From contig NZ_JAPZDS010000007.1 in NCBI RefSeq assembly GCF_029813115.1, positions 124,001 through 188,000 of the forward strand: DNA of 64,000 nucleotides. Reading direction: 5' to 3'. Source of the DNA: Aureimonas sp. SK2. GTDB lineage: Bacteria; Pseudomonadota; Alphaproteobacteria; Rhizobiales; Rhizobiaceae. The notes beneath the pieces were generated by a model, which saw only the letters and a list, made by a program, of their open reading frames with translations, did no database searches and had not been told where the DNA came from. The position numbers and the translations under genes were made by a program. Below are positions 1 through 64,000 of this stretch, piece after piece (positions within the stretch are counted from its first letter, which is position 1; each line of letters opens with the position of its first letter).

Positions 1-2172
1 GGCGATGGCTCGCGCCACGGCTGCCTCGGCGGCCGAAAGCTCTTCGAACTCCTCGCCCGTGATGATGCCGCGCTCCAGTGCTACGGCGGGATCGCGGACC
101 TTGGCTTCGCGCATGCGCTTGGCGATGGGCGCGGCTTCCGTCACCTTCGCGAACGCGTCTTCCAGAACGGCGATCGGATGGTCGGACCGCCCTTCGCCGA
201 GGTAGAGATCCGGCGTCAGCCGGTCGCGCTGCATGGACGGGCGCATCAGGATCTCGGCGACTTCCGTCACCAGCTCGTCGGCGGGCGGGCGCAGGGGCAC
301 GCCGAGCGGAAAGGCGACGAGCCGCGCGCCGAGCGCCGCCCAGCGCGCGGGCAGGTTGGCGAAGACGCCGGCGAAGGCGAGGCCCATGCGATTGAAGCCG
401 CGCTGCATCACGAACTCGACCACCGGCTTGTCGACCTCCGGCCGCCCCTCGGTCTCGAAGCGCTTCAGCGTCGCGCCGAGCAGATAGAGTTCGGACAGAA
501 TGTCGCCGAGCCGCGCCGAAATCATCTCGCGGCGCTTGAGACTGCCGCCGAGCGTCAGGAGCGCGAGGTCGGAGAGCATCGAGAAGGTCGCGGCATAGCG
601 CGAAAGCTGGCGCCAGTGGCTGGTGAAGGCCGAGCCACGCGGCGCGGGCGCCGCCAGTCCGCCCGTCCAACCGAACAGGAAGGTGCGCAGGAGGTTGGTC
701 GTGGCGTGCCCGACATGCTTCCAGAAATGGCGGTCGAACTCGGCCAGCCCCTGTTCCCGGTCGGGGTTCGACAGGGCGCGCATCTCGTCCAGCATGTGCG
801 GATGGGCGCGGATCGCGCCCTGCCCGAAGATCATCAGGTTGCGCGTCAGGATGTTGGCGCCCTCGACCGTGATGCCGATGGGCACGGAGCGGTGCGAAGA
901 GCCGATCGGATTGGCCGGTCCGTCGATGATCGCCTTGCCGCCCATGATGTCCATCGCATGAGCGACGGACTTGCGCATGAGTTCGGTGGCGTTGAACTTC
1001 ATGATCGCCGAGACGACGGAGGGCCGGTGCCCTTCGTCCAGCGCCGCCACTGTCAGCCGGCGTGCGGCGTCGACCTGATAGGCGTTGGCGGCGAGTTCGG
1101 CGAGCGGTTCCTGGATGCCCTCGAACATGCCGATCGGCAGGCCGAACTGCTGGCGGATGCGCGCATAGGCGCCGGTCATGCGGGCGGTCATCGCCGTGGC
1201 CGACGCAGCCTGAGAAGGAAGCGAGATGCCGCGCCCGGTGGCGAGCGCCTTCATCAGCATGGTCCAGCCTTCGCCGACCTGCGCCTCGCCGCCGAGGATC
1301 CAGTCCATAGGAATGAATACGTCCTCGCCGTAGAGCGGGCCGTTCTGGAAGAAGGTGAACTGCGGGATATGGCGGTCGCCGTGGCGCACGCCCGCCGTCG
1401 ATGTCGGGATCAAGGCGACCGTGATCCCAAGTTCCTCGCCTCGGCCCAGATGGTTGTCCGGGTCGTAGAGCTTGAAGGCGAGGCCCATGACCGTCGCGAC
1501 GGGGGCGAGCGTGATGTAGCGCTTGGCGAAGTTGAGGCGAATGCCGAGCACCCTTTGCCCCTCGTGCTCGCCGTATTCCACCACCCCTCGGTCTGTCATC
1601 GCGGCGGCGTCGGAGCCGGCGCGGTCGGACGTCAGGCCGAAGCAGGGAATCTCGCGGCCATCGGCAAGGCGCGGCAGCCAGTGATCGCGCTGCGCCTGGG
1701 TGCCGAAGTGGAGCATCAGCTCGCCCGGGCCGAGCGAGTTGGGCACCATGACGGTGACTCCGACGGCGACGCTGGCCGACGAGACCTTGCGCACGACCTC
1801 CGAATGCGCCGTGTTCGAAAAGCCGAGGCCGCCATACTCCTTTGGGATGATCATCCCGAAGAACTTCTCGCGCTTCAGGAAATCCCAAATCTCCGGCGGA
1901 AGATCGTGGTCCTCCCAAACGATCTTCCATTCGTCGATCATGGCGCAGAGTTCGACCACCGGGCCGTCGAGGAAGGCCTGCTCCTCGTCCGTCAGCTTGG
2001 CCGGCGGCATGGCGAGGAGCTTGTCCCAGTCGGGCGCGCCGCTGAACAGCTCACCGTCCCACCAGACGGTGCCGGCGTCGATCGCCTTGCTCTCGGTGTC
2101 CGAGATCGGCGGCATGACGGTCTTCGCCCAGGCGAAGATCGGGCGGGTCAGCCTATCCTTCCGAAACGACAT
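1..2172 (-). CDS. fadE: Large acyl-CoA dehydrogenase, FadE type (3' end cut by window)
   Basis: Probable flavin enzyme of fatty-acid beta-oxidation that converts acyl-CoA to trans-2-enoyl-CoA. The frame is open for 724 codons from the ATG at 2172 to base 1, so the C-terminus lies outside the window. FadE enzymes are about 800 residues, against about 380 for ordinary acyl-CoA dehydrogenases, and this length fits the large type. Visible signatures include FGMIIPKEYGGLGFS near residue 107, the substrate/FAD-contact stretch FGLTSDRAGSDAA, and IMGGKAIIDGPANPIG in the C-terminal helical domain. A strong ribosome site (GGGAGGAG) lies just upstream of the chosen ATG. The gene starts about 100 bp downstream of the purD stop on the same strand. 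A long open frame on the plus strand opposite it is a GC-rich shadow. The family is certain; the chain-length preference cannot be read from sequence. Confidence 0.93.
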   Translation of the reverse strand, partial: MSFRKDRLTRPIFAWAKTVMPPISDTESKAIDAGTVWWDGELFSGAPDWDKLLAMPPAKLTDEEQAFLDGPVVELCAMIDEWKIVWEDHDLPPEIWDFLKREKFFGMIIPKEYGGLGFSNTAHSEVVRKVSSASVAVGVTVMVPNSLGPGELMLHFGTQAQRDHWLPRLADGREIPCFGLTSDRAGSDAAAMTDRGVVEYGEHEGQRVLGIRLNFAKRYITLAPVATVMGLAFKLYDPDNHLGRGEELGITVALIPTSTAGVRHGDRHIPQFTFFQNGPLYGEDVFIPMDWILGGEAQVGEGWTMLMKALATGRGISLPSQAASATAMTARMTGAYARIRQQFGLPIGMFEGIQEPLAELAANAYQVDAARRLTVAALDEGHRPSVVSAIMKFNATELMRKSVAHAMDIMGGKAIIDGPANPIGSSHRSVPIGITVEGANILTRNLMIFGQGAIRAHPHMLDEMRALSNPDREQGLAEFDRHFWKHVGHATTNLLRTFLFGWTGGLAAPAPRGSAFTSHWRQLSRYAATFSMLSDLALLTLGGSLKRREMISARLGDILSELYLLGATLKRFETEGRPEVDKPVVEFVMQRGFNRMGLAFAGVFANLPARWAALGARLVAFPLGVPLRPPADELVTEVAEILMRPSMQRDRLTPDLYLGEGRSDHPIAVLEDAFAKVTEAAPIAKRMREAKVRDPAVALERGIITGEEFEELSAAEAAVARAIA

Positions 2173-2273
2173 GGCTCTCCTCCCATGGATTGTCTGGCGT
2201 GGAACGGGTGCTCGGGCGTCAGATATGGTCGCGAAGCCGCTTTGCCATGCCGTTCACGTCAAAGTCGGAATGC

Positions 2274-3533
2274 CTAACCGGCTGCCCGGTGGGCGATATC
2301 GCGGCGGCAGAAGCCATCGGGCCAGTCGATGCGGTCGACGAGGGCATAGGCCTTCGCGATGGCGCGCTTCACGTCGGCATCTCGTGCGGTGGCGTTGAGG
2401 ACCCGGCCGCCGTTGGCGACGAGCGCACCGTCCCGCAACGCGGTGCCGGCGTGGAAGACGATCTCGCCCTCGCCCTCGGCCGGAAGCGCGCCGATCGGCG
2501 TGCCCTTCGTCACCGCACCGGGATAGCCATTGGCCGCGAGCACCACCGTCACAGCCGGATCGGGCGACCAACGCGGCTCGACGCCGGACAGCGAGCCCGT
2601 CGCGGCCGTATGGAGGATCGGCAGGAGATCGCTTTCGAGACGCATCATCAGGACCTGGGCTTCCGGGTCGCCGAAGCGGACATTGTATTCGATCAGCTTG
2701 GGGCCGTAGGCCGTCAGCATCAGGCCGGCATAGAGGACGCCCCGAAACGGCGTGCCCATTTCGCGCATGCCCTCCAGCGTCGGGCGCACGATCTCGCGCA
2801 TGGCCCGCTCGGTCATCTCCGGCGTCATCAGACCGGAGGGGGAATAGGCGCCCATGCCGCCGGTGTTCGGTCCCCGGTCGCCGTCATAGGCGCGCTTGTG
2901 ATCCTCCGCCGTGCCGAAGGGCAGCGCCATGTCGCCGTCGCACAGGCAGAAGAGCGAGGCCTCCGGCCCCGTCATGCATTCCTCGACAACGACTTCCACA
3001 TCCGCCTCGCCGCCCGCGAAGCAATCGGCCACGGCTCGGGTCGCCTCCTCGACCGTGGCGGCCACGGTCACGCCCTTGCCGGCCGCAAGACCATCAGCCT
3101 TGACGACGATCGGCGCGCCTTCGGCTTCGATATAGGCCTTCGCTTCGGCCGCATCCTTGAACCGGCGGTAGCGCGCTGTCGGGATCGACTTCCTCGCGCA
3201 GAGGTCCTTGGTGAAGCCCTTGGAGCCTTCGAGCTGCGCGGCCGCGGCGCTCGGCCCGAACACGGCCACGCCCGCGTCCCGCAGGGTATCGGCGAGGCCG
3301 GCCACGAGTGGCACTTCCGGACCGACGACGACGAGGCCGATCGCGTTCTCCCGGCAGAACGCGACCACGGCCGATTGGTCGGCCGGATCCAGGGCGACAC
3401 AGTCGGCGACGCTTGCGATGCCGGGATTGCCGGGCGCGGCGAAAAGGCGGCCGAGCTCGGGCGACTGCCGCAGCTTCCAGGCCAGCGCATGCTCGCGGCC
3501 GCCGGAGCCGATCAGGAGAACGTCGAGTGCCAT
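2274..3533 (-). CDS. purD: Phosphoribosylamine--glycine ligase (GARS)
   Basis: Cytoplasmic ATP-grasp enzyme of step two of de novo purine synthesis: 5-phosphoribosylamine plus glycine plus ATP gives GAR. The product is 419 residues, normal for PurD. It begins [20 protein letters not shown], the typical N-terminal nucleotide-fold signature. It also carries [12 protein letters not shown], the ATP-grasp segment [12 protein letters not shown], and the PurD signature [11 protein letters not shown]. The frame stays open 25 codons further upstream, but that extension is low-complexity and lacks family homology, so the ATG at 3533 is the start. It diverges from ubiA with about 140 bp between the two starts. 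No other pur genes are nearby, so it appears to be transcribed alone or into the downstream acyl-CoA dehydrogenase. Confidence 0.97.
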
Positions 3534-3674
3534 GATGGAAGAAAACCTCGTGCGCGCGGATAGGCGATGGCGCGGCGATAGAGGCTCGGGGGCCGGCGGG
3601 CAAGTCATTTGCCGGCCGCGAAGGCCGGCGCGGGGCTTGACGCGGCGTGCGGCGATGGGGCTTCTCCCTGCCTC

Positions 3675-4676
3675 ATGCGCTCAACCGACGATTCATCGGA
3701 AACCGCGGCCGACCGGGTTGTGGATGCCCCGTCCGAGAACTGGGTCTATCGCCTCCTGCCGCGGGCGCTCTGGCCCTATGCGCAGCTCGCGCGCTGGGAC
3801 CGGCCGATCGGCTGGCAGCTTCTCCTTTGGCCCTGCTGGTGGTCGGCGGCGCTGGCGCCGCAATGGGCGGCCCCTTCGGCGGTGCATACCGGCCTGCCCG
3901 ACCTCTGGCACCTAATCCTGTTCCTGATCGGCTCGATCGCGATGCGCGGCGCGGGCTGCACCTACAACGACCTCGTGGATCAGGACATCGACGCCAAGGT
4001 CGCGCGCACACGATCACGCCCCCTGCCCTCCGGGCGGGTTTCGCCACAGCGCGCCAAGGCGTTCCTGGTGGCGCAGGCCCTGGTCGGACTTCTCGTCCTC
4101 GTTCAGTTCAATCTGTTCGCGATCCTGCTCGGCATCGCGTCTCTCGGCGTCGTCGCCGTCTATCCGTTCCTGAAACGGGTCACGGACTGGCCGCAGCTCG
4201 GCCTCGGCTTCGCCTTTTCCTGGGGCGCGCTGATGGGCTGGGCGGCCTTCTGGGGCACCTTGTCCTGGAGCCCGCTGCTTCTGTATTGCGGCGCGGTGCT
4301 GTGGACGGTCGGCTACGACACGATCTACGCCCATCAGGACCGAGAGGACGACGCGCTGGTCGGCGTGCGATCCACCGCGCGGCTCTTCGGACGGCGCACC
4401 AAGATGGCGCTCGTCCTGCTTTATGGCGGAGCGGTCGCCTTGTTCGCCCTGTCCTATCTCCTGGCGGGCAACGGCAGCGCCGGCCCGTCCTGGCCGGCCT
4501 ATGCCGGCCTTCTCCTCGGCGCCACGCAGATGGCCTGGCAGATCCGCAACCTCGACATCGACAATGCCGACGACTGCCTGAAGCTCTTCAAGTCCAACGG
4601 GCTGTTCGGCTGGATCATCTTCCTCGGACTGGTCTTCTCCAGCCTCTGGATGCTGTCCTTCCCGCGTCTCTATTGA
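3675..4676 (+). CDS. ubiA: 4-hydroxybenzoate polyprenyltransferase
   Basis: Integral membrane prenyltransferase that attaches the polyprenyl tail to 4-hydroxybenzoate in ubiquinone synthesis. With the ATG at 3675 it has 333 residues. Both Mg-diphosphate-binding aspartate motifs are present: NDLVDQDID at residues 98-106, followed by the conserved K-R-SRPLPSG region, and [12 protein letters not shown] at about 215-226. Many hydrophobic helices (about eight or nine) follow, as in the UbiA family. An upstream in-frame TTG at 3609 would add 22 residues without family similarity, so the ATG is preferred. The gene diverges from purD and converges with the DUF6101 gene, whose stop is only 3 bp away. 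Confidence 0.95.
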
Positions 4677-4679
4677 GTG

Positions 4680-5255
4680 TCAGGTGCGGGCGATGATCTC
4701 TTCGCCCTGCACCACGAGGCGCATGCCGAGGCCACCGGGCTTGCGGCGGGCGAGGAAGCGCGGGCGGCGGCCGCGATGGGCGCTGTGGCGGCGTTCGATC
4801 GGGTCGCTGCGGCGAACCTGGCCGAGCGTGTCCTCCAGCGCGGTGACCGTGCCGTCGGCTTCCACCATCAGCATGGGCAGGCGGAAGAGCTCGGACCAGC
4901 CGCGCCAGTCGGCGGCGACGTCGTAGAGGTCGGAGGCGACTAGGAGCGGCACCGACATGCTCGCGTCCTCGTGGTGAAGCTCCAACGTCACGGTGATCTC
5001 GCCGTCGCCGTTCTCCATGGCGCGGGCGGCGACGCCGCGGAAGGACCGGGCCGCCAGCGCGACGGACACCGGCAGGCCGCTCTTCTCGAGCTTGCGCCCG
5101 ATCACCGCGCCGCGACGGTCGATGCGATAGCTGACGACTTCCCCGTCCTGGACGAGTTCGAAGCTCTGCTTGCGATCGGCCAGCGCCGGGTCCATGCGGA
5201 TCGGCATGCTCGCCCACTCGGGCTTCGACGTATTCTGATGGTGAACAACGCTCAT
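4680..5255 (-). CDS. DUF6101 family protein
   Basis: A 191-residue soluble protein of unknown function that resembles the DUF6101 family found in Rhizobiales. The N-terminal half reads like a beta-rich domain (IDRRGAVIGRKLEKSGLPVSVAL, with alternating polar and hydrophobic strands). The middle has an acidic surface segment (LELHHEDASMSVPLLVA). The C-terminus is strongly basic (RRHSAHRGRRPRFLARRK). There is no signal peptide or membrane segment. The AGGAC about 7 nt upstream of the ATG at 5255 can serve as a ribosome site. It stands alone, convergent with ubiA, with a 175-bp region upstream before the next gene. No function should be assigned; the family match is from memory of similar rhizobial proteins. 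Confidence 0.75.
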   Translation of the reverse strand: MSVVHHQNTSKPEWASMPIRMDPALADRKQSFELVQDGEVVSYRIDRRGAVIGRKLEKSGLPVSVALAARSFRGVAARAMENGDGEITVTLELHHEDASMSVPLLVASDLYDVAADWRGWSELFRLPMLMVEADGTVTALEDTLGQVRRSDPIERRHSAHRGRRPRFLARRKPGGLGMRLVVQGEEIIART

Positions 5256-5430
5256 GTCGCGTCCTCGTCTGTCGATCGGAAGTCCCGGAGAGATCTTCCT
5301 GGCTCGGCCGATGTATCCCGGCCTTTGATGCTTGCAGACTACCGACGGCGCGTTGCGCTCGCCCTAAGAAGTTCAGTTAAACGAACCTGACCAGAATTAC
5401 GGTATCCGAATTGTAATTTTGAAGAGAACT

Positions 5431-6861
5431 TTAAACGACCTTGCCGGGATTCAGAATCCCGTAAGGATCGAACAGGCGCTTGATGCCCCGCATCAACTCC
5501 ATCTCCACCAGGGGTTTGGTACGCGAAAGCTCGTCGCGCTTAAGCTGGCCGATTCCGTGCTCGGCGGCGAAGCTGCCTCCGAGATCGGCGACGATGGCGT
5601 GGACCAGCGCGTTGATCTCGCCCCAGCGATCGAGAAAGGCTCCTTTGTCGGCGCCGACCGGCTGCGACAGGTTGTAATGAATGTTGCCGTCGCCGAGATG
5701 GCCGAAGGAAACGATTCGCACTCCCGGAATGGCCGCCTGGACGGCGGTGTCGGCGCGGCGCAGGAACTCCGGCACGAGCGCCACCGGCACGGACACGTCG
5801 TGCTTGATCGAGCCGCCCTCCGGCTTCTGCGCCCAGCTCATTTCCTCTCGCATCCGCCAGAACAGGGTCGCGTCGGCGCTCGAACGGGCAATCGTCGCAT
5901 CCTCGATCTCGCCGGCCTCCAGCGCGCCGGAAAGGATCGCCTCCAGCGTCGAGGTCGCATCCTCCGCCGAACGGTTGGACGAGACTTCCAGAAGCACGTA
6001 CCAGTCGTGCGACGAGACGAGCGGATCGCGCGCACCCTTCGTGTGCTTGAGGGTGAACTCCATTGCCAGGCGGGGCATGATCTCGAAGGCGGTGAGTTGG
6101 GTGCCCGCCTCCCCTTGCGCGCGCGCCAGGAGCTTCAGCATCGCCTCGGCGCTGCCGAGGCCGGCATAGGCGACCTCGCGGCCTCGCGGCTTGGGGAAGA
6201 GCCGCAGCACCGCGCCGGTGATGATCCCGAGCGTGCCTTCCGACCCGATCAGAAGCTGGCGCAGATCGTAGCCGCGATTGTCCTTCTTCAACCGGCGCAA
6301 CCCGTGGAACACCTCGCCCGATGCCAGCACGGCCTCGATGCCCAGACACAGTTCGCGGCTGTTGCCATAGGCGATGACGCCCGTTCCGCCCGCATTGGAC
6401 GCGAGGTTGCCGCCGATCTGGCAGGAGCCTTCTGAGCCGAGCGACAGGGGAAACAGGAGCCCCGCCGCGTCCGCCGCCTCCTGAACGCGCGCGAGCACGA
6501 CGCCGGCGTCCACCGTGATCGTATGCCCCGCCGGGTCGATGTCGCGGATCCGGTCCAGCCGGGAAAGGGAAACGACGATCTCCGCCTCCGAACGCGGCAT
6601 CTGGCCGCCGACATGGCCGGTGTTGCCGCCCTGCGGCACGACGGGCGTGCGCGTTTCCGAGGCGAGCCGCAGGATGGCAGAGACCTCCTCCACCGTGCCC
6701 GGGCGCAGGACGAGGCGCGAGCGGCCGGGGAAGAGGTCGCGCGTTTCCTTGAGGTAGGGAGCGAGATCCTGCGGCTCCGTCAGCGCACGGCCGGGCGGCA
6801 CAAGAGCGGCGAAGCGGTCCCGCAGGGCGTCGGACAGGGGCGATGCGTCGGGCTGGGTCAT
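5431..6861 (-). CDS. FAD-binding oxidoreductase, GlcD / D-2-hydroxyglutarate dehydrogenase type
   Basis: A 476-residue flavin dehydrogenase of the VAO/PCMH fold that oxidises a 2-hydroxyacid. The N-terminal FAD-binding domain shows the conserved PQGGNTGHVGGQMP and the segment CQIGGNLASNAGGTGVIAYGNSRELCLG (about residues 145-175), followed by IGSEGTLGIITGAVLRLFP. The C-terminal FAD-oxidase domain ends with the typical SFGHLGDGNIHYNL and AAEHGIGQLKRD metal/substrate-binding histidine motifs. The size and these motifs fit D-2-hydroxyglutarate or D-lactate dehydrogenases. The exact substrate is not readable. It starts 37 bp after the stop of the Sua5 gene on the same strand, so the two are probably co-transcribed. 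There is no evident functional link between them. Confidence 0.9.
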   Translation of the reverse strand: MTQPDASPLSDALRDRFAALVPPGRALTEPQDLAPYLKETRDLFPGRSRLVLRPGTVEEVSAILRLASETRTPVVPQGGNTGHVGGQMPRSEAEIVVSLSRLDRIRDIDPAGHTITVDAGVVLARVQEAADAAGLLFPLSLGSEGSCQIGGNLASNAGGTGVIAYGNSRELCLGIEAVLASGEVFHGLRRLKKDNRGYDLRQLLIGSEGTLGIITGAVLRLFPKPRGREVAYAGLGSAEAMLKLLARAQGEAGTQLTAFEIMPRLAMEFTLKHTKGARDPLVSSHDWYVLLEVSSNRSAEDATSTLEAILSGALEAGEIEDATIARSSADATLFWRMREEMSWAQKPEGGSIKHDVSVPVALVPEFLRRADTAVQAAIPGVRIVSFGHLGDGNIHYNLSQPVGADKGAFLDRWGEINALVHAIVADLGGSFAAEHGIGQLKRDELSRTKPLVEMELMRGIKRLFDPYGILNPGKVV

Positions 6862-6898
6862 GCCCGAGGTTTAGGCCTCGCCAGCCGCGCCGTCGAGA

Positions 6899-7858
6899 TC
6901 AGCGGTGGGCGGCCGCGCGCGACAGGCGGTCGTTGATCGCCTCGCCGAGCCCGTCCGTAGGGATGGGCGCCACGGCGATGCGTTCGATGTCCGGCGCGTC
7001 GAAGGTGCTCAAGGCGTCGAACAGGCGACTGGCGGCTTCGCGAAGGTCGCGGGTCTCGCTGAGCTGGAACACGGCACGCGGACGGACGCCATCCGGCAGC
7101 GGGCCGAAGGCGATGTAGTGGTCCTCTTCGCCGGGTTCCGCGACGTCGAGCCGCACCCGCCCGTGCGGCGCGTAGTGGGAGCGCATCTGGCCCGGCGCCG
7201 TGATGTGGGTACCGTCGTCGCGCAGGACGGCCAACCCGGTTGCCGCCTCGATCTCCCCGGCGGTCACCGCGCCCGGACGCAGAAGCACGACATGGTCCAC
7301 CATCGGTCGCACGATCGTGGATTCGATCCCGTGCGGGGCGGCCCCACCGTCCGCCACCGCCTCGATACGCCCGTCCAGGGTGCGCAGCACATGAGCCGCC
7401 GTGGTGGGACTGACGCGGCCCGAGCGATTGGCGCTCGGCGCGGCGACAGCCCGGTCGAGGCGGGCGAGAACACCGGCCAGACCGCCGCGCGGTGCGCGCA
7501 GGGCGACGGTCGGCAGTCCAGCGGTGACGAGCGGATGGAGCGGCGACCCTTCGCGAAGCGGCAGGACGACCGTCAGCGGGCCGGGCCAGAAGAGTTCGAT
7601 CAGGCGTGCGGCGAGAGGGCTCATCTCGGCATAGCGCTCGGCCATCGCCCGTCCGGTCACATGGGCGATCAGAGGGTTGAAGCGCGGCCGTCCCTTGGCC
7701 TCGAAGATGCGCGCGACCGCCTCGCCGTTCGCGGCATCCGCGGCAAGGCCGTAGACGGTCTCCGTGGGCACGGCGACGAGCTGCCCGCGCGCAAGGCGCT
7801 CGGCCACCTCCTGCTCGGCTGCTTCGTCCACCAACGGAATGGTTCGCGTTTCGATCAT
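6899..7858 (-). CDS. tsaC: L-threonylcarbamoyladenylate synthase, Sua5/TsaC type
   Basis: Makes threonylcarbamoyl-AMP from threonine, bicarbonate and ATP, the precursor for t6A37 in ANN-decoding tRNAs. The 319-residue length indicates the long Sua5 form: an N-terminal YrdC catalytic domain (VAVPTETVYGLAADA near residue 31, KGRPRFNPLIAH near 55, RAPRGGLAGVL and APSANRSGRVSPTTAAHV) followed by a C-terminal Sua5 domain (MRSHYAPHGRVRL onward). The ATG at 7858 immediately precedes a typical Sua5 N-terminus. It leads the FAD-oxidase gene in a probable two-gene unit. The window also carries trmO, which acts later on the same tRNA base. Confidence 0.95.
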   Translation of the reverse strand: MIETRTIPLVDEAAEQEVAERLARGQLVAVPTETVYGLAADAANGEAVARIFEAKGRPRFNPLIAHVTGRAMAERYAEMSPLAARLIELFWPGPLTVVLPLREGSPLHPLVTAGLPTVALRAPRGGLAGVLARLDRAVAAPSANRSGRVSPTTAAHVLRTLDGRIEAVADGGAAPHGIESTIVRPMVDHVVLLRPGAVTAGEIEAATGLAVLRDDGTHITAPGQMRSHYAPHGRVRLDVAEPGEEDHYIAFGPLPDGVRPRAVFQLSETRDLREAASRLFDALSTFDAPDIERIAVAPIPTDGLGEAINDRLSRAAAHR

Positions 7859-7966
7859 GCGGGCTGTCTAAAACCTGCCGCGCCCGACGGAAAGCACCTC
7901 ACGCCATTTTGGCGCAAGGCGAGAGGCGAAGAATCAGTCGTGTGAGATCACCAAGGGTGGGATGCG

Positions 7967-9484
7967 TCAGCGGGTCGCCCGAAACGCGACGGCAACGCGC
8001 CGCTCGGGCGCCGCGAAGCCGGACAGGATCGTCCAGCCCCCGCGCGGCGCGGCAAGGCTGGCCTGTTCCTCCGGCTTCTCCTCTTCGACCGGCTTCTCAG
8101 CCGGCACGCCCTGGACGGCGGCCTCCGCGGCCTTCATCAGCTCGAGGATTCGCGACTTCAGCTCGGCGCCCTTGATGGGCCCGGCCGCGGCCGCCGGAAC
8201 GGTCGCCGCGGCATCGCCCTCGGCCTTTTCGTCGCTCAGGATCTGGCGGACGGCCTGCATCTCCTCCCGGAGCTGGCCGATCGTGCCGATCGCCTGCGCG
8301 GCGGCTTCCGGCCGGTCGGCCGGGGGCGCCGGCTCGGTCTTGGGTCCCTGGGTGACGGCCGAGAGGACCGGGGCGGGGTGAGCCGCGGCACGCTTCTCTT
8401 GGAGAGCGGTCTCGGTAAGAAGCTGGAGCGGGTCAACCGGAGCGTGGGTGGAAGGTCCATAGGCCGCCGCCAGCGTGCCGGAGACCGCGGACGCGGGAGC
8501 GCCCTCCTCGGCATTCGCCTCGTTCGGGCTTGCCAGTTCCGCGACCTCGCGGCCGATCTCCGCTACGGCATCGCGCGTCGCCTTGCCGGCCTCGGCGATC
8601 AGCGCGCCCGCATCCGGCACCGTCTCCGGCTCGGGTGCGACCAGGCCATCGAAGGGCCAGGCCTTGCGAAGCTCCTCGACGTTCATCGACGCGACGTTGA
8701 CGTCAATGTCGTCCTTGGCGCCCGCCACGCGATAGGGGCAGGCACGCTTGTTGCAATTATGCATGGAGGAGAACTGCCACAGGGCGTACTTGTCCCAGTG
8801 GCCTTCCGGGAACACGCCGGTCAGGTCGTCGCGATAGCGCGCGTACCAGAGCTGCAGACGCGACAGGAGCGGATAGGTCTCCTTGTTCTGCGCGATGTAG
8901 GCGGCGGTCGAACCGTTGGTGTAGAGCACTGGATAGCGGTCGAGCCGGATCTTGATCTGGCGGGCGAACTCCTCGGCCTCGGCCAGCGACATCCACTGCG
9001 TCGGATCGTTGTCCTCGATGTCGAGGGCGATCAGCTCGTCGGCTTCCGGCTTGGCGAAGTCGATGAAGTGGTCGGCCTGCTCACGCGGATTGCCGGGGCG
9101 GCCGAGGTGGTAGGCACCCCACTTCAGACCCAGCGTCTTCGCCATCTCGCGGCGGGTCATGTAGAGTTCCTGCGTGACGGAATACTTCCACCACCGGTTC
9201 TTGCAGAGGTTCTGGTCGTCGCCCGACAGGCCGCGGCAGCTCCAGGCCGGCGGCAGGCCGTCAGAGGCCTTGTTGATGAAGGCGCCGATCCGCTTGTCGC
9301 TGGTCAGCTCCTTCCAGTTGATCGGGTTGAACTCGTAGGCGTCGATCACGAGGGCACGGGTCTCGTCGCGCCAGGGTCGGTCCCATTCCGCCTTCGCGGG
9401 GCTGAAGCCGGCCACCATCGTTCCTGCTGCGATGGCGCAAACCCAGCGCATGGCAACCGCACAGGCGGCGCGCATCTTCGGCAT
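7967..9484 (-). CDS. Secreted GH25-family muramidase (lysozyme-like)
   Basis: Probable exported glycoside hydrolase family 25 protein that acts on peptidoglycan. With the ATG at 9484, behind a GAGGGG ribosome site, it has 505 residues. It begins with an Ala-rich signal peptide ending near FSPAKA (about residue 33). The catalytic region carries the GH25-like opening LVIDAYEFNPINWKEL and the DxE segment LIALDIEDND, later LYTNGSTAAYIA and LWQFSS. The last 170 residues or so are acidic, Ala/Pro-rich and low complexity, ending in a short basic tail, and probably form a disordered tail rather than a known binding domain. A 15-residue upstream extension is possible but would hide the signal peptide. 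It is a single gene with a 300-bp upstream region. Confidence 0.8.
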   Translation of the reverse strand: MPKMRAACAVAMRWVCAIAAGTMVAGFSPAKAEWDRPWRDETRALVIDAYEFNPINWKELTSDKRIGAFINKASDGLPPAWSCRGLSGDDQNLCKNRWWKYSVTQELYMTRREMAKTLGLKWGAYHLGRPGNPREQADHFIDFAKPEADELIALDIEDNDPTQWMSLAEAEEFARQIKIRLDRYPVLYTNGSTAAYIAQNKETYPLLSRLQLWYARYRDDLTGVFPEGHWDKYALWQFSSMHNCNKRACPYRVAGAKDDIDVNVASMNVEELRKAWPFDGLVAPEPETVPDAGALIAEAGKATRDAVAEIGREVAELASPNEANAEEGAPASAVSGTLAAAYGPSTHAPVDPLQLLTETALQEKRAAAHPAPVLSAVTQGPKTEPAPPADRPEAAAQAIGTIGQLREEMQAVRQILSDEKAEGDAAATVPAAAAGPIKGAELKSRILELMKAAEAAVQGVPAEKPVEEEKPEEQASLAAPRGGWTILSGFAAPERRVAVAFRATR

Positions 9485-9783
9485 TCGGGCATCCCCTCGT
9501 CGGGCTCGCACGACTTTTGAGGCGTGCAAGCGAGATCAGGTCAGTCGAAACGAAGCCGTACCAGTCGTCGGCAGGCCCCACCCCTCCGTGGAAAGATCGA
9601 CAAGCCCAGGGCTCTGACGATCGCAGCGATGTTTCACCCGCCAATCGGGCAGGTTGCAGGCGCCGCGATCACATTTTGTTTCACGAAAGCGGGAACTTAT
9701 CGCAGCGCCACATGCAATCCTTGCGCGCAAGGCTTGCGCAGGGCTTTGGCGTCAGACGAACGATTTGCCGAGCCGGCGAATCA

Positions 9784-11907
9784 TCACCCGACGACGCGCG
9801 ACAGATCGGCCAGCCGCCCGGCCGCCGAGCGGATGCGCGACAGAAGCGCGAGCCGGTTGGCTCGAATCGCCTCGTCCTCGGCGTTGACCAGCACCTTCTC
9901 GAAGAAGGCGTCCGCCGGCTGGCGCAGGCGGGCAAGCGCGGCCGTGGCGCGCGTATAGTCCTCCGCACCCATCGCCGCTTCCAGCTCGGCCTCCGCCTGC
10001 TCGATGGCGCCGAGCAGCTCACGCTCTTCGTCCTCCGCGAACAGGGACGAATCGACGCGCGGCGCGACGGTCGTGCCCTTCTTTTCCTCCGCGGCCAGGA
10101 TGTTGGCCGCGCGGCGGAAAGCGGCGAGGAGGTTCATGCCGTCGTCGGTCTCAAGGAGGCGCCCGAGTTCGGCCACCCGGCGCGACACGTCGAGGAGATC
10201 GTCCTTGCCCTCGCCCGCCCCGCCGAGCACCGCGTCCACGAGATCGTGGCGCGCGCCCTGGTCGCGGAGCTGCACTTTCAGGCGGTCGTGGAAGAAGGAC
10301 AGGAGATCGCCCGAGGTGATCAGCGTGCCCAGGCGCAGCCGCAGCTCGTTGTCGAGGATGATGCGGATCACGCCGAGCGCGGCGCGGCGCAGCGCGTAGG
10401 GGTCCTTCGAGCCCGTCGGCTTCTCGTCGATCGACCAGAAGCCGACCAGCGTATCGAGCTTGTCCGCCAGCGCCACGGCGATCGCGACGGGGTCGGACGG
10501 CACGGTGTCGCCCGGACCCTGCGGCTTGTAGTGATCGACGATCGCACGCTGGACCGAGGCGCCCTCGCCTTGGAGCGCCGCGTATTTCTGGCCCATCAGG
10601 CCCTGCAGCTCAGGAAACTCACCGACGGCCTCGGTCGTGAGGTCGGCCTTGGCGAGGACGGCCGCGCGGCGGGCCTCGCTCGCATCAGCGCCCACCATCG
10701 GGGCGAGAACCGCCGCAAGATCCGCGATGCGGGCGACGCGCGCACCTTGCGTTCCGAGCTTGGCGTGGAAGGTGACGCCGAGCGCGTCGAGCTTGGCCAT
10801 GCGCTGGTCGAGCGGCTTGGCGAGGTCGAGGCCGAAGCGCGAGGCGGAGGCCTCCAGCCCTGCCATGTCCGGCAGCGCGCCCTGGTCGGTCTTCCAGAAG
10901 TAGAGCGCGTCGGACAGACGGGCGCGCACGACCTTGCCGTTGCCGCGTGCGATCTCGGCGCCGTGGTCGGCGGCCTCGATATTGGCGACCATCAGGAAGC
11001 GGTTGGACAGCCCGTCCGCGCCGCGACGGCGCGTGACGAAGCACTTCTGGTTGGTGCGGATGGTGAGCTGGATCATCTCCGGGGGAATGTCGAGGAAGGT
11101 CTCCTCGAACTCGCCGACCAGAACGACCGGCCATTCCACGAGGCCGGACACCTCCTCCAGCAGCCCCTCGTCGGCCACGACCTCCAGCCCCAGCGCGAAG
11201 GCCAGGTTGTCGGCGTCGGTGCGGATGATCTCCTTCCGCCGCTCCGCGTCGAGCACGACATAGGCCTTCTCGAGCTGAGCGATGTAGTCCTCGAAGCGGC
11301 GGACCTCGAACTCGGCAGGCGCGTGGAAGCGGTGGCCGACGGTCCGGTCGCCCGAGCGGATGCCGGAGACTTCGAAATCGATTACCGCCGTCTCGCCGTT
11401 CTCCGGTCCGAAAACGCAGAGGATCGACTGAAGGGGGCGAACCCAGCGCAGGGAGCCCGGCTCGCGCGAAGCGGCGCCCCAGCGCATCGATTTGGGCCAG
11501 GGAAAGTCGCGGATGATTCCGGGCATCGCCTCGGCGACGATCTCCTCGGCCGGCCGGCCCGGCTTGTCGATCACGGCGACGAAGAACTCGCCCTTCTTGC
11601 CGTCGCTGCGGCGCTCCGCCTGATCGACGGACGCGAGCCCCGCGCCTTTCAGGAAGCCTTCGATCGCCTTTTCCGGCGCGTCCGTGCGCGGCCCCTTGCG
11701 CTCTTCGCGCGTGTCCTTCGATCGTGCATCGAGGCCGCGGATGTCGAGCGCGATGCGGCGCGGCGTCCAGTACTCGCGGGCACCCTCGTAGGTGAGGCCG
11801 GCGGCGACGAGCGCGTCGGTCACGGCCTTCTTCAGGTCGCCCGCCGCCTTGCGCTGCATGCGGGCGGGTATCTCTTCGGAACGAAGCTCGAGAAGAAGGT
11901 CGGGCAT
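9784..11907 (-). CDS. glyS: Glycine--tRNA ligase beta subunit
   Basis: Beta chain (707 residues) of the bacterial alpha2-beta2 glycyl-tRNA synthetase, which supports tRNA binding for the catalytic alpha chain. It starts [19 protein letters not shown], the standard GlyS N-terminus. Family segments follow, such as YTPRRIAL-like [25 protein letters not shown], and [11 protein letters not shown]. The C-terminal anticodon-like domain ends in [21 protein letters not shown]. The alpha-chain gene glyQ, usually immediately upstream, is not adjacent: the next upstream gene on this strand encodes a zinc peptidase. Separation of glyQ and glyS is known in some Rhizobiales. About 300 bp downstream of the stop lies the start of the muramidase gene. 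I see no clear terminator there. Confidence 0.97.
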
Positions 11908-11999
11908 GGGCTGTCACACGTCGCGGCGGGAGGCAATCGCGCGGGACACACCATGCCGCCGGCCGGATTGCAAGCTCCGGCCGGCCTTTCGAGCTGCGG

Positions 12000-12887
12000 T
12001 CAGAGCTGCCCCTGGAACGTATCGCACTGGTTCATGTCGCCCGACGTCAGGCCCCGCCGGAACCACTCGACGCGCTGGGCGGAGGTGCCGTGCGTGAAGC
12101 TGTCGGGAACGACGGTACCCTGGCTGCGCTGCTGGAGCGTGTCGTCGCCGATCTGGCTGGCGGCGTTCAGCGCCTCCTCGATGTCGCCGTCCTCCACGAA
12201 ACCGGCCTGGTTCGTGTCATGCGCCCAGATGCCGGCATAGCAGTCCGCCTGGAGCTCGACGCGCACGGAGATCGCGTTGGCGTCGGCCTCGGACGATTGC
12301 TGCCGCAACTGCGTCGTGCGCTGGAGCGTGCCGAGGAGGTTCTGGACATGGTGTCCGACCTCGTGCGCGATCACATAGGCCTGCGCGAAGTCGCCCGGCG
12401 CATTGAGCTGGCCCTGGAGCTGGCGGAAGAAGCTGAGGTCGATGTAGAGCTTCTGGTCGTTGGGGCAGTAGAAGGGGCCGGAGGCGGACGTCGCGTTGCC
12501 GCAGGCCGAGCTCACCTGCCGGTCGAAGAGGACCAGGGTCGGCTCGCGATAGGTCTGGCCCATCTGCTGGAAGCGCGCGTTCCAGACATCCTCCGTGTCG
12601 CCCAGGACGACGGCGACGAAGTCATCGGTCTCGTCGGCGGTGCCCGAGACGCCCGGCCCGGAGCGCTGTGCCGTCTGCGTCGTGCTGGTGCCGTCGTCCA
12701 TCCCGATGACGGAAAGCGGGTTGATGCCGAAGCCGATCCAGAGAATGGCGAGGATGATGATGAGGCCGATGCCGCCTCCCCCGCCGGCCCGGATCGGAAT
12801 GCGCATGCCGCCGCCGCCGAAGCCGCCGCCCCCGGAGCCGCGCCGGTCCTCGATGTTGCTGCTTTCCCGCCGACCGCGCCATTCCAT
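12000..12887 (-). CDS. YpfJ-type neutral zinc metallopeptidase, membrane anchored
   Basis: A 295-residue protein of the YpfJ (zinc peptidase-like) family. It has a Gly/Arg-rich disordered N-terminus (residues 1-40), one transmembrane helix (about 41-61), then a periplasmic peptidase domain. The zinc-binding HEVGHH motif sits at residues 175-180, and the downstream ELQADCYAGIWA supplies the third ligand, as in metzincin-like peptidases. FYCPNDQKLYIDLSFF precedes the active site, which is the usual family signature. The substrate is unknown. The ATG at 12887 is chosen because it starts the standard MEWRGRRESSN sequence. It stands alone between glyS and a divergent DUF4112 gene. Confidence 0.92.
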   Translation of the reverse strand: MEWRGRRESSNIEDRRGSGGGGFGGGGMRIPIRAGGGGGIGLIIILAILWIGFGINPLSVIGMDDGTSTTQTAQRSGPGVSGTADETDDFVAVVLGDTEDVWNARFQQMGQTYREPTLVLFDRQVSSACGNATSASGPFYCPNDQKLYIDLSFFRQLQGQLNAPGDFAQAYVIAHEVGHHVQNLLGTLQRTTQLRQQSSEADANAISVRVELQADCYAGIWAHDTNQAGFVEDGDIEEALNAASQIGDDTLQQRSQGTVVPDSFTHGTSAQRVEWFRRGLTSGDMNQCDTFQGQL

Positions 12888-13037
12888 GGCCGCTCTCCCA
12901 CCAAGTGTCCCTTGCGTTCGGGAGATAGGGGGGTGCCGTCACGAGGGAATGACGAAAACGTGCTCGCAACGCGAGGCCGGCCTCACCACATGGGGTCCCG
13001 GACGTCGCCCAACGTTGCGACAGGAGGTCGAAACGCC

Positions 13038-13451
13038 ATGACTGCTGCCTTTGCCGACACCGGAACCGGCTGGGTCGAGACCCGCGAGCGCCGTATCGCG
13101 AGGCTGAACGCGCTTGCTCGACTGATGGACACCGCCATCCGCGTGCCCGGCACCGACATTCGCTTCGGCGCCGACGCGCTGCTCGGCCTCGTGCCGGGTA
13201 TCGGCGACGCCGGCGGTGCGCTGATCGGCCTCTTCATCGTCAACGAGGCCCGACGCCTCGGGCTCCCGAAGCGCAAGCTGGCCCGCATGATCGGCAACCT
13301 CGGCGTGGATGCCCTGTTCGGCGCGGTGCCGCTGGCGGGCGACGTCTTCGACGTCTACTTCAAGGCCCACAAGCGCAACATCCAGGTGATCCTCGACCAC
13401 TTCGACATGGAGCGCTCGGACCTGAAGGACGTGACGCCGAAGCGGCCTTGA
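13038..13451 (+). CDS. DUF4112 domain membrane protein
   Basis: A 137-residue protein of the DUF4112 family, function unknown. It contains the family pattern of an amphipathic N-terminal helix (RIARLNALARLMDTAI), then VPGTDIRFGADALLGLVPGIGDAGGALIG, a hydrophobic hairpin of about residues 45-70, and ALFGAVPLAGDVFDVYFKAHKRN near the C-terminus. The start is fixed by an AGGAGG about 10 nt before the ATG at 13038. The frame is open upstream for 900 bp, but that part is only the antisense shadow of the zinc peptidase gene. The gene diverges from the peptidase gene (about 150 bp between starts) and converges with the decarboxylase, whose stop is 4 bp away. Confidence 0.9.
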   Translation: MTAAFADTGTGWVETRERRIARLNALARLMDTAIRVPGTDIRFGADALLGLVPGIGDAGGALIGLFIVNEARRLGLPKRKLARMIGNLGVDALFGAVPLAGDVFDVYFKAHKRNIQVILDHFDMERSDLKDVTPKRP

Positions 13452-13455
13452 CCCT

Positions 13456-14694
13456 TCAGTCCGCCATGGTCTCCAGGCTCGCGAACCCTTCGGCGCGCTC
13501 GCCCGCGTCGAAGGGCGTCGTCACCTCCACGAACGTGTCGGGGTAGAAGCCGTTGAAGCGGGTGCGCAGCGACAGCGAGTAGGCGCCGATGTGGCCGATC
13601 TCGATCCAGTCGCCCGTGTCCACCGTTTCAGGCAGCCAGAACGGGCGGGACAGGATGTCCACCGAATCGCAGGTCGCGCCGCAGACCCGGAAGGCGCTGA
13701 TCGTCTCCGGGTTGCCGTTGCGCGCGACGCGCGCCGGGTCCGGGATGAAGCGGGCGGGCAGCGTGATCTTGCCGGTCCAGGAATCCGACAGGGACGCCCA
13801 GATTCCGTCGTTGATGTAGAGCCGCCGACCCTTGCGCAGGAGCACGCGCACGATCAGCGAGAAGGCCCGTGCGACGACGACGCGGCCGGGCTCGGCGACC
13901 AGCGGCATGTCGGCAAAACCGTATTCCGCGATGTCGGAACGCAAGCGCGCCATGATCTCGTCGAGGCCCGGCATGTCCCGCTTCTTGCGACGCGGGTCGT
14001 GGCCGTATTCGGCGGGAAAGCCGCCGCCGACGTCGAGCCCGGCAAGCGGCACGTCGGCGCGATTGCGAACCCAATCGGCCGAGGCGAGCGCCCGTTCGTA
14101 GGTTTCGGGCTCCTCGATCTGCGAGCCGACATGGAAGCACAGGCCGACCTTAAAGCCGATCTTGTGGCAGCGCTGGAGAAGCTCCACCGCGTGGGCCGGC
14201 GCCGCGCCGAACTTCTTGGAGAGTTCGTAGGCGGCGTGGCCCTTGGTCTGGAGGCGCACGAAGAGCGTGATGCCGCCGGGATCGAGGTCCAGCGCGCGCA
14301 CGATGCGCAGGATTTTGGCGACCTCGTCCTCATGGTCGAGCGCCAGGACGCGGATGCCGTAGCGCTCCAATGCAAGGCGAATGTCGGACTGCGCCTTGAT
14401 CGGATGCATGTAGAGCATCTCGGCGTCCGGCGCGACGGCGCGCACCGCCTCGAACTCGCCGGGCGAAGCGACATCGAAGGTCTTCACACCGGCCTTCGCC
14501 AGGGCTTCGAGGACGAGCGGCTCGCCGTTGGTCTTCACCGCATAGGCGGTCTCGCCGGGAAATGCGTCCATGAACTGCCGCGCGTCGGCCTTCAGCACAT
14601 CGGGCCGGAAGCAGTAGACCGGAACGTCGGGGCGAAGGCTGAGCGCGGCGTCCTTGGCGGTCTCGAATCGTTGCAATGGGGCTCTCCGCAGCAT
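13456..14694 (-). CDS. Type III PLP-dependent ornithine/lysine decarboxylase
   Basis: An alanine-racemase-fold decarboxylase of 412 residues, probably making putrescine and/or cadaverine. The PLP lysine is in YAVKTNGEP (Lys54). HVGSQ and LDVGGGFPAEYG are the conserved PLP-phosphate-binding motifs, and EPGRVVVARA is the ligand segment near residue 270. The catalytic-cysteine motif CGATCDSVDIL matches ornithine decarboxylase (CDSxD), whereas diaminopimelate decarboxylases have a different pattern. Rhizobial homologues (Odc2) act on ornithine and lysine, so dual specificity is likely but not shown by sequence. It is transcribed alone. The divergent region upstream contains a very short membrane-protein ORF. 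Confidence 0.9.
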   Translation of the reverse strand: MLRRAPLQRFETAKDAALSLRPDVPVYCFRPDVLKADARQFMDAFPGETAYAVKTNGEPLVLEALAKAGVKTFDVASPGEFEAVRAVAPDAEMLYMHPIKAQSDIRLALERYGIRVLALDHEDEVAKILRIVRALDLDPGGITLFVRLQTKGHAAYELSKKFGAAPAHAVELLQRCHKIGFKVGLCFHVGSQIEEPETYERALASADWVRNRADVPLAGLDVGGGFPAEYGHDPRRKKRDMPGLDEIMARLRSDIAEYGFADMPLVAEPGRVVVARAFSLIVRVLLRKGRRLYINDGIWASLSDSWTGKITLPARFIPDPARVARNGNPETISAFRVCGATCDSVDILSRPFWLPETVDTGDWIEIGHIGAYSLSLRTRFNGFYPDTFVEVTTPFDAGERAEGFASLETMAD

Positions 14695-14881
14695 GGAATT
14701 GCGGGAGATAGCCGCCCCGCATGTCAGGAGGAAGACCGAAGCCCCCCGCGCGATTTTTCAAGAATGCGACGATTGGAAGACGTTTTTGCTCCACCGCCTA
14801 TCGGCTTCGGCAACGAAACGGCTTTTACGAAGTTGAAGGTTTGATTAACATCCGTAACAACTCGTGAGCAGGAGGCTGGTT

Positions 14882-14968
14882 TTGGAAATCACACGGTCGG
14901 TGAACGTCCTCATGATCTGCGCGGCCTTCGCCTTCATCGCCGCCATGGTGACGGGGGTGATCTCCTGA
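14882..14968 (+). CDS. Putative 28-residue single-span membrane peptide
   Basis: A very short open frame, TTG start at 14882 and TGA at 14966-14968. An AGGAGG Shine-Dalgarno lies about 6 nt upstream (GAGCAGGAGGCTGGTT). The translation begins MEITRSVNVLM and continues as an uninterrupted hydrophobic helix (ICAAFAFIAAMVTGVIS), so it would be a single-pass membrane peptide with almost no soluble part. It is followed about 30 bp later by a strong rho-independent hairpin, as expected for a self-contained small transcript. It sits between the divergent decarboxylase gene and the convergent metF. No function is known to me. The good ribosome site and clean ending make translation plausible; conservation in relatives would be the decisive test. 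Confidence 0.55.
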   Translation: MEITRSVNVLMICAAFAFIAAMVTGVIS

Positions 14969-14998
14969 CGGGGCGATCGCACGGTTCCACATGACGAG

Positions 14999-15030
14999 AA
15001 AAGGCCGGGTCCCGCGACCCGGCCTTTTTG
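14999..15030. terminator. Bidirectional rho-independent terminator
   Basis: Nine-bp perfect GC stem GGCCGGGTC / GACCCGGCC (15003-15011 and 15016-15024) with a 4-nt loop. It is flanked by AAAAGG on the left and CCTTTTTG on the right, so it has a T tract in both directions. It can end the small plus-strand transcript and the metF transcript, whose stop is at 15055 on the minus strand. Confidence 0.9.
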
Positions 15031-15054
15031 CTACGGCCTATTCGACCTTGCCCA

Positions 15055-15957
15055 TCAGGCCGCGGCTTCCGCGGGCGTCGGCGCCGTCTCGCGCAGGCCG
15101 AGAATATGGCAGATGGAATAGACAAGGTCCGCCCGGTTCATCGTGTAGAAGTGGAAGTCCGAGACGCCTCGCTCCACGAGATCGAGCACCTGCTCGGCGC
15201 AGACCGCCGCCGCCACGTGGCTGCGGGTCTGGGCGTCGTTCTCCAAGCCCTCGAAGCGCTCGGCGAGCCAGAGCGGAATGGAGGTCCCGGTCGCGGCCGA
15301 GAAGCGGGCGATCTTGGAGAAGTCATGGATCGGCACGATGCCCGGCACGATCGGCACGTAGATGCCGGCCCGGCGCGCCCGCTCGACGTAGCGCTCGTAG
15401 AGGTCGTTGTCGAAGAAGAACTGGGTGATTGCGCGCGTCGCGCCGTTGTCGACCTTGCGCTTGAGAAGGTCGATGTCGGTGGCGAAGTCCGGGCTCTCCG
15501 GGTGCTTCTCGGGATAGGCCGAGACCGAGACCTCGATCTCCGGATCGATCGCCTTGATGCCGGCCGTCAGTTCGGCGCCGTTCCGGTAGCCGGCCGGGTG
15601 CGGCTCGTAGACGCTGCCCGCCCCGCCCTGCCCGTCCCCGCGCAGCGCCACGAAGTGCTTCACGCCGGTCGCGCGATACTGGCGCACCACCTCGTCGACC
15701 TCCTCGCGGCTCGCGTCGACGCAGGTCAGGTGTGCGGCAGGGGCGATGTCGGTCTCCTTCAGGATGCGCTCGACCGTGTGATGCGTGCGCTCGCGGGTCG
15801 AACCGCCGGCGCCGTAGGTGACCGAGACGAAGTCCGGCCGCAGCGGCGCGAGGCGCTGGATGGCGGCCCAGAGCGATTCCTCCATGGCCGGCGTCTTGGG
15901 CGGGAAGAATTCGAAGGAGACGCTGATGGAAGAGCGCGCGTTGCGGCGTTGGACCAT
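15055..15957 (-). CDS. metF: 5,10-methylenetetrahydrofolate reductase
   Basis: Flavoenzyme that reduces methylene-THF to methyl-THF, the methyl donor for methionine synthase. It is 300 residues, normal for bacterial MetF. Signatures are VSFEFFPPKTPAMEESLW at residues 13-30 (active-site Glu), VSVTYGAGGSTRERT, AAHLTCVDASREEVD, LRGDGQGG, and ITQFFFDND. The ATG at 15957 gives the expected N-terminus. It begins 12 bp after the stop of the ArsR/methyltransferase regulator on the same strand, so the regulator probably controls its own operon including metF. The operator between regulator and trmO therefore probably governs metF as well. Confidence 0.97.
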   Translation of the reverse strand: MVQRRNARSSISVSFEFFPPKTPAMEESLWAAIQRLAPLRPDFVSVTYGAGGSTRERTHHTVERILKETDIAPAAHLTCVDASREEVDEVVRQYRATGVKHFVALRGDGQGGAGSVYEPHPAGYRNGAELTAGIKAIDPEIEVSVSAYPEKHPESPDFATDIDLLKRKVDNGATRAITQFFFDNDLYERYVERARRAGIYVPIVPGIVPIHDFSKIARFSAATGTSIPLWLAERFEGLENDAQTRSHVAAAVCAEQVLDLVERGVSDFHFYTMNRADLVYSICHILGLRETAPTPAEAAA

Positions 15958-15969
15958 GGTTCTTCTCCT

Positions 15970-16977
15970 TCAGGCGACGGCAAGAGCGGACGGGGCGTCC
16001 GCGAGTTCGGTCTGGGGTTCGGACGGGCGGCGGCCGACGACGACCGTCACGGTCAGACGTCCAGCTTCGCCATCGAGCGGCGGCAGGATGTCGAGGCTCT
16101 CGACGTCGAGACCGGCCCCGCGCATCAGCTGGCGAAGCGTCGATTCGCTGAAGCCGAGCCGAAGGTGGGCGTGCTCCGCCCGCAGGAACTCGAGTGTATG
16201 AGGCGCGAAATCGACCACCGCGAGCCGCCCGCCCGGCCGCAGGGCGCCCGCGCATTCGCGGATCGCCGCCGCCGGGTCGTCGAGATAGTGAAGGACCTGA
16301 TGCAGGGTCACGAGGTCGAAGCCGCCGCGTGGTCCCGGCAGCCTGTAGACGTCGCCCTGGCGCACCGTCGATTGCGTTACGCCCGCCGCGTCCAGCTTGG
16401 CACGCGCGATGGCCAGCATCTCGCGCGAGGCGTCGATGCCGATGGCCCGATCGCACAGAGGAGCGAGAAGCTCCAGCATCCGCCCGGTGCCCGTGCCGAC
16501 GTCGAGGTGCAATTCGAAGCGGCCGGCGGGCCGCAGGGCGCCGAGGAGCGCCTGCTCGACCTCCGCGTCCGGCACGTGGAGCGAGCGGATGCGGTCCCAT
16601 TGGGCGGCATTGCGGGCGAAGTAGCTGGCGGCCCGGTCGGCGCGCTCGCGGCGCACCGCAGCCAGCCGCTCGGCGTCGCGCGCCAGGGCGCCGTCCTCGT
16701 CGCGGACGCTGTCCTTCAGCGACTGGACGAGACGCGCGGCCAGCGGTTGGTCGGACAGCCGGAAATAAGCCCAGGATCCCTCCTGGTGCCGCACCACGAC
16801 GCCAGCCTCCACCAGGAGCTTGAGATGACGGGAGATGCGGGGTTGCGACTGGCCGAGGATGGCGGTCAAATCCGAGACCGTGAGGTCCTGGTCGGAGACC
16901 AGAAGCACGAGCCGGAACCGCGTAGGCTCGGCCAGGGCCTTCAGCATTTCCACGGCCGCGTCGAAGGAGGCGTGCAT
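15970..16977 (-). CDS. sahR: ArsR-type regulator fused to SAM-methyltransferase domain (SahR-like)
   Basis: A 335-residue protein with an N-terminal winged-helix ArsR domain (residues about 5-90: LKALAEPTRFRLVLLVS, then the recognition helix QSQPRISRHLKLLVEAGVV) and a C-terminal class I methyltransferase-like domain (LDVGTGTGRMLELL near 158, LVTLHQVLHYLDDP near 218). In Alphaproteobacteria this architecture, when linked to methionine-cycle genes, is SahR, a repressor that senses S-adenosylhomocysteine. Assignment here rests on the fusion plus the 12-bp linkage to metF; it is an inference. AGGAGG precedes the ATG at 16977. A 20-bp AT-rich palindrome about 29 bp upstream of the start is the likely operator. 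An active methyltransferase is the alternative role. Confidence 0.85.
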   Translation of the reverse strand: MHASFDAAVEMLKALAEPTRFRLVLLVSDQDLTVSDLTAILGQSQPRISRHLKLLVEAGVVVRHQEGSWAYFRLSDQPLAARLVQSLKDSVRDEDGALARDAERLAAVRRERADRAASYFARNAAQWDRIRSLHVPDAEVEQALLGALRPAGRFELHLDVGTGTGRMLELLAPLCDRAIGIDASREMLAIARAKLDAAGVTQSTVRQGDVYRLPGPRGGFDLVTLHQVLHYLDDPAAAIRECAGALRPGGRLAVVDFAPHTLEFLRAEHAHLRLGFSESTLRQLMRGAGLDVESLDILPPLDGEAGRLTVTVVVGRRPSEPQTELADAPSALAVA

Positions 16978-17005
16978 GGGGTCCTCCTGTCCCGAAGCCC
17001 AAACG

Positions 17006-17025
17006 ATATAAAGATATGTTTATAT
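17006..17025. promoter_or_regulatory. Putative SahR operator between sahR-metF and trmO
   Basis: AT-rich inverted repeat ATATAAA-GATATG-TTTATAT, 18 of 20 positions symmetric, in an otherwise GC-rich region. It lies 29 bp upstream of the sahR-like ATG and 46 bp upstream of the trmO ATG, so one dimer site could repress both directions. An AT-rich palindrome next to a methionine-cycle ArsR gene fits an autoregulatory operator; binding is inferred. Confidence 0.75.
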
Positions 17026-17071
17026 GTGTTCCGCCCTCCTCGCAAGCCTGCCGGGCGTCGGCGGAGCGTCG

Positions 17072-17557
17072 ATGAGCGAAGACCTTCCCCGTCCGGGCGA
17101 AGTCGCCCTCACCGTCGATCCGGCAGGCCTCCGGCATGCGACGCTCGCCTTCGTCGGGCACATCCGCTCCCCCTGGACCGAACGCCGTTTATGTCCTCGA
17201 AACCTGCGGGAGGCGCGCGAGCGGGGGCTTGGGGCAAGCCTGAAGATCGACCTACCTTTCCGCCCTGCCCTCGCAGGGCTCTCGGCAGGCGACGCTGTGC
17301 ATGTCCTCTCCTGGCTGCACCAGAGCCGGCGCGACCTCGCGCTGCAGATGCCGCGCCATGCGGAAATGCCCAAAGGCACGTTCGCTCTGCGCTCGCCCGT
17401 GCGCCCCAATCCGGTCGGCCTTCATCTCGTGCGCATCCGGGCTCTGGATGTGGCGGAGGGCATCGTCGAAATCGACGCGATCGATGTCCTGGACGGAACG
17501 CCCCTTCTCGACATCAAACCCTATCTGCCGAGCGTGGACCGGCTGCCGGAGACCTGA
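17072..17557 (+). CDS. trmO: tRNA (t6A37-N6)-methyltransferase, TrmO/TsaA family
   Basis: A 161-residue single-domain protein of the TsaA/TrmO beta-barrel family, which uses SAM to methylate t6A37 of tRNA to m6t6A. Recognisable parts are FVGHIRSPWTERRLCPRNLREARE, LSAGDAVHVLSWLHQS, FALRSPVRPNPVGLHLVRI and IDAIDVLDGTPLLDIKPYLP near the end, all standard for the family. The ATG at 17072, with GGAG 6 nt upstream, is preferred over an upstream in-frame start at 17024, which would overlap the palindromic operator. The TGA overlaps the start of the following DUF2293 gene. Sharing a promoter region with a SAH-sensing regulator is logical for a SAM consumer. TrmO of this short form lacks the extra C-terminal domain of the E. 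coli enzyme. Confidence 0.85.
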   Translation: MSEDLPRPGEVALTVDPAGLRHATLAFVGHIRSPWTERRLCPRNLREARERGLGASLKIDLPFRPALAGLSAGDAVHVLSWLHQSRRDLALQMPRHAEMPKGTFALRSPVRPNPVGLHLVRIRALDVAEGIVEIDAIDVLDGTPLLDIKPYLPSVDRLPET

Positions 17558-17868
17558 TGCCGACCGAACGCCAGAAATCGATCGCGCGGCAACTGACGCT
17601 CCTGATCCCGCGCGTACCCTTCATCGACGCGGAGGCGATCCGCGACGCCGCGGGCTCGCGGCACATGAAGGACCTGCCGACGGCGAGTGCCCTCTGGCTG
17701 GCGACGCTCGCGCATGTGCGCCACCAGCACACGGAGTACGACACGCTCCGTGACGACGGCTACGACCGGGACGAGGCGCTGTTCTTCGTGCTGGACGAGG
17801 TGAACGCTGTGCTCGATCGCTGGGGCGCGACAAGACGGCTGTCCTCCGAACCGGGCAACGACGAGTAG
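17557..17868 (+). CDS. DUF2293 domain protein
   Basis: A 103-residue soluble protein, translationally coupled to trmO: its ATG at 17557 shares one base with the trmO stop (TGATG). It shows the DUF2293 pattern: LIPRVPFIDAEAIRDAAG, then LPTASALWLATLAHVRHQHTEYD, then DDGYDRDEALFFVLDEVNAVLDRWG. The conserved HVRHxHTxYD block with several His and Asp residues could bind a metal, but no activity is known to me. The short overlap and shared operon suggest a role linked to tRNA modification or to the methionine/SAM circuit; that is inference from context only. Confidence 0.85.
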   Translation: MPTERQKSIARQLTLLIPRVPFIDAEAIRDAAGSRHMKDLPTASALWLATLAHVRHQHTEYDTLRDDGYDRDEALFFVLDEVNAVLDRWGATRRLSSEPGNDE

Positions 17869-17927
17869 GGCGATATCCCCGACCCCGACCGGGCCTCGCT
17901 CAAGCGCCGCCCCCGACCGGACGCCGA

Positions 17928-18518
17928 TTAGCGGTAGATCCACTGCTCCGGCAGGCGGATGTCCACGCGCTCGCCGAGCGCGACGCGGCCGGGCTTCTCG
18001 ACCCAGGCGACGAGGCCCCGCCGGTGCCGCCCTTCGCGCACGAAGGCCCGCTCGACCTCCGGCCGGTCGTCCAGGCGGCGTGCGACGGCGCGGCCGGAGG
18101 CACGGCAGGGCGCATTGTCGCCGTCCACCTTGATCGTCGCGCCGCCAGAGAAGAACAGAAGCGTGCGCGGCGGAAGCCAGCTCAGGCGATCGACCCCGGC
18201 GAGCGTCATGTTGGCGCCGATCCACTCCGGCTCCAGGCGCTCGATCGCCAGCCCTTGCGCAATGGCGGCCAACTCGGCGCGCGAGACGATGGAAATCTGC
18301 CGCTCGTTGCGGATTTCGGTGCGACGGGGATACCAGGGCTCGCGCCCGCCCGTGCGCCGCGTCGGGCCGCCGTGACGGTCGCCGGCGAGCCCGTCGAAGG
18401 AAAAGTCGAGTGCCTCGACGGCCTCGGTCTCGAAACTCGCGCCGGCCCCGGAAAAGAGGCCGTCCACGCGCGCTTCGATCGTGCGTGCCGGGATGCGGGT
18501 CGGCGCTTCGCCCGCCAT
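17928..18518 (-). CDS. MOSC domain-containing protein
   Basis: A 196-residue protein of the MOSC fold (molybdenum cofactor sulfurase C-terminal domain), a family that handles sulfur or molybdenum cofactor chemistry. The conserved core includes DFSFDGLAGDRHGGPTRR near residues 39-56, ISIVSRAELAAIAQGL near 76, and the cysteine segment DGDNAPCRASGRAV (Cys about 137), then RGLVAWVEKPGRVALGERV. It begins at the ATG 18518, which overlaps the TGA of the dedA gene (ATGA), showing translational coupling. A longer open frame upstream is antisense-like and lies inside dedA. The substrate is unknown; the family includes YiiM-like detoxifying proteins. Confidence 0.9.
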   Translation of the reverse strand: MAGEAPTRIPARTIEARVDGLFSGAGASFETEAVEALDFSFDGLAGDRHGGPTRRTGGREPWYPRRTEIRNERQISIVSRAELAAIAQGLAIERLEPEWIGANMTLAGVDRLSWLPPRTLLFFSGGATIKVDGDNAPCRASGRAVARRLDDRPEVERAFVREGRHRRGLVAWVEKPGRVALGERVDIRLPEQWIYR

Positions 18519-19162
18519 CAACGGGCGCTGTCGTCGCCGGCCTGGAGATCGACGGGACGGCTGCGCTTCGACGGCTTGAAGGTGACGACCCGGTAGACGT
18601 AGATCACCACAACCGCCACGATCACCGCGTTGGAGACCGGTCCGACATACTGGTCCACCAGCTCGTACTGCTGGGCCAGGAGGTAGCCGGCGAGCGCCAG
18701 GCCCGTGGTCCAGGCGAGCGTGCCGATAGCGGAGAAGAACAGGAACGTGTGAAGCGGCATGCGGGCGAGACCGGCCGGCACCGAGATCAGGGTGCGGACA
18801 GTCGGAACGAGGCGTCCGAACAGGACCGCCCAAAGCCCGTACTTGCGGAACCAGCGATCGGCGGCCTCGACGTCCTCTGCCGTCATGGTCATCCAGCGGC
18901 CGAAGCGGTCGGCGAGACGCACGATGCGCTCCTCGCCGAACCAAAGGCCGAGATAATACCAGGGCATGATGCCGAGGATGGAGCCCAGCGTTCCCGCCAG
19001 GACGACCGCGAAGAAGGAATGGTTGCCGGTGGCGGCCTGGTAGCCCGCGAGCGGCATGATGATTTCGGAGGGAATGGGCGGGAAGATGTTCTCCAGAAAC
19101 ATCAGGAAACCGATGCCGAAGACACCGTAGTCCTGCATCAGGTTCTGAACGAACGTATCCAT
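18518..19162 (-). CDS. DedA family membrane protein
   Basis: A 214-residue inner-membrane protein of the DedA superfamily, whose members act as lipid (for example undecaprenyl-phosphate) scramblases or transporters. Typical features are the N-terminal reentrant segment FGIGFLMFLENIFPPIPSEIIMPLAGY, the GSILGIMPWYYLGLWFGEERI stretch, the motif GRLVPTVRTLISVPAGLARMPL near residue 116-137, and further hydrophobic helices. The start ATG at 19162 has no competitor. It is followed by the coupled MOSC gene, with a 105-bp gap from the upstream response-regulator gene. Which lipid it moves cannot be told. Confidence 0.92.
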   Translation of the reverse strand: MDTFVQNLMQDYGVFGIGFLMFLENIFPPIPSEIIMPLAGYQAATGNHSFFAVVLAGTLGSILGIMPWYYLGLWFGEERIVRLADRFGRWMTMTAEDVEAADRWFRKYGLWAVLFGRLVPTVRTLISVPAGLARMPLHTFLFFSAIGTLAWTTGLALAGYLLAQQYELVDQYVGPVSNAVIVAVVVIYVYRVVTFKPSKRSRPVDLQAGDDSAR

Positions 19163-19267
19163 CGGCGTTTCGACCTCGTGGCGCAGCGTCGCGGGAAGCG
19201 GGCTCGGCGTGCGCAGTGCCCTATCACGAGCAGGCGCGCGATGAAACGCGGCTGCGCGGCTCGCCTG

Positions 19268-19660
19268 TCAGGCCGTCGCGGGAGCCGGGCGCGCGGCCAG
19301 GATAGCGGCGGCGATCTGGTCGGGCGTATAGGGCTTCTGCACCACGGGACGCTCGGGCCACCGCCCTTCGAGGCCCGGCCGGCCGTAGCCCGTGGCGAAC
19401 AGGAAAGGCACGCCCGCCGCCTCCAGCCGCTCGGCGACCGGGTAGACCTTTTCGCCCGCGATGTTGACGTCGAGGATCGCGACATCGATCGCGTCCCCAC
19501 GGTCCAGCATCTCGAACGCCCGCCGCACGCGCATCGCAGGTCCGACCACCCGGCAGCCGAGTTCGTCCAGCATGTCCTCCAACTGCATGGCGACGAGGCT
19601 CTCGTCCTCCACCACGAACACGCGCAGACCTTCCAGGGAGCTTCGGTCAGGAGAGGGCAA
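19268..19660 (-). CDS. Single-domain response regulator, FAT GUY type
   Basis: A 130-residue receiver domain with no output domain. The acidic pocket and phosphoacceptor are visible (VFVVEDESLVAMQLEDML and VAILDVNIAGE, Asp about residue 60), and the conserved lysine is in VVQKPYTP. It contains VPFLFATGYG, the PFxFATGY signature of the FAT GUY single-domain regulators that work with HWE/HisKA2 kinases in the alphaproteobacterial general stress response. The start appears to be a TTG at 19660; the gene overlaps the last 14 bp of the upstream kinase gene, so the pair is translationally coupled. It probably relays or drains phosphate from that kinase. Placing it in the general stress pathway is inference. 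Confidence 0.85.
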   Translation of the reverse strand: MPSPDRSSLEGLRVFVVEDESLVAMQLEDMLDELGCRVVGPAMRVRRAFEMLDRGDAIDVAILDVNIAGEKVYPVAERLEAAGVPFLFATGYGRPGLEGRWPERPVVQKPYTPDQIAAAILAARPAPATA

Positions 19661-21116
19661 GGTGCGGGATGTCCTCGATCTCGATGGCGGGAAGGACGAT
19701 GGTCCATGCCAGCCCGTTGCGGCCGCAGTCGGCTTCGAGCCGACCTTCCAGTTCGCCGGTCACGATACGCTCCAGCATGCGCATGCCGAAGCCGGGCCGG
19801 ATGGCGACCGGCTCGGGCGACTCCCAGCTCTCGCGCCATTCCAGCGCCACGGAACTCTCCCGCCGCTGCCAGCCGATCGCGAGACGCCCTCCGGCCATGT
19901 TCAACGCTCCATATTTCAGGCCGTTGGATGCCAGCTCGTGGAAGATCATCGCCATTGCGATGGCGGCCTTGGGGTTGAGCCTGATCGGCGGGCCGGAAAT
20001 TTCCGTCCGGTCGAGGTCGAGCGCTCGCAGCTCGGCACGCAGGACGGTTTCGAGATCGGCCGATTCCCAATGCTGGTCGCTTAGAAGGTTGTGGGCATTG
20101 GACAAGGCGACGATCCGCGCCTCGAAGGCGCGACGCGCCTCGTCGCGATCCCGGTCGGCGCGGAAGCTCGGCCGCGCCAGGGACTGGATCGTCGACAGCG
20201 TGTTCTTCACGCGATGGTTCAGCTCGTCGATCAGAAGCCGTTGGCGCTGATGTGCCCGCACGCTTTCCGTACGGTCATAGCCCTGGACGAAGATCCCCTC
20301 CACCTCGCCCGCCTCGCCGCGCACCGGGTGGAAGGAGACGTCGAGGAACAATTCGCGTGGGCCGCCCGAGGGGTAGCTTGCCAGGACCCGCAGGTCCTTG
20401 CCCTCGAAGACCTCGCCCGTGGAATAGACACGGTGCAGAAGATCGAGAAGCCCCTTGGCCTCCGCTTCCGGAAAGACGTCGCGCATCGGCAACCCGCCCA
20501 GTTCCCGATCTCCGGCCAGAACTCGGAAGGCCCGGTTGGCGAAGGTGAAGCTGTGGTCCGGCCCGCGCAGAAGCGCGACCAGCCCGGGCGCCTGCTCGAA
20601 CAGATGACGGAACCGGTCGAGCTGGCTGCGAGAGGTGCGGTAGGCTTCCTCGATCTCGCGCGTGCGCTCCAGAAGCGACATCTCCTGCGCCGGAACGGAG
20701 GCCGCGCTTCCCGCGACGGTGCGAAGGCGGACGAGTTCGGTGATGTCCACCGTGTTCTGCAGGACAAAGATCACCTTGCCGTCCGTGTCGCAGAGCGGCG
20801 AATGGACCGCGGACCAGTAGCGCTTCTCGAACCCGTCGGCGGGGTTGGAGGACAGAGGAATCTCATATTCGATGAAGGCGAGCGTGTCAGGCTTGCCGCT
20901 CTCGAAGACGCGGCGGATCGAGTTCTCCAGCCGCGCGCGCTCGGGATTTTCGTTGGGGAAGCAGTCGAACAGGTTTCTGCCGACCAGTTCGTCGCGCGGG
21001 CGGCCCGTCGCACCCTCGTAGGCCGGATTGGCGGCAATATAGTTGAGATCGCCATCGACGATCATATGCGGGCTCGGCAGCGCATCGAACAGTTGATGGA
21101 AATTCAGTCTGTTCAT
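19647..21116 (-). CDS. PAS-PAS HWE sensor histidine kinase
   Basis: A 489-residue soluble kinase with two PAS domains (about residues 5-120 and 165-290) and a C-terminal HWE kinase core. The phosphoacceptor helix is LIDELNHRVKNTLSTIQSLA (His about 306), the N box is MIFHELASNGLKYGAL, and the defining WxE is in VALEWRESWE. There is no transmembrane segment, so the signal is cytoplasmic. The PAS domains lack the LOV cysteine motif, so light sensing through flavin is unlikely. The ATG at 21116 gives the family N-terminus MNRLNFHQLFDALPSPHMI; an upstream in-frame ATG at 21164 is possible. It overlaps the following response-regulator gene and probably phosphorylates it. Confidence 0.9.
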   Translation of the reverse strand: MNRLNFHQLFDALPSPHMIVDGDLNYIAANPAYEGATGRPRDELVGRNLFDCFPNENPERARLENSIRRVFESGKPDTLAFIEYEIPLSSNPADGFEKRYWSAVHSPLCDTDGKVIFVLQNTVDITELVRLRTVAGSAASVPAQEMSLLERTREIEEAYRTSRSQLDRFRHLFEQAPGLVALLRGPDHSFTFANRAFRVLAGDRELGGLPMRDVFPEAEAKGLLDLLHRVYSTGEVFEGKDLRVLASYPSGGPRELFLDVSFHPVRGEAGEVEGIFVQGYDRTESVRAHQRQRLLIDELNHRVKNTLSTIQSLARPSFRADRDRDEARRAFEARIVALSNAHNLLSDQHWESADLETVLRAELRALDLDRTEISGPPIRLNPKAAIAMAMIFHELASNGLKYGALNMAGGRLAIGWQRRESSVALEWRESWESPEPVAIRPGFGMRMLERIVTGELEGRLEADCGRNGLAWTIVLPAIEIEDIPHLALS

Positions 21117-21210
21117 GTCATGCGTCTCGCGGCGGCGCCCTTGCCACAAACTGTTCCGGCGCATCGTTGCGATCCGGAGTGGAACCGGAGGCTCCAGATA
21201 GAGGCGGGAC

Positions 21211-21236
21211 GGCGCGCGGAAAGGTGTCCGCGCGCC
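21211..21236 (-). terminator. Hairpin after ettA
   Basis: Perfect 10-bp stem GGCGCGCGGA / TCCGCGCGCC with a 6-nt loop, starting 9 bp after the ettA stop. There is no T run, so it may be a weak terminator or an mRNA 3'-end stabiliser ahead of the kinase gene. Confidence 0.55.
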
Positions 21237-21244
21237 GCTTCGCG

Positions 21245-22894
21245 TTAGCGCGTCAGGCGCTTGTAGGTCGGACGCTTGGGGTTGACGCTCTCTGGGCCGA
21301 GACGCCGGATCTTGTCCTGCTCGTAGTCCTCGAAGTTGCCCTCGAACCACTCGACATGGCTGTCGCCCTCGAAGGCCAGGATGTGCGTCGCCAGACGGTC
21401 GAGGAACATGCGATCGTGGCTGATGACCACGGCGCAGCCGGCGTATTCCTCCAGCGCATCCTCCAGCGCGGCCAGCGTCTCGGTGTCGAGGTCGTTGGTC
21501 GGCTCGTCGAGAAGGATGACGTTGGAGCCGGTCTTCAGCATCTTGGCGAGGTGCACGCGGTTGCGCTGACCGCCCGACAGGGTGCCGACCTTCTGCTGCT
21601 GGTCCGGCCCCTTGAAGTTGAAGTTGCCGACATAGGCACGGGAGTTCATCTCGTACTTGCCGAGCTTCATGATATCGACCGCGCCCGTCACCTCTTCCCA
21701 GACGTTCTTGTTGGGATCGAGGTGGTCGCGGCTCTGGTCGACATAGCCGAGATCGACGGTCTCGCCGATCTTGATGTCGCCGGAATCCGGCTTCTCCTGT
21801 CCGGTCAGCATCTTGAACAGCGTCGACTTGCCGGCGCCGTTCGGGCCGATGACGCCCACGATGCCGCCCGGCGGCAGCTTGAACGAGAGGTTCTCGATCA
21901 GCACCCGGTCGCCGTAGCTCTTGGTGATGTTCTCGACCTCGATGACCCGGTTGCCGAGGCGCTCGCCCGTCGGGATGACGATCTTGCCGTCGGCGGGCTT
22001 GCGGTTCTCCGCCAGCTCGACCAGCTCGTGATAGGCCTTGATGCGCGCCTTGGACTTGGTCTGGCGGGCCTTGGCGCCCTGCCCCATCCACTCGCGCTCG
22101 CGCGTGAGGGCGCGCATGCGGGCGTCCTCCTCGCGACCTTCCTGGGCCATGCGCTTGGCCTTCTTCTCCAGATAGGTGGAGTAATTGCCCTCGTAGGGCA
22201 CGCCGCGGCCGCGATCGAGCTCGAGAATCCAGCCCGTCACGTTGTCGAGGAAGTAGCGATCGTGCGTGATCATCAGCACGGCGCCCTCGTATTCGCGCAG
22301 GTGCTTCTCCAGCCAGGCGATGGTCTCGGCGTCGAGATGGTTGGTGGGCTCGTCGAGGAGCAGGATGTCCGGCTTCGACAGGAGGAGCTTGCACAGCGCC
22401 ACGCGGCGCTTCTCGCCGCCCGAGAGCGGTCCGACCTCGGCGTCGCGCGGCGGGCAGCGCAGCGCGTCCATCGCCATCTCGACCTGGCTTTCGAGGTCCC
22501 AGAGGTTCTGGCTGTCGATCTGGTCCTGAAGCTTGGCGCCCTCCTCGGCCGTCTCGTCCGAGTAGTTCATCATGAGTTCGTTGTAACGGTCGAGGATGGC
22601 CTGCTTGTCGGCCACACCTTCCATCACGTTCTCGAAGACGGTCTTCGATTCGTCGAGCCTGGGCTCCTGCGGCAGGTAGCCGACGGTGGCGCCCTCGGCG
22701 GCCCAGGCCTCGCCCGTGAACTCCTTGTCGGTGCCCGCCATGATCTTGAGCAGTGTCGACTTACCCGCGCCGTTGGGGCCGAGAATGCCGATCTTGGCAT
22801 CGGGGTAGAAGGAGAGATGGATGTTCTCCAGAACCTTCTTGGTGCCGTAGGCCTTGGTGAGTCCGGCCATATGGTAGATGAACTGGCGAGCCAT
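21245..22894 (-). CDS. ettA: Energy-dependent translational throttle protein EttA (ABC-F)
   Basis: A 549-residue ABC-F ATPase that binds the ribosomal E site and gates the first steps of elongation according to energy charge. It has two nucleotide-binding domains: Walker A GPNGAGKST near residue 39, LSGGEKRRVALCKLLLSKPDILLLDEPTNHLD near 170, and in the second half [14 protein letters not shown] and LSGGQRNRVHLAKMLKTGSNVILLDEPTNDLD. Between them is the Arg/Lys-rich linker (KKAKRMAQEGREEDARMRALTRERE). The ATG at 22894 (MARQFIYHMAGLTKAYGTKK) is standard for EttA. The frame remains open upstream through a palindromic element, but that segment has no family similarity. The 5' leader may include that palindrome. 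Confidence 0.96.
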   Translation of the reverse strand: MARQFIYHMAGLTKAYGTKKVLENIHLSFYPDAKIGILGPNGAGKSTLLKIMAGTDKEFTGEAWAAEGATVGYLPQEPRLDESKTVFENVMEGVADKQAILDRYNELMMNYSDETAEEGAKLQDQIDSQNLWDLESQVEMAMDALRCPPRDAEVGPLSGGEKRRVALCKLLLSKPDILLLDEPTNHLDAETIAWLEKHLREYEGAVLMITHDRYFLDNVTGWILELDRGRGVPYEGNYSTYLEKKAKRMAQEGREEDARMRALTREREWMGQGAKARQTKSKARIKAYHELVELAENRKPADGKIVIPTGERLGNRVIEVENITKSYGDRVLIENLSFKLPPGGIVGVIGPNGAGKSTLFKMLTGQEKPDSGDIKIGETVDLGYVDQSRDHLDPNKNVWEEVTGAVDIMKLGKYEMNSRAYVGNFNFKGPDQQQKVGTLSGGQRNRVHLAKMLKTGSNVILLDEPTNDLDTETLAALEDALEEYAGCAVVISHDRMFLDRLATHILAFEGDSHVEWFEGNFEDYEQDKIRRLGPESVNPKRPTYKRLTR

Positions 22895-22927
22895 CGCGCG
22901 CGCGTCTCCGGTTTGTTCGATGCAGGA

Positions 22928-23092
22928 TAAGAACCGGGGAAAGGACCCTGCGGCGGAGGACCGGCGAGGACTTTTCGCTGCCGGCAAGGCGCCGAGCGCA
23001 GCCGATACAGCGCATCGGCTGATGTCGGCAACGATGTCCGGCGACGGAAAGGACCGGCGGGCCGACCCGCAGGGTTCTTTCCCCGGTTCTAA
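22928..23092. repeat. 165-bp imperfect palindrome with TAA flanks (MITE-like or structured leader)
   Basis: Terminal inverted arms at 22931-22953 and 23067-23089 match at 22 of 23 positions. They are bordered by TAA on both sides (22928-22930 and 23090-23092). The inner arms are also imperfectly complementary: GGACCGGCG-type segments, then CAGCCGAT / ATCGGCTG at 22999-23006 and 23014-23021 around a 7-nt apex. The whole block folds as one long hairpin. It lies 35 bp upstream of the ettA start, so it would be in the ettA leader if transcription begins beyond it. There is no coding function. TAA could be a target-site duplication, giving a MITE-type element. Confidence 0.7.
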
Positions 23093-23226
23093 GTTGGCGC
23101 ACAGGTAAGGCATGCGCCTGCGATGAGCAACAAACCGCGCTCGAAAATCGAGACGCCGCCCGCCGGGTTGACCTTGGCGCCCGCACGGCCGAAGACGCAC
23201 CGACCGACAGAGCACGGGACCGATCC

Positions 23227-23523
23227 ATGATCCGCCACATCGTCTTCTTCAGCGCACGGGACAAGGCCGATCTGCCGGCCATCAAGGAAGGGCTCCAGAC
23301 GCTGGCGGGCATCGCGCATCACGACCATTTCGAGGTGGTCGAGAACGCGCGCGTCGACCCGATGGGCAACGACGTGGACATCGTCGTCTATGCCGAGTTC
23401 CGCGACCGCGCGGCGCTGGCTGCCTACAAGGCCGATCCGATCTACGAGGCCTCGACGCGCCGCGTGCGCCCCTTGCGCGAGATCCGCTATTCCGCCGACT
23501 ACGAGGTGCCCGACCGGGCCTGA
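23227..23523 (+). CDS. Dabb family protein (stress-responsive A/B barrel)
   Basis: A 98-residue protein consisting of one Dabb domain, a ferredoxin-like dimeric alpha-beta barrel. It begins MIRHIVFFSARDKADLPAIKEGL, the typical first strand and helix, and contains VVYAEFRDRAALAAYKADPIYE, the hallmark second half where the repeated helix precedes the last strand (PLREIRYSADYEV). Family members range from stress proteins to small-molecule cyclases, and no substrate is implied here. It follows the palindromic element by about 135 bp and converges with the RNase T2 gene, whose stop is 7 bp away. Confidence 0.9.
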   Translation: MIRHIVFFSARDKADLPAIKEGLQTLAGIAHHDHFEVVENARVDPMGNDVDIVVYAEFRDRAALAAYKADPIYEASTRRVRPLREIRYSADYEVPDRA

Positions 23524-23530
23524 CGAGACA

Positions 23531-24526
23531 TTAGTCGAACCCGGGCGCGTCCACGCGTCCTTCCCGACAGCCGCGCCCGGTCTCCTCGCCGGCTCGGATC
23601 AGCTCGGCGAGCGGCACCTCCCGCGACAAGTCGCCCGCCAGCGCGATGCGCAGTTCGCGGATCATCGGCTCGCCGGACGGATCGTCCCCGCAGTCCACGA
23701 GCACCCGCCGCCCGGCGCCGCGGCCGAAGGCCTGGTCGAAGCTCGCCCGCACCGCATCGGCCGTCAGCGTGTCGCCGATCGAAGCCTCGAACAGGCGGCG
23801 GATGGGAGAGCGGTTCAGTTCCTCCAAAAGGCGGATCGACTGCGCGAAATAGGCCTCGGCATCGCCCTTGAAGCACGTGCCGTGGACCCACCACTCGTGC
23901 CGGTCAAGGCCGGACTGCACGCCCGGCATGACTTCGGAGAGCGCCTGCCGCGTGCCCGCCGAGACTTCGAAGTCCGGCAGCCGACGCCAGTCGCCGCGCT
24001 CGTCCACGCGTCGGACGTCATCGGGCACGCCGCAATATTCGCGGCCGCGCGGCTGGGGCCAGAGGCCATGCAGGGAGAAGCCGTTGCCAGCCGTGCCACC
24101 GCTCCGGCACTCGCGCACCGAGGGGCGGGTCTCGCAGAAGGCCGGCTGCCAGCTGGCGGCCAGGACATAGCTGTCGTGTCCCCCGCTCCGCGTCTTCGGG
24201 GCCGGCCTCGCGTCGGCCGACTGGCTCGCGTCCTCCACCCGGCCGCAGCCGAAGGCCACCCATCGCCTCTCCGGTTCGGCGCCCGGCACGCGGATCAGAT
24301 AGTGGCTGCCGGGCGAAGCGTTGCGGCCGATCAGGGCATAAGACGTGCCCGGTTCCGTGACGATCCGGCCCGGATTGTCCTCCGAGCGGATCGAAGGCGT
24401 CGCAAAGCAGCTTGCCTCCGCCACGAAGACGCCCACCATCGGCACCTGTGCCCGCGCCGCCACAGACGGCAGCGCGAATGCGGCGACGCACGCTCCGATG
24501 ATCGCCAAGCCTGTTGCGCGCGGCAT
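23531..24526 (-). CDS. Secreted ribonuclease T2 family protein
   Basis: A 331-residue exported RNase of the T2 fold. After a signal peptide (residues 1-27, ending SVAARA) comes an extra N-terminal region of about 85 residues (FVAEASCFATPSI onward, with Cys residues) not found in minimal RNase T2. The two catalytic segments are complete: CAS I as FSLHGLWPQ (His153) and CAS II as HEWWVHGTC (residues 210-218, two catalytic His). Several cysteines fit disulfides in the periplasm. The start at 24526 has GAGGAG about 8 nt upstream; a start at 24550 would add eight residues and hide the signal peptide. It diverges from the hydrolase gene and probably scavenges periplasmic or external RNA. Confidence 0.92.
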   Translation of the reverse strand: MPRATGLAIIGACVAAFALPSVAARAQVPMVGVFVAEASCFATPSIRSEDNPGRIVTEPGTSYALIGRNASPGSHYLIRVPGAEPERRWVAFGCGRVEDASQSADARPAPKTRSGGHDSYVLAASWQPAFCETRPSVRECRSGGTAGNGFSLHGLWPQPRGREYCGVPDDVRRVDERGDWRRLPDFEVSAGTRQALSEVMPGVQSGLDRHEWWVHGTCFKGDAEAYFAQSIRLLEELNRSPIRRLFEASIGDTLTADAVRASFDQAFGRGAGRRVLVDCGDDPSGEPMIRELRIALAGDLSREVPLAELIRAGEETGRGCREGRVDAPGFD

Positions 24527-24592
24527 GTCCCATGCTCCTCTCGACGGCATCCGTCGTTACCCCTTACCGATTTGCCGCGAGCTTTCCCACCG

Positions 24593-25567
24593 ATGGTCTC
24601 TCCCGCGCGCCGCTTCGTGATCGACAGCCCGACGGGCGCCGCGCTCTGCGTGCGCGCCTGGGAGCCGGAGGTCGAGACGAGCGCCGTGCTCCTGATCTTC
24701 CACGGGCTCGCGGAGCACGGCGCCCGCTACGACCGCACAGCGCGGGACCTCGGCCGCCGAGGCATCGCCGTCTATGCGCACGACCATCGGGGCCATGGCT
24801 CGACCACGGCCTTCGACGCGCCACTGCGGCGCTTCGCCTCGCGCGACGGCGTGCGCAAGGTCGTGCGGGACTGCCACGCCGTTCGCGAACAGGCCCAGCG
24901 GGACAAGCCCGGCCTGCCCGTCTTCGCGCTCGGCCATTCCCTGGGCGGCGCGATCGCGCTTCATTACGTCAGGCGCTTCGGTGGCGGGCTGTCGGGCTGC
25001 CTCGTCTGGAATTCCGGCGCATCGTTCGGCTGGCAGGCGCGGCTGGGGGTCGCGGCGCTGCGGATGGAGAGGATGCTGAAGGGTTCGGACGTCGCCAGCC
25101 AGCTCTTCGCCCGAGCGACCTTCGAGACATGGGCGAGGTCGGTGCCCGACCGCCGTACCGACGCCGACTGGCTGAGCCACGATCCGACCGTGGCCGACGC
25201 CTATATCCGCGATCCGCTCTGCGGCTGGACGCCGACCGTCTCCATGGCCGAGGACATCGTCGCCATGGCCCGCGAGAACGTGAGCCACGAGGCGCTCTCG
25301 CAGATCCCGCACGACCTCGCCCTGCATCTTCTCGGCGGCTCCGACGATCCCGCGACGGAGGGCGGAACGGAGGTCGCAAAGCTCGCCGACCGCCTGCGCG
25401 AGGCCGGATCGCGCAAGGTCGAACTCATGCGCGTCGAAGGCGCACGTCACGAGACGCTGAACGAGGCGGAGCCCTGGCGCTCGCAAGCTCTCACCGCCAT
25501 CGAACGCTTCGTCGAGAGCCGCCTGAACAGGCCACCGGCCTCGGTCGCCGCCGTCGATCCCGACTGA
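24593..25567 (+). CDS. Alpha/beta hydrolase, monoglyceride lipase / lysophospholipase type
   Basis: A 324-residue serine hydrolase of the S33 (serine aminopeptidase/MGL) family. Features are the oxyanion loop FHGLAEHGARYDR (residues about 33-45), AHDHRGHGST, the nucleophile elbow GHSLGGAIAL (Ser about 107), a cap region with LWNSGA-like VWNSGASF and the helices after it, and a C-terminal acid-His pair (GGSDDPAT and EGARHETLNE, His about 285). The DHRGHG and HGLAEH motifs are characteristic of monoacylglycerol lipases. No signal peptide, so cytoplasmic. It diverges from RNase T2 with 66 bp between starts. It converges with the next gene, stops 5 bp apart. Confidence 0.9.
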   Translation: MVSPARRFVIDSPTGAALCVRAWEPEVETSAVLLIFHGLAEHGARYDRTARDLGRRGIAVYAHDHRGHGSTTAFDAPLRRFASRDGVRKVVRDCHAVREQAQRDKPGLPVFALGHSLGGAIALHYVRRFGGGLSGCLVWNSGASFGWQARLGVAALRMERMLKGSDVASQLFARATFETWARSVPDRRTDADWLSHDPTVADAYIRDPLCGWTPTVSMAEDIVAMARENVSHEALSQIPHDLALHLLGGSDDPATEGGTEVAKLADRLREAGSRKVELMRVEGARHETLNEAEPWRSQALTAIERFVESRLNRPPASVAAVDPD

Positions 25568-25572
25568 CGGCT

Positions 25573-26421
25573 TCAGGCGGCGTCCGCGTCCGTTGCGCCG
25601 ACCAGCTTGAACTCGCCGAGTTCGTCGGGCGTCAGCACGTAGAGTTCGTCGGCCGGCGTCTGCATCGCGTGGATCCAGAGGCGCGGATCGACGCCCATCT
25701 CGACAAGGAGGCTCTGGCATTCGGCGATGGTCGCCTGGATGTCCGCGATCGAGCGGTCGAGATCGCGCAGGCGGTTCGACGCCGCGTCCGACACGGCATA
25801 GACCTGATGCACGCCGACCCAGGCCGCCTCGCCCGCCGTGCGACGGGTGCCGCCGGCGAGAACCAGCGGACAGGCCGAGGCGCAGTAGCCGTCGGCCGGC
25901 ACGGCGGTTTCCAGCTTCCGCTCGCGCACCAACCGCGACATGGCGATGGCGTCGCGCACCGAGCCGCCCGGCGAATGGAGAACGATCCGGCGGACCCCCG
26001 CCCCGTCCTCGCCGAGGAAACGCTTGAAGGCCTCGGCCGTGCCGGCATCGATGCGGCCGACTGCCGAGGCGACGCCGTCTTCCCCGAGATGGAACGACAT
26101 GGCGCGCGCCATGGCGTCGGCGGGCGGCGCGCCGTCATAACCCGGCAGAACCGGCTCGCCCCGGTTGGGCGCCACGGGCACCGCGCGCGGCAGATAGGGG
26201 CGGATCTGGTCACCGGGCTTGGGGGCCGGCAGGCGTAACGGCTCGGTGCGGGTCAGCCGCTCGCGGTCGCCCGCGTGGCCGGCGACCTCGAGCACGTCCT
26301 GCGCCAGCATCGAAGCGCCCATCGCGAGCACCGCGAGGAACGCAATTCTGAGCACGGTGCCGTCCGGCAGAGACAGGAACCACCGCTCCAGCCGACCCGG
26401 CGAGGTTCGGACGTCGCTCAC
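25573..26421 (-). CDS. Membrane-anchored ClpP/SppA-fold protein (COG3904-like)
   Basis: A 282-residue protein with one N-terminal transmembrane helix (about residues 24-40), a Pro-rich linker, and a periplasmic crotonase/ClpP-fold domain. The core has LHSPGGSV at 149-155, the cysteine-flanked serine CASAC at 180-184 (Ser182 as candidate nucleophile) followed by PLVLAGG, and VGVHQVYA with His205 as candidate base, in ClpP/SppA order. This is the COG3904 type seen in Alphaproteobacteria; substrate unknown. It starts with GTG at 26421, 5 bp after the stop of the upstream coiled-coil membrane protein gene, so the two form an operon. A scaffold role with inactive site is an alternative. Confidence 0.8.
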   Translation of the reverse strand: MSDVRTSPGRLERWFLSLPDGTVLRIAFLAVLAMGASMLAQDVLEVAGHAGDRERLTRTEPLRLPAPKPGDQIRPYLPRAVPVAPNRGEPVLPGYDGAPPADAMARAMSFHLGEDGVASAVGRIDAGTAEAFKRFLGEDGAGVRRIVLHSPGGSVRDAIAMSRLVRERKLETAVPADGYCASACPLVLAGGTRRTAGEAAWVGVHQVYAVSDAASNRLRDLDRSIADIQATIAECQSLLVEMGVDPRLWIHAMQTPADELYVLTPDELGEFKLVGATDADAA

Positions 26422-26426
26422 CTTCC

Positions 26427-27716
26427 CTAGAGCCTGGCCGTCTTCGGGAAGCCGGCCGGCTCGTTCTGCTGAACGATGTCGTCGGCTCCGTCCATCGGCG
26501 GCGCCTCGATCGGGGTCGCACCGCCGGCTTCGGCCATCAGCCGCCGCTGGATGCGCATGGCGCGCATCATGTCCACTGCGCTCATGTCACCGATCTCGGC
26601 ATCCTCCTCGCCTTCCTCGCGGCGGATCTGGTCCTGCACGATGCACAGGATGAAGACGAGGACCGCCGGCAGGACGTCGATCGCGATGGCTCCCGCCCAG
26701 GACGGCAGGAAGTCGCGGGCGTACATGACGACCGCGTCCGGCGCCGAAAGCGGCGTGAAGCGCACGGTCTCGACGCGCGGCCGGTCGAGGATCGCGTCGG
26801 CCGCGGCGGCCAGCGCCTGGCTCTGCTGGCGCACGGCCGTCTCGACCTGGCCGACCACGGCGGTCTGCCGGTCCTGCAGCCCGGCCGTCGTGCCGCCGGC
26901 AGCCGGTGCGATGAAGCTGCGGCCGAGATCCTCGGCAGCGCGCTTCACCGACGGGGCAACGGAAGTCTGTTGGAGCGAGCCGATGATGCCGGCAAGCTCG
27001 GTTGCCTGCGCGGCGTAGTCGGTGCCGCGCTCCTTGACGCTGCCGTCGGCAGCCACCAACCTGCGCATCTCGCCGAGGCGCTGGCCGCCTTCGGCAAAGA
27101 GCGTGCTCACGTCGTTGCGCGAGGCCTCGATCTCTTGGGCCAGATTCACGAGTTGCGTCGACATCTGGCTGAGGAGCTGGACCACGGTGCCCGAGCCCGA
27201 CGTGCCCGTGAGCGCGCCCGACGAACGTTCCTGGTCGGCGAGATTCGAGAAGCGCTGCGCGGCGAGCTGGATGTCCGGCAGGAGGCTCTGCGCCGCGAGC
27301 GCGTTCTCATGCGCCTCGTTGAGCTTGCCCTGATACTCCTCCGTAGTAATCGACATGTGCTGCTCCAGCGCCGCCGCGCCGGCCAGCGCCGCGGCGTTGA
27401 GCCAGGCGGACATCGCCATGATCATCGCGCAGCCGATCGCCATCGCGACGTACAGAAGGCGCCGCCCCGACGGGCGACGGACATGCGGCATGATACGGAT
27501 CAGGTAGGACCAGAAGGCGTAGATGCCGACCGACACGGACACCGAATAGATCACCGCTCCGAAGAAGACCGTGGAGGCGTCGCCGTCGAGCAGTTCGCGC
27601 ACGCCGAGATAGGTGAAGATTCCGCTCGCCGTCGCCAGGATCGCCAGCGTCATGCGGGTGGTCAGCTCCAGCCGAGCGACCTGGCCGCGCAGCGTGTAGG
27701 AATGAGAAGCGGCCAT
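26427..27716 (-). CDS. Membrane protein of unknown function with periplasmic helical domain
   Basis: A 429-residue protein I do not recognise. Three or four N-terminal hydrophobic helices occupy residues about 20-120 (AILATASGIFTYLGVRELL, VFFGAVIYSVSVSVGIYAFW, LLYVAMAIGCAMIMAMSAWL). Then comes a long stretch rich in Ala, Gln, Glu and Ser (about 120-335) that reads as coiled coil. A final membrane helix (AGAIAIDVLPAVLVFILCIV, about 345-365) is followed by an acidic cytoplasmic tail. The layout recalls helical sensor or scaffold proteins without an output domain. A good ribosome site (AGGGAGCCGC) precedes the ATG. It is co-transcribed with the ClpP-fold gene just downstream, so the two probably work together at the membrane. 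Confidence 0.75.
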   Translation of the reverse strand: MAASHSYTLRGQVARLELTTRMTLAILATASGIFTYLGVRELLDGDASTVFFGAVIYSVSVSVGIYAFWSYLIRIMPHVRRPSGRRLLYVAMAIGCAMIMAMSAWLNAAALAGAAALEQHMSITTEEYQGKLNEAHENALAAQSLLPDIQLAAQRFSNLADQERSSGALTGTSGSGTVVQLLSQMSTQLVNLAQEIEASRNDVSTLFAEGGQRLGEMRRLVAADGSVKERGTDYAAQATELAGIIGSLQQTSVAPSVKRAAEDLGRSFIAPAAGGTTAGLQDRQTAVVGQVETAVRQQSQALAAAADAILDRPRVETVRFTPLSAPDAVVMYARDFLPSWAGAIAIDVLPAVLVFILCIVQDQIRREEGEEDAEIGDMSAVDMMRAMRIQRRLMAEAGGATPIEAPPMDGADDIVQQNEPAGFPKTARL

Positions 27717-27815
27717 GCGGCTCCCTGACGAACGAGGCGCGGACCGGGATGCCGCTCCTCGACCGTTAAGGGAAAATTAAGGCGGTGGCGAGCCTGCCGC
27801 GCGCGACCTCCGGGA

Positions 27816-28532
27816 TCAACTCGTCGCGTAGACGAGGTCGTTCCCGAGATGGCAACGCGCGATACGCAGTTCGAGCGGACGGTCCTGATAGGAGCAGATG
27901 ACCCGCTGGAGGCGGAGGATGGCCGCATCCCCCGTCAACTTGAAGTTGCGCTTGTCGGTAGCCGTCGCCGCTTCGGCCGTCGCCTTCTCGCGCTTGTGCG
28001 TGGCGAGATCCTGTCCGGTCCAGCGCGCGCTGGCCATGCGCTCCAGCCCCTCCTGCGGCATGGTCTTGGCCGATGCGTCGACCCGCAGGAACACCTCCTC
28101 CGTCATGAAGAGCCGACCGAGATGGGTGCGCCGGCGCTCGAACTGGAGAACCGGCGTCCGACCGTTGACCCCCAGGATCTCCGACGCCTCGGGCGGCGCC
28201 ATGCCGAGCTCGACCTTCGACACCGCCACTTCGCCCGAAACGCGGTTGCCGGCGCGGTCGAAGATGTTGGAGAAGCGGCTGCGCATCTTGCCGCCCTCGA
28301 AATCGGCGACGATCGTGCCCTTGCCCTGATGGCGTTCCAGGAGCTTGTGCTCCGTCAGGATGTCGAACGCCTTGCGCACCGTGCCGAGGCTGATGCCCAG
28401 CGAACGCGCGATCTCCGCCTCGTTCTCGATCGCCTGTCCGGGCGCCCAGGTCTTGGAGACGATCCGCGCGATGAATTCGTCGGCGACCTGCTGATAGAGA
28501 GGACGGGTATTGAAGGGTTTTGCGAGCGACAC
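27816..28532 (-). CDS. GntR family regulator with UTRA ligand domain
   Basis: A HutC-subfamily regulator. The N-terminal winged helix (PLYQQVADEFIARIVSKTWAPGQ, then LGISLGTVRKAFDILTEHKLL as recognition region) is followed by a UTRA ligand-binding domain from about residue 85 to the end (VLQFERRRTHLGRLFMTEEVFLRV, LQRVICSYQDRPLELRIARCH). I choose the GTG at 28532 (VSLAKPFNTRPLYQQ) because AGGA lies about 8 nt upstream; a GTG at 28571 adds 13 basic residues and would leave only 6 bp to the tandem repeat upstream. The effector is unknown. It lies between thiE and the membrane-protein gene, all on one strand, but intergenic gaps of about 100 bp suggest separate transcription. Confidence 0.88.
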   Translation of the reverse strand: MSLAKPFNTRPLYQQVADEFIARIVSKTWAPGQAIENEAEIARSLGISLGTVRKAFDILTEHKLLERHQGKGTIVADFEGGKMRSRFSNIFDRAGNRVSGEVAVSKVELGMAPPEASEILGVNGRTPVLQFERRRTHLGRLFMTEEVFLRVDASAKTMPQEGLERMASARWTGQDLATHKREKATAEAATATDKRNFKLTGDAAILRLQRVICSYQDRPLELRIARCHLGNDLVYATS

Positions 28533-28576
28533 GGGCCGTTTCCTGTTCCCTATCCTTCGGATGACGGCCACTGTAG

Positions 28577-28607
28577 ATGCAACCTATGCGAGAATGCAAC
28601 CTATGCG
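28577..28607. repeat. Tandem 14-bp direct repeats upstream of the GntR gene
   Basis: Two exact copies of ATGCAACCTATGCG at 28577-28590 and 28594-28607, 17 bp apart centre to centre, each containing the small inverted repeat GCA-N5-TGC. They lie 45 bp upstream of the chosen GntR start, a good place for an autoregulatory operator. Confidence 0.6.
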
Positions 28608-28641
28608 CGTGCGATCCCGCCAATATTTTCGTGTGAAACGA

Positions 28642-29259
28642 TCAGCCCTCCGATCGCCGCGCCTCGGTCGCCGCGATCCACTCGCGCACCCGCTCCTCGG
28701 GGCGCTCGTGGCGGACGATGTCGGTGACCACGGCGGCGCTGTCGGCCCCGCCTTCCCAGACTGCGGGTAGGCGCTCCACCGTGATGCCGCCGATGGCGAC
28801 CAGCGGCAGTGTGCCGATCCGCTCGCGCCATACCCGCAGGCGTTCCGGCGTCTGCGGCGCCCACTTCATCGCCTTCAGGACCGTCGGCCAGACCGGCCCA
28901 AGCGCGACGTAGTCGGGCCTTGCCGCGAGCGCCGTGGCCAGCTCGGCCCCGTCATGGGTCGAAAGGCCGAGCCTCAGCCCTGCGCTGCGAATCGCGGCCA
29001 GATCCGCCACGGCAAGATCCTCCTGGCCGAGATGAACGAAGTCGGCCCCCTCCTCGATCGCCAAGCGCCAATGGTCGTTGACGACGAGCGTGCAGCCATG
29101 CGCGGCGCAGACGGCCTGCGAACGCCGGATCTGGCGCCGCAGTTCGTCGGGCGCCATATCCTTTGCGCGCAACTGCACGAGCCGGATGCCGAGCGGCACC
29201 AGGCGCTCGATCCAGTCGGCGTCCGGCAGGACGGGATAGAACGGGTCCAGCGCGCTCAT
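28642..29259 (-). CDS. thiE: Thiamine phosphate synthase
   Basis: A 205-residue TIM-barrel enzyme that joins HMP-PP and thiazole phosphate to make thiamine monophosphate. Family motifs are [11 protein letters not shown] (residues 25-35), [25 protein letters not shown] (about 59-83), [27 protein letters not shown] and [31 protein letters not shown]. The PVWPT-x-LKxMKW segment is the rhizobial variant. The start at 29259 overlaps the thiG stop (ATGA). It is the last gene of thiOSGE. Confidence 0.95.
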
Positions 29260-30029
29260 GCCAGCACCGCCTGCCCAAAGACGGGCGTCGAGGGTGCGGC
29301 CATGTCGCGCGGCTCCATGGCGCCCGCCTCGAAGCCGAGCCGCCCCGCCTCCACCGCGAGACGAAAGGCCCTGGCCATCGCCACCGGATCGGCTGCGCTC
29401 GCCACCGCCGTGTTGAGGAGCACGCCGTCGTAGCCGAGTTCCATCGCGTCGGCCGAGTGCGAGGGCCTGCCGAGCCCGGCATCGACGATCAGCGTTACGT
29501 CCGGAAACTGCGCCCGCAGCGACCGCAGTCCGTAGCGGTTGTTGAGCCCGAGGCCGGAGCCGATCGGCGAGCCCCAGGGCATCAGCACCTCGCAGCCGGC
29601 ATGGAGAAGCCGCTCGGCGACGACGAGGTCTTCCGTCGTATAGGGCAGCACCTTGAACCCCTCGTTCGACAGGATGCGCGCCGCCTCGACCAGCCCGAAC
29701 ACGTCCGGCTGAAGCGTGTCGGCATGGCCGATCACCTCCAGCTTGACGAGATCGGTGCCGAGAAGCTCACGCGCCATCTGCGCCGTGGTGACCGCTTCCT
29801 TCACCGTGTGGCACCCGGCGGTGTTGGGCAGGAAGGCGAGGCCGAGGTCGCGGATCTCGTCCCAGAAGCCCGGCCCCCTTTCGCCCATCCCCGCGCCCTC
29901 GCGGCGCAGGGAGACCGTGACGATCGCGGCACCCGAGGCGGCGATGGCGGCCCGCATTACGGCCGGCGAGGGATAGAGCGCCGTGCCGAGCATCAGCCGC
30001 GAGTCGAAGGTCCTGTCGTAGAGGCGCAT
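29256..30029 (-). CDS. thiG: Thiazole synthase
   Basis: A 257-residue TIM-barrel protein that forms the thiazole ring from deoxyxylulose phosphate, dehydroglycine (from ThiO) and sulfur carried by ThiS. It has the ThiG signatures [15 protein letters not shown], the segment [26 protein letters not shown] with the Schiff-base lysine, and [21 protein letters not shown], ending with [29 protein letters not shown]. It begins 1 bp after the thiS stop and overlaps thiE by four bases, consistent with one operon. Confidence 0.97.
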
Positions 30030-30030
30030 C

Positions 30031-30228
30031 TCACCCTCCCTTCATCGGCGACAGCACCTCCACCGCATCGCCCGGCGCGATGGCGGTATCGGCACGCGCG
30101 GCGCGGGGCACAAACTCGCGATTCAAAGCGGTTGCGACCGCGTCCGGCTGGTAGTCGAGTTCCCGGAGAAGCGCGGCGAGATCGCTCGCCGCGACCTCTC
30201 GTGCCTCGCCGTTGAGCGTGATCTTCAT
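30031..30228 (-). CDS. thiS: Thiamine biosynthesis sulfur carrier protein
   Basis: A 65-residue ubiquitin-fold protein ([20 protein letters not shown]) with the essential C-terminal Gly-Gly (VLSPMKGG) that is adenylated and thiocarboxylated to deliver sulfur to ThiG. The ATG at 30228 overlaps the thiO stop by ATGA, so it is translationally coupled. A separate thiF adenylating enzyme is not in the window. Confidence 0.96.
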
Positions 30229-31184
30229 GCGAGCTCCTTCGCGCCGACGAGCATGTCGGCGGCAAGCTGGGAAAAGGCGGGCGAGAGCAGGAATCCGTGT
30301 CGATACAGGCCTGAAAACGCGACGCCCGAGGCCGTGCGCTCGACGCGCGGCAGGTTGTCCGGCAAGGCGGGCCGACGCCCGCTGCCGACTTCGAGCACCT
30401 CGGCCTCGGCGAAGGCGGGGTGGAGGGCGAAGGCCGCGGTCAGGAGCTCGACCGCCGAGCGCAGAGTGATCGGGCCCGCCGCCGCGCTCTCCACCATGGT
30501 GGCACCGATCATGAAGACGTGGCCGGCGCGCGGCACGACATAGATCGGCCAGCGCGGATGGAGAAGGCGCACCGGCCGACGGAGCGTCACGTCGGGGCAC
30601 CGCACGAGCGCCATCTCGCCGCGCACCGAGCGCAGGCGCGGCAGCGCGGCGGCAAGGCCGCAGCAGTCGACGACGGGCTGGCCGGCAAAGGCTTCGGGCT
30701 CGACCGGCTCGGAGAACCGCACCGAACCGCCCCGAGCTTCGATGCGGCGGACGAGCGACGCCAGCGTGCGTCGCGGGTCGAGATGGGCCTCCTGCTCGAA
30801 GAACAGAGCCTGTGCGAAACGCCCCGCGAGGTCGGGCTCTAAGCCTGCCAGCTCGTCCGCCCCGACGCTCCGATGCGAGCGGGTCCGCGCCCCGAACTGT
30901 CGGAGGTCGCCGGCATCGCGCCCGCCGGCGACCACCAGCGTACCATGGCGCTCCACCTCGGTGACGCGGGCCCAGAAACCGATGCCCTCCAGCCCCGGCG
31001 CGACGATACTGTCGTCCGCCACGCTCGCCTCGCAGAAGGGCGCCAGCATGCCACCGGCCAGCCATGAGGCCGAAGCGGAAAGATCGGTCCCGCGCTCGTG
31101 GACGACCACGCGCTCCCCCGCCTCGCAGAGGCGGAGCGCGGTGGTCAGCCCCGCGACCCCGGCGCCCAGGACATGGATGGTCAT
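30225..31184 (-). CDS. thiO: Glycine oxidase for thiazole synthesis
   Basis: A 319-residue FAD-dependent amine oxidase (DAO family) that oxidises glycine to the iminoacetate used by ThiG. The dinucleotide fold begins at residue 1 (MTIHVLGAGVAGLTTALRL), and ASWLAGGMLAPFCEA, VVDCCGLAAALPRLRSVRGEM and FSGLYRHGFLLSPAFSQLAADM are the standard ThiO/glycine oxidase segments. The ATG at 31184 has GGGAG about 5 nt upstream; an upstream GTG would add eight residues. Glycine oxidase rather than the tyrosine lyase ThiH route fits an aerobic organism. It is the first gene downstream of the TPP riboswitch. Confidence 0.93.
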   Translation of the reverse strand: MTIHVLGAGVAGLTTALRLCEAGERVVVHERGTDLSASASWLAGGMLAPFCEASVADDSIVAPGLEGIGFWARVTEVERHGTLVVAGGRDAGDLRQFGARTRSHRSVGADELAGLEPDLAGRFAQALFFEQEAHLDPRRTLASLVRRIEARGGSVRFSEPVEPEAFAGQPVVDCCGLAAALPRLRSVRGEMALVRCPDVTLRRPVRLLHPRWPIYVVPRAGHVFMIGATMVESAAAGPITLRSAVELLTAAFALHPAFAEAEVLEVGSGRRPALPDNLPRVERTASGVAFSGLYRHGFLLSPAFSQLAADMLVGAKELA

Positions 31185-31296
31185 CGCCGCTCCCGCGTCG
31201 CGACCCACCGCACCCGTCGCCGGAGAAAGCTCGCCCGCGTGACGGAGGGACCGGCCGCTGGAACGGCGTCTCGAGGTCCCTCGTCGGAGCGGGTCA

Positions 31297-31392
31297 CTCC
31301 ATCCCTACGCCAGTGCGAACTGGATCAGGTTCTTGGGTTCGCCGGGCGCTTCTCGCCGGCCTCTCAGTTCCCTGCCGGAACTCCCCCTGGAA
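31297..31392 (-). promoter_or_regulatory. TPP (thi-box) riboswitch
   Basis: The minus-strand RNA shows the TPP aptamer core: GGGGGAG near its 5' side, CTGAGAGGCC in the pyrimidine-sensor helix, then GAACCTGATC, and the conserved 3' part CTGGCGTAGGGA. The closing helix TTCCA / TGGAG pairs 31388-31392 with 31297-31301. It sits about 112 nt ahead of the thiO ATG and controls thiOSGE, presumably by hiding the ribosome site. Its 5' end lies only about 4 nt from the antiporter stop codon. Confidence 0.95.
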
Positions 31393-31396
31393 GCGG

Positions 31397-33265
31397 TCAG
31401 GGTAAGCGATCGGAACCGGCTGTCAATGCCGCCTCGCGCATCGGCTCGTCGGCGGGCAGGATCGGCCCGTCTGCCAGGGGCGCACCGGCGCGCGCCTGCA
31501 GAAGATGGTCGGCGATCGCCTGCGCGGTCACCTCGTCGCCGTTGACGACCGTATCCGCCCCCGCCTGGATCAGGCGCTCACGCTGCTCGCCGGAATGGAC
31601 GCGCGCCGTGATGCGGATATTTGGATTGGCGGCGCGGGCGGCATTGATGATCGCGACGGCTTCGAAGCTGTTGGGGAAGGCCAGCACGATATCGCGCGCC
31701 TCCGCGACGTTGGCGGCGGCCAGCACCTCGGCCTTGACCGCATTGCCGACGATCGCCTCGATGCCGGCATTGCGGATGCGCGCCACGCGCTTGTCGGCGT
31801 CCTCGATGACGACGAACGGGCGGCCGACGTCGATGAGCCGCTCGGCGATCTTGGAGCCGACCCGTCCGTAGCCTACCAGGACGAGATGATCGGCCAGACC
31901 CGTCGGGCGGAGGTCGTCGGCCTCGATCGCAACGCTTCCCGCAGGGATGTGCGAGGGGACCACGACCGAAGGCTGATGCTGCATCTCGCGCGTACCCTTG
32001 CCGTCGGCGGGCGTGGCGGGCGCGACTACCACCGCTTCCTCGGCCGGCGTGCGATCCAACCGCTGCCGCAGCGTGTCGATGGAGGAGAACAGGATGGGGT
32101 TGAGCATGATCGACAGGATCGCGCCCGCCAGGATCAGGTCGCGCGCATCGGGTGGCAGGATTTCCAATCGGCCGCCGAGTTCCGCCAGGATGAAGGAGAA
32201 CTCGCCGATCTGCGCGAGGGACACGGAAATCGTCAGCGCCGTGGTCACGGGATAGCCGAAGGCGCGCACGATGACGAAGGCGGCGATCGACTTGCCGAAG
32301 ACGATGATCAGCACCGTCGCCAGGATCGGGAGCGGATCTTCGATCAGGCTCCGCGGATCGAACAGCATGCCCACCGAGACGAAGAACAGTACGGCGAAGG
32401 CGTCGCGCAGTGGCAGCGTGTCTTCCGCCGCCCGGTGGCTGAGGTCGGACTCAGCCATGATCATGCCGGCGAAGAAGGCACCGAGCGCCAGGGACACGCC
32501 GAAGAGCGAGGCCGCGCCGAAAGCGACGCCGAGCGTGATCGCCAACACCGCCAGCCGGAAGAGTTCGCGCGAGCCCGAACTCGCCGTCATCTGGAGCGCC
32601 CAGGGAATGACCCGGCGCCCGACCAGAAGCATCAGCATCACGAAGAGGCAGAGCTTGAAGACGGTCATCAGGATGACGCCGGACACGCCAAGCCCGAGAT
32701 CGTAGAAGACGCCGGTGCCGCCCGACGGCGCCGCGCCGCCGAGCGCGGTGGAGAAGGCCGGCAGCAGCACGAGGGCAAGAACCATGGCGAGGTCCTCGAC
32801 GATCAGCCAACCGACGGCGATGCGCCCCTTTCCCGTCTCGATCAGGCGCCGTTCCTGCATGGCGCGCAGAAGCACGACCGTGGAGGCGACCGACAGGGCA
32901 AGGCCGAAGACAAGGCCGGCGCCGACCGGCCATCCCAGGAGCCAGGCGAGTCCCATGCCGAGCAGCGTCGCGCAGCCGATCTGCACCATGGCGCCCGGCA
33001 CCGCGATGGCACGCACCGAAAGGAGGTCGTTCAGCGAGAAATGCAGACCGACGCCGAACATCAGGAGGATGACGCCGAGTTCGGCCAGTTCCGTCGCGAG
33101 CCCTTGGTCGGCGACGAAGCCGGGCGTGAAGGGGCCGACGCTGACACCCGCCAGGAGATAGCCGACGATGGGCGAGATGCCGAACCGGTTCGCCAGGGTG
33201 CCGAGCACGAAGGCGAGGCCGAGGCCCGCTGCGATCGTCTCGATCAACGGCATGTGGTGCAGCAT
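31397..33265 (-). CDS. ybaL: CPA2-family cation:proton antiporter, YbaL/KefB type
   Basis: A 622-residue inner-membrane antiporter. About 12 hydrophobic helices fill residues 10-410, including GYLLAGVSVGPFTPGFVADQG and LAELGVILLMFGVGLHFSLNDL, which are characteristic of the YbaL/KefB group, and the conserved ion-site region SLAQIGEFSFILAELG. The C-terminal cytoplasmic half holds a TrkA-N Rossmann domain (HLVLVGYGRVGSKIAERL at about 466-483, then VIEDADKRV). It probably exports K+ in exchange for protons under nucleotide control; the exact ion is unknown. GGAAGG precedes the ATG at 33265. An 18-bp perfect palindrome lies 40 bp upstream. Its stop codon almost touches the thi riboswitch. Confidence 0.93.
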   Translation of the reverse strand: MLHHMPLIETIAAGLGLAFVLGTLANRFGISPIVGYLLAGVSVGPFTPGFVADQGLATELAELGVILLMFGVGLHFSLNDLLSVRAIAVPGAMVQIGCATLLGMGLAWLLGWPVGAGLVFGLALSVASTVVLLRAMQERRLIETGKGRIAVGWLIVEDLAMVLALVLLPAFSTALGGAAPSGGTGVFYDLGLGVSGVILMTVFKLCLFVMLMLLVGRRVIPWALQMTASSGSRELFRLAVLAITLGVAFGAASLFGVSLALGAFFAGMIMAESDLSHRAAEDTLPLRDAFAVLFFVSVGMLFDPRSLIEDPLPILATVLIIVFGKSIAAFVIVRAFGYPVTTALTISVSLAQIGEFSFILAELGGRLEILPPDARDLILAGAILSIMLNPILFSSIDTLRQRLDRTPAEEAVVVAPATPADGKGTREMQHQPSVVVPSHIPAGSVAIEADDLRPTGLADHLVLVGYGRVGSKIAERLIDVGRPFVVIEDADKRVARIRNAGIEAIVGNAVKAEVLAAANVAEARDIVLAFPNSFEAVAIINAARAANPNIRITARVHSGEQRERLIQAGADTVVNGDEVTAQAIADHLLQARAGAPLADGPILPADEPMREAALTAGSDRLP

Positions 33266-33737
33266 TCGCCAGGCCTTCCGCTTCGAATCTCTCCAGTCTG
33301 CGCTCCCCTATCCGGATAGGGGAACGAGGCCCGCGTTGCAGCACAAAAGTCGTGTCACGCACGGCGGATCGCGGCTTTTCCTGCCCGTCCGAGCCAAGCA
33401 AGCCAAGGCGAGCGGCACGCTCCGACGAGCGCACATTTTGCGAATCGGCCGCGCGGCGCCGATCGAGGGCGTCGCCGGAACTCGGTTCGGCCTTGCCTGA
33501 ACGATCGAACTATTTTCCAGGCGTGGACGCCGCTTCCGTCGCCCGGCCACCATCGGACCGGCGCTCCAGTGCCACGCGAACAAGCTCGAACAAACGTTCA
33601 AGGCCAAGCGCCAAGCATCTGTCCGAGCTTGTCATTTTCCCGTCATCAAAGCCGAGCTGCACCTCCCGGCCATCGACCGTCTGCGTTAGGATCCGCACTC
33701 CATCGCCCACCGTGGCGACCACTTCGGGACATGCCCC
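33266..33737. other. 472-bp intergenic region without a supported gene
   Basis: Divergent region between the antiporter (minus) and the choline-binding protein (plus). It holds the palindrome at 33305-33322 and a weak inverted repeat GAAC-AAAC-GTTC at 33588-33599. Short open frames here lack ribosome sites and family similarity. I see no RNA gene, repeat or mobile element. Confidence 0.6.
33305..33322. promoter_or_regulatory. 18-bp perfect palindrome upstream of the antiporter gene
   Basis: CCCCTATCC-GGATAGGGG, fully symmetric, about 40 bp from the antiporter start. It is a good candidate for a regulator-binding site. There is no T tract, so a terminator is less likely. Confidence 0.55.
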
Positions 33738-34691
33738 ATGCGACACCGCCGCCCCCTGGCCCTTCTCGGCTTCGCCCTTGCGCTCGGCGCCGTGGCCCCG
33801 GCCGCTGCCCAGGCCGCCGATCCCGCGAGCTGCCAGACCGTGCGCCTGGCCGATGTCGGCTGGACGGACATCACCGCCACCACCGCCGCCGTCTCCGCCG
33901 TCCTCCAGGGTCTCGGCTACCAGCCCCGAACCGACGTCCTCGCCCTGCCCGTCACCTTCGCCTCCATGAAGAACGGCGACATCGACGTGTTTCTGGGCAA
34001 CTGGATGCCGACCATGGAGGCCGACCTCGCCCCCTACAAGGCGGACGGATCGATCGAGACCATCCGCGCCAACTTGGAGGGCGCCAAGTACACGCTCGCC
34101 GTCCCGACCTATCTCTACGACCAGGGCCTCAAGTCCTTCGCCGACATCGCCAGGTTCCACGACCAGCTGGACGGCAAGATCTACGGCATCGAGCCCGGCA
34201 ACGACGGCAACCGCCTGATCCTCGGCATGATCGAGACCGACCAGTTCGGTCTGGGCCAGTTCGAGCTGGTGGAATCCTCCGAGCAGGGCATGCTCTCGCA
34301 GGTCGCCCGCCAGACGCGGGGAGAGAAGCCGGTGGTCTTCCTCGGCTGGGAGCCCCATCCGATGAACGCCAACTTCCAGCTGTCCTACCTGTCGGGCGGG
34401 GACGCGGTGTTCGGGCCGAACTACGGTGGGGCGACGATCTACACGCTGACGCGTAAGGGCCTGTCGGCGGAATGCCCGAACCTCGGCAAGCTTCTCGCCA
34501 ACGTGGTGTTCTCGCTCAAGATGGAGAACGAGATCATGGGCGCGATCCTGAACGACGGCGAGGCGGCGGAGGCGGCGGCCACCAAATGGCTGGCGGCCAA
34601 CCCCGAGACCTGGAAGCCCTGGCTCGCGGGCGTCACCACCTTCGACGGTCAGCCGGCCGACGCCGCCCTCGAGACGGCGCTGGAAGGCTGA
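33738..34691 (+). CDS. choX: Choline ABC transporter substrate-binding protein
   Basis: A 317-residue periplasmic binding protein of the ChoX group in the OpuAC superfamily. A signal peptide (residues 1-26, ending AAAQA) is followed by VRLADVGWTDITATTAAVSAVLQGLGYQP and FASMKNGDIDVFLGNWMP, segments that define ChoX; the Trp and Asp residues belong to the choline cage. VFLGWEPHPMNANFQLSYL is the late conserved segment. In rhizobia choX normally leads choW (permease) and choV (ATPase), but here the gene ends at 34691 and a convergent gene follows, so the transporter partners must be elsewhere or missing. A hairpin follows the stop. Confidence 0.92.
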   Translation: MRHRRPLALLGFALALGAVAPAAAQAADPASCQTVRLADVGWTDITATTAAVSAVLQGLGYQPRTDVLALPVTFASMKNGDIDVFLGNWMPTMEADLAPYKADGSIETIRANLEGAKYTLAVPTYLYDQGLKSFADIARFHDQLDGKIYGIEPGNDGNRLILGMIETDQFGLGQFELVESSEQGMLSQVARQTRGEKPVVFLGWEPHPMNANFQLSYLSGGDAVFGPNYGGATIYTLTRKGLSAECPNLGKLLANVVFSLKMENEIMGAILNDGEAAEAAATKWLAANPETWKPWLAGVTTFDGQPADAALETALEG

Positions 34692-34697
34692 CACCGT

Positions 34698-34721
34698 CGG
34701 GAGGCCGCCTCAGGCCTCCCG
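34698..34721. terminator. Hairpin after choX
   Basis: Nine-bp stem CGGGAGGCC / GGCCTCCCG with a 6-nt loop, directly after the choX stop and overlapping the last codons of the convergent DUF2218 gene. It lacks a T run, so it is a terminator-like hairpin only. Confidence 0.5.
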
Positions 34722-34997
34722 CTTCCAGTCGAAGGCCAGTTCCTCCCGAAAGGCGAAGCGGACGATGTGCTCTGCGACGGCGCCTTCCATGCGGTCGAGG
34801 ATGGCCGGATCGTCCGCCGTCACGACGACACCAAGCCGCCCCTCGCCCGCTTCCAGAGCGACCCTGGCACTCGGCATATCGATCGTCCCGCGCTGCGGAT
34901 CGAACTCCACGGTGAACTTGTGCGCCCAGTGCTTGCAGAGCTGCTGGAGATAGCGGCTGGCATGCTCGGTGGGAACGTCGGCGCGGCTGAGGGGCAT
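34710..34997 (-). CDS. DUF2218 family protein
   Basis: A 95-residue soluble protein of the DUF2218 family. The pattern is SRADVPTEHASRYLQQLCKHWAHKF at residues 4-28, then IDMPSARVALEAGEGRLGVVV, and a C-terminal amphipathic part (DRMEGAVAEHIVRFAFREEL). The conserved CKHWxHKF block is the family hallmark. Function unknown; homologues often occur near iron or siderophore genes, but none are visible here. I use the ATG at 34997, which has GGAG 6 nt upstream, instead of the ATG at 35009. Confidence 0.88.
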   Translation of the reverse strand: MPLSRADVPTEHASRYLQQLCKHWAHKFTVEFDPQRGTIDMPSARVALEAGEGRLGVVVTADDPAILDRMEGAVAEHIVRFAFREELAFDWKREA

Positions 34998-35078
34998 CGT
35001 GCTCTCCATGTTCTGGTGACCCCGTCCCTACCCTCGCGCCGACTGCAACCGCAAGAAACATGATAACGGCGCTCAATG

Positions 35079-35110
35079 AAAAGCGCGGCGCCGGTTTCCC
35101 GGCGCCGCGC
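35079..35110 (-). terminator. Rho-independent terminator of the gguB operon
   Basis: On the minus strand GCGCGGCGCCGG-GAAA-CCGGCGCCGCGC, a perfect 12-bp stem with a GNRA tetraloop, then TTTTCATT. It lies 24 bp after the gguB stop. Confidence 0.9.
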
Positions 35111-35134
35111 CTTGGCGTCGTCCGCGTGCTGCGG

Positions 35135-36355
35135 TCAGGCCTTGTTGCGGTTGTAGACGTCGAAGCAGACGGCGGCGAGGAGCACGAGGCCCTTCACGAG
35201 CTGCTGGTAGTCGATCGAGAGCTGCATGGACGTCTGCATGCCCATGTTCAGCGCGCCCATGATGAAGGCGCCGATCACCGCGCCCGTCACCTTGCCGACG
35301 CCGCCATAGGCCGAGGCACCGCCGATGAAGCAGGCCGCGATGACGTCGAGTTCCAGGCCCGTGCCGTTCTTGGCCGTCGCCGAGCCGACGCGGGCGAAGA
35401 AGACGAGGCCGGCGACCGCGGCGAGCACGCCCATGTTGACGAAGGCGAGGAAGACGATCCGCTCGGTCTTCACGCCCGAGAGCTTGGCCGCCTTCTCGTT
35501 ACCGCCGACGGCATAGACGCGGCGGCCGATCGTGGTGCGCGAGGTGACGAAGGCGTAGATCGCGATCAGGACGGCCATCAGGATCAGGACGTTCGGCAGG
35601 CCGCGATTGGTGGCGAGCAGATAGCCCATGAAGAGGATGGCGAGCGTGACAAGCGCGATGCGGCCGTAGAAGAAGGAGAGCGGCTCCGCGACCGGAGCGA
35701 CGCGGGCCCTCGCATTCCGCTTCACTATGGCGAAGAGCGCGAAGCCGACCGCGAGCACGATAGCGAGGATCAGGGTCGTGGAATTAGCGAGGTCCATGAC
35801 CGGCAGGAGGTCGGGGATCGTACCCGTGGAGATCGCGCGCAGCGACGCCGGGATCGGCGAGATCGACGACGACGAGCCGAGCGTCATGAAGGTCAGCCCC
35901 CGGAAGACCAGCATACCGGCAAGTGTAACGATAAAGGACGGGATGCGCAGGAAGGCGACGAAATAGCCCTGGATCGCTCCGATCACCGCACCGACGACGA
36001 GGCACATGGCCACCGCAATGGGTACGGGGATGTTGTAGATGACCATTAGGACGGCGCCGACGGCGCCGATGAAGCCGACGATCGATCCGACGGACAGGTC
36101 GATATTGCCGGTGATGATGATCAGCAGCATGCCGATCGCCATGATGATGACGTAGCTGTTCTGGAGGAACAGGTTGGTGAGGTTAGAGGCCGAGACGAAG
36201 GTCGGGCGGCCCGTCGCGGCGGAATAGGCCGCGAAGAACAGGATGATCGCGACCAGCGCGACCAGCATGCCGTATTCGCGCAGATGGCTTTTGAAGTAGT
36301 CGAGGCTCGCCCCGCCGCCCTGCCCGCTCGGGGCGTCCACGGTCTTGATGCTCAT
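35135..36355 (-). CDS. gguB: Multiple-monosaccharide ABC transporter permease
   Basis: A 406-residue inner-membrane permease of the ribose/xylose-type family. About ten helices include [43 protein letters not shown], and the ATPase-contact region [35 protein letters not shown]. The last part [30 protein letters not shown] is typical. The ATG at 36355 overlaps the gguA stop (ATGA). In Agrobacterium the ChvE-GguAB system transports galactose, arabinose, glucose, xylose and others, and this one has the same gene order. It is the last gene of the transporter operon, followed by a strong terminator. Confidence 0.95.
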
Positions 36356-37887
36356 GCCGCGTGTCTCCCTGCGGTACGAATGATGGCGCGCATGATGCTT
36401 TCCTGCGTTGCCTCGCCGCGCGGCAGCTCGGCCACGAAGCGCCCTTCGTTCATGACGTAGATGCGGTCGCACATGCCGAGAAGCTCAGGCATTTCCGACG
36501 AGATCATCAGAATGCCCTTACCCTCGGATGCCAGCCGCTCGATGATGGAATAGATCTCGAACTTGGCGCCCACGTCGATGCCGCGCGTCGGCTCGTCGAG
36601 GATCAGGAGCTCGGGGTTCGAGAAGAGCCATTTCGACAGCACGACCTTTTGCTGGTTGCCGCCCGAAAGGTTCAGCGTCTTGTGGAAGATGTCGGAGGAT
36701 CGAATGCGCAGGGAACCGCGATAATCCTCCGCCACCTTGCGCTCGCGGTCCTCGTCGATCACGCCGCTCTTGGCGATGCCCGGAAGGTTGGCGAGCGAGA
36801 TGTTCTGGCGGATGTCGTCCTCGAGGAGCAGGCCGTACTGCTTGCGGTCCTCCGTGACGTAGGCGAGCCCGGCGTCGATCGCCCGCGGAATGGTCGACAC
36901 GTCCACCGGCTTGCCGTGCATGAAGGCTTCGCCGGACACGTTGCGCCCGTAAGACTTGCCGAACACGCTCATGGCGAGTTCGGTGCGCCCGGCGCCCATC
37001 AGGCCGGCGATGCCGACGATCTCGCCCTTGCGCACGTTGAAGGAAACGTCCTTCACGATCTGACGCTGGGTGTTGAGGTGGTGATAGGCGTTCCAGCCCT
37101 TCACCTCGAACAGGACCTCGCCGATCTTCGGATGGCGGGGCGGATAGCGGTCGTCGAGCTGGCGGCCCACCATGTCGCGGATGATCTGATCCTCGCTGAC
37201 CCCGTTTCGGCAGTCGAGCGTCGAGACGGTGGAGCCGTCGCGGATCACGGTGATCGAGTCGGCGACGCGCGAGATCTCGTTCAGCTTGTGGCTGATCATG
37301 ATCGAGGTCAGCCCCTGCTTCTTGAACTCGAGAAGGAGGTCGAGAAGCGCCTGGCTGTCGCGCTCGTTGAGGCTAGCGGTCGGCTCGTCGAGGATGAGGA
37401 GGCGCACTTTCTTGGAGAGCGCCTTGGCGATCTCGACGAGCTGCTGCTTGCCGACGCCCATGTCCTTGATCAGCGTCGTGGGCGGCTCGGAAAGGCCCAC
37501 TTGGCGGAGGAGCTCGTCGGACCGGCGGAACGCCTCGTCCCAGTTGATCACGCCGCCGCGCGAGATTTCGTTGCCCAGAAAGATATTCTCGGCGATCGAC
37601 AGGAGCGGCACGAGCGCCAGCTCCTGATGGATGATGATGATGCCGACATGCTCGCTATCGCGGATGCCGCGGAAGGACCGAACCTCGCCGTCGTAGACGA
37701 TGTCGCCCTCATAGGTGCCGTGCGGATAGACACCCGAAAGGACTTTCATCAGCGTCGACTTGCCGGCGCCGTTCTCGCCGCAGATCGCGTGGATCTCGCC
37801 CTTCTCGACGACGAGATTGACGTTGTCGAGCGCCTTCACGCCCGGGAACGTCTTGGTGATGCCGCGCATCTCTAGGATCGGTGCCAA
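36352..37887 (-). CDS. gguA: Multiple-monosaccharide ABC transporter ATP-binding protein
   Basis: A 511-residue double-ATPase subunit, two ABC domains in tandem. The first has Walker [10 protein letters not shown] near residue 37 and [30 protein letters not shown]. The second half has a degenerate Walker A (GLMGAGRTE), [15 protein letters not shown] and [19 protein letters not shown]. This degenerate second Walker A is normal for RbsA/XylG/GguA. I choose a TTG start at 37887 ([16 protein letters not shown]), because GGGAAG lies about 6 nt upstream and it gives the usual N-terminus; the longer frame adds 24 residues without similarity. It follows chvE after two hairpins. Confidence 0.94.
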
Positions 37888-37917
37888 AGCGTTCTTCCCG
37901 GTCTTCGGAACGATGGA

Positions 37918-37971
37918 GCGGGAGCCCCGAGGGCTCCCGCCGATACGTGAACAGGGCACCGGAGCGCCCTG
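37918..37971 (-). other. Two intercistronic hairpins between chvE and gguA
   Basis: GCGGGAGCCC / GGGCTCCCGC (10-bp stem, 3-nt loop, 37918-37940) and CAGGGC / GCCCTG (37952-37971). Neither has a T run. Such hairpins after a binding-protein gene usually protect its mRNA or attenuate downstream transcription, giving more ChvE than ATPase and permease. Confidence 0.7.
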
Positions 37972-37983
37972 CCGGAAGGCCGA

Positions 37984-39051
37984 TCAGGGCTTGATCTGGT
38001 CTTCGGTGTAGTAGCCGCTGTCGACCAGCACGGACTTGATGTTGTCCTTGGTCACCAGCACCGGCTTCAGGAGGTAGGACGGCACGACCTTGACGCCGTT
38101 GTCGTAGGTCTGGGTGTCGTTGACCTCCGGCTCCTTGCCCTGGCCGATCGCGTCGATCATGTCGACCGTGACCTTGGCCAGCTCGCGCGTGTCCTTGAAG
38201 ATCGTCGAGTACTGCTGGTCGTTCTGGATCGACTTGACCGAAGGCACTTCGGCATCCTGGCCGGAGACGATCGGCATCGGCTTGTCGCCCGAGCCGTAGC
38301 CGACGGCGGTCAGCGCCGAGATGATGCCGATGGACAGGCCGTCATAGGGCGAGAGGACCGCGTTCACGGTCTTGTCGCCGTAGTAGGACGAGAGGAGGTT
38401 GTCCATGCGGGCCTGGGCCACGGCCGGGTCCCAGCGCAGGGTGCCGACGCGGTCCATGCCGGTCTCGCCCGACGGGATCACGAGCTTGCCCTGGTCGATA
38501 TAGGGCTGGAGCACGCTCATCGCGCCGTTGTAGAAGAAGAAGGCGTTGTTGTCGTCCGGCGAGCCGCCGAACAGCTCGATGTTGAACGGGCCGGCCTCAC
38601 TCTCGAGCTTCAGGCCCTGCACGATCGACTGCGCTTGGAGGACGCCGACCTGGAAGTTGTCGAAGGTCGTGTAGTAGTCGACGTTCGGCGAGTTGCGGAT
38701 CAGGCGGTCGTAGGCGATGACCTTGATGCCCTTGTCGTGCGCCTGCTGGAGCACGTCGGTCAGCGTGGTGCCGTCGATGGAGGCGATCACCAGCGACTGG
38801 ACGCCGGCCGCCACCATGTTCTCGAGCTGGCTGATCTGCGTCGGGATGTCGTCCTCGGCATACTGCAGATCGGTCTTGTAGCCGCGCTCCTGCAGCTGCT
38901 TCACCATGTTGTCGCCGTCGGCGATCCAGCGGGCCGAGGCCTTGGTCGGCATCAGCACGCCGACGGTGCCCTTTTCCTGCGCGAAAGCGCCGCCGGTGAG
39001 GGTCATCGCGCCGAGGGCCACGGCCGCCAGCAGGGTCTTCATACGGATCAT
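37984..39051 (-). CDS. chvE: Sugar-binding protein ChvE
   Basis: A 355-residue periplasmic binding protein for several monosaccharides. Signal peptide at residues 1-24 ([19 protein letters not shown]). Defining segments are [69 protein letters not shown] and [12 protein letters not shown], all close to ChvE. In Agrobacterium it also co-activates virulence with VirA; no vir genes are here. The ATG at 39051 is preceded by a strong GGGAGGA site. It leads the chvE-gguA-gguB operon, 206 bp downstream of dgoA, with its own probable promoter. Confidence 0.95.
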
Positions 39052-39192
39052 ACTCTTCCTCCCATCGCGACGCCGCGACAGCGGGCGTCCGAAAGCGCGA
39101 ACCCCTCGCGCCGAGCTTTCCGCATCGTGCGGACACGGCCCGCACGATGCCTTCGGCCCCTCCCCCTCTGCCTGACGGCCCGGTAGTGGCGA

Positions 39193-39203
39193 CCAATTGT
39201 CTG
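39193..39203. promoter_or_regulatory. Shared motif CCAATTGTCTG upstream of chvE
   Basis: An 11-bp sequence, 142 bp upstream of the chvE start, repeated exactly and in the same orientation at 46748-46758, upstream of gguC. It extends as TTGTCTGATGAA, resembling the TTGTC-N-GAC-type half sites of GntR-FadR regulators. Both sites precede operons of the same sugar pathway. A common regulator (GguR-like, by inference) is plausible; none is encoded in the window. Confidence 0.55.
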
Positions 39204-39257
39204 ATGAATTAACGCATCGGCGACCCGGTCGCCAATGAATTTTTTCGGCGCTCTGAT

Positions 39258-39905
39258 TTATCGTAAACCGCAAACGCGGTCGTAGAGCAAGACAGCTTTA
39301 TCGGCCCTTTCCCGGATCTCCCCAACCGTCATTCCCGGCTTGTAAAGCGAGGAGCCGAGGCCGAAGGTCCGCACCCCGACGGCGGCGTAGCCCTCGAAGT
39401 CCGCTTCCGACACGCCGCCGACGACGCCGATCTCGCGATCCTTCGGCAGAACGGCGCGAATCGCCGAGACGCCCGACGGGCCAAGCACGCTGGCGGGAAA
39501 GAACTTCAGCGCCGAAGCGCCCGCAGCGATCGCCTGGAAAGCTTCGGTCGGAGTGAAAACGCCCGGCATCGTCACCATGCCGTGGCCGGCCGCCCGCTTC
39601 AGAACTGCGGCGTAGACATTGGGCGAGACGAGGAGGTTTCCGCCGGCCTCGGCGAGACGATCGACGTCTTCCGGCGTCAGCACCGTGCCGGCGCCGATAT
39701 AGTGGCCGGGGCCGCCGAGGCGGACGGCCGACGCGATGGAGCGGAAGGCGTCGGGCGAGTTCAGGGGGATCTCGATCGCCTCGAACCCAGCCTCGATCAA
39801 GGTCGCAACGGCGCCTTCCGCCTCTTCCGGCTTGACGCCGCGCAGGATGGCCACCAGCGAACGACGCAGCTCGGGCCACGGCACATGGGATGAAACCTGG
39901 CTCAT
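39258..39905 (-). CDS. dgoA: 2-dehydro-3-deoxy-6-phosphogalactonate aldolase
   Basis: A 215-residue TIM-barrel class I aldolase that splits KDPGal into pyruvate and glyceraldehyde 3-phosphate. Signatures are [37 protein letters not shown] (residues 14-50), [31 protein letters not shown], and the Schiff-base lysine in [17 protein letters not shown]. DgoA rather than KDPG aldolase (Eda) is indicated by its place next to dgoK and by the IPLNSP sequence. The ATG at 39905 overlaps the dgoK stop (ATGA). Confidence 0.95.
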
Positions 39906-40828
39906 GTCGAACTCCGGTCGGGATGCAGGAGGCGGACGGCGGCGCGCAGGCCGTGGCGCACGCAATGATCGGCGTCGAGCCGGCGCTCCAGCGTGAGGCC
40001 CGCCGCGGTCGCGACCGCCTCGTAGAGCGCGGCAATCGGTCCGGAGGCAAGAAGCGCCAGACGGTCGGGGCGGCCGTAGCGGGCGAGCGCACCCGCGAAC
40101 TCCAGCCCGATCAGGAGGCCGGACAGGCGCGCTGACTGCGCCTGCGGGACGGCACCCTCGAGAAGCCAGCCGGCCCGCAGTTGAAAAAGCGCGTTGGTCG
40201 CCTCGGCCGGACGTGAGAGCCCGGCTGCCAGCCCTTCCGCAAAGGCCGGATCGTCGGAATCGGGCCGCGCATCGGTCTCCACGGCCTGTTTCAGGATCGA
40301 GCCGCTGCGCAGGAGCTGGAACAGCTCGCCCGTCATGAAGGTCGAGAAACCGGTAACGGCCCCCTCCTCCAGCCGCACCCACTTGGAATGGGTGCCGGGC
40401 ATACAGACGAGGCCAGTGCGGAAGCCTTCCGCGACGACGCCCAGAAGCTGCGTCTCTTCGCCGCGCATCACGTCGGGCGCCGCCCCGCGCTGCGCCAAAC
40501 CCGGAAGAATGTGGATCGGCCGCGCCGGCGACGGCACCGGGATCGCCTGCGTCGCGAGATCGTCCAGCCTCGTCGGAACCGCGAGATAGGCCGCCTCGAC
40601 CCAGCCCGTGCGCGAGCCGACCATGCCGCACAGAACGGCCGGAGCGCCCAGCCGCACGCCCATCGCCTCAAGATGGCCTTCCAGGACGCCCGAGAAGTCG
40701 CCGTTCCGCACGCCGGTCAGCCCGTCCGGCGCTCGGCGCTCGGCGAGGACCGTCCCGTCGGCGGCGCAGGCCCAGGCGCGGAACGAAGTCGTGCCCCAGT
40801 CGACCAGGGCGGTGGCCGCCTCGCTCAT
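39902..40828 (-). CDS. dgoK: 2-dehydro-3-deoxygalactonokinase
   Basis: A 308-residue sugar kinase of the DgoK family (ASKHA-type fold) that phosphorylates KDGal. It starts ALVDWGTTSFRAWACAADG, the phosphate-1 loop. Further signatures are LCGMVGSRTGWVEAAYL (residues 65-82), MRGEETQLLGV, CMPGTHSKWVRLEEGAVTGFSTFMTGELF, and LASGPIAALYEAV near the end. The ATG at 40828 overlaps the lactonase stop; its own stop overlaps dgoA, so three genes are coupled. Confidence 0.95.
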   Translation of the reverse strand: MSEAATALVDWGTTSFRAWACAADGTVLAERRAPDGLTGVRNGDFSGVLEGHLEAMGVRLGAPAVLCGMVGSRTGWVEAAYLAVPTRLDDLATQAIPVPSPARPIHILPGLAQRGAAPDVMRGEETQLLGVVAEGFRTGLVCMPGTHSKWVRLEEGAVTGFSTFMTGELFQLLRSGSILKQAVETDARPDSDDPAFAEGLAAGLSRPAEATNALFQLRAGWLLEGAVPQAQSARLSGLLIGLEFAGALARYGRPDRLALLASGPIAALYEAVATAAGLTLERRLDADHCVRHGLRAAVRLLHPDRSST

Positions 40829-41742
40829 GGCGCCAGCCGCACGCGCGGCTCCGCGACTCCCTTCACGCCGGCCTGGACGATGAAGGTGCGACCGGCGTTG
40901 GGGTCGTCGGCGCGGTCTGCGTCGTCCATGCCCTCATAGGCGGTGGTGACGAGAAGCTGATCGAGGTTCCGACCGGTAAAGGCCGGGCAGCTCGGCTGGA
41001 GCGCCGGCACCGAAAGGGAGCGGAGATGCTTGCCCTCTGGCGAGAAGACCTCGATGCGGCCGGCTCCCCAGCGGGCGTTCCAGACATTGCCTTCGGCATC
41101 CGTCACCGCGCCGTCGGGTCCGCCCGCGAAGGCTCCGTCCGGCACGAACACTGCCGGCTCGCCGCTCGGCAGACCGGTTTCCGGATCGAGGGGAACGCGG
41201 TGGATGTCGCCGCGAGCGGTGTCGGCGAAATAGCCGACCGTGCCGTCCGGCGAGAAGCAGATGGCGTTGGGAATGGAGACCTGTGCGTAGAGCCTGCGCA
41301 ACTCGCCGTCTCGGAACCAGTAGATCGAACCGCGGCCCTCTTCGGCCTTGCGCCCCATCGTGCCGATCCAGAGCGCGCCCGAAGGGTGCACCCGCCCGTC
41401 GTTGGAGCGCGTGTCCGTCTCGTCGGGTTCCAAAGCCGTGTGGAGAGTCAGCCTTCCCGTCGCGACGTCGCGGACATGAAGGCCCCTCTCGGTCGCAAGG
41501 AGCTGCGTCCGGTCGTCCACCGTGCAGAGCTGGCTGGCCATCAGCGGCAGGTCGTGGACCCGCACATCCGGGCTCGCCGACGACTTCTCGAACAGCTTGC
41601 GTCCGAGGATGTCGAACCACCAGGCCTTGTCGGTGGCCGGGTCGTAGGTCGGCCCCTCGCCGAGGTGGCAGGCCGGGGCATCCAGAATGTGAAGGGGGGC
41701 GGCTTCGCCCGCCCCCGTCTTGCCGTTCGCCATGTCCTGCAT
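40825..41742 (-). CDS. SMP-30/gluconolactonase family sugar lactonase
   Basis: A 305-residue six-bladed beta-propeller lactonase. Metal-binding features of the SMP-30 family are HLGEGPTYDPATDKAWWFDI near residue 26 (Glu ligand), ETDTRSNDGRVHPSGALWIGTM with NDG, ISPNAICFSPDGTVGYFADT (here VSIPNAIC) and GGPDGAVTDAEGNVW with the Asp ligand. In this operon it probably opens galactono- or arabonolactone made by the upstream sugar 1-dehydrogenase. I use the ATG at 41742, which has AAGG 5-6 nt upstream, 8 bp after the dehydratase stop; its end overlaps dgoK by ATGA. It is cytoplasmic; no signal peptide is visible. Confidence 0.92.
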   Translation of the reverse strand: MQDMANGKTGAGEAAPLHILDAPACHLGEGPTYDPATDKAWWFDILGRKLFEKSSASPDVRVHDLPLMASQLCTVDDRTQLLATERGLHVRDVATGRLTLHTALEPDETDTRSNDGRVHPSGALWIGTMGRKAEEGRGSIYWFRDGELRRLYAQVSIPNAICFSPDGTVGYFADTARGDIHRVPLDPETGLPSGEPAVFVPDGAFAGGPDGAVTDAEGNVWNARWGAGRIEVFSPEGKHLRSLSVPALQPSCPAFTGRNLDQLLVTTAYEGMDDADRADDPNAGRTFIVQAGVKGVAEPRVRLAP

Positions 41743-41750
41743 CGCCGCCT

Positions 41751-43613
41751 TCAGTGGTTGTCGCGGGGCACGCCCCTCGTCTGCGCCAGACGCTGGTATT
41801 GCACGGCGTTTTCCAGAACGGCACCCGTCTCCATCTGGCCAACCAGCGTGCGCTGAATTTCCTGCCACGGCGTCTGGTGCTCGGGATACTTGTAGCCGCC
41901 CTCGGCCTTGAGCGCCGCGCGGCGCTCGGCCAGCTCGTCGTCCGAGATCAGGATGTTGGCGGTGCCGCGCCCGAGGTCGATGCGCACCCGATCGCCCGTC
42001 TTCAGGACGGCGAGGTTGCCGCCGGCCGCCGCTTCCGGCGAGGCGTTCAAGATCGACGGCGAGCCCGAGGTGCCGGACTGGCGCCCGTCGCCGATGCAGG
42101 CGAGCGAGGTCACGCCCCTCTTGATGAGGTAGTCGGGCGCACGCATGTTCACGACCTCCGCCGCGCCGGGATACCCGATCGGACCGGCGCCGCGCATGAA
42201 GAGGATCGTGTTCTCGTCGATGGCGAGCGCGGGATCGTCGATCCGGTGGTGGTAGTCCTCCGGACCGTCGAAGACCACGGCTTTGCCCTCGAAGGCATTG
42301 GGATCGTTCGGGTTGTTCAGGTAGCGGTCGCGGAATTCGGGGCTGATCACCGAGGTCTTCATGATCGCCGACGAGAAGAGGTTCCCCTTCAGCACCAGGA
42401 AGCCCGCCTTGGCCTTGAGCGGCTTGTCGTAGGGCTTGATGACGTTTTCATCCTCGATCGGCGCGCCGCGGCAGTTCTCGCCGATGGTGCGACCGTTGGC
42501 GGTGATCGCGTTCTCCTTGATGAGGCCCTGCTCCATGAGCTGGTTCACCACCGCCGGAACGCCGCCGGCATGGTAGTAGTCCTCGCCAAGATACTCGCCG
42601 GCCGGCTGAAGGTTGACCAGCAGCGGGATCTCCTCGCCGAACTCCTGCCAGTCGTCCACCGTCAGGTCGACGCCGATGTGGCGGGCGAGCGCGTTGAGGT
42701 GGATCGGCGCGTTGGTGGAGCCGCCGATCGCCGAGTTGACGCGGATCGCGTTGATGAAGGCGTCCTTGGTCATGATGTCGGACGGCTTCAGATCCTCGCG
42801 CACCATGTCCACGATGCGAAGGCCGGTGCGGTAGGCGACTTCCTGCCGGTCGCGGTAGGGCGCGGGGATGGCGGCCGAGCCGGGAAGCTGCATGCCCAGC
42901 GCCTCGGCCAGCGAGTTCATGGTGGAGGCTGTGCCCATCGTGTTGCAGTAGCCGGTGGAGGGCGCGGAGGAAGCGACGAGCTTGATGAAGCCGGCATAGT
43001 CGATCTCGCCCTTGGCCATCAGCTCCCTCGCCTTCCAGACGATGGTGCCGGAGCCCGTGCGCTGGCCGCGGAACCAGCCGTTCAGCATCGGCCCGACCGA
43101 AAGCGCGATCGCCGGAATGTTCACCGTCGCCGCCGCCATCAGGCAGGCGGGCGTGGTCTTGTCGCAGCCGATCGTCAGCACCACGCCGTCCAGCGGGTAG
43201 CCGTAGAGGATCTCGACGAGGCCGAGATAGGCAAGGTTGCGGTCGAGGCCGGCGGTCGGGCGCTTGCCCGTCTCCTGGATCGGATGGACCGGGAACTCGA
43301 TCGCGATGCCGCCCGCCTCGCGGATTCCTTCGCGCAGGCGCTGCGCCAGCTCGATATGGTGGCGGTTGCAGGGGCTGAGATCGGAGCCGGTCTGCGCGAT
43401 GCCGATGATCGGTCGGCCGGACTGCAGCTCTTCCTGGCTGAGGCCGAAGTTCATGTAGCGCTCGAGATAGAGCGCGGTCATGTCGGCATTGTCCGGGTTG
43501 TCGAACCAGGCGCGCGAGCGCAGCGTCGTGCCGGCGCGGCCGTGGCCGCGGTTGCCGCCCGGCGTCTTCAGCTCATCAGCGTCCTCGATCACGGTCGTCA
43601 GGTCGTTCGACAT
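41751..43613 (-). CDS. IlvD/Edd family sugar-acid dehydratase (galactonate/arabonate type)
   Basis: A 620-residue iron-sulfur dehydratase. It has the family segments [18 protein letters not shown] (residue about 70), [28 protein letters not shown] with the cluster cysteine, [25 protein letters not shown] with a second cysteine, and [19 protein letters not shown]. The C-terminal domain has [23 protein letters not shown]. Position between galM and the lactonase/dgoKA set argues for D-galactonate, and by analogy with related enzymes also L-arabonate or D-fuconate, as substrate. The ATG at 43613 is preferred over 43619, since AAGGAG lies 9 nt upstream. Exact substrate range is an inference. Confidence 0.9.
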
Positions 43614-43662
43614 GGTCATTTCTCCTTCGGCCCCGACACCCTAGAGGGCGAGGCCTGTCACG

Positions 43663-44733
43663 TCAGGCATGCTTGAAGCGATAGAGGGACCGGTGGCGAT
43701 AGGTCGCGCCGGGATCGAGCCGCGCGGACGGGAAGTCCGGGCGGTTGGGCGTGTCGGGGTAGAGCTGCGGCTCCAGGCAGAGCGCATCGCCCATTCGATA
43801 TGTCAGGCCGTTCTTGCCGACCGACGTTCCGTCCAGGAAGTTGCCGGAATAGAATTGGACGCCCGACTGGTCGGTCAGGAGTTCCATGACGCGGCCGTTG
43901 GACGGGTGGCGCAGCGTCGCCGCCAGCCTCGGCTTCCCACCGGCGGCGCCCCGCAGGCACCAGTTGTGGTCGTAGCCCCGGCCCTGTCTGATCTGCTCTT
44001 CCGCCGCGCGCACGCGGGTGCCGACGGGCGTCGCCTCACGAAAGTCGAAAGCCGTGCCCGCGACATCCGCCGGACCGCCTACGGGGATGGCGCCCTCGCC
44101 GACGGAGAGGAACTCGTCGGCCTCGATCGTCAGCTCATGACCGAGAATGTCCGTCAACCGCTCCGTCCCGCCGAGGTTGAAGAAGGCGTGGTTGGTGAGG
44201 TTCACCACGGTCGATCGGTCGGTTCGCGCCTCGAAGGCGATCTCCAATTCGCCCGCGCGTACGCGGTAGGTGACATCGACGTCGAGCCGTCCGGGAAAGC
44301 CGCATTCGCCGTCGGGACTGGTGCGCGACAGGCGCACGAAGGGCTCGGCCCCCTCGCCGGTCCCAGCGATCTCCCAGAGCTGCCGGTCGAAGCCGTCCGG
44401 CCCGCCATGCAGCGCGTTGGGACCGTCGTTGGCCGGAACCTGGAACCGCTCGCCGTCGATGGAGAAGGTTCCGCCCGCGATACGGTTCGCGTAGCGACCG
44501 ATCGTGGCGCCGTAGAAGCTCCGGGCGGCGACATAGCCGTCGAGGTCGTCGTGACCGAGCACGATATCGTCGACGCGGCCTTCGCGGTCCGGGACCAGAA
44601 GCGCCTGCAAGGTGGCGCCATAGGTCAGGACGCGCGCCTCGATGCCTTGCGCCCGCAGGTGCACGATCTCGACGGCGCGGCCGTCCGGCAGCGCTCCGAA
44701 GGTCCGGCGTTCGAGACCTTGCACGTCGCTCAC
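43663..44733 (-). CDS. galM: Aldose 1-epimerase (galactose mutarotase)
   Basis: A 356-residue enzyme interconverting alpha and beta anomers of galactose and similar sugars. Signatures are YGATLQALLVPDREGRVDDIVLGHDDLDGY, FYGATIGRYANRIAGGTFSIDG (residue about 82), NDGPNALHGGPDGFDRQLWE with the catalytic His, LTNHAFFNLGG and GYDHNWCLRG, and VQFYSGNFLDG. The gene uses a GTG start at 44733, 2 bp after the dehydrogenase stop, with GGAGG upstream. The upstream frame is a shadow of the dehydrogenase. It supplies the correct anomer to the 1-dehydrogenase in the same operon. Confidence 0.94.
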   Translation of the reverse strand: MSDVQGLERRTFGALPDGRAVEIVHLRAQGIEARVLTYGATLQALLVPDREGRVDDIVLGHDDLDGYVAARSFYGATIGRYANRIAGGTFSIDGERFQVPANDGPNALHGGPDGFDRQLWEIAGTGEGAEPFVRLSRTSPDGECGFPGRLDVDVTYRVRAGELEIAFEARTDRSTVVNLTNHAFFNLGGTERLTDILGHELTIEADEFLSVGEGAIPVGGPADVAGTAFDFREATPVGTRVRAAEEQIRQGRGYDHNWCLRGAAGGKPRLAATLRHPSNGRVMELLTDQSGVQFYSGNFLDGTSVGKNGLTYRMGDALCLEPQLYPDTPNRPDFPSARLDPGATYRHRSLYRFKHA

Positions 44734-44735
44734 CC

Positions 44736-45662
44736 TCAAGCCTCCACGAAGGCTTCGACCACGTGCCGGCGCCCGAGCAGGAAGGCGTCCGCGACGTGCT
44801 GGAGCGGCGAAAGATCGACGTTGATGCGCCCGCCGGCCGCCAGTTCGGCGAAGCGGCGGTAGATGCCGGCATATTCGCGATCCGGCTCGTCGAGGCGCAG
44901 GGCGCCGTCCACCAGCATCCGCTTGCCGCCGTCCGCGACGATCAGCGAGCCCGCATCCGTCTCGACCATGATGTTCCAGATCTCGCCGCGCGTCTCGCGC
45001 CAGTCGAACTCGGCCTCGACCGGAACGCCATGCCCGTCGGAGAAGGTCATGCTCGCCGCGATGGGGGCGGCGCGGTTCTCCGGGAAGGAGAGGTCCGAGC
45101 GCGTGAGGAACACAGGCCGCGGAAGTATGGCGGTGAGGATGGACAGCGCGTTGATGCCGGGGTCGAAGACGCCGAGGCCGCCCGGCTCCCAGATCCATTC
45201 CTGGCCAGGGTGCCACTTGCGCACGTCCTCCTTCCACTCGATCCGCACGGAGCGCACCGTCGTGGAAGCGAGGAATGACCGGGCCGGCTCGACCGCCGGC
45301 GCGAAGCGCGAATGCCAGGTGGCGAAGAGCGCGACACCCTTCTCACGCGCCAGCGCTTCCAACGGACGGACCTCGCTCACCGTCGCGCCGGGCGACTTTT
45401 CCAGAAGCACATGCTTCCCGGCGGAGAGCACCGCCGAGGCCTGCTCGTTCCGACCCTGCGGCGGGGTGCAGAGCGCCACCGCGTCGAAGAGGTCGGGTCG
45501 GGCCAGCAGCTCGTCCAGCGTCGAGAAGCACGCAACGCCTTCGAGCGACGCATTGCGGCTGGCGACGGCGGTGAGTTCCACGCCATCGACAGCGGCGATC
45601 GAGGGAACGTGCTGATCGCGGGCGATCTTGCCGAGACCGAGAATGGCGACGCGCAGGGTCAT
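44736..45662 (-). CDS. Sugar 1-dehydrogenase, Gfo/Idh type (D-galactose / L-arabinose)
   Basis: A 308-residue NAD(P)-dependent oxidoreductase: Rossmann domain VAILGLGKIARDQHVPSIAAV at residues 5-25, EKSPGATVSEV with the family Glu-Lys, then HSRFAPAVEPARSFLA, and the segments WKEDVRKWHPGQEWIWEPGGLGVFDPGINALSI (residues about 143-175). This last block is what I recall for the Azospirillum L-arabinose/D-galactose 1-dehydrogenase. It probably converts galactose to galactonolactone (or arabinose to arabonolactone) as the first oxidative step. It starts 8 bp after gguC and ends 2 bp before galM. Assignment is strong from sequence plus context. Confidence 0.92.
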   Translation of the reverse strand: MTLRVAILGLGKIARDQHVPSIAAVDGVELTAVASRNASLEGVACFSTLDELLARPDLFDAVALCTPPQGRNEQASAVLSAGKHVLLEKSPGATVSEVRPLEALAREKGVALFATWHSRFAPAVEPARSFLASTTVRSVRIEWKEDVRKWHPGQEWIWEPGGLGVFDPGINALSILTAILPRPVFLTRSDLSFPENRAAPIAASMTFSDGHGVPVEAEFDWRETRGEIWNIMVETDAGSLIVADGGKRMLVDGALRLDEPDREYAGIYRRFAELAAGGRINVDLSPLQHVADAFLLGRRHVVEAFVEA

Positions 45663-45670
45663 GGACGATC

Positions 45671-46669
45671 TCAGAGCGAGCGAACGGCGACGGGCGTCTC
45701 GGTGCCCGCCGTCTCGGCCAGCGGGTTGACGAGCGGCAACCGGAACGGCCGGGCCTCGATCTCGAACCGGTCGCCTTTCTGCGTCTTCACGCCATGGGTG
45801 ACCGAAAGGGTCGCCGTGCCGAAGAAATGGACATGCAGATCGCCCGGGCGGCGGAACAGGTCGTACTTGAAATGGTGGTGCTCGAGATTGGCGATCGTGT
45901 GGGACATGTTCGCCTCGCCCGACAGGAAGGGCTTGTCGAACACCAGCTCCCCGTCGCGGCGGATACGCGAGGTGCCCTCGACGTGGTCGGGCAGATCACC
46001 GACCAGAAGCTCGGGGCCGAGCGAGGCCTGCCGCAGCTTGGAGTGGGCGAGCCAGAGGTAGTTGCCGCGCTCGACGACGTGGTCGGAGAACTCGTTGGAC
46101 AGGCAGAAGCCGAGGCGGAAGGGCGTCCCGTCCGGGCCGATCAGGTAGATGCCGGCCAGCTCCGGCTCCTCGCCGCCGTCCTTGGCGAAGACGGGCGAGG
46201 TCAGGGGCTCGCCCGGGCCGACGAGGCAGGAACCGTCGCCCTTGTAGAACCATTCGGGCTGCACGCCGATCTCGCCCGCCGCCGGCTTGCCGCCCTCAAG
46301 GCCCATGCGGAACATGCGCATGGAATCGGTGAGTTGCTCGCCCGCCTGCGCCTTATGCATCTTGTCGCGCCCGTCGGCCGAGCCGAGATGCGTGAGGCCC
46401 GTACCCGCCACAATGAAGTGCGCTGGATTCGGATGATGGATCGGCATCAGGATCCGGCTTTCGGCGAGCGCCGCATCGAGGTCCACCGCCTCCCCGCGCC
46501 CGGCGCGCTCGACCTCGTCGGCCAGCGTCGAGCCGCGCGCGACGGTCGCCTGCGCCAGGTCATAGGCCGAGAAGTAACCCGGCACGACATGGCCCATGCC
46601 TTCGTCGCCGGCCGCCACGACCTGCAGCGAGCCGGACGCGTCTTTCACTTGGAGGATTCGCAGGGCCAT
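45671..46669 (-). CDS. gguC: GguC / AraD1 family protein (fumarylacetoacetase fold)
   Basis: A 332-residue FAH-superfamily protein of the GguC/AraD1 type. It contains RILMPIHHPNPAHFIVAGTGLTHLGSADGRDKMHKA and PEWFYKGDGSCLVGPGEPLTSPVFAKDGGEEPELAGIYLIG with acidic metal ligands, GFCLSNEFSDHVVERGNYLWLAHSKLRQASLGPELL and LEHHHFKYDLFRRPGDLHVHFFGTATLS. GguC is encoded beside gguAB in Agrobacterium, and related AraD1 proteins have been proposed to dehydrate 2-keto-3-deoxy-L-arabonate. Here it leads the galactose operon. I choose the ATG at 46669 (MALRILQVKDAS), preceded by GGA; the upstream extension has no family similarity. Confidence 0.9.
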   Translation of the reverse strand: MALRILQVKDASGSLQVVAAGDEGMGHVVPGYFSAYDLAQATVARGSTLADEVERAGRGEAVDLDAALAESRILMPIHHPNPAHFIVAGTGLTHLGSADGRDKMHKAQAGEQLTDSMRMFRMGLEGGKPAAGEIGVQPEWFYKGDGSCLVGPGEPLTSPVFAKDGGEEPELAGIYLIGPDGTPFRLGFCLSNEFSDHVVERGNYLWLAHSKLRQASLGPELLVGDLPDHVEGTSRIRRDGELVFDKPFLSGEANMSHTIANLEHHHFKYDLFRRPGDLHVHFFGTATLSVTHGVKTQKGDRFEIEARPFRLPLVNPLAETAGTETPVAVRSL

Positions 46670-46747
46670 GACCATTCCACGCAATCGGATAGCGACGAAG
46701 AAACCCCGGCTGTCCGGGGCACGCGAGGGATCCGCGAGGAACGGATC

Positions 46748-46793
46748 CCAATTGTCTGCGTTATTTCGAACCGCTCCAGTCTTGTCAATCAAG
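46748..46793. promoter_or_regulatory. Putative operator region upstream of gguC
   Basis: Contains CCAATTGTCTG at 46748-46758, identical to the motif upstream of chvE, and CTTG-TCAAT-CAAG at 46781-46793, a small inverted repeat. Both lie 80-125 bp upstream of the gguC start in the divergent region with the MATE gene. Confidence 0.5.
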
Positions 46794-46943
46794 TACGCGG
46801 CGCACGGGTGCATGTCCCGAACAATTCGTCGCTGCATCGCAGCAGCGGACGGGGCGCGTGCTCGCGCCGCGAAGCTGGACAGGGGCGCCGACCGGGTCTA
46901 CCCACCGCCGTTCAAACCGGGAACAGCAGCGGGGGTCGGAACG

Positions 46944-48362
46944 ATGGTGGCGCTTGGCACGAATGCCGAAGCCGGCGCGCCCGCGTCCGTCTCGTGGGGC
47001 GCGCACCTGCGCGCGATGCTCCTGCTCGGCCTGCCGCTGATCGGGGCGCAGCTCGCGCAGATGTCGATCAACGTCACCAACACCGTGCTGATCGGACGGC
47101 TCGGCCCGGTGGAGCTCGCCGCCGCCGTCCTCACCTCGCAGACCTTCTACGTTTTCTGGATGTTCGGTTCGGGCTTCGCCTATGCGGTGATGCCGATGGC
47201 GGCGGCCGCCAACGGGCGGGGCGACACGCGCGCGGTGCGCCGCTCGGTGCGCATGGGACTCTGGGTGGTCGGCTTCTACAGCGCCGCGGTGATGGTGCCG
47301 CTCTGGTTCACGCGCGACATCTTCCTCGCCCTCGGCCAGGACGCCCGCGTCGCCGACCTCGGCGGCCACTACATGCGCATCCTTCAGTGGTCGATGCTGC
47401 CCTATCTCATGACCTTCGTGCTGCGGTCCTATCTCAGCGCGCTGGAACGGCCGCGGGCCGTGCTGGCGATCACCGTCGCCGGCGCTCTCGTCAACGCGCT
47501 GGGCAACTATGCGCTGATCTTCGGCCATTTCGGCTTTCCGGCCCTCGGCCTGACGGGGTCGGGTATCGCCTCCGTCACGACCTCCGTCTTCATCGTGGGC
47601 GCGCTTTTCGCCTACACCCGCCTGGTGCTGGCCCTCCAACCCTACGACCTCTGGCGCCGGTTCCACCTGCCGGACTGGGAGGCGTTCCGCGAGGTGGCGC
47701 GCCTCGGCTGGCCGATCGGCGCAACCATCGTCGCCGAGGTCGGCCTGTTCACGGCGGCCTCGGTGATGATGGGCTGGATCGGCACGGTGGAGCTGGCCGC
47801 ACACGGCATCGCCCTTCAGCTCGCCTCCATCTCCTTCATGATCCCGCTCGGCCTTTCCAGCGCGGCGACCGTTCGCGTCGGCTCGGCCTACGGGCGCGGC
47901 AGTGCGGAGGACGTCGCGCGGGCGGCGCGGGTGGCAATGATGGTGGCGGTCGGCATCGCCTTCTTCGCCGCCCTTCTGTTCTGGCTGATGCCGGAGAGGC
48001 TGATCGGCCTCTATCTCGACCTGCGACAGCCGGACGCCGCGCGGGTCCTCGCGACCGCCATTCCGCTCCTGTTCGTCGCGGCCGCTTTCCAGCTCATTGA
48101 CGCCGCGCAGGTGACCGCCAACGGGGTCCTGCGCGGGCTGAAGGACACGCGCACGCCCATGCTGATCGCCGTGGCAAGCTATTGGGCCGTCGGCATGCCG
48201 ATCGCCTACACGCTCGCCTTCCCCCTCGGCTGGCAAGGGGTCGGCGTCTGGTGGGGCCTCGCCGCAGGGCTCGCGGTGGCGGCGGTCTCCATGACCGCGC
48301 GCTACCTTCAGCGCGAGCGCAGCGGACAGATCACGGCCAGAGCCGAGCCCCTCACCCCCTGA
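46944..48362 (+). CDS. MATE family efflux transporter
   Basis: A 472-residue inner-membrane transporter of the MATE (NorM/DinF) family with 12 predicted helices in two homologous halves. Typical segments are [38 protein letters not shown] (residues 27-64), [30 protein letters not shown], and [60 protein letters not shown]. It likely exports cationic compounds or drugs using Na+ or H+; substrate unknown. The ATG at 46944 has GGGGGT 8-10 nt upstream. The 3' end overlaps the convergent fucD by 11 bp. Confidence 0.93.
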
Positions 48363-49629
48363 ACAGATGCGCCTCGATGGAGGCGCGCTTCATCTCGATG
48401 GAGAAGCCCGGCGCGCGCGGCGGCATGTAGCGCCCGCCGCGCACGTCGCAGGGGTGCACGAAGTGCTCGTGCAGATGGTCGACATACTCGGCCACCCGCC
48501 CTTCCATCGTGCCGGAGACGACGAGATAGTCGATCATCGACAGGTGCTGGACGTATTCGCACAGGCCCACGCCCCCGGCGTGCGGGCAGACCGGCTTTCC
48601 GAACTTGGCGGCCATCAGCATGATCGCGAGGTTCTCGTTGAGGCCCCCGACCCGAGCCGCGTCGATCTGCACCACGTCGATCGCGTCGGCCTGCAGGAAC
48701 TGCTTGAACATGATGCGGTTCTGGCACATCTCGCCCGTCGCCACCTTGACCGGCGCGACGCCGGCCTTGATCTGGCCGTGGCCGATGACGTCGTCCGGCG
48801 AAGTCGGCTCCTCGATGAACCAGGGGCGGAACTCGGCCAGCCGGTTCACCCAGTCGATCGCCTCGCCGACCTCCCAGACCTGGTTGGCGTCGATCATCAG
48901 CGTGCGGTCCGGGCCGATCTCCTCGCGCACGATGCGGCAGCGGCGGATGTCGTCGTCGAGGTCGCGGCCGACCTTGAGCTTGAAGTGCGTCCAGCCTTCC
49001 GCCATGCCCTCACGGCAAAGGCGGCGCATCTTCTCGTCGTCGTATCCGAGCCAGCCGGCTGAGGTCGTGTAGGTCGGATAGCCCTTGTCGGACAGGATCG
49101 CCAGACGCTCGGCCTTGCCCTCCGCCGCGCGCTCCAGGATCGCGCGCGCTTCGTCGCGCGTCAGCGCGTTGCCGAGATAGCGGAAGTCCACGAGATCGAG
49201 GACCTGGTCGGGCGCCATGTCGGCGATGAGCTGCCAGACCGGCTTGCCTTCGTGCTTCGCCCACAGGTCCCAGACCGCGTTCACCACGGCGCCGATCGCC
49301 ATGTGCATCACGCCCTTGTCCGGCCCAAGCCAGCGCAACTGGCTGTCGCCGGTGATTCGCCGCCAGAAACCGCCCATGTCGGCGGCGATCTCCTCGATCG
49401 ACAGGCCCACCACCCGCTCGGCCGCCGCCGAGATCGCCGCCGTCACGAGATCGTTGCCCCGGCCGATGGTGAAGGCGAGGCCGTGCCCCTCCAGGGCGCT
49501 TCCCGTGCGCAGCACGACATAAGCGGCGGAATAGTCGGGGTCGGGGTTCATGGCGTCCGACCCGTCCAGCTTCATCGACGTGGCGAAGCGGATGTCGAAG
49601 GTCTCGAAACCAGCGATAGTGGTGGACAT
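48352..49629 (-). CDS. fucD: L-fuconate dehydratase
   Basis: A 425-residue enolase-superfamily enzyme (MR subgroup) that dehydrates L-fuconate to 2-keto-3-deoxy-L-fuconate. Key blocks are [25 protein letters not shown] (catalytic Lys pair KLK near residue 220), [11 protein letters not shown] (metal Asp), [16 protein letters not shown] (metal Glu), and [25 protein letters not shown] (catalytic His). The first 60 residues ([30 protein letters not shown]) are typical of FucD. I choose the ATG at 49629; the frame extends 13 codons further with no similarity. It diverges from the IclR regulator across a palindromic operator candidate. Confidence 0.95.
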
Positions 49630-49644
49630 GCCGGAAAATCCCTG

Positions 49645-49656
49645 TTCATATATGAA
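49645..49656. promoter_or_regulatory. Palindrome TTCATATATGAA between fucD and the IclR gene
   Basis: Perfect 12-bp AT-rich palindrome in the 51-bp gap between divergent fucD and the regulator. It is a likely IclR operator controlling both directions. Binding is inferred. Confidence 0.6.
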
Positions 49657-49680
49657 AACTGAAATCACCAGCGGAAACGC

Positions 49681-50532
49681 ATGTCAACCGATCGCCAGGA
49701 AGCGTCCGAGGATGCCGCCCGCTACAGCGCCCCGGCGCTGGAGAAGGGGCTCGACATCCTGGAACACCTGTCGGCGACGCGCGCGGCGCTGAACCTCGGC
49801 GAACTGGCCGAGGCGCTCGGCCGCACGCGCAGCGAGATCTTCCGCATGGTCGCCGTCCTGGAAGCGCGCGGCTACCTCGACCGCGACGGACCGGACCGAT
49901 TCGTCGTCGCCGACAAGCTGTTCCGCCTTGGCCTCAACCGGCCGCTGCACCGCTCGCTGACCGACGCGGCTCTCCCGGTCATGCGCGACTTCGCCGAAAC
50001 GACGGGCTATTCCTGCCACCTCGCGGTGCCGAGCGGCACGCAGATGGTCGTGATCGCGCGGGTGGAGAGCGTGTCGCATATCGGCTTCTCCGTGCGCATC
50101 GGCTATCGGCAACCGCTGGTGCGAACGGGCTCGGGACATTGCCTCCTCGCCTTCATGAGCAAGCGCCGGCGCGAGCGCACGTTCGAGGCCATCGCCGCGG
50201 AGGACCGGGGTTTCGACTTCGCCGACCTCCAGGCGCGCCTCGACCGGTTCCGCCAGGCGGGCCGGGTCGTGCGCGCGTCCGGCATCACCGAAGGCGTGAC
50301 CGACGTCTCGCTGCCGATCTTCGACCCGGAGGACACGGGTGCCGTCGCCGCGCTCACCTGCCCTCACCTTCGGATCCTGAACGACCCGGTGGAGCCCGAG
50401 GCCTTGGGCGACGAGATCGCACGGGCGGCAGAGCGCATCAGCGCCGCGCTCGCCGCGCCGGTCTCGGCCCCATCGGACGAGGGTTCCGCCATCATGCCGC
50501 GCCCCCCGGCGCCAAAAGGAGAACGCCAGTGA
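49681..50532 (+). CDS. IclR family transcriptional regulator
   Basis: A 283-residue regulator with an N-terminal winged-helix domain (residues about 16-75: [54 protein letters not shown]) and a GAF-like effector domain ([68 protein letters not shown]). It is the first gene of a short operon with an SDR and fucU, and divergent from fucD, so it is the probable regulator of L-fucose use. The effector is likely fucose or a pathway intermediate; inference. Confidence 0.92.
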
Positions 50533-51272
50533 CGAACCGTCTGGCCGGACAGCGCGCGGTGGTCACCGCCGCCGCACAGGGCATCGGGCGCGCCACCGCC
50601 CTTGCCTTCGCCCGCGAGGGCGCCGAGGTGATCGCCTCCGACATCAACGAGGAGAAGCTCGCCGAGCTCGGCTCCGAATCCGGCATCACGGTGCGCCGCC
50701 TCGACGTGCGCGACGGGGCGGCGGTCGCCGCCTTTGCCCGCGAGGTCGGACGCGCCGACATTCTCTTCAACTGCGCCGGCTTCGTCCATGCCGGCACGAT
50801 CCTCGACTGCACGGAGGAGGAGTTCGACTTCGCCTTCGATCTCAACGTCCGCTCCATGTTCCGCATGGTGCGCGCCTTCCTGCCGGCCATGATCGAGGGC
50901 GGCGGCGGTTCGATCGTCAACATCGCCTCGGTCGCCTCGTCGGTGATCGCGGCGCCCAACCGCTTCGTCTACGGCGCGTCCAAGGCGGCGGTGATCGGCC
51001 TGACGAAATCGGTCGCGGCCGATTTCGTCGGCCAGGGCATCCGCGCCAACGCGATCTGTCCGGGAACGGTGGAGAGTCCGTCCCTGGAGGACCGGATGCG
51101 CGCGACCGGCGATCTCGAAGCGGCGCGCGCCGCATTCGCCGCCCGCCAGCCCATGGGCCGACTCGGCAAGCCCGAGGAGATCGCCGCCCTTGCCGTCTAC
51201 CTCGCCTCGCGCGAATCGGGCTTCGTCACCGGCCAGGCGATTTCGATCGACGGCGGCTGGACCAACATCTGA
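50529..51272 (+). CDS. Short-chain dehydrogenase, probable 2-keto-3-deoxy-L-fuconate dehydrogenase
   Basis: A 247-residue classical SDR: TAAAQGIGRATALAFA is the nucleotide-binding loop (residues about 13-28), NCAGFVH follows, the catalytic Ser is in NIASVASS, Tyr-x-x-x-Lys is YGASK (Tyr about 146), and GRLGKPEEIAALAVYLASRESGFVTGQAISIDGGW is the C-terminal pattern. In known L-fucose pathways an SDR oxidises 2-keto-3-deoxy-L-fuconate, and this gene lies between the IclR regulator and fucU. GTG start at 50529, overlapping the IclR stop (GTGA), with AAGGAGA upstream. L-fucose dehydrogenase activity is the alternative; the two SDR roles are hard to tell apart by eye. Confidence 0.85.
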   Translation: MTNRLAGQRAVVTAAAQGIGRATALAFAREGAEVIASDINEEKLAELGSESGITVRRLDVRDGAAVAAFAREVGRADILFNCAGFVHAGTILDCTEEEFDFAFDLNVRSMFRMVRAFLPAMIEGGGGSIVNIASVASSVIAAPNRFVYGASKAAVIGLTKSVAADFVGQGIRANAICPGTVESPSLEDRMRATGDLEAARAAFAARQPMGRLGKPEEIAALAVYLASRESGFVTGQAISIDGGWTNI

Positions 51273-51284
51273 GGGAGGCAAGCG

Positions 51285-51707
51285 ATGCTGCGAAACATCC
51301 ATCCGCTTCTGGGCCCCGATCTCCTCCACGCGCTGCGCTCGCTCGGGCACGGCGACGAGATGGTGATCGCCGACGCCAACTTCCCCGCCCATTCGCTGGG
51401 GCCGCGGGTGGTGCGTCTCGACGGAGTGGACGCGGTGACCGCCGCGGCCGCGATCCTGGCGCACCTGCCGCTCGACACGTTCGTGGAGGACGCGGCCTTC
51501 CGCATGGAAGTGGTCGGAGATCCCGGCGCGGTTCCGCCGATCGCCGAAGAGTTCGCCGAAGTCGTCCGCCGCCGCGCGGGCGACTTCCCGATCCGCTCGC
51601 TGGAACGTTTCGCGTTCTACGAGCGGGCAAAAACGGCATGTCTGATCGTCTCGACAGGGGAAACCCGCCATTACGGCAACTTGATCCTGAAGACGGGCGT
51701 GCTCTGA
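51285..51707 (+). CDS. fucU: L-fucose mutarotase (FucU/RbsD family)
   Basis: A 140-residue enzyme that interconverts the anomers of L-fucose. It begins MLRNIHPLLGPDLLHALRSLGHGDEMVIADANFPAHSL; the His of GHGDE is the catalytic residue. Near the C-terminus ERFAFYERAKTACLIVSTGETRHYGNLILKTGVL is the FucU tail with the sugar-contact Tyr and Asn. It starts 12 bp after the SDR. Its presence strongly supports the fucose assignment of the whole locus. Confidence 0.95.
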   Translation: MLRNIHPLLGPDLLHALRSLGHGDEMVIADANFPAHSLGPRVVRLDGVDAVTAAAAILAHLPLDTFVEDAAFRMEVVGDPGAVPPIAEEFAEVVRRRAGDFPIRSLERFAFYERAKTACLIVSTGETRHYGNLILKTGVL

Positions 51708-51834
51708 ACCGCTGTATTCCGGGGGTTTCGGGCGAGCAAGGCTCTTGCCAAGGCTGCGGACCGCCGATACGGTATGTTTATCTCAGTTTGAACAAGAACC
51801 GGAACAACCGGTCTATTTTGGGAGAGGAAACCCG

Positions 51835-52818
51835 ATGACCACTCTGACTCTGACTCGCCGGCTTGCCCTGGCCGGTATCGCCGCCGCGACGCTCGCCCTC
51901 GGCATCCCGAGCGCGCCCGCCCTGGCGCAGCAGCCGACCATCCCGATCATCGTGAAGGACACAACCTCCTTCTACTGGCAGATCGTTCTGGCCGGCGCCC
52001 GCAAGGCGGGCCAGGACCTCGGCGTCAACGTGCCCGAGCTCGGCGCCCAGGCCGAGACCGACATCAACGGCCAGATCTCGATTCTCGAGAACGCCGTGGC
52101 CGGCAACCCGGCCGCGATCGTGATCGCCCCGACCGAGCGCACCGCCCTCGGCCCCCCGATCACCGAGGCCGCCAAGTCGGTCCCGGTCATCGGCATCGAC
52201 TCCTCGGCCGAGTCGGACGCCTTCACCTCGTTCCTGACGACGGACAACGTCCAGGGCGGCCGCATCGCCGCCGACGGCCTCGCGGCCGCCATCAAGGCGA
52301 AGACCGGCAAGGAGGAAGGCGAGGTCGCGCTCATCACCAACGCGCCGAACGCCGGCTCGCTGGAAGAGCGCAAGAAGGGCTTCATCGAGCAGCTCGCCAA
52401 GTATCCCGGCCTGAAGCTCGTGGCCGACCGCTATGCCGACGGCCAGGCCGCGACCGGTCTCAACATCACGACCGACCTTCTCACGGCGAACCCGAACCTC
52501 GTCGGCATCTTCGCCTCGAACCTGATCATGGCGCAGGGCGCCGGCCAGGCGATCGCCGAGAACAATGCCAAGGACAAGGTCGCCCTGATCGGCTTCGACA
52601 GCGACGACCGCCTCGTGGGCTTCCTGAAGGACGGCGTCATCTCCGCCCTCGTGGTGCAGGACCCCTACCGGATGGGTTACGACGGCATCAAGACGGCGCT
52701 CGCCGCCTCCAAGAAGGAGTCGGTGGAGAAGAACGTCGACACCGGCGCCAACCTCATCACGACCGAGAACATGAACGAGGCCCGCTCGCAGGAGCTTCTG
52801 AACCCGAAGGTCAACTAA
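51835..52818 (+). CDS. Sugar ABC transporter substrate-binding protein
   Basis: A 327-residue periplasmic binding protein of the ribose/galactose type. Signal peptide residues 1-31 (LAGIAAATLALGIPSAPALAQ). The mature protein has IIVKDTTSFYWQIVLAGARKAGQDLGV, QISILENAVAGNPAAIVIAPTERTALGPPI, VIGIDSSAE and FLTTDNVQGGRIAADGLAAAI. It is the first gene of an ABC operon just downstream of fucU. A GGGAGAGG site precedes the ATG. L-fucose is the likely ligand from context, not from binding-site residues. Confidence 0.9.
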   Translation: MTTLTLTRRLALAGIAAATLALGIPSAPALAQQPTIPIIVKDTTSFYWQIVLAGARKAGQDLGVNVPELGAQAETDINGQISILENAVAGNPAAIVIAPTERTALGPPITEAAKSVPVIGIDSSAESDAFTSFLTTDNVQGGRIAADGLAAAIKAKTGKEEGEVALITNAPNAGSLEERKKGFIEQLAKYPGLKLVADRYADGQAATGLNITTDLLTANPNLVGIFASNLIMAQGAGQAIAENNAKDKVALIGFDSDDRLVGFLKDGVISALVVQDPYRMGYDGIKTALAASKKESVEKNVDTGANLITTENMNEARSQELLNPKVN

Positions 52819-52827
52819 GGGTCCCGG

Positions 52828-52855
52828 CCGGAGGGCGGCGCTGGCCGCCCTCCGG
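52828..52855 (+). other. Hairpin after the sugar-binding protein gene
   Basis: Perfect 12-bp stem CCGGAGGGCGGC / GCCGCCCTCCGG with a 4-nt loop, 10 bp after the stop, without a T run. As in the chvE operon, it probably stabilises the binding-protein message or attenuates the ATPase and permease. Confidence 0.75.
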
Positions 52856-53040
52856 CTCGAAGCGTCCGAACGCGCCGCAGTCCGCCGCCCCGCCTTGCCG
52901 GGACGGCCGCCGACGGCTCCCATCCCCGTTCTCCGTTCCAGCCCTCGCCGCAGGGCCTCCCGGACGCTTCCGACGCATGTTCGCGCCCGCTCTCCGCGCA
53001 AACGGAGGGCGCGCCCCGATGCAGCCCTTCGGAGGGTGCC

Positions 53041-54588
53041 ATGTCCTCGACGCATCACGACCCCCTTCCCGTCGATCTCCACCCGACCGACGATCCGCTA
53101 CCGGCCGCCGGCACCACGATCCTGGAGCTGAGGCAGCTCGAGAAGCGCTACGGCCCGGTCCTGGCCCTGAAGCCCGCGTCGCTCGCCTTCCAGGCTGGCG
53201 AGGTGCATGCGATCGTCGGCGAGAACGGGGCGGGCAAATCGACCCTGATCAAGCTCCTGACCGGCGTCATCCGGCGCTCCGGCGGCGAGATCCTGTGGCA
53301 GGGCAAGCCGGTCGATCTTGCCACCCCGCAGGAGGCGATCGACCATGGCATCAACGCCGTGCACCAGGAGGTGGTCCTCTGCCGGCACTTGTCGGTTGCC
53401 GCCAACATCTTCCTCGGCGACGAGACGGTACGCTTCGGGCTCCTGCAGAAGCGCAAGATGAACGAGGCCGCGCAGGCGATCCTCGACGATCTCGGCTTCC
53501 ACCTGCCGGCCGAGGCGGAACTCGGCTCGCTCACCATCGGCCAGCAGCAGCTCGTGGCCACCGCCCGCGCTTCGTTGCGCGGCACCCGCTTCCTGATCTT
53601 CGACGAGCCGACCGCCTATCTGACCCGCCAGGAAGCCGCTCAGCTCTTCACGCTGATCCGGCGCCTCAAGGCCGAAGGCGTTACGATCGTCTATATCAGT
53701 CACCGCATGGAGGAGATCTTCGAGCTGGCCGACCGCGTGTCGGTGCTGCGCGACGGGACCCATGTCGGCACGCGCCTGATCGGCGAGACCAACGACGCCG
53801 AACTCGTCGCCATGATGATCAACCGCTCGCTGGAACAGATCTACCACAAGGAGGAGGTCGCCCTCGGCGCGCCGCTGATCGAGGCCCGGAACCTGTCCGG
53901 CGCCGGCTTCTCCGACGTATCGCTGACGGTGCGCGCGGGCGAGATCGTCGGGCTCTACGGCCTGATCGGCGCGGGACGCAGCGAGTTCGCGCTCAGCCTC
54001 TTCGGCCGCAATCCGAAGACCGGCGGCGAGATCTTCTGGAAGGGGCAGCCGGTCGAGATCAGCAGCGAGCGCAAGGCGATCGACCTCGGCATTGCGCTGG
54101 CGCCCGAAAGCCGGCGCGACCAAGGCCTGGCGCTGAACCTTCCCATCGGCCTCAACCTCAACCTTCCAATCTACGACCGGCTGACGCGCGGCATCACGAT
54201 CAGCTCGCGCCTCGAAGCCGAGCACGCCGACCAGCAGATCCGGAACCTCGCGATCAAGACGCCGAGCCGGCGCTCTCTCGCGTCCTCCATGTCGGGCGGC
54301 AACCAGCAGAAGATCGTGATCGGCAAGTGGCTAAACCACGGCGCCGAGGTCTTCATCTTCGACGAGCCGACGGTGGGCGTAGACGTCGGCACCAAGGCCG
54401 AAATCTATCGCCTCTTCGGGCAGCTCCTCAAGAACGGCGCCGGCATCCTCCTGATTTCGTCCTACCTGCCCGAAGTCTACGAACTCGCCGACACGCTGCA
54501 CGTCTTCCGCGGCGGGCGGCTCGTCGGCACCAGCGCTTTTCACCAGTCCACGCACGAGGACATTCTCACCCAGGCGATCGGCGTCTGA
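53041..54588 (+). CDS. Sugar ABC transporter ATP-binding protein
   Basis: A 515-residue double ABC ATPase of the RbsA type. The first domain has Walker [10 protein letters not shown] near residue 61, signature LTIGQQQLVATARASLRGTRFLIFDEPTAYLT and HRMEEIFELADRVSVLRDG. The second has GLIGAGRSEFAL (degenerate Walker A), MSGGNQQKIVIGKWL and VFIFDEPTVGVDVGTKAEIYRL. The ATG at 53041 has CGGAGGG 6 nt upstream. It lies about 222 bp after the binding protein and 12 bp before the permease. Confidence 0.93.
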   Translation: MSSTHHDPLPVDLHPTDDPLPAAGTTILELRQLEKRYGPVLALKPASLAFQAGEVHAIVGENGAGKSTLIKLLTGVIRRSGGEILWQGKPVDLATPQEAIDHGINAVHQEVVLCRHLSVAANIFLGDETVRFGLLQKRKMNEAAQAILDDLGFHLPAEAELGSLTIGQQQLVATARASLRGTRFLIFDEPTAYLTRQEAAQLFTLIRRLKAEGVTIVYISHRMEEIFELADRVSVLRDGTHVGTRLIGETNDAELVAMMINRSLEQIYHKEEVALGAPLIEARNLSGAGFSDVSLTVRAGEIVGLYGLIGAGRSEFALSLFGRNPKTGGEIFWKGQPVEISSERKAIDLGIALAPESRRDQGLALNLPIGLNLNLPIYDRLTRGITISSRLEAEHADQQIRNLAIKTPSRRSLASSMSGGNQQKIVIGKWLNHGAEVFIFDEPTVGVDVGTKAEIYRLFGQLLKNGAGILLISSYLPEVYELADTLHVFRGGRLVGTSAFHQSTHEDILTQAIGV

Positions 54589-54600
54589 ACGAGGTTACCC

Positions 54601-55584
54601 ATGACCCTTCAAAGCTCCAATGCCGACGCCGTCGCCGCTCTCAAGAAGCCGCGCCGCAACTTCGGATTCCTCTTCGCGCTGACCCTGCTCGGCCTCCTCG
54701 TCGCGCTCTGGGTGTTCCTCGCCTTCGCGACGCCGACCTTCGCCACGGCCAACAACATCTCGAACCTGCTGCGCCAAGGGTCGATGATCGCGATCCTGGC
54801 CATCGGGCAGACCTTCGTCATCATCACGGCCGGCATCGACCTGTCGGTCGGTGCCGTGGTCGGCTTCTCCACCACCGTGATCGCCTGGCTCCTTCAGGCG
54901 GGCGTGCCGGTCTGGATCGCTGTGATCCTCACCCTCGTCATGGGCCTCGCCATCGGCCTGTTCCACGGGTTCGGCATCGTGAAGATGGGCCTGCCGCCCT
55001 TCATCATCACCCTGGCGACGCTGACGGCGCTGCGCGGCATCGGCCTCGTCATCACCAACGGCTCGACCATCTCGATCACCGATCCCGCCTTCAACGAGTT
55101 CTCGCGCGGCGCCTTTCTCGGCATTCCCAACCTGTTCTGGATGGTGATCCTGGTCGCGGTGCCGGCCTTCGTCTTCCTCCATCGCTCGCGGTTCGGGCGA
55201 TATCTCTTCGCCGTCGGCTCCAACCCGGAGGCGGCGCGCCTCTCCGGCGTCAACGTGTCGCGCACCATCTACATGGCCTACTCGCTCTCGGCGATCTGCG
55301 CGGCCTTCGTCGGCATCCTTCTCGCCACCCGCATCGGCGTCGGCAATGCCACGCAGGCCGAGGGCTGGGAGCTTCAGGCCATCGCCTCCTCCGTGATCGG
55401 CGGCACCAGCCTCTTCGGCGCGGTCGGCTCGATCCACGGCCCGCTGATCGGCGCCTTCATCCTCGCGACGATCAACAACGGCGCCAATCTCTTGAACGTG
55501 AACTCGTTCTGGCAGCGCATCATCACCGGCGTCCTGATCATCGTCATCGTCTACTTCGACCAGCTCCGCCGCCGCCGCGGTTGA
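54601..55584 (+). CDS. Sugar ABC transporter permease
   Basis: A 327-residue permease of the RbsC family. Helices include LLRQGSMIAILAIGQTFVIITAGIDLSVGAVVGFS, MGLPPFIITLATLTALRGIGLVIT, FLHRSRFGRYLFAVGSNPEAARLSGVNVSR (EAA-like contact loop, residues about 195-220) and IASSVIGGTSLFGAVGSIHGPLIGAFILATINNG. It is the last gene of the second sugar ABC operon. Its stop is followed 20 bp later by a terminator-type hairpin. Substrate inferred as L-fucose or a similar sugar from the locus. Confidence 0.94.
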   Translation: MTLQSSNADAVAALKKPRRNFGFLFALTLLGLLVALWVFLAFATPTFATANNISNLLRQGSMIAILAIGQTFVIITAGIDLSVGAVVGFSTTVIAWLLQAGVPVWIAVILTLVMGLAIGLFHGFGIVKMGLPPFIITLATLTALRGIGLVITNGSTISITDPAFNEFSRGAFLGIPNLFWMVILVAVPAFVFLHRSRFGRYLFAVGSNPEAARLSGVNVSRTIYMAYSLSAICAAFVGILLATRIGVGNATQAEGWELQAIASSVIGGTSLFGAVGSIHGPLIGAFILATINNGANLLNVNSFWQRIITGVLIIVIVYFDQLRRRRG

Positions 55585-55603
55585 CGTGGCAGCAAGGCGA
55601 CAG

Positions 55604-55640
55604 GCGGCCGGAAACCCCCAGCGGTTTTCGGCCGCTTATC
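55604..55640 (+). terminator. Terminator-like hairpin after the sugar permease
   Basis: GCGGCCGGAAACC / GGTTTTCGGCCGC at 55604-55616 and 55623-55635, 13 bp with one wobble pair, followed by TTATCT. It probably ends the second sugar operon before the response-regulator gene. Confidence 0.7.
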
Positions 55641-55757
55641 TGTTCGGAAGGAACTTTTGTCTCATGCTGTGCCTTTGACACGCGGACCCATCATCGGCCA
55701 AAGGCGTTTCCTCCCGCCGTCGGTGCGGGCGGGTCGGGTTTTGTAGGAACGAGTATC

Positions 55758-56147
55758 TTGGCGGCAGCGACTGGAACCGCACTGGCAGGCAAGCATGTGC
55801 TCGTCGTGGAAGACGAGTTCCTGGTCGCCATCGATATCGAGGCGGAACTTCACGAGAACGGCGCGCGCGTGACCTGCGCCGGCACGCTCGCGATCGCGGA
55901 AGCTTGCGCCAAGCGCGAGCGCTTCGACGCTGCGATCCTCGACGTGAACCTGCACGGCAAGGTGTCCTATCCCGTGGCCGACATCCTCCGGCAGGAACAC
56001 GTGCCCTTCGTCTTTCACACCGGCCAGGGCGAGAAGCGGACCTTGAGCGAGCGCTATCCCGGCGTCGAGGTCTGCAACAAACCGTGTGACGGCACGGCCC
56101 TCGTCAGCGTTCTCGGCCGGGTCCTCGCCGACGAGAACGCGGCCTGA
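55758..56147 (+). CDS. Single-domain response regulator, FAT GUY-like variant
   Basis: A 129-residue receiver domain without output domain. It begins at TTG 55758 (AGGAAC about 9 nt upstream). VLVVEDEFLVAIDIEAEL and AAILDVNLHGK give the acidic pocket and phospho-Asp (about residue 65), and VCNKP holds the conserved lysine. The loop reads VPFVFHTGQGE, a variant of the FAT GUY signature PFxFATGY with His and Gln replacing Ala and Tyr. Alone, between the sugar ABC operon and the convergent acyl-CoA synthetase (stops 3 bp apart), with no kinase nearby. It could act as a phosphate sink or adaptor in the same network as the HWE kinase; inference. Confidence 0.8.
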   Translation: MAAATGTALAGKHVLVVEDEFLVAIDIEAELHENGARVTCAGTLAIAEACAKRERFDAAILDVNLHGKVSYPVADILRQEHVPFVFHTGQGEKRTLSERYPGVEVCNKPCDGTALVSVLGRVLADENAA

Positions 56148-56150
56148 GCC

Positions 56151-57842
56151 TCACACCCCGAGATCGCGTTCGGAGAACTGCGCCAGCACCGTCTCGTCGC
56201 GGATCTCGCCCTTCTCCTTGCGGCGCAGCTCGACGCGTCGGATCTTGCCGGACACGGTCTTGGGCAGATCCTCCACGATCACCAGTTCGCGGATACGCTT
56301 GAAGGGGGCAAGCCGCTGGGCTGCATGCGCGTGGATCGAGCGAGCGGTCTCGAGGTCGGCGCGCGCGCCTTCCGCCAGCGCCACGAAGGCGCGCGGCACC
56401 GCAAGCCGCAGCTCGTCGGGCAGGGGCACCACGGCCGCCTCCCGCACGCTCGGGTGCTCGACCAGGACGCTTTCCAGCTCGAACGGGCTGATCCGATAGT
56501 CCGACGACTTGAACACGTCGTCCGAGCGGCCGACGAAGGTCAGCCCGCCTCCTTCGTCGCGGAAGGCGACGTCGCCGGTCCGGTAGACCTCGCCGTCGGT
56601 CCCGGCCAGCGTGCCGTCGTCGCGCAGGTAACCCGCCATCAATCCGGCCGGACGGGACGCCCCGAGCCGCAGGCAGACCTCGCCCTCCTCCGCCGGTCGG
56701 TCGTCCGCGTCGAGGATCTCCACGTCGTAGCCCGGCAGCGGCTGCCCCATCGACCCCGGCGCGGCGTCGAGGCCGGGCGCGTTGGCGACCATCGCCGTCG
56801 TTTCGGTCTGGCCGTAGCCGTCGCGGATGCGCAGGCCCCAGGCCGCCCTCACGCGCTCTATCACCTCCGGGTTCAGCGGTTCGCCCGCCGCGCACAGCTC
56901 GCGCAGGCTGTGCCGGACGGCGCCGAGATCCTCCTGCACGATGTGCCGCCAGACGGTCGGCGGCGCGCAGAGCGTGGTCGCGCCGGCCGTGCCGATCGCC
57001 TCCAGCAGGACCTTTGCGTCGAAGCGCGGCTGATTGACGATCAGGATGCAGGCGCCGGCGTTCCACGGGGCGAAGAAGGAACTCCAGGCGTGCTTGGCCC
57101 AGCCGGGCGACGACACGTTGAGATGCACGTCGCCCGGCCGAAGGCCGAGCCAGTACATCGTGGTCAGCGCGCCGATCGGATAGCTGCGGTGCGTATGGAG
57201 CACGAGCTTCGGTTTCGCCGTGGTGCCGGAGGTGAAGTAGAGAAGCAGCGGATCGTCGGCGCGCGTCTCCCCGTCCGAGCGGAAGGCCGCCGGCGCATCA
57301 TGACGCGCGTCGAGCGAGGTCCATCCCTGCGGCATGGCCGAACCGGACACCAGCCTGAGCCCGCCGAAGCCCGCCTCGTCCACCTTGGCGCACTGGCCGG
57401 GGTCGGTGACCACCGCCTTCACGCCGCCCCGCGCGATCCGGTCGGCCAGTTCGCTCGCCGTCAGCAGAAGTGTCGCGGGAATGACGACCACGCCGAGTTT
57501 GAAGGCCGCGAGCATGACCTCCCAGAGCAGCGGCTCGTTGCCGAGCAGGAGCAGCAGCCGGTCGCCGCGCGCCAGACCCTTTTCGCGCAGGAAACCCGCG
57601 AGCCGGTTCGACCGTTCGGAGAGTTCGCCGAAGGAAAGGCTCGTCTCGCGCGCTTCCGCGCAGTCGACGATCCGCAGCGCCGGTCGGTCGCGGGTGGCGG
57701 GATCGGCGGCCAGCACGCCGTCGAACCAGTCCAGTGCCCAGTTGAAGGTCTGCGGGTCGGGCCAGCGGAAGCCCGCACGGGCGGCGTCCAGGCCGTTGCG
57801 ATGGGCGAGCAGGAAATCCCGCGCTTCCAAAAGCGTGGTCAT
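56151..57842 (-). CDS. AMP-binding acyl-CoA synthetase
   Basis: A 563-residue adenylate-forming enzyme of the acyl-CoA synthetase family. Core motifs are LLYFTSGTTAKPKLVLHTHRSYP (residues about 205-227), LNVSSPGWAKHAWSSFFAPWNAGACILI, LCAAGEPLNPEVIERV, DGYGQTETTAMVANAPG, VYRTGDVAFRDEGGGLTFVGRSDDVFKSSDYRISPFELES and, near the end, LPKTVSGKIRRVELR with the catalytic lysine. In this position, after acyl-CoA dehydrogenase and mmsB, it probably activates a short or branched acid. The exact acid is unknown. It overlaps mmsB by ATGA. Confidence 0.92.
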   Translation of the reverse strand: MTTLLEARDFLLAHRNGLDAARAGFRWPDPQTFNWALDWFDGVLAADPATRDRPALRIVDCAEARETSLSFGELSERSNRLAGFLREKGLARGDRLLLLLGNEPLLWEVMLAAFKLGVVVIPATLLLTASELADRIARGGVKAVVTDPGQCAKVDEAGFGGLRLVSGSAMPQGWTSLDARHDAPAAFRSDGETRADDPLLLYFTSGTTAKPKLVLHTHRSYPIGALTTMYWLGLRPGDVHLNVSSPGWAKHAWSSFFAPWNAGACILIVNQPRFDAKVLLEAIGTAGATTLCAPPTVWRHIVQEDLGAVRHSLRELCAAGEPLNPEVIERVRAAWGLRIRDGYGQTETTAMVANAPGLDAAPGSMGQPLPGYDVEILDADDRPAEEGEVCLRLGASRPAGLMAGYLRDDGTLAGTDGEVYRTGDVAFRDEGGGLTFVGRSDDVFKSSDYRISPFELESVLVEHPSVREAAVVPLPDELRLAVPRAFVALAEGARADLETARSIHAHAAQRLAPFKRIRELVIVEDLPKTVSGKIRRVELRRKEKGEIRDETVLAQFSERDLGV

Positions 57843-58756
57843 CGGGCCGCTCCTCCGGGGCGGGCCGGGCCGCCGGCGCGCAGGAACTCGATCATGGCCG
57901 AGAAGTCCTGATCTCCGCCCCCCTCGCCGACCAGATGGTCGTAGAGAGAGCGCGCCAGCGCACCCATGGGCGTCGAGACGCCCGCATCGTCCGCGGCGGC
58001 CTGCGACAGGCCCAGATCCTTGGCCATCAGCGCGCTCGCGAAGCCCGGCTTGTAACCGTTGTTTGCGGGCGAGGCCGGCACCGGACCCGGCACCGGGCAG
58101 TAGCTCGTCAGCGACCAGCATTGACCGGACGACTTGGAGGCCACGTCGAACAGCGCCTGGTGCGAGAGGCCGAGCTTCTCGGCGAGCGCGAAGGCCTCGC
58201 AGACGCCGATCATCGAGATGCCGAGGATCATGTTGTTGCAGATCTTGGCCGCCTGGCCCGCCGCCGCCTCTCCGCATTGGACGATGCGTCCGGCCATCGG
58301 CTGGAGGATCGGCCGCGCCACCTCTACGGCGCGCGCCTCGCCACCCAGCATGAAGGTCAGCGTACCCGCCTCCGCGCCGCCCGTACCGCCGGAAACGGGA
58401 GCGTCTACCGACAGAAGGCCGCGAGCCCCAGCCGACGCGTGGACCGCCTTCGCGCTGGCGATATCGATGGACGAGCAGTCGATGTGCAGCGCACCGACGC
58501 CGAGCCGGGGATAGGCCTCCTCGCAGACCGAGACGACATGCCGCCCGGCCGGGAGCATGGTGATCAGGACATCCGCCCCCTCCAATGCTTCGGACAGCGA
58601 GCCGGCGGTCGGCACGCCGGCCGTGCGGATGGCCTCCATCGCGGCCGTCGACGCGTCGAAGGCCCGCACCTGGGCGCCGGCGGCGGACAGCCGGCCTACC
58701 ATGGGGCGCCCCATATTGCCGAGGCCCACGAAGGCGATGATCGGATTGGCTGTCAT
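57839..58756 (-). CDS. mmsB: 3-hydroxyisobutyrate dehydrogenase
   Basis: A 305-residue NAD-dependent dehydrogenase of valine degradation. N-terminal Rossmann IIAFVGLGNMGRPMVGRL (residues about 6-23), substrate loop DAPVSGGTGGAEAGTLTFMLGG (118-139), catalytic lysine in GQAAKICNNMILGISMIG (Lys about 170), and NNGYKPGFASALMAKDLGLS near 233. These match MmsB and exclude tartronate semialdehyde reductase as the first choice. It lies between the acyl-CoA dehydrogenase and the acyl-CoA synthetase in one operon. Confidence 0.95.
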   Translation of the reverse strand: MTANPIIAFVGLGNMGRPMVGRLSAAGAQVRAFDASTAAMEAIRTAGVPTAGSLSEALEGADVLITMLPAGRHVVSVCEEAYPRLGVGALHIDCSSIDIASAKAVHASAGARGLLSVDAPVSGGTGGAEAGTLTFMLGGEARAVEVARPILQPMAGRIVQCGEAAAGQAAKICNNMILGISMIGVCEAFALAEKLGLSHQALFDVASKSSGQCWSLTSYCPVPGPVPASPANNGYKPGFASALMAKDLGLSQAAADDAGVSTPMGALARSLYDHLVGEGGGDQDFSAMIEFLRAGGPARPGGAAR

Positions 58757-58800
58757 GAATGCACTCCTCCAAAGACCGGACGCGGCAGGACGGAACGGGC

Positions 58801-59943
58801 CTAGCGGCCGAGCACGTGCCGCGACACGATCACGCGCATGATCTCGTTGGTGCCTTCGAGGATCTGGTGGACGCGCAGGTCCCGAACGATCTTCTCCAGC
58901 CCGTATTCGGCGAGGTAGCCGTAGCCGCCATGCATCTGCAGGGCTTCGTTGGCGATCGCGAAGCCCTTGTCGGTGCAGACGCGCTTGGCCATGGCGCAGA
59001 GCACGGTGGCCCCCGGATCACCCGCACCCAGCGCCGCGGCGGCGCGCCACAGGATGCTGCGGCCGACTTCGAGATCGGTCGCCGCGTCGGCCATCCGGAA
59101 GCGCAGCGCCTGATGCTCCGCAAGCGGCTTTCCGAAGGCCCGGCGGTCGTTCATGTAGGCCACGGCCTTGTCCAGCGCCGCCGAGGCGCCGCCGAGCGAG
59201 CAGGCCGCGATGTTGAGGCGGCCGCCGTCGAGCCCTGCCATGGCGATCGAGAAACCCTGCCCTTCCGCGCCCAGGAGGTTGGCCGCGGGGACCCGGCAAC
59301 CTTCGAAGATCAGGGCGCGTGTTGGCTGGGCGTTCCAGCCCATCTTGCGCTCGTTCGGCCCGAAGGAGAGTCCCGGCGCGTCGCCCGGCACCAGAAGGGC
59401 GGATACTCCGCCCGCCCCCTCGCCGCCCGTGCGCGCCATCACGACATAGGCATCGGCCAGGCCACCGCCGGAGATGAACTGTTTGGCTCCATCAATTCGA
59501 TAGGTGTCCCCATCCAGCGTCGCGCGGGTTCGCAGCGAGACGGCATCCGATCCGGCGTCCGGCTCGGTCAGCGCATAGGCTGCTATCGCGTCCATGCTTG
59601 CGAGGCGCGACAACCAGGCGTCGCGCAGGGCCTCGCCGCCGAAGCGCGAGATCATCCAGGTCGCCATGTTGTGGATCGAGAGGAACGCCGCGACGCTGGG
59701 GCAGCCGGTCGCCAGGGCCTCGAAGATCAGCGCGGCGTCGAGCCTGCCAAGGCCGGAGCCGCCGAGCGCCTCGTCCACGTAGATCGCGCCCATGCCGAGC
59801 GCAGCCGCCTCGCGGAGCGTCTCAACCGGGAGCCTACGCTCTTCGTCCCAGGTCCCGGCGAAAGGCGCCATCTTTTCGGCGGCGAACTGCAGGGCCATCG
59901 CACGGACGGCCTCCTGATCGGCGCTCAGCGCGAATGCGTTCAT
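58801..59943 (-). CDS. Acyl-CoA dehydrogenase, probable isobutyryl-CoA dehydrogenase
   Basis: A 380-residue flavin enzyme of the ACAD family. Signatures are YALTEPDAGSDAVSLRTRA (FAD/substrate loop, residues about 122-140), GLDGGRLNIAACSLGGASAALD, ERKMGWNAQPTRALIFEGCRVP, and the C-terminal LQMHGGYGYLAEYGLEKIVRDLRVHQILEGTNEIMR, in which the short-branched-chain ACAD pattern is clear. Linked to mmsB, so isobutyryl-CoA is the probable substrate. It starts the operon at 59943. A second, unrelated large ACAD lies at the left end of the window. Confidence 0.93.
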   Translation of the reverse strand: MNAFALSADQEAVRAMALQFAAEKMAPFAGTWDEERRLPVETLREAAALGMGAIYVDEALGGSGLGRLDAALIFEALATGCPSVAAFLSIHNMATWMISRFGGEALRDAWLSRLASMDAIAAYALTEPDAGSDAVSLRTRATLDGDTYRIDGAKQFISGGGLADAYVVMARTGGEGAGGVSALLVPGDAPGLSFGPNERKMGWNAQPTRALIFEGCRVPAANLLGAEGQGFSIAMAGLDGGRLNIAACSLGGASAALDKAVAYMNDRRAFGKPLAEHQALRFRMADAATDLEVGRSILWRAAAALGAGDPGATVLCAMAKRVCTDKGFAIANEALQMHGGYGYLAEYGLEKIVRDLRVHQILEGTNEIMRVIVSRHVLGR

Positions 59944-60078
59944 GCCCGTTCCTCCCGCCCGGCCGCATCTTCGTCGGCCTTCGGCGATTCACGGGGAACG
60001 ATAGCCCGACGAAAACGGATCGGCCAAGGGCAGATCCAGGAAATGAGCTGGCGAAAGCCTGCTGCGTGAACTTGTTGT

Positions 60079-60104
60079 GGAACCAAATATCACGGACGCA
60101 GTTG
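60079..60104 (+). promoter_or_regulatory. EcfG-type promoter upstream of the secreted repeat protein
   Basis: GGAAC at 60079-60083, 17-bp spacer, GTTG at 60101-60104, about 77 bp before the start codon. This fits the alphaproteobacterial general stress sigma factor EcfG consensus (GGAAC-N16/17-CGTT) except for A at the base before GTT. Confidence 0.55.
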
Positions 60105-60180
60105 TTAGGAAGATCCGAAGATTGCGACGGGAACGAGCGTCGCTCGCGGCGGGTTCGCTTGTCATTATCGGGAGTATTCC

Positions 60181-60573
60181 ATGAACCGCCTTATCATTGC
60201 CTTGGCCACGACCGCCGCCCTGTCCACGGGCGCTCTGGCCCAGACCACGGCCGGCAACGCGCCGGTTGCGACCACCACCCAGGGCACGAGCCAGGTGCCG
60301 GTGCCGGGCAACGACTCGGCCATCGAATCGGCCGTTCCGGCCGAAGCCGCAAGCACGGTGATCGTGCCGACCGACGCCCCCCCGGCCTCGACCGCCGAGA
60401 ACACGAGCCAGGTCCCGGTTCCGGGCAATAGCTCGGGCATCGACTCCACGATGCCGGTCGAAGCCGCCAGCACCGTTGTCGTGCCCACCGACGCGACCCC
60501 GGTTCCCGCCGATCCGGCCGCTCCGGTCCCCGGTAACAGCCAGGGCGAGACGGCCATCCCGCCGGCACGCTGA
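60181..60573 (+). CDS. Exported low-complexity protein with tandem repeats
   Basis: A 130-residue protein of unknown function. A signal peptide (residues 1-21, MNRLIIALATTAALSTGALAQ) is followed by a Pro/Ala/Thr-rich mature part. Two copies of a 31-residue unit (TSQVPVPGN.., then AEAASTVIVPTDA and VEAASTVVVPTDA) are separated by 39 residues centre to centre. A third fragment, APVPGNSQGE, ends it. There are no cysteines or recognisable domains. It probably forms a flexible secreted or surface segment. It lies between the valine operon and the KGG-type gene, preceded by an EcfG-like promoter, so it may belong to the general stress response. I cannot name it. Confidence 0.75.
   Translation: MNRLIIALATTAALSTGALAQTTAGNAPVATTTQGTSQVPVPGNDSAIESAVPAEAASTVIVPTDAPPASTAENTSQVPVPGNSSGIDSTMPVEAASTVVVPTDATPVPADPAAPVPGNSQGETAIPPAR
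60286..60494 (+). repeat. Internal tandem repeat of the secreted protein
   Basis: Two 92-bp units at 60286-60377 and 60403-60494, offset 117 bp, clearly similar with mostly silent or conservative changes. They encode the duplicated TSQVPVPGN...VVPTDA segment. Confidence 0.8.
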
Positions 60574-60591
60574 GTTCTTCAAGCCGCGTTC

Positions 60592-60624
60592 AAGACGCCA
60601 GCCCTCGGGCTGGCGTCTTTCGTT
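60592..60624. terminator. Rho-independent terminator between convergent genes
   Basis: AGACGCCAGCCC / GGGCTGGCGTCT (12-bp arms, 2-nt centre) at 60593-60604 and 60607-60618, followed by TTCGTTT. It can stop the secreted-protein transcript; the minus strand side also faces the KGG gene. Confidence 0.85.
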
Positions 60625-60638
60625 TGACCGCACCTTGC

Positions 60639-60959
60639 TCAATGATGGGCGTGGCTCGCTTCGACGTTGCGTTTGCGCGTGGCAGCCGCCTTTTTGGCCG
60701 AGGCCGAGCGCTCCGCCGCGGTGCGCGAGGCGGACGCTTTGCCGCCCTTCTCCCCGCCCTTGTGGGCGGATGCGTGGGACTCGGCGTGGCCCTTTCCTGA
60801 GCCGCCTTTGTTGCCGCCGCCGCTGACCTTGTTGACGGTGGCCCAGGCACGCCGTTCGGCTTCCTTTTCCGACACGCCGCGGTCCTCGTAGCCCTCGGCG
60901 ATATGCTCGGCCTTCCGCTTCTGCTTGTCGGTGTATTTCGACTTGTCGCCCTGTGGCAT
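60639..60959 (-). CDS. Small basic protein, KGG/plasmid-stabilization-like
   Basis: A 106-residue Lys/Ser/Gly/Ala-rich, highly charged protein. N-terminal half MPQGDKSKYTDKQKRKAEHIAEGYEDRGVSEKEAERRAWATVNKVSGGG resembles proteins often annotated as plasmid stabilization proteins in Alphaproteobacteria; the second half is a low-complexity basic tail (KGGEKGGKASASRTAAERSASAKKAAATRKRN). There is no evidence of a plasmid here. It may bind nucleic acid or act as a stress protein. The ATG at 60959 has AGGAGG 6 nt upstream, against an upstream ATG at 60977. An EcfG-like promoter precedes it. Confidence 0.8.
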   Translation of the reverse strand: MPQGDKSKYTDKQKRKAEHIAEGYEDRGVSEKEAERRAWATVNKVSGGGNKGGSGKGHAESHASAHKGGEKGGKASASRTAAERSASAKKAAATRKRNVEASHAHH

Positions 60960-60991
60960 GGGGGCCTCCTTCGGCATGGATATCCGCAGGG

Positions 60992-61017
60992 AAACCCGTG
61001 CTCCGCCGGCCGGTTCC
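60992..61017 (-). promoter_or_regulatory. EcfG-type promoter upstream of the KGG-like gene
   Basis: On the minus strand GGAAC (61017-61013), a 17-bp spacer, then GTTT (60995-60992), 33 bp before the ATG at 60959. It matches the GGAAC-N17-GTT pattern of the alphaproteobacterial general stress sigma factor. Confidence 0.65.
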
Positions 61018-61023
61018 TGTCGC

Positions 61024-61578
61024 CTATTCCATGTTCGTGTGGTTGGCGCGCATCGCTTCGGGACTGACGCCGAGGCGGGTCTTGAGCTTCAGCACCATCG
61101 CTTCGAAGAGAACGAAGAGCGCGCCCTCGAACAGGGAGCCCATCGGCAGGACGGACGTCGCCGCCGCGCCCTGGTCGTTCGCCATGGTCTGGGCCGGCAC
61201 GGTCAGCACGAAATCCGCCATCTGCGGCACGCGGCCCTGCGGCTGGGCCGTCACCACCACGACCTCGGCCCCCGCCGCTCGGGCGACGCCGACAAGGGCG
61301 ACGGCCGTGGAAATCTCACCCGGCCCGCAGACGACGAAGAAGAGATCGCCCGGCCCGAGGGCCGGCGTCGTCATGTCGCCGACCACGGAGACCGAGCGCC
61401 CGAGATGGAACAGGCGCATGGCAAAGCCCTTCACCTGCAGCCCTTCGCGCCCGCCCGCATAGACGCAGACATGGCGTGCGGCTGCGATGCGCCGGCAGGC
61501 TTCATCCACCGCGACGTCGTCGATCGCGTCGGCGACACGGCTGAGTTCTTCGATCGCGGCGCGATACAGATTGGTCAT
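61024..61578 (-). CDS. SIS-domain sugar-phosphate isomerase, 6-phospho-3-hexuloisomerase-like
   Basis: A 184-residue single SIS-domain protein. It reads AIEELSRVADAIDDVAVDEACRRIAAARHVCVYAGGREGLQVKGFAMRLFHLG, then DLFFVVCGPGEISTAVALVGVARAAGAEVVVVTAQPQ, and ends with MGSLFEGALFVLFEAMVLKLKTRLGVSPEAMRANHTNME. The SLFE and the REGLVxKGFxMRLFHLG segments fit the PHI (hexulose-6-phosphate isomerase) group of the RuMP pathway, but no hexulose-6-phosphate synthase is present. It lies 10 bp after rhaI in a rhamnose operon. GAGGAGACC precedes the ATG at 61578. The true substrate is uncertain. Confidence 0.85.
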   Translation of the reverse strand: MTNLYRAAIEELSRVADAIDDVAVDEACRRIAAARHVCVYAGGREGLQVKGFAMRLFHLGRSVSVVGDMTTPALGPGDLFFVVCGPGEISTAVALVGVARAAGAEVVVVTAQPQGRVPQMADFVLTVPAQTMANDQGAAATSVLPMGSLFEGALFVLFEAMVLKLKTRLGVSPEAMRANHTNME

Positions 61579-61588
61579 TGAGGTCTCC

Positions 61589-62878
61589 TCAGACGATTCC
61601 GCCGCCGGATGCCTTCGCGGCCGGGCGCTCGGCCGCAACCTGAGCGCGGTAGCCGCTCGTCCGGTATGCGGCGATAGGATCGATGGCTCCGCCCGCTTCC
61701 AGACGCGCCCGCACCAGGATCGGCTCGACATCCAGCCGGAAGCCGGCCTTCAGCGTCTCGGATGCCATCAGAGCGTCGTTCTCGTCCTGATAGCCGCGCA
61801 AGGCGGCGCGATCGACCAGCAGCGCCTGTGCATAGGCGCGGCGGATCTCGCCGGCCGAGCGGATCAGGCTCTCGATCGGGTCCGTCACGTTGTGCGACTG
61901 ATCGATCATGTAGGAGGGCGCCAGCGCATCCAGCCGCGCACCCGCCTCCACCAGCTCGTTGAAGACGAGGAAGAGGCGGAACGGATCGATCGAGCCGGCG
62001 TCGAGATCGTCGTCGCCGTACTTGGAATCGTTGAAGTGGAAGCCGCCGAGCTTGCCGGCATGGATCAGCCGCGCCACGATCTGCTCGATGTTGACGTTGG
62101 GCGCATGGTGGCCGAGGTCCACGAGACAGAAGGCCTTGTCCCCGAGTTCCATGGCCGTCAGGTAGCTCGTGCCCCAGTCGGCCATGACGGTGGAGTAGAA
62201 GGCCGGCTCGTACATCTTGTGCTCGGAGAAGATGCGCCAGTCCGCCGGAAGGCGGGCGACGATCTCCTTCATCGCGCCGAGATAGCGTTCGAACGCCCGG
62301 CCGAGGTCGCTCTGGCCGGGGAAGTTGGAGCCGTCGCCGATCCAGACTGTGAGGGCCTTGGAGCCGATCGCTCGGCCGAGCTCGACCGTTTCCAAATTGT
62401 GCTCGACCGCCTGGGCGCGAACGGCCGGGTCGCCATGCGACAGCGAGCCGAACTTGTAGGACAGCGGCTGGCGCGGATCGTCCGGATGGTCCTGGAAGGT
62501 GTTGGAGTTCATGGCGTCGAAGCCGAGGCCGAGCTCCTCGCCCTTGGCGCGCAAGTCGGCGGCGGGTGCCTTGTCCCAGGGGTAGTGCAGCGAGACGGCG
62601 GGCGTTGCGCCGCCGAGATCGTTGATCACCGCGCAGTCGTCGAGCTTCTCGAAGATGCCGCGCGGCTCACCCGGCCCCGGAAAGCGCGCGAAGCGCGTGC
62701 CGCCCGTGCCGACGCCCCAGGAGGGAACTGCGACGGAAAACTCCGCCACCTGCCGCGTCACGGCGTCGATCGATACGCCCCGACGCGCCAGCTTCTCGCC
62801 AAGCGCGGCGTAGTCCGCCTCGTGCTCCCCGCGCAGCTTGTCGTTGGCCGCCGCGATGACGTCCCGGCCGATTCTCAT
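61589..62878 (-). CDS. rhaI: L-rhamnose isomerase, rhizobial RhaI type
   Basis: A 429-residue TIM-barrel isomerase of the xylose-isomerase-like superfamily that converts L-rhamnose to L-rhamnulose. Signatures are FSVAVPSWGVGTGGTRFARFPGPGEPRGIFEKLDDCAVI (residues about 46-85), LGLGFDAMNSNTFQDHPDD, KALTVWIGDGSNFPGQSDL, WRIFSEHKMYEPAFYSTVMADWGTSYL and FHFNDSKYGDDDLDAGSIDPFRLFLVFNEL, with the metal-binding His, Glu and Asp. This is the RhaI form of Rhizobium rather than E. coli RhaA. It lies 46 bp after rhaD and 10 bp before the SIS gene, one operon. Confidence 0.95.
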   Translation of the reverse strand: MRIGRDVIAAANDKLRGEHEADYAALGEKLARRGVSIDAVTRQVAEFSVAVPSWGVGTGGTRFARFPGPGEPRGIFEKLDDCAVINDLGGATPAVSLHYPWDKAPAADLRAKGEELGLGFDAMNSNTFQDHPDDPRQPLSYKFGSLSHGDPAVRAQAVEHNLETVELGRAIGSKALTVWIGDGSNFPGQSDLGRAFERYLGAMKEIVARLPADWRIFSEHKMYEPAFYSTVMADWGTSYLTAMELGDKAFCLVDLGHHAPNVNIEQIVARLIHAGKLGGFHFNDSKYGDDDLDAGSIDPFRLFLVFNELVEAGARLDALAPSYMIDQSHNVTDPIESLIRSAGEIRRAYAQALLVDRAALRGYQDENDALMASETLKAGFRLDVEPILVRARLEAGGAIDPIAAYRTSGYRAQVAAERPAAKASGGGIV

Positions 62879-62924
62879 GGCGTGCCCTCCCGGCTGCCGG
62901 ATGGATGCGCGCGAAGCGTCTCGC

Positions 62925-64000
62925 TCAGCGCGTAAAGGAAATCTGGTTGCCGGCGTCCACGTTCAGGATGTTGCCGGTGGACTTGGCCGAGAGGTCGCTC
63001 GACAGGAAGTAGACGGCTTCCGCAATGTCCTCCGGGAAAACCGAGCGCTTCAGGAGCGAGCGCTGGCGGTAGTGCTCTTCCAACTGGTCGGTCTGGAGCT
63101 TCGAGGAGGCCGCCCGCTGCTCGCGCCATTCGCCGCTCCAGATCTTCGAGCCGCGCAGCACCGCGTCGGGGTTCACCGTGTTGACCCGAATGCCCGCCTC
63201 CGCGCCTTCCAGCGCAAGGCAGCGAGCGAGATGGATCTCCGCCGCCTTGGCCGTGCAGTAGGCCGATGCCCCGGCCGAGGCGGCGAGACCGTTCTTTGAG
63301 GCGATAAAGACGATCGACCCGCCGAGCTTCTGGCGACGGAACAACCGGAAGGCCTCCCGCGACACGAGGAAATAGCCGGTCGCCAGGATGTCGATGTTGC
63401 GGTTCCAGACCTCCAGCGTCGTGTCCTCGACCGGGGACGCGGACGCGATGCCGGCATTGGAGACGAGGATGTCGAGCCCGCCGTATTCGGCCACGGCATC
63501 CATGAACCCCTTCTCGACCGCCGCCTCGTCCGTGACGTTGACGAGGACGCCGCGCACCTGGTCCGCCCCGAAGGTCTGCGAAAGCTCGGCCCTCGCCGCA
63601 TCGAGCGATCCGGTGTCGATGTCGGCGAGCACCACGCAGGCTCCTTCGCGCAGAAGCCGCTCCGCCGTCGCCCGGCCGATGCCGCCCGCCCCGCCCGTCA
63701 CGAAGGCGATGCGACCGGCCAGCGACTTGGGCTTTGGCATGCGCTGCAGCTTGGCCTCCTCCAGAAGCCAGTATTCGATGTCGAAGGCCTCCTGCTCGGG
63801 AAGGCCCTGGTAAGTATCGACGCCGGATGCCCCGCGCATCACGTTGATGGCGTTAACGTAGAACTCTGCCGCGATGCGGGCCGTGGCCTTATCCTTCGCA
63901 AAGGACAACATGCCGACTCGCGGAACGAGATAGATGACCGCATTCGGGTCGCGGACCGCCGGGCTGTTCGGATGCCGGCAGCGCTCGTAATAGGCGCGGT
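62925..64000 (-). CDS. rhaD: Bifunctional rhamnulose-1-phosphate aldolase / short-chain dehydrogenase (5' end cut)
   Basis: The reading frame is open from base 64000 to the stop at 62925, so the N-terminal aldolase half lies outside the window. The visible part begins RAYYERCRHPNSPAVRDPNAVIYLVP, the end of a class II aldolase domain, then a linker, then a full SDR domain (VTGGAGGIGRATAERL, NAGIAS, YCTAK with Tyr and Lys, VDAGN). This fusion splits rhamnulose 1-phosphate to DHAP and L-lactaldehyde and oxidises the latter, as in rhizobial RhaD. It starts a rhaD-rhaI-SIS run. A candidate internal ATG at 63911 would be wrong as a start, since the upstream frame is conserved. Confidence 0.92.
   Translation of the reverse strand, partial: RAYYERCRHPNSPAVRDPNAVIYLVPRVGMLSFAKDKATARIAAEFYVNAINVMRGASGVDTYQGLPEQEAFDIEYWLLEEAKLQRMPKPKSLAGRIAFVTGGAGGIGRATAERLLREGACVVLADIDTGSLDAARAELSQTFGADQVRGVLVNVTDEAAVEKGFMDAVAEYGGLDILVSNAGIASASPVEDTTLEVWNRNIDILATGYFLVSREAFRLFRRQKLGGSIVFIASKNGLAASAGASAYCTAKAAEIHLARCLALEGAEAGIRVNTVNPDAVLRGSKIWSGEWREQRAASSKLQTDQLEEHYRQRSLLKRSVFPEDIAEAVYFLSSDLSAKSTGNILNVDAGNQISFTR

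Follow-up and report, generated by a model that had tools for sequence, protein, structure and literature searches.

A palindrome upstream of ettA in Aureimonas sp. SK2 is a probable member of a MITE family with a conserved hairpin core and several kinds of ends

The window analyzed here, a stretch of 64,000 nucleotides from the 4.56 Mb genome of Aureimonas sp. SK2 (G000, contig C67), contains a near-perfect palindrome of 165 bases (22928-23092), read from the sequence as 159 bp with TAA on each side. It is one copy of a family of small elements that are very probably non-autonomous type II MITEs, moved in trans by IS5 transposases of the IS1031 kind. The family appears to be new. It is unusual in that the same conserved hairpin core occurs with different kinds of ends, and in its preference for stop codons. 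In a search by title or abstract start, with subscription journals mostly outside it, no publication describing these elements was found, and the family is apparently undescribed so far in Aureimonas and its relatives. The features of the locus are as follows, with positions in the window.

21245..22894, - strand: ettA (NF008775 / TIGR03719, E 7e-283)
22928..22930: left target-site duplication TAA (TNA type), from the sequence; a single TGA at empty sites L025 and L034
22931..23089, + strand (the best-folding strand of the family): element, 159 bp, covariance-model match
22931..22953, + strand: left terminal inverted repeat, type A, GAACCGGGGAAAGGACCCTGCGG; matched by the right arm and by the ends of the family
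22952..22959, + strand: conserved internal loop, left side, GGCGGAGG, overlapping the end of the arm; GGYGGAGG conserved across copies
23000..23020, + strand: apical hairpin AGCCGATACAGCGCATCGGCT, consensus helix 5
23062..23068, + strand: conserved internal loop, right side, CCGACCC, overlapping the start of the right arm; conserved across copies
23067..23089, + strand: right terminal inverted repeat, from the sequence
23090..23092: right target-site duplication TAA, from the sequence
23093..23134, - strand: conserved block upstream of ettA, TTGTTGCTC...CTTACCTGTGCGCCAACT, with many invariant columns; candidate ettA promoter
23227..23523, + strand: Dabb stress-responsive A/B barrel gene (PF07876, E 1.8e-17), divergent from ettA

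A preliminary description of this DNA had reported paired arms and a folded interior, and both hold up. When the left arm, GAACCGGGGAAAGGACCCTGCGG, is aligned with the right arm in reverse complement, GAACCGGGGAAAGAACCCTGCGG, 22 of the 23 positions are identical. The RNA minimum free energy of the element lies far below that of shuffled sequences on both strands, at -111.9 kcal/mol on the + strand (z -9.97) and -100.5 kcal/mol on the - strand (z -8.80), with 0 of 200 shuffles equally low in either case. The covariance model of the family (see below) scores the window copy at 154.3 bits on the + strand and 48.4 bits on the - strand. Rfam gave no match on the element in a search of window positions 22000-24000 and seven further loci, and a known Rfam RNA was dropped as its identity, with no match near a curated threshold in these regions. 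Elsewhere, in G018, a sul1 RNA motif (RF03058, 63.8 bits; L011:1656-1708, - strand) lies 15 nt from an element copy at 1480-1640.

Comparison with related loci indicates that the palindrome is an insertion, a mobile element rather than a private leader of ettA. Nine syntenic Aureimonas ettA-Dabb loci (L025-L031, L033 and L034) lack the palindrome; L032 is not syntenic, and L035-L038, in which no such palindrome was seen, are more distant and are excluded from the nine. The closest two, L025 and L034, read GCAGGA-TGA-GTTGGCGCACAGG, and the window reads GCAGGA-TAA-element-TAA-GTTGG, with one base different between empty and filled sites (TGA versus TAA). The single triplet at these syntenic sites fits the earlier proposal that the TAA flanks are a real 3-bp target duplication, in a comparison that covers the window copy alone.

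The element stands upstream of ettA, 36 nt from its start codon (22894, - strand), and the insertion point is the end of the conserved block at 23093..23134. This block has the layout of a promoter and many invariant columns in the window and eight Aureimonas loci; we infer the label of promoter from this conservation and layout, and a generic sigma-70 promoter scan found no site at ettA. The Dabb gene on the other side is 95% identical to its A. flava counterpart. Because the element sits so close upstream of ettA, just past the promoter-like block, it may be part of the ettA 5' leader, antisense to the best-folding strand of the family. The preliminary description had offered a structured, possibly regulatory leader as one of two readings, and the position and the very stable fold of both strands agree with it. 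A dedicated leader regulating ettA is nevertheless very improbable. None of the nine syntenic loci holds the element or its inverted arms, so it is not a conserved regulator of ettA; many copies occur elsewhere, six of them seen beside other named genes, and there is no Rfam match. A unique conserved ettA riboregulator is ruled out, a leader with conserved function is already refuted, and for now the connection with ettA counts as a coincidence particular to this strain.

The other early reading, a MITE-type element, was borne out by further copies in the same genome and its relatives, by empty sites, by TNA duplications and by insertion sequences with matching ends. A blastn search of the own genome with the element (E <= 1e-3) returned five more rows at four other places, one row being an opposite-strand reading, and blastn matches were found in 11 of 41 genomes, the own genome included and one of them marginal. 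A covariance model was then built from an alignment of 43 of 46 elements (L006, L020 and L111 were omitted; L004, the window copy re-read, and L016, without a match, had been left out of the 46). Within the genus, 13 of 21 genomes, again counting the own one, gave a match at E <= 1e-5. Match counts are 21 in G000, 84 in G012, 56 in G019 and 36 in G016, some perhaps being reverse-strand readings; the distinct places, counted by eye, number at least 14, 43, 31 and 27 respectively. In the wider family, where no more than seven candidates were scored per genome, matches at E <= 1e-5 came from 37 of 394 genomes, many of them weak. At the level of the order, with E <= 1e-8, the model found 10 of 397 genomes, of which all but the own genome (nine) belong to other families. 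Five copies compared by blastn with 72,556 plasmids matched only those of Aureimonas AU20, Agrobacterium sp. T29 and Shinella sp. HZN7, the last two with single named copies.

Two sets of copies were used for the counts given below, both being samples of the best-scoring copies rather than a census. The first contains 107 copies, from the window and 99 scanned loci (118 matches minus 11 reverse-strand readings of the same palindrome). The second, of 147, adds 40 copies from other genera and includes two pairs identical between genomes (L202/L311 and L312/L321). Length is 155-165 bp in 146 of the 147 copies, with outliers of 149-217 bp elsewhere. The elements are, as expected of MITEs, shorter than 500 bp, non-coding and bounded by terminal inverted repeats.

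Several individual copies deserve description. On the window's own contig a further copy, with ends of type F, is found some 6 kb ahead of the first window position (L229; G000:C67:117719-117879). Two copies with type C ends in G019 (contig C95; L122:1483-1645 on the - strand and 2545-2709 on the + strand) stand in opposite orientation about 0.9 kb apart and could in principle act as a composite unit. A GC-rich hairpin is added to the right half of the core, near the same place, in the copy at L214:728-944 (217 bp), where it follows GGCAACG, and in the L020 element (194 bp), where it precedes GCAACG; both versions contain CGGGCGAGAC. Other long copies, of 191-215 bp, occur in G018, G012 and G137. 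The long copies with a second hairpin are a length variant. Weaker model matches of about 85-115 bp, mainly to model positions 31-138, in G255, G269, G094, G117, G170, G405 and G563 could belong to a shorter relative, or to a palindromic repeat of other genera that is unrelated.

The flanks of the copies have a consistent target signature, with the logo YTNAR. TNA stands on both sides of 62 of the 107 distinct copies (background 0.1%) and on neither side of 11, and the flanking triplets are identical in 51 (background 2.6%). In the set of 147 the corresponding numbers are 79 with TNA on both sides, 21 with it on neither, and 63 with identical triplets. Target-site duplication and empty sites, the latter for the window copy, are likewise found as in MITEs.

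Insertion sequences with similar 16-bp ends were found at ten places; they are 842-911 bp long and have TNA flanks, which were a condition of the scan itself.

Type E, 845 bp: own genome, contigs C20 and C4
Type E, 851 bp: G137
Type A/G, two, 842 and 857 bp: G012 (AU20)
Type F, 905-911 bp: G009, G003 (three) and G312

Their flanking triplets are equal in five of the ten (L133, L135, L148, L149 and L281) and unequal in the other five (L139, L267, L271, L274 and L282). The type E insertion sequence of the own genome encodes an IS5-family transposase in two overlapping frames, an arrangement described for the IS1031 group (PMC12016507), with the DUF4096 and DDE parts of NF033580; the remaining ones were judged from PF13340/PF01609 matches. 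Among 146 element copies, those with an end at 0-1 mismatch of 16 number 14, 12 and 12 for the type E insertion sequences E_G000b, E_G000a and E_G137, 9, 4 and 0 for F_G312, F_G009 and F_G003, and 5 and 0 for AG_G012a and AG_G012b. Type II MITEs resemble an autonomous element at the ends only, and here the similarity between element and insertion sequence is confined to about 16 bp at the ends; the core is absent from the ten insertion sequence loci by the covariance model (best 16.6 bits). Since its ends match these IS5-family (IS1031-like) insertion sequences, the element is, as judged from sequence, a type II MITE.

Not every kind of end has such a partner. Among the own-genome insertion sequence loci scanned none has type A ends, the type A/G insertion sequences being in G012, and none of the loci scanned has ends of types B, C or D. 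For types B and C, no autonomous insertion sequence came up when 3 and later 21 genomes were searched by pattern and the ends at 89 insertion sequence loci (some of them the same place) were scanned. Lineage-specific matching of elements and insertion sequences was considered and dropped: the GAGCGTC variant of the G137 insertion sequence is present in elements of G137 and G208 (L200, L312 and L319-L321), and also in those of G000 and G019 (L230, L254 and L255).

The copies have in common a core of about 115 bp, which occurs under at least five kinds of ends; rarer kinds are also present.

Type A: GAGCCGGGGACAGAAC
Type B: GAGCCTGTTTGGAAAC
Type C: GAGACTGTTTCGGAAG
Type E: GAGYGCCTAACAAAAC
Type F: GAGCCCGTCCGGAAAG

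Ends were typed by the nearest prototype, with prototypes picked by the author. In a tree of 143 cores with the ends removed, type E is found on both sides of a split supported 99/99, and constraining it to a single group costs 54.6 log-likelihood units (AU p 0.0106). For the 110 cores with cleanly typed ends a single origin of type E gives AU p 0.0046; smaller data sets give 0.077, 0.075, 0.076 and 0.025, and not all reject it. A single origin of type A gives AU p 0.016 with 143 cores versus 0.076 with clean ends. These trees rested on few columns, and type E was chosen for AU testing after the first tree had been seen. They contained 106, 104, 143 and 110 rows, with the 217-bp copy excluded throughout, L119 and L005 excluded from the 104, L235 and two long-branched L219 copies from the 143, and poorly typed ends from the 110. 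Because type E sits on two distant core lineages, repeated switching of ends is likely but not proven; recombination between copies would give the same trace as capture of new ends.

Covariation within the core was evaluated with the 43-copy MAFFT alignment and the RNAalifold structure predicted from that same alignment. In this alignment 92.9% of cells pair, and changes on both sides are seen in 40 of 51 pairs (20, 5, 10, 3 and 2 in helices 1 to 5), so that all five helices have covarying pairs. The two helices inside the ends, 2 and 3, show both-side changes in 15 of 16 pairs. The covariation score is 0.50, versus 0.185 in shuffles and at most 0.14 when the structure is slid. The internal loop is nearly unchanging, with CGACC in 141 and CCGACCC in 116 of 146 copies, and GGYGGAGG, several columns of which are at least 95% conserved, in 94 of 146. 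Read by eye, it contains a possible tandem G-A (GGAG/CGAC); a kink-turn was considered and dropped.

Such pairing could be maintained by mutation alone, if one arm of the quasi-palindrome overwrites the other through template switching, and covariation would then be no sign of RNA or hairpin function. Consistent with this, full Watson-Crick to Watson-Crick replacement is the commonest class of change at 18 strand-neutral pairs (112, versus 70 G-U, 30 A-C and 57 other mismatches), and paired columns change as often as unpaired ones (9.4 and 9.3 changes per column). Template switching would also erase the internal loops, however, and these are among the best-conserved parts; nor does it predict an excess of G-U over A-C. 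Among single changes at pairs common to the folds of both strands, G-U on the + strand outnumbers A-C by 99 to 45 (p 8e-6), and at inner pairs, inside the ends, by 41 to 21 (p 0.015), although in the strictest inner set the numbers are 11 and 8 (p 0.65, not significant). We regard this mutational explanation as somewhat unlikely. Selection at the RNA level, and a role of the core as RNA, are suggested; they are graded no higher because the parsimony events were counted on a rough tree and depend on one another to some degree, and because transitions are unequal in unpaired columns as well.

The hairpin might alternatively matter as DNA, as a folded single strand, a cruciform or a site bound by a host protein, needed for transposition. 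The core is recognizable under different ends, hence presumably with different transposases, and copies at gene ends lie in both orientations (32 left and 23 right junctions, p 0.28), both of which this explanation would accommodate. It does not account for the better fold of the + strand, seen in 103 of 106 copies (mean -96.6 versus -78.5 kcal/mol with RNA parameters; the copies are related, so the comparisons are not independent), or for the absence of the core from insertion sequences that would share the transposase, and a DNA role of this kind appears unlikely.

Many copies stand at the ends of genes. Of the 107 copies, 54 are flanked by a triplet that serves as the stop codon of an open frame 300 nt or longer, and 55 of 87 stop-capable junctions are stops, compared with 967 of 5463 control sites. 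Among the available non-coding YTNAR sites, a crude gene finder classes 26% as stop codons, fewer than among the copies (p 5e-8). The 5' neighbor has the same direction as the element in 67 and the opposite in 40 of the 107 copies, and neighbors are convergent around 32 copies versus divergent around 16 (p 0.029). No clear orientation bias towards genes was found, either within co-directional pairs (sense 35, antisense 24, p 0.19) or at the stop-codon junctions noted above. Published gene tables, checked for six named contexts from the best blast hits, agree with placement at gene ends: one copy abuts the CorA stop codon, one is directly 3' of a gene, one reaches 2 nt into the end of an upstream gene, one match starts 5 nt behind a gene, one copy has convergent genes on its two sides, at 17 and 15 nt, and one is between divergent genes.

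This placement, the excess of convergent neighbors and one terminator-like site inside the window copy (23057-23070, + strand; 0.4 expected in shuffles) would all agree with an element kept as a bidirectional transcript end or mRNA stabilizer at gene 3' ends. The same pattern is given by avoidance of harm, however, as proposed for pneumococcal repeats, which likewise favor convergent gaps in the account of PMC3049150, and of the 40 copies from other genera only 14 adjoin a stop codon. Retention for such a function is accordingly rated as distinctly unlikely.

Under the preferred reading, as a type II MITE moved in trans, a transposase would bind the GAG... ends and insert the element at YTNAR. 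Insertion would often fall at the stop codon of a gene, where the TNA duplication would leave the gene closed and the hairpin would become part of the 3' end of its transcript; the window copy would have landed just upstream of ettA. The core would be kept as a folded unit, with the ends probably changed more than once to fit the transposases at hand. It is possible, though less likely than not, that selection acts on the folded core as such, which would be a mobile structured RNA or a single-stranded hairpin, repeatedly exchanging its ends, persisting across genera and landing harmlessly on stop codons. With similar reserve, the exchange of ends could mean that such a core rides whichever IS1031-like transposase its host carries.

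REP and REPIN elements consist of REP units of 20-40 bp and are associated with RAYT, a tyrosine transposase. The Aureimonas element is set apart from their description by its length, its target duplication and its DDE partners. ERIC/IRU and Correia (NEMIS) elements are similarly small, mostly intergenic, hairpin-forming and present in many copies, and their transcripts are described as RNase-processed (PMC2229807, PMC10969869). Unlike these, the Aureimonas element is GC-rich, has a TNA duplication, IS1031-like partners and a single core that bears five or more kinds of ends, and its target is often a stop codon. RUP of pneumococcus is a MITE with ends matching those of the IS presumed to mobilize it, IS630-Spn1, according to PMC2229807, but it is paired with one IS and uses TA targets, whereas the Aureimonas element has TNA targets and ends of several IS lineages. 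YPAL/RU-2 of Yersinia (~168 bp) is alike in length, in being a palindrome and in not being A+T-rich, as described in PMC2229807; its duplications of 3-26 bp and internal inverted repeats are unlike those of the Aureimonas element. CIR of Caulobacter and Brucella are also intergenic structured repeats of alphaproteobacteria, but are reported in PMC2229807 as ~110 bp long with two arms, a linker and GANTC motifs, where the Aureimonas element is one long hairpin. The IS1031 group of the IS5 family has a TNA target and a 3-bp duplication, and according to PMC12016507 its member ISLrh measures 857 bp, contains two overlapping ORFs and has the ends GAACCTGTCTAGTATCT, which start like the type B ends of the element, GAGCCTGTTTGG. 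The Aureimonas element differs from this group in having no transposase, and only the ends are common to both.

MITEs are usually viewed as the decayed remains of one IS. A single conserved core with ends of several IS lineages would instead make this element a lasting parasite of parasites, and a natural experiment on the co-evolution of transposases and their ends. If the hairpin acts as RNA, many genes in some genomes would share the same transplanted 3' or 5' structure, the effect of which would be measurable by comparing strains with filled and empty sites.
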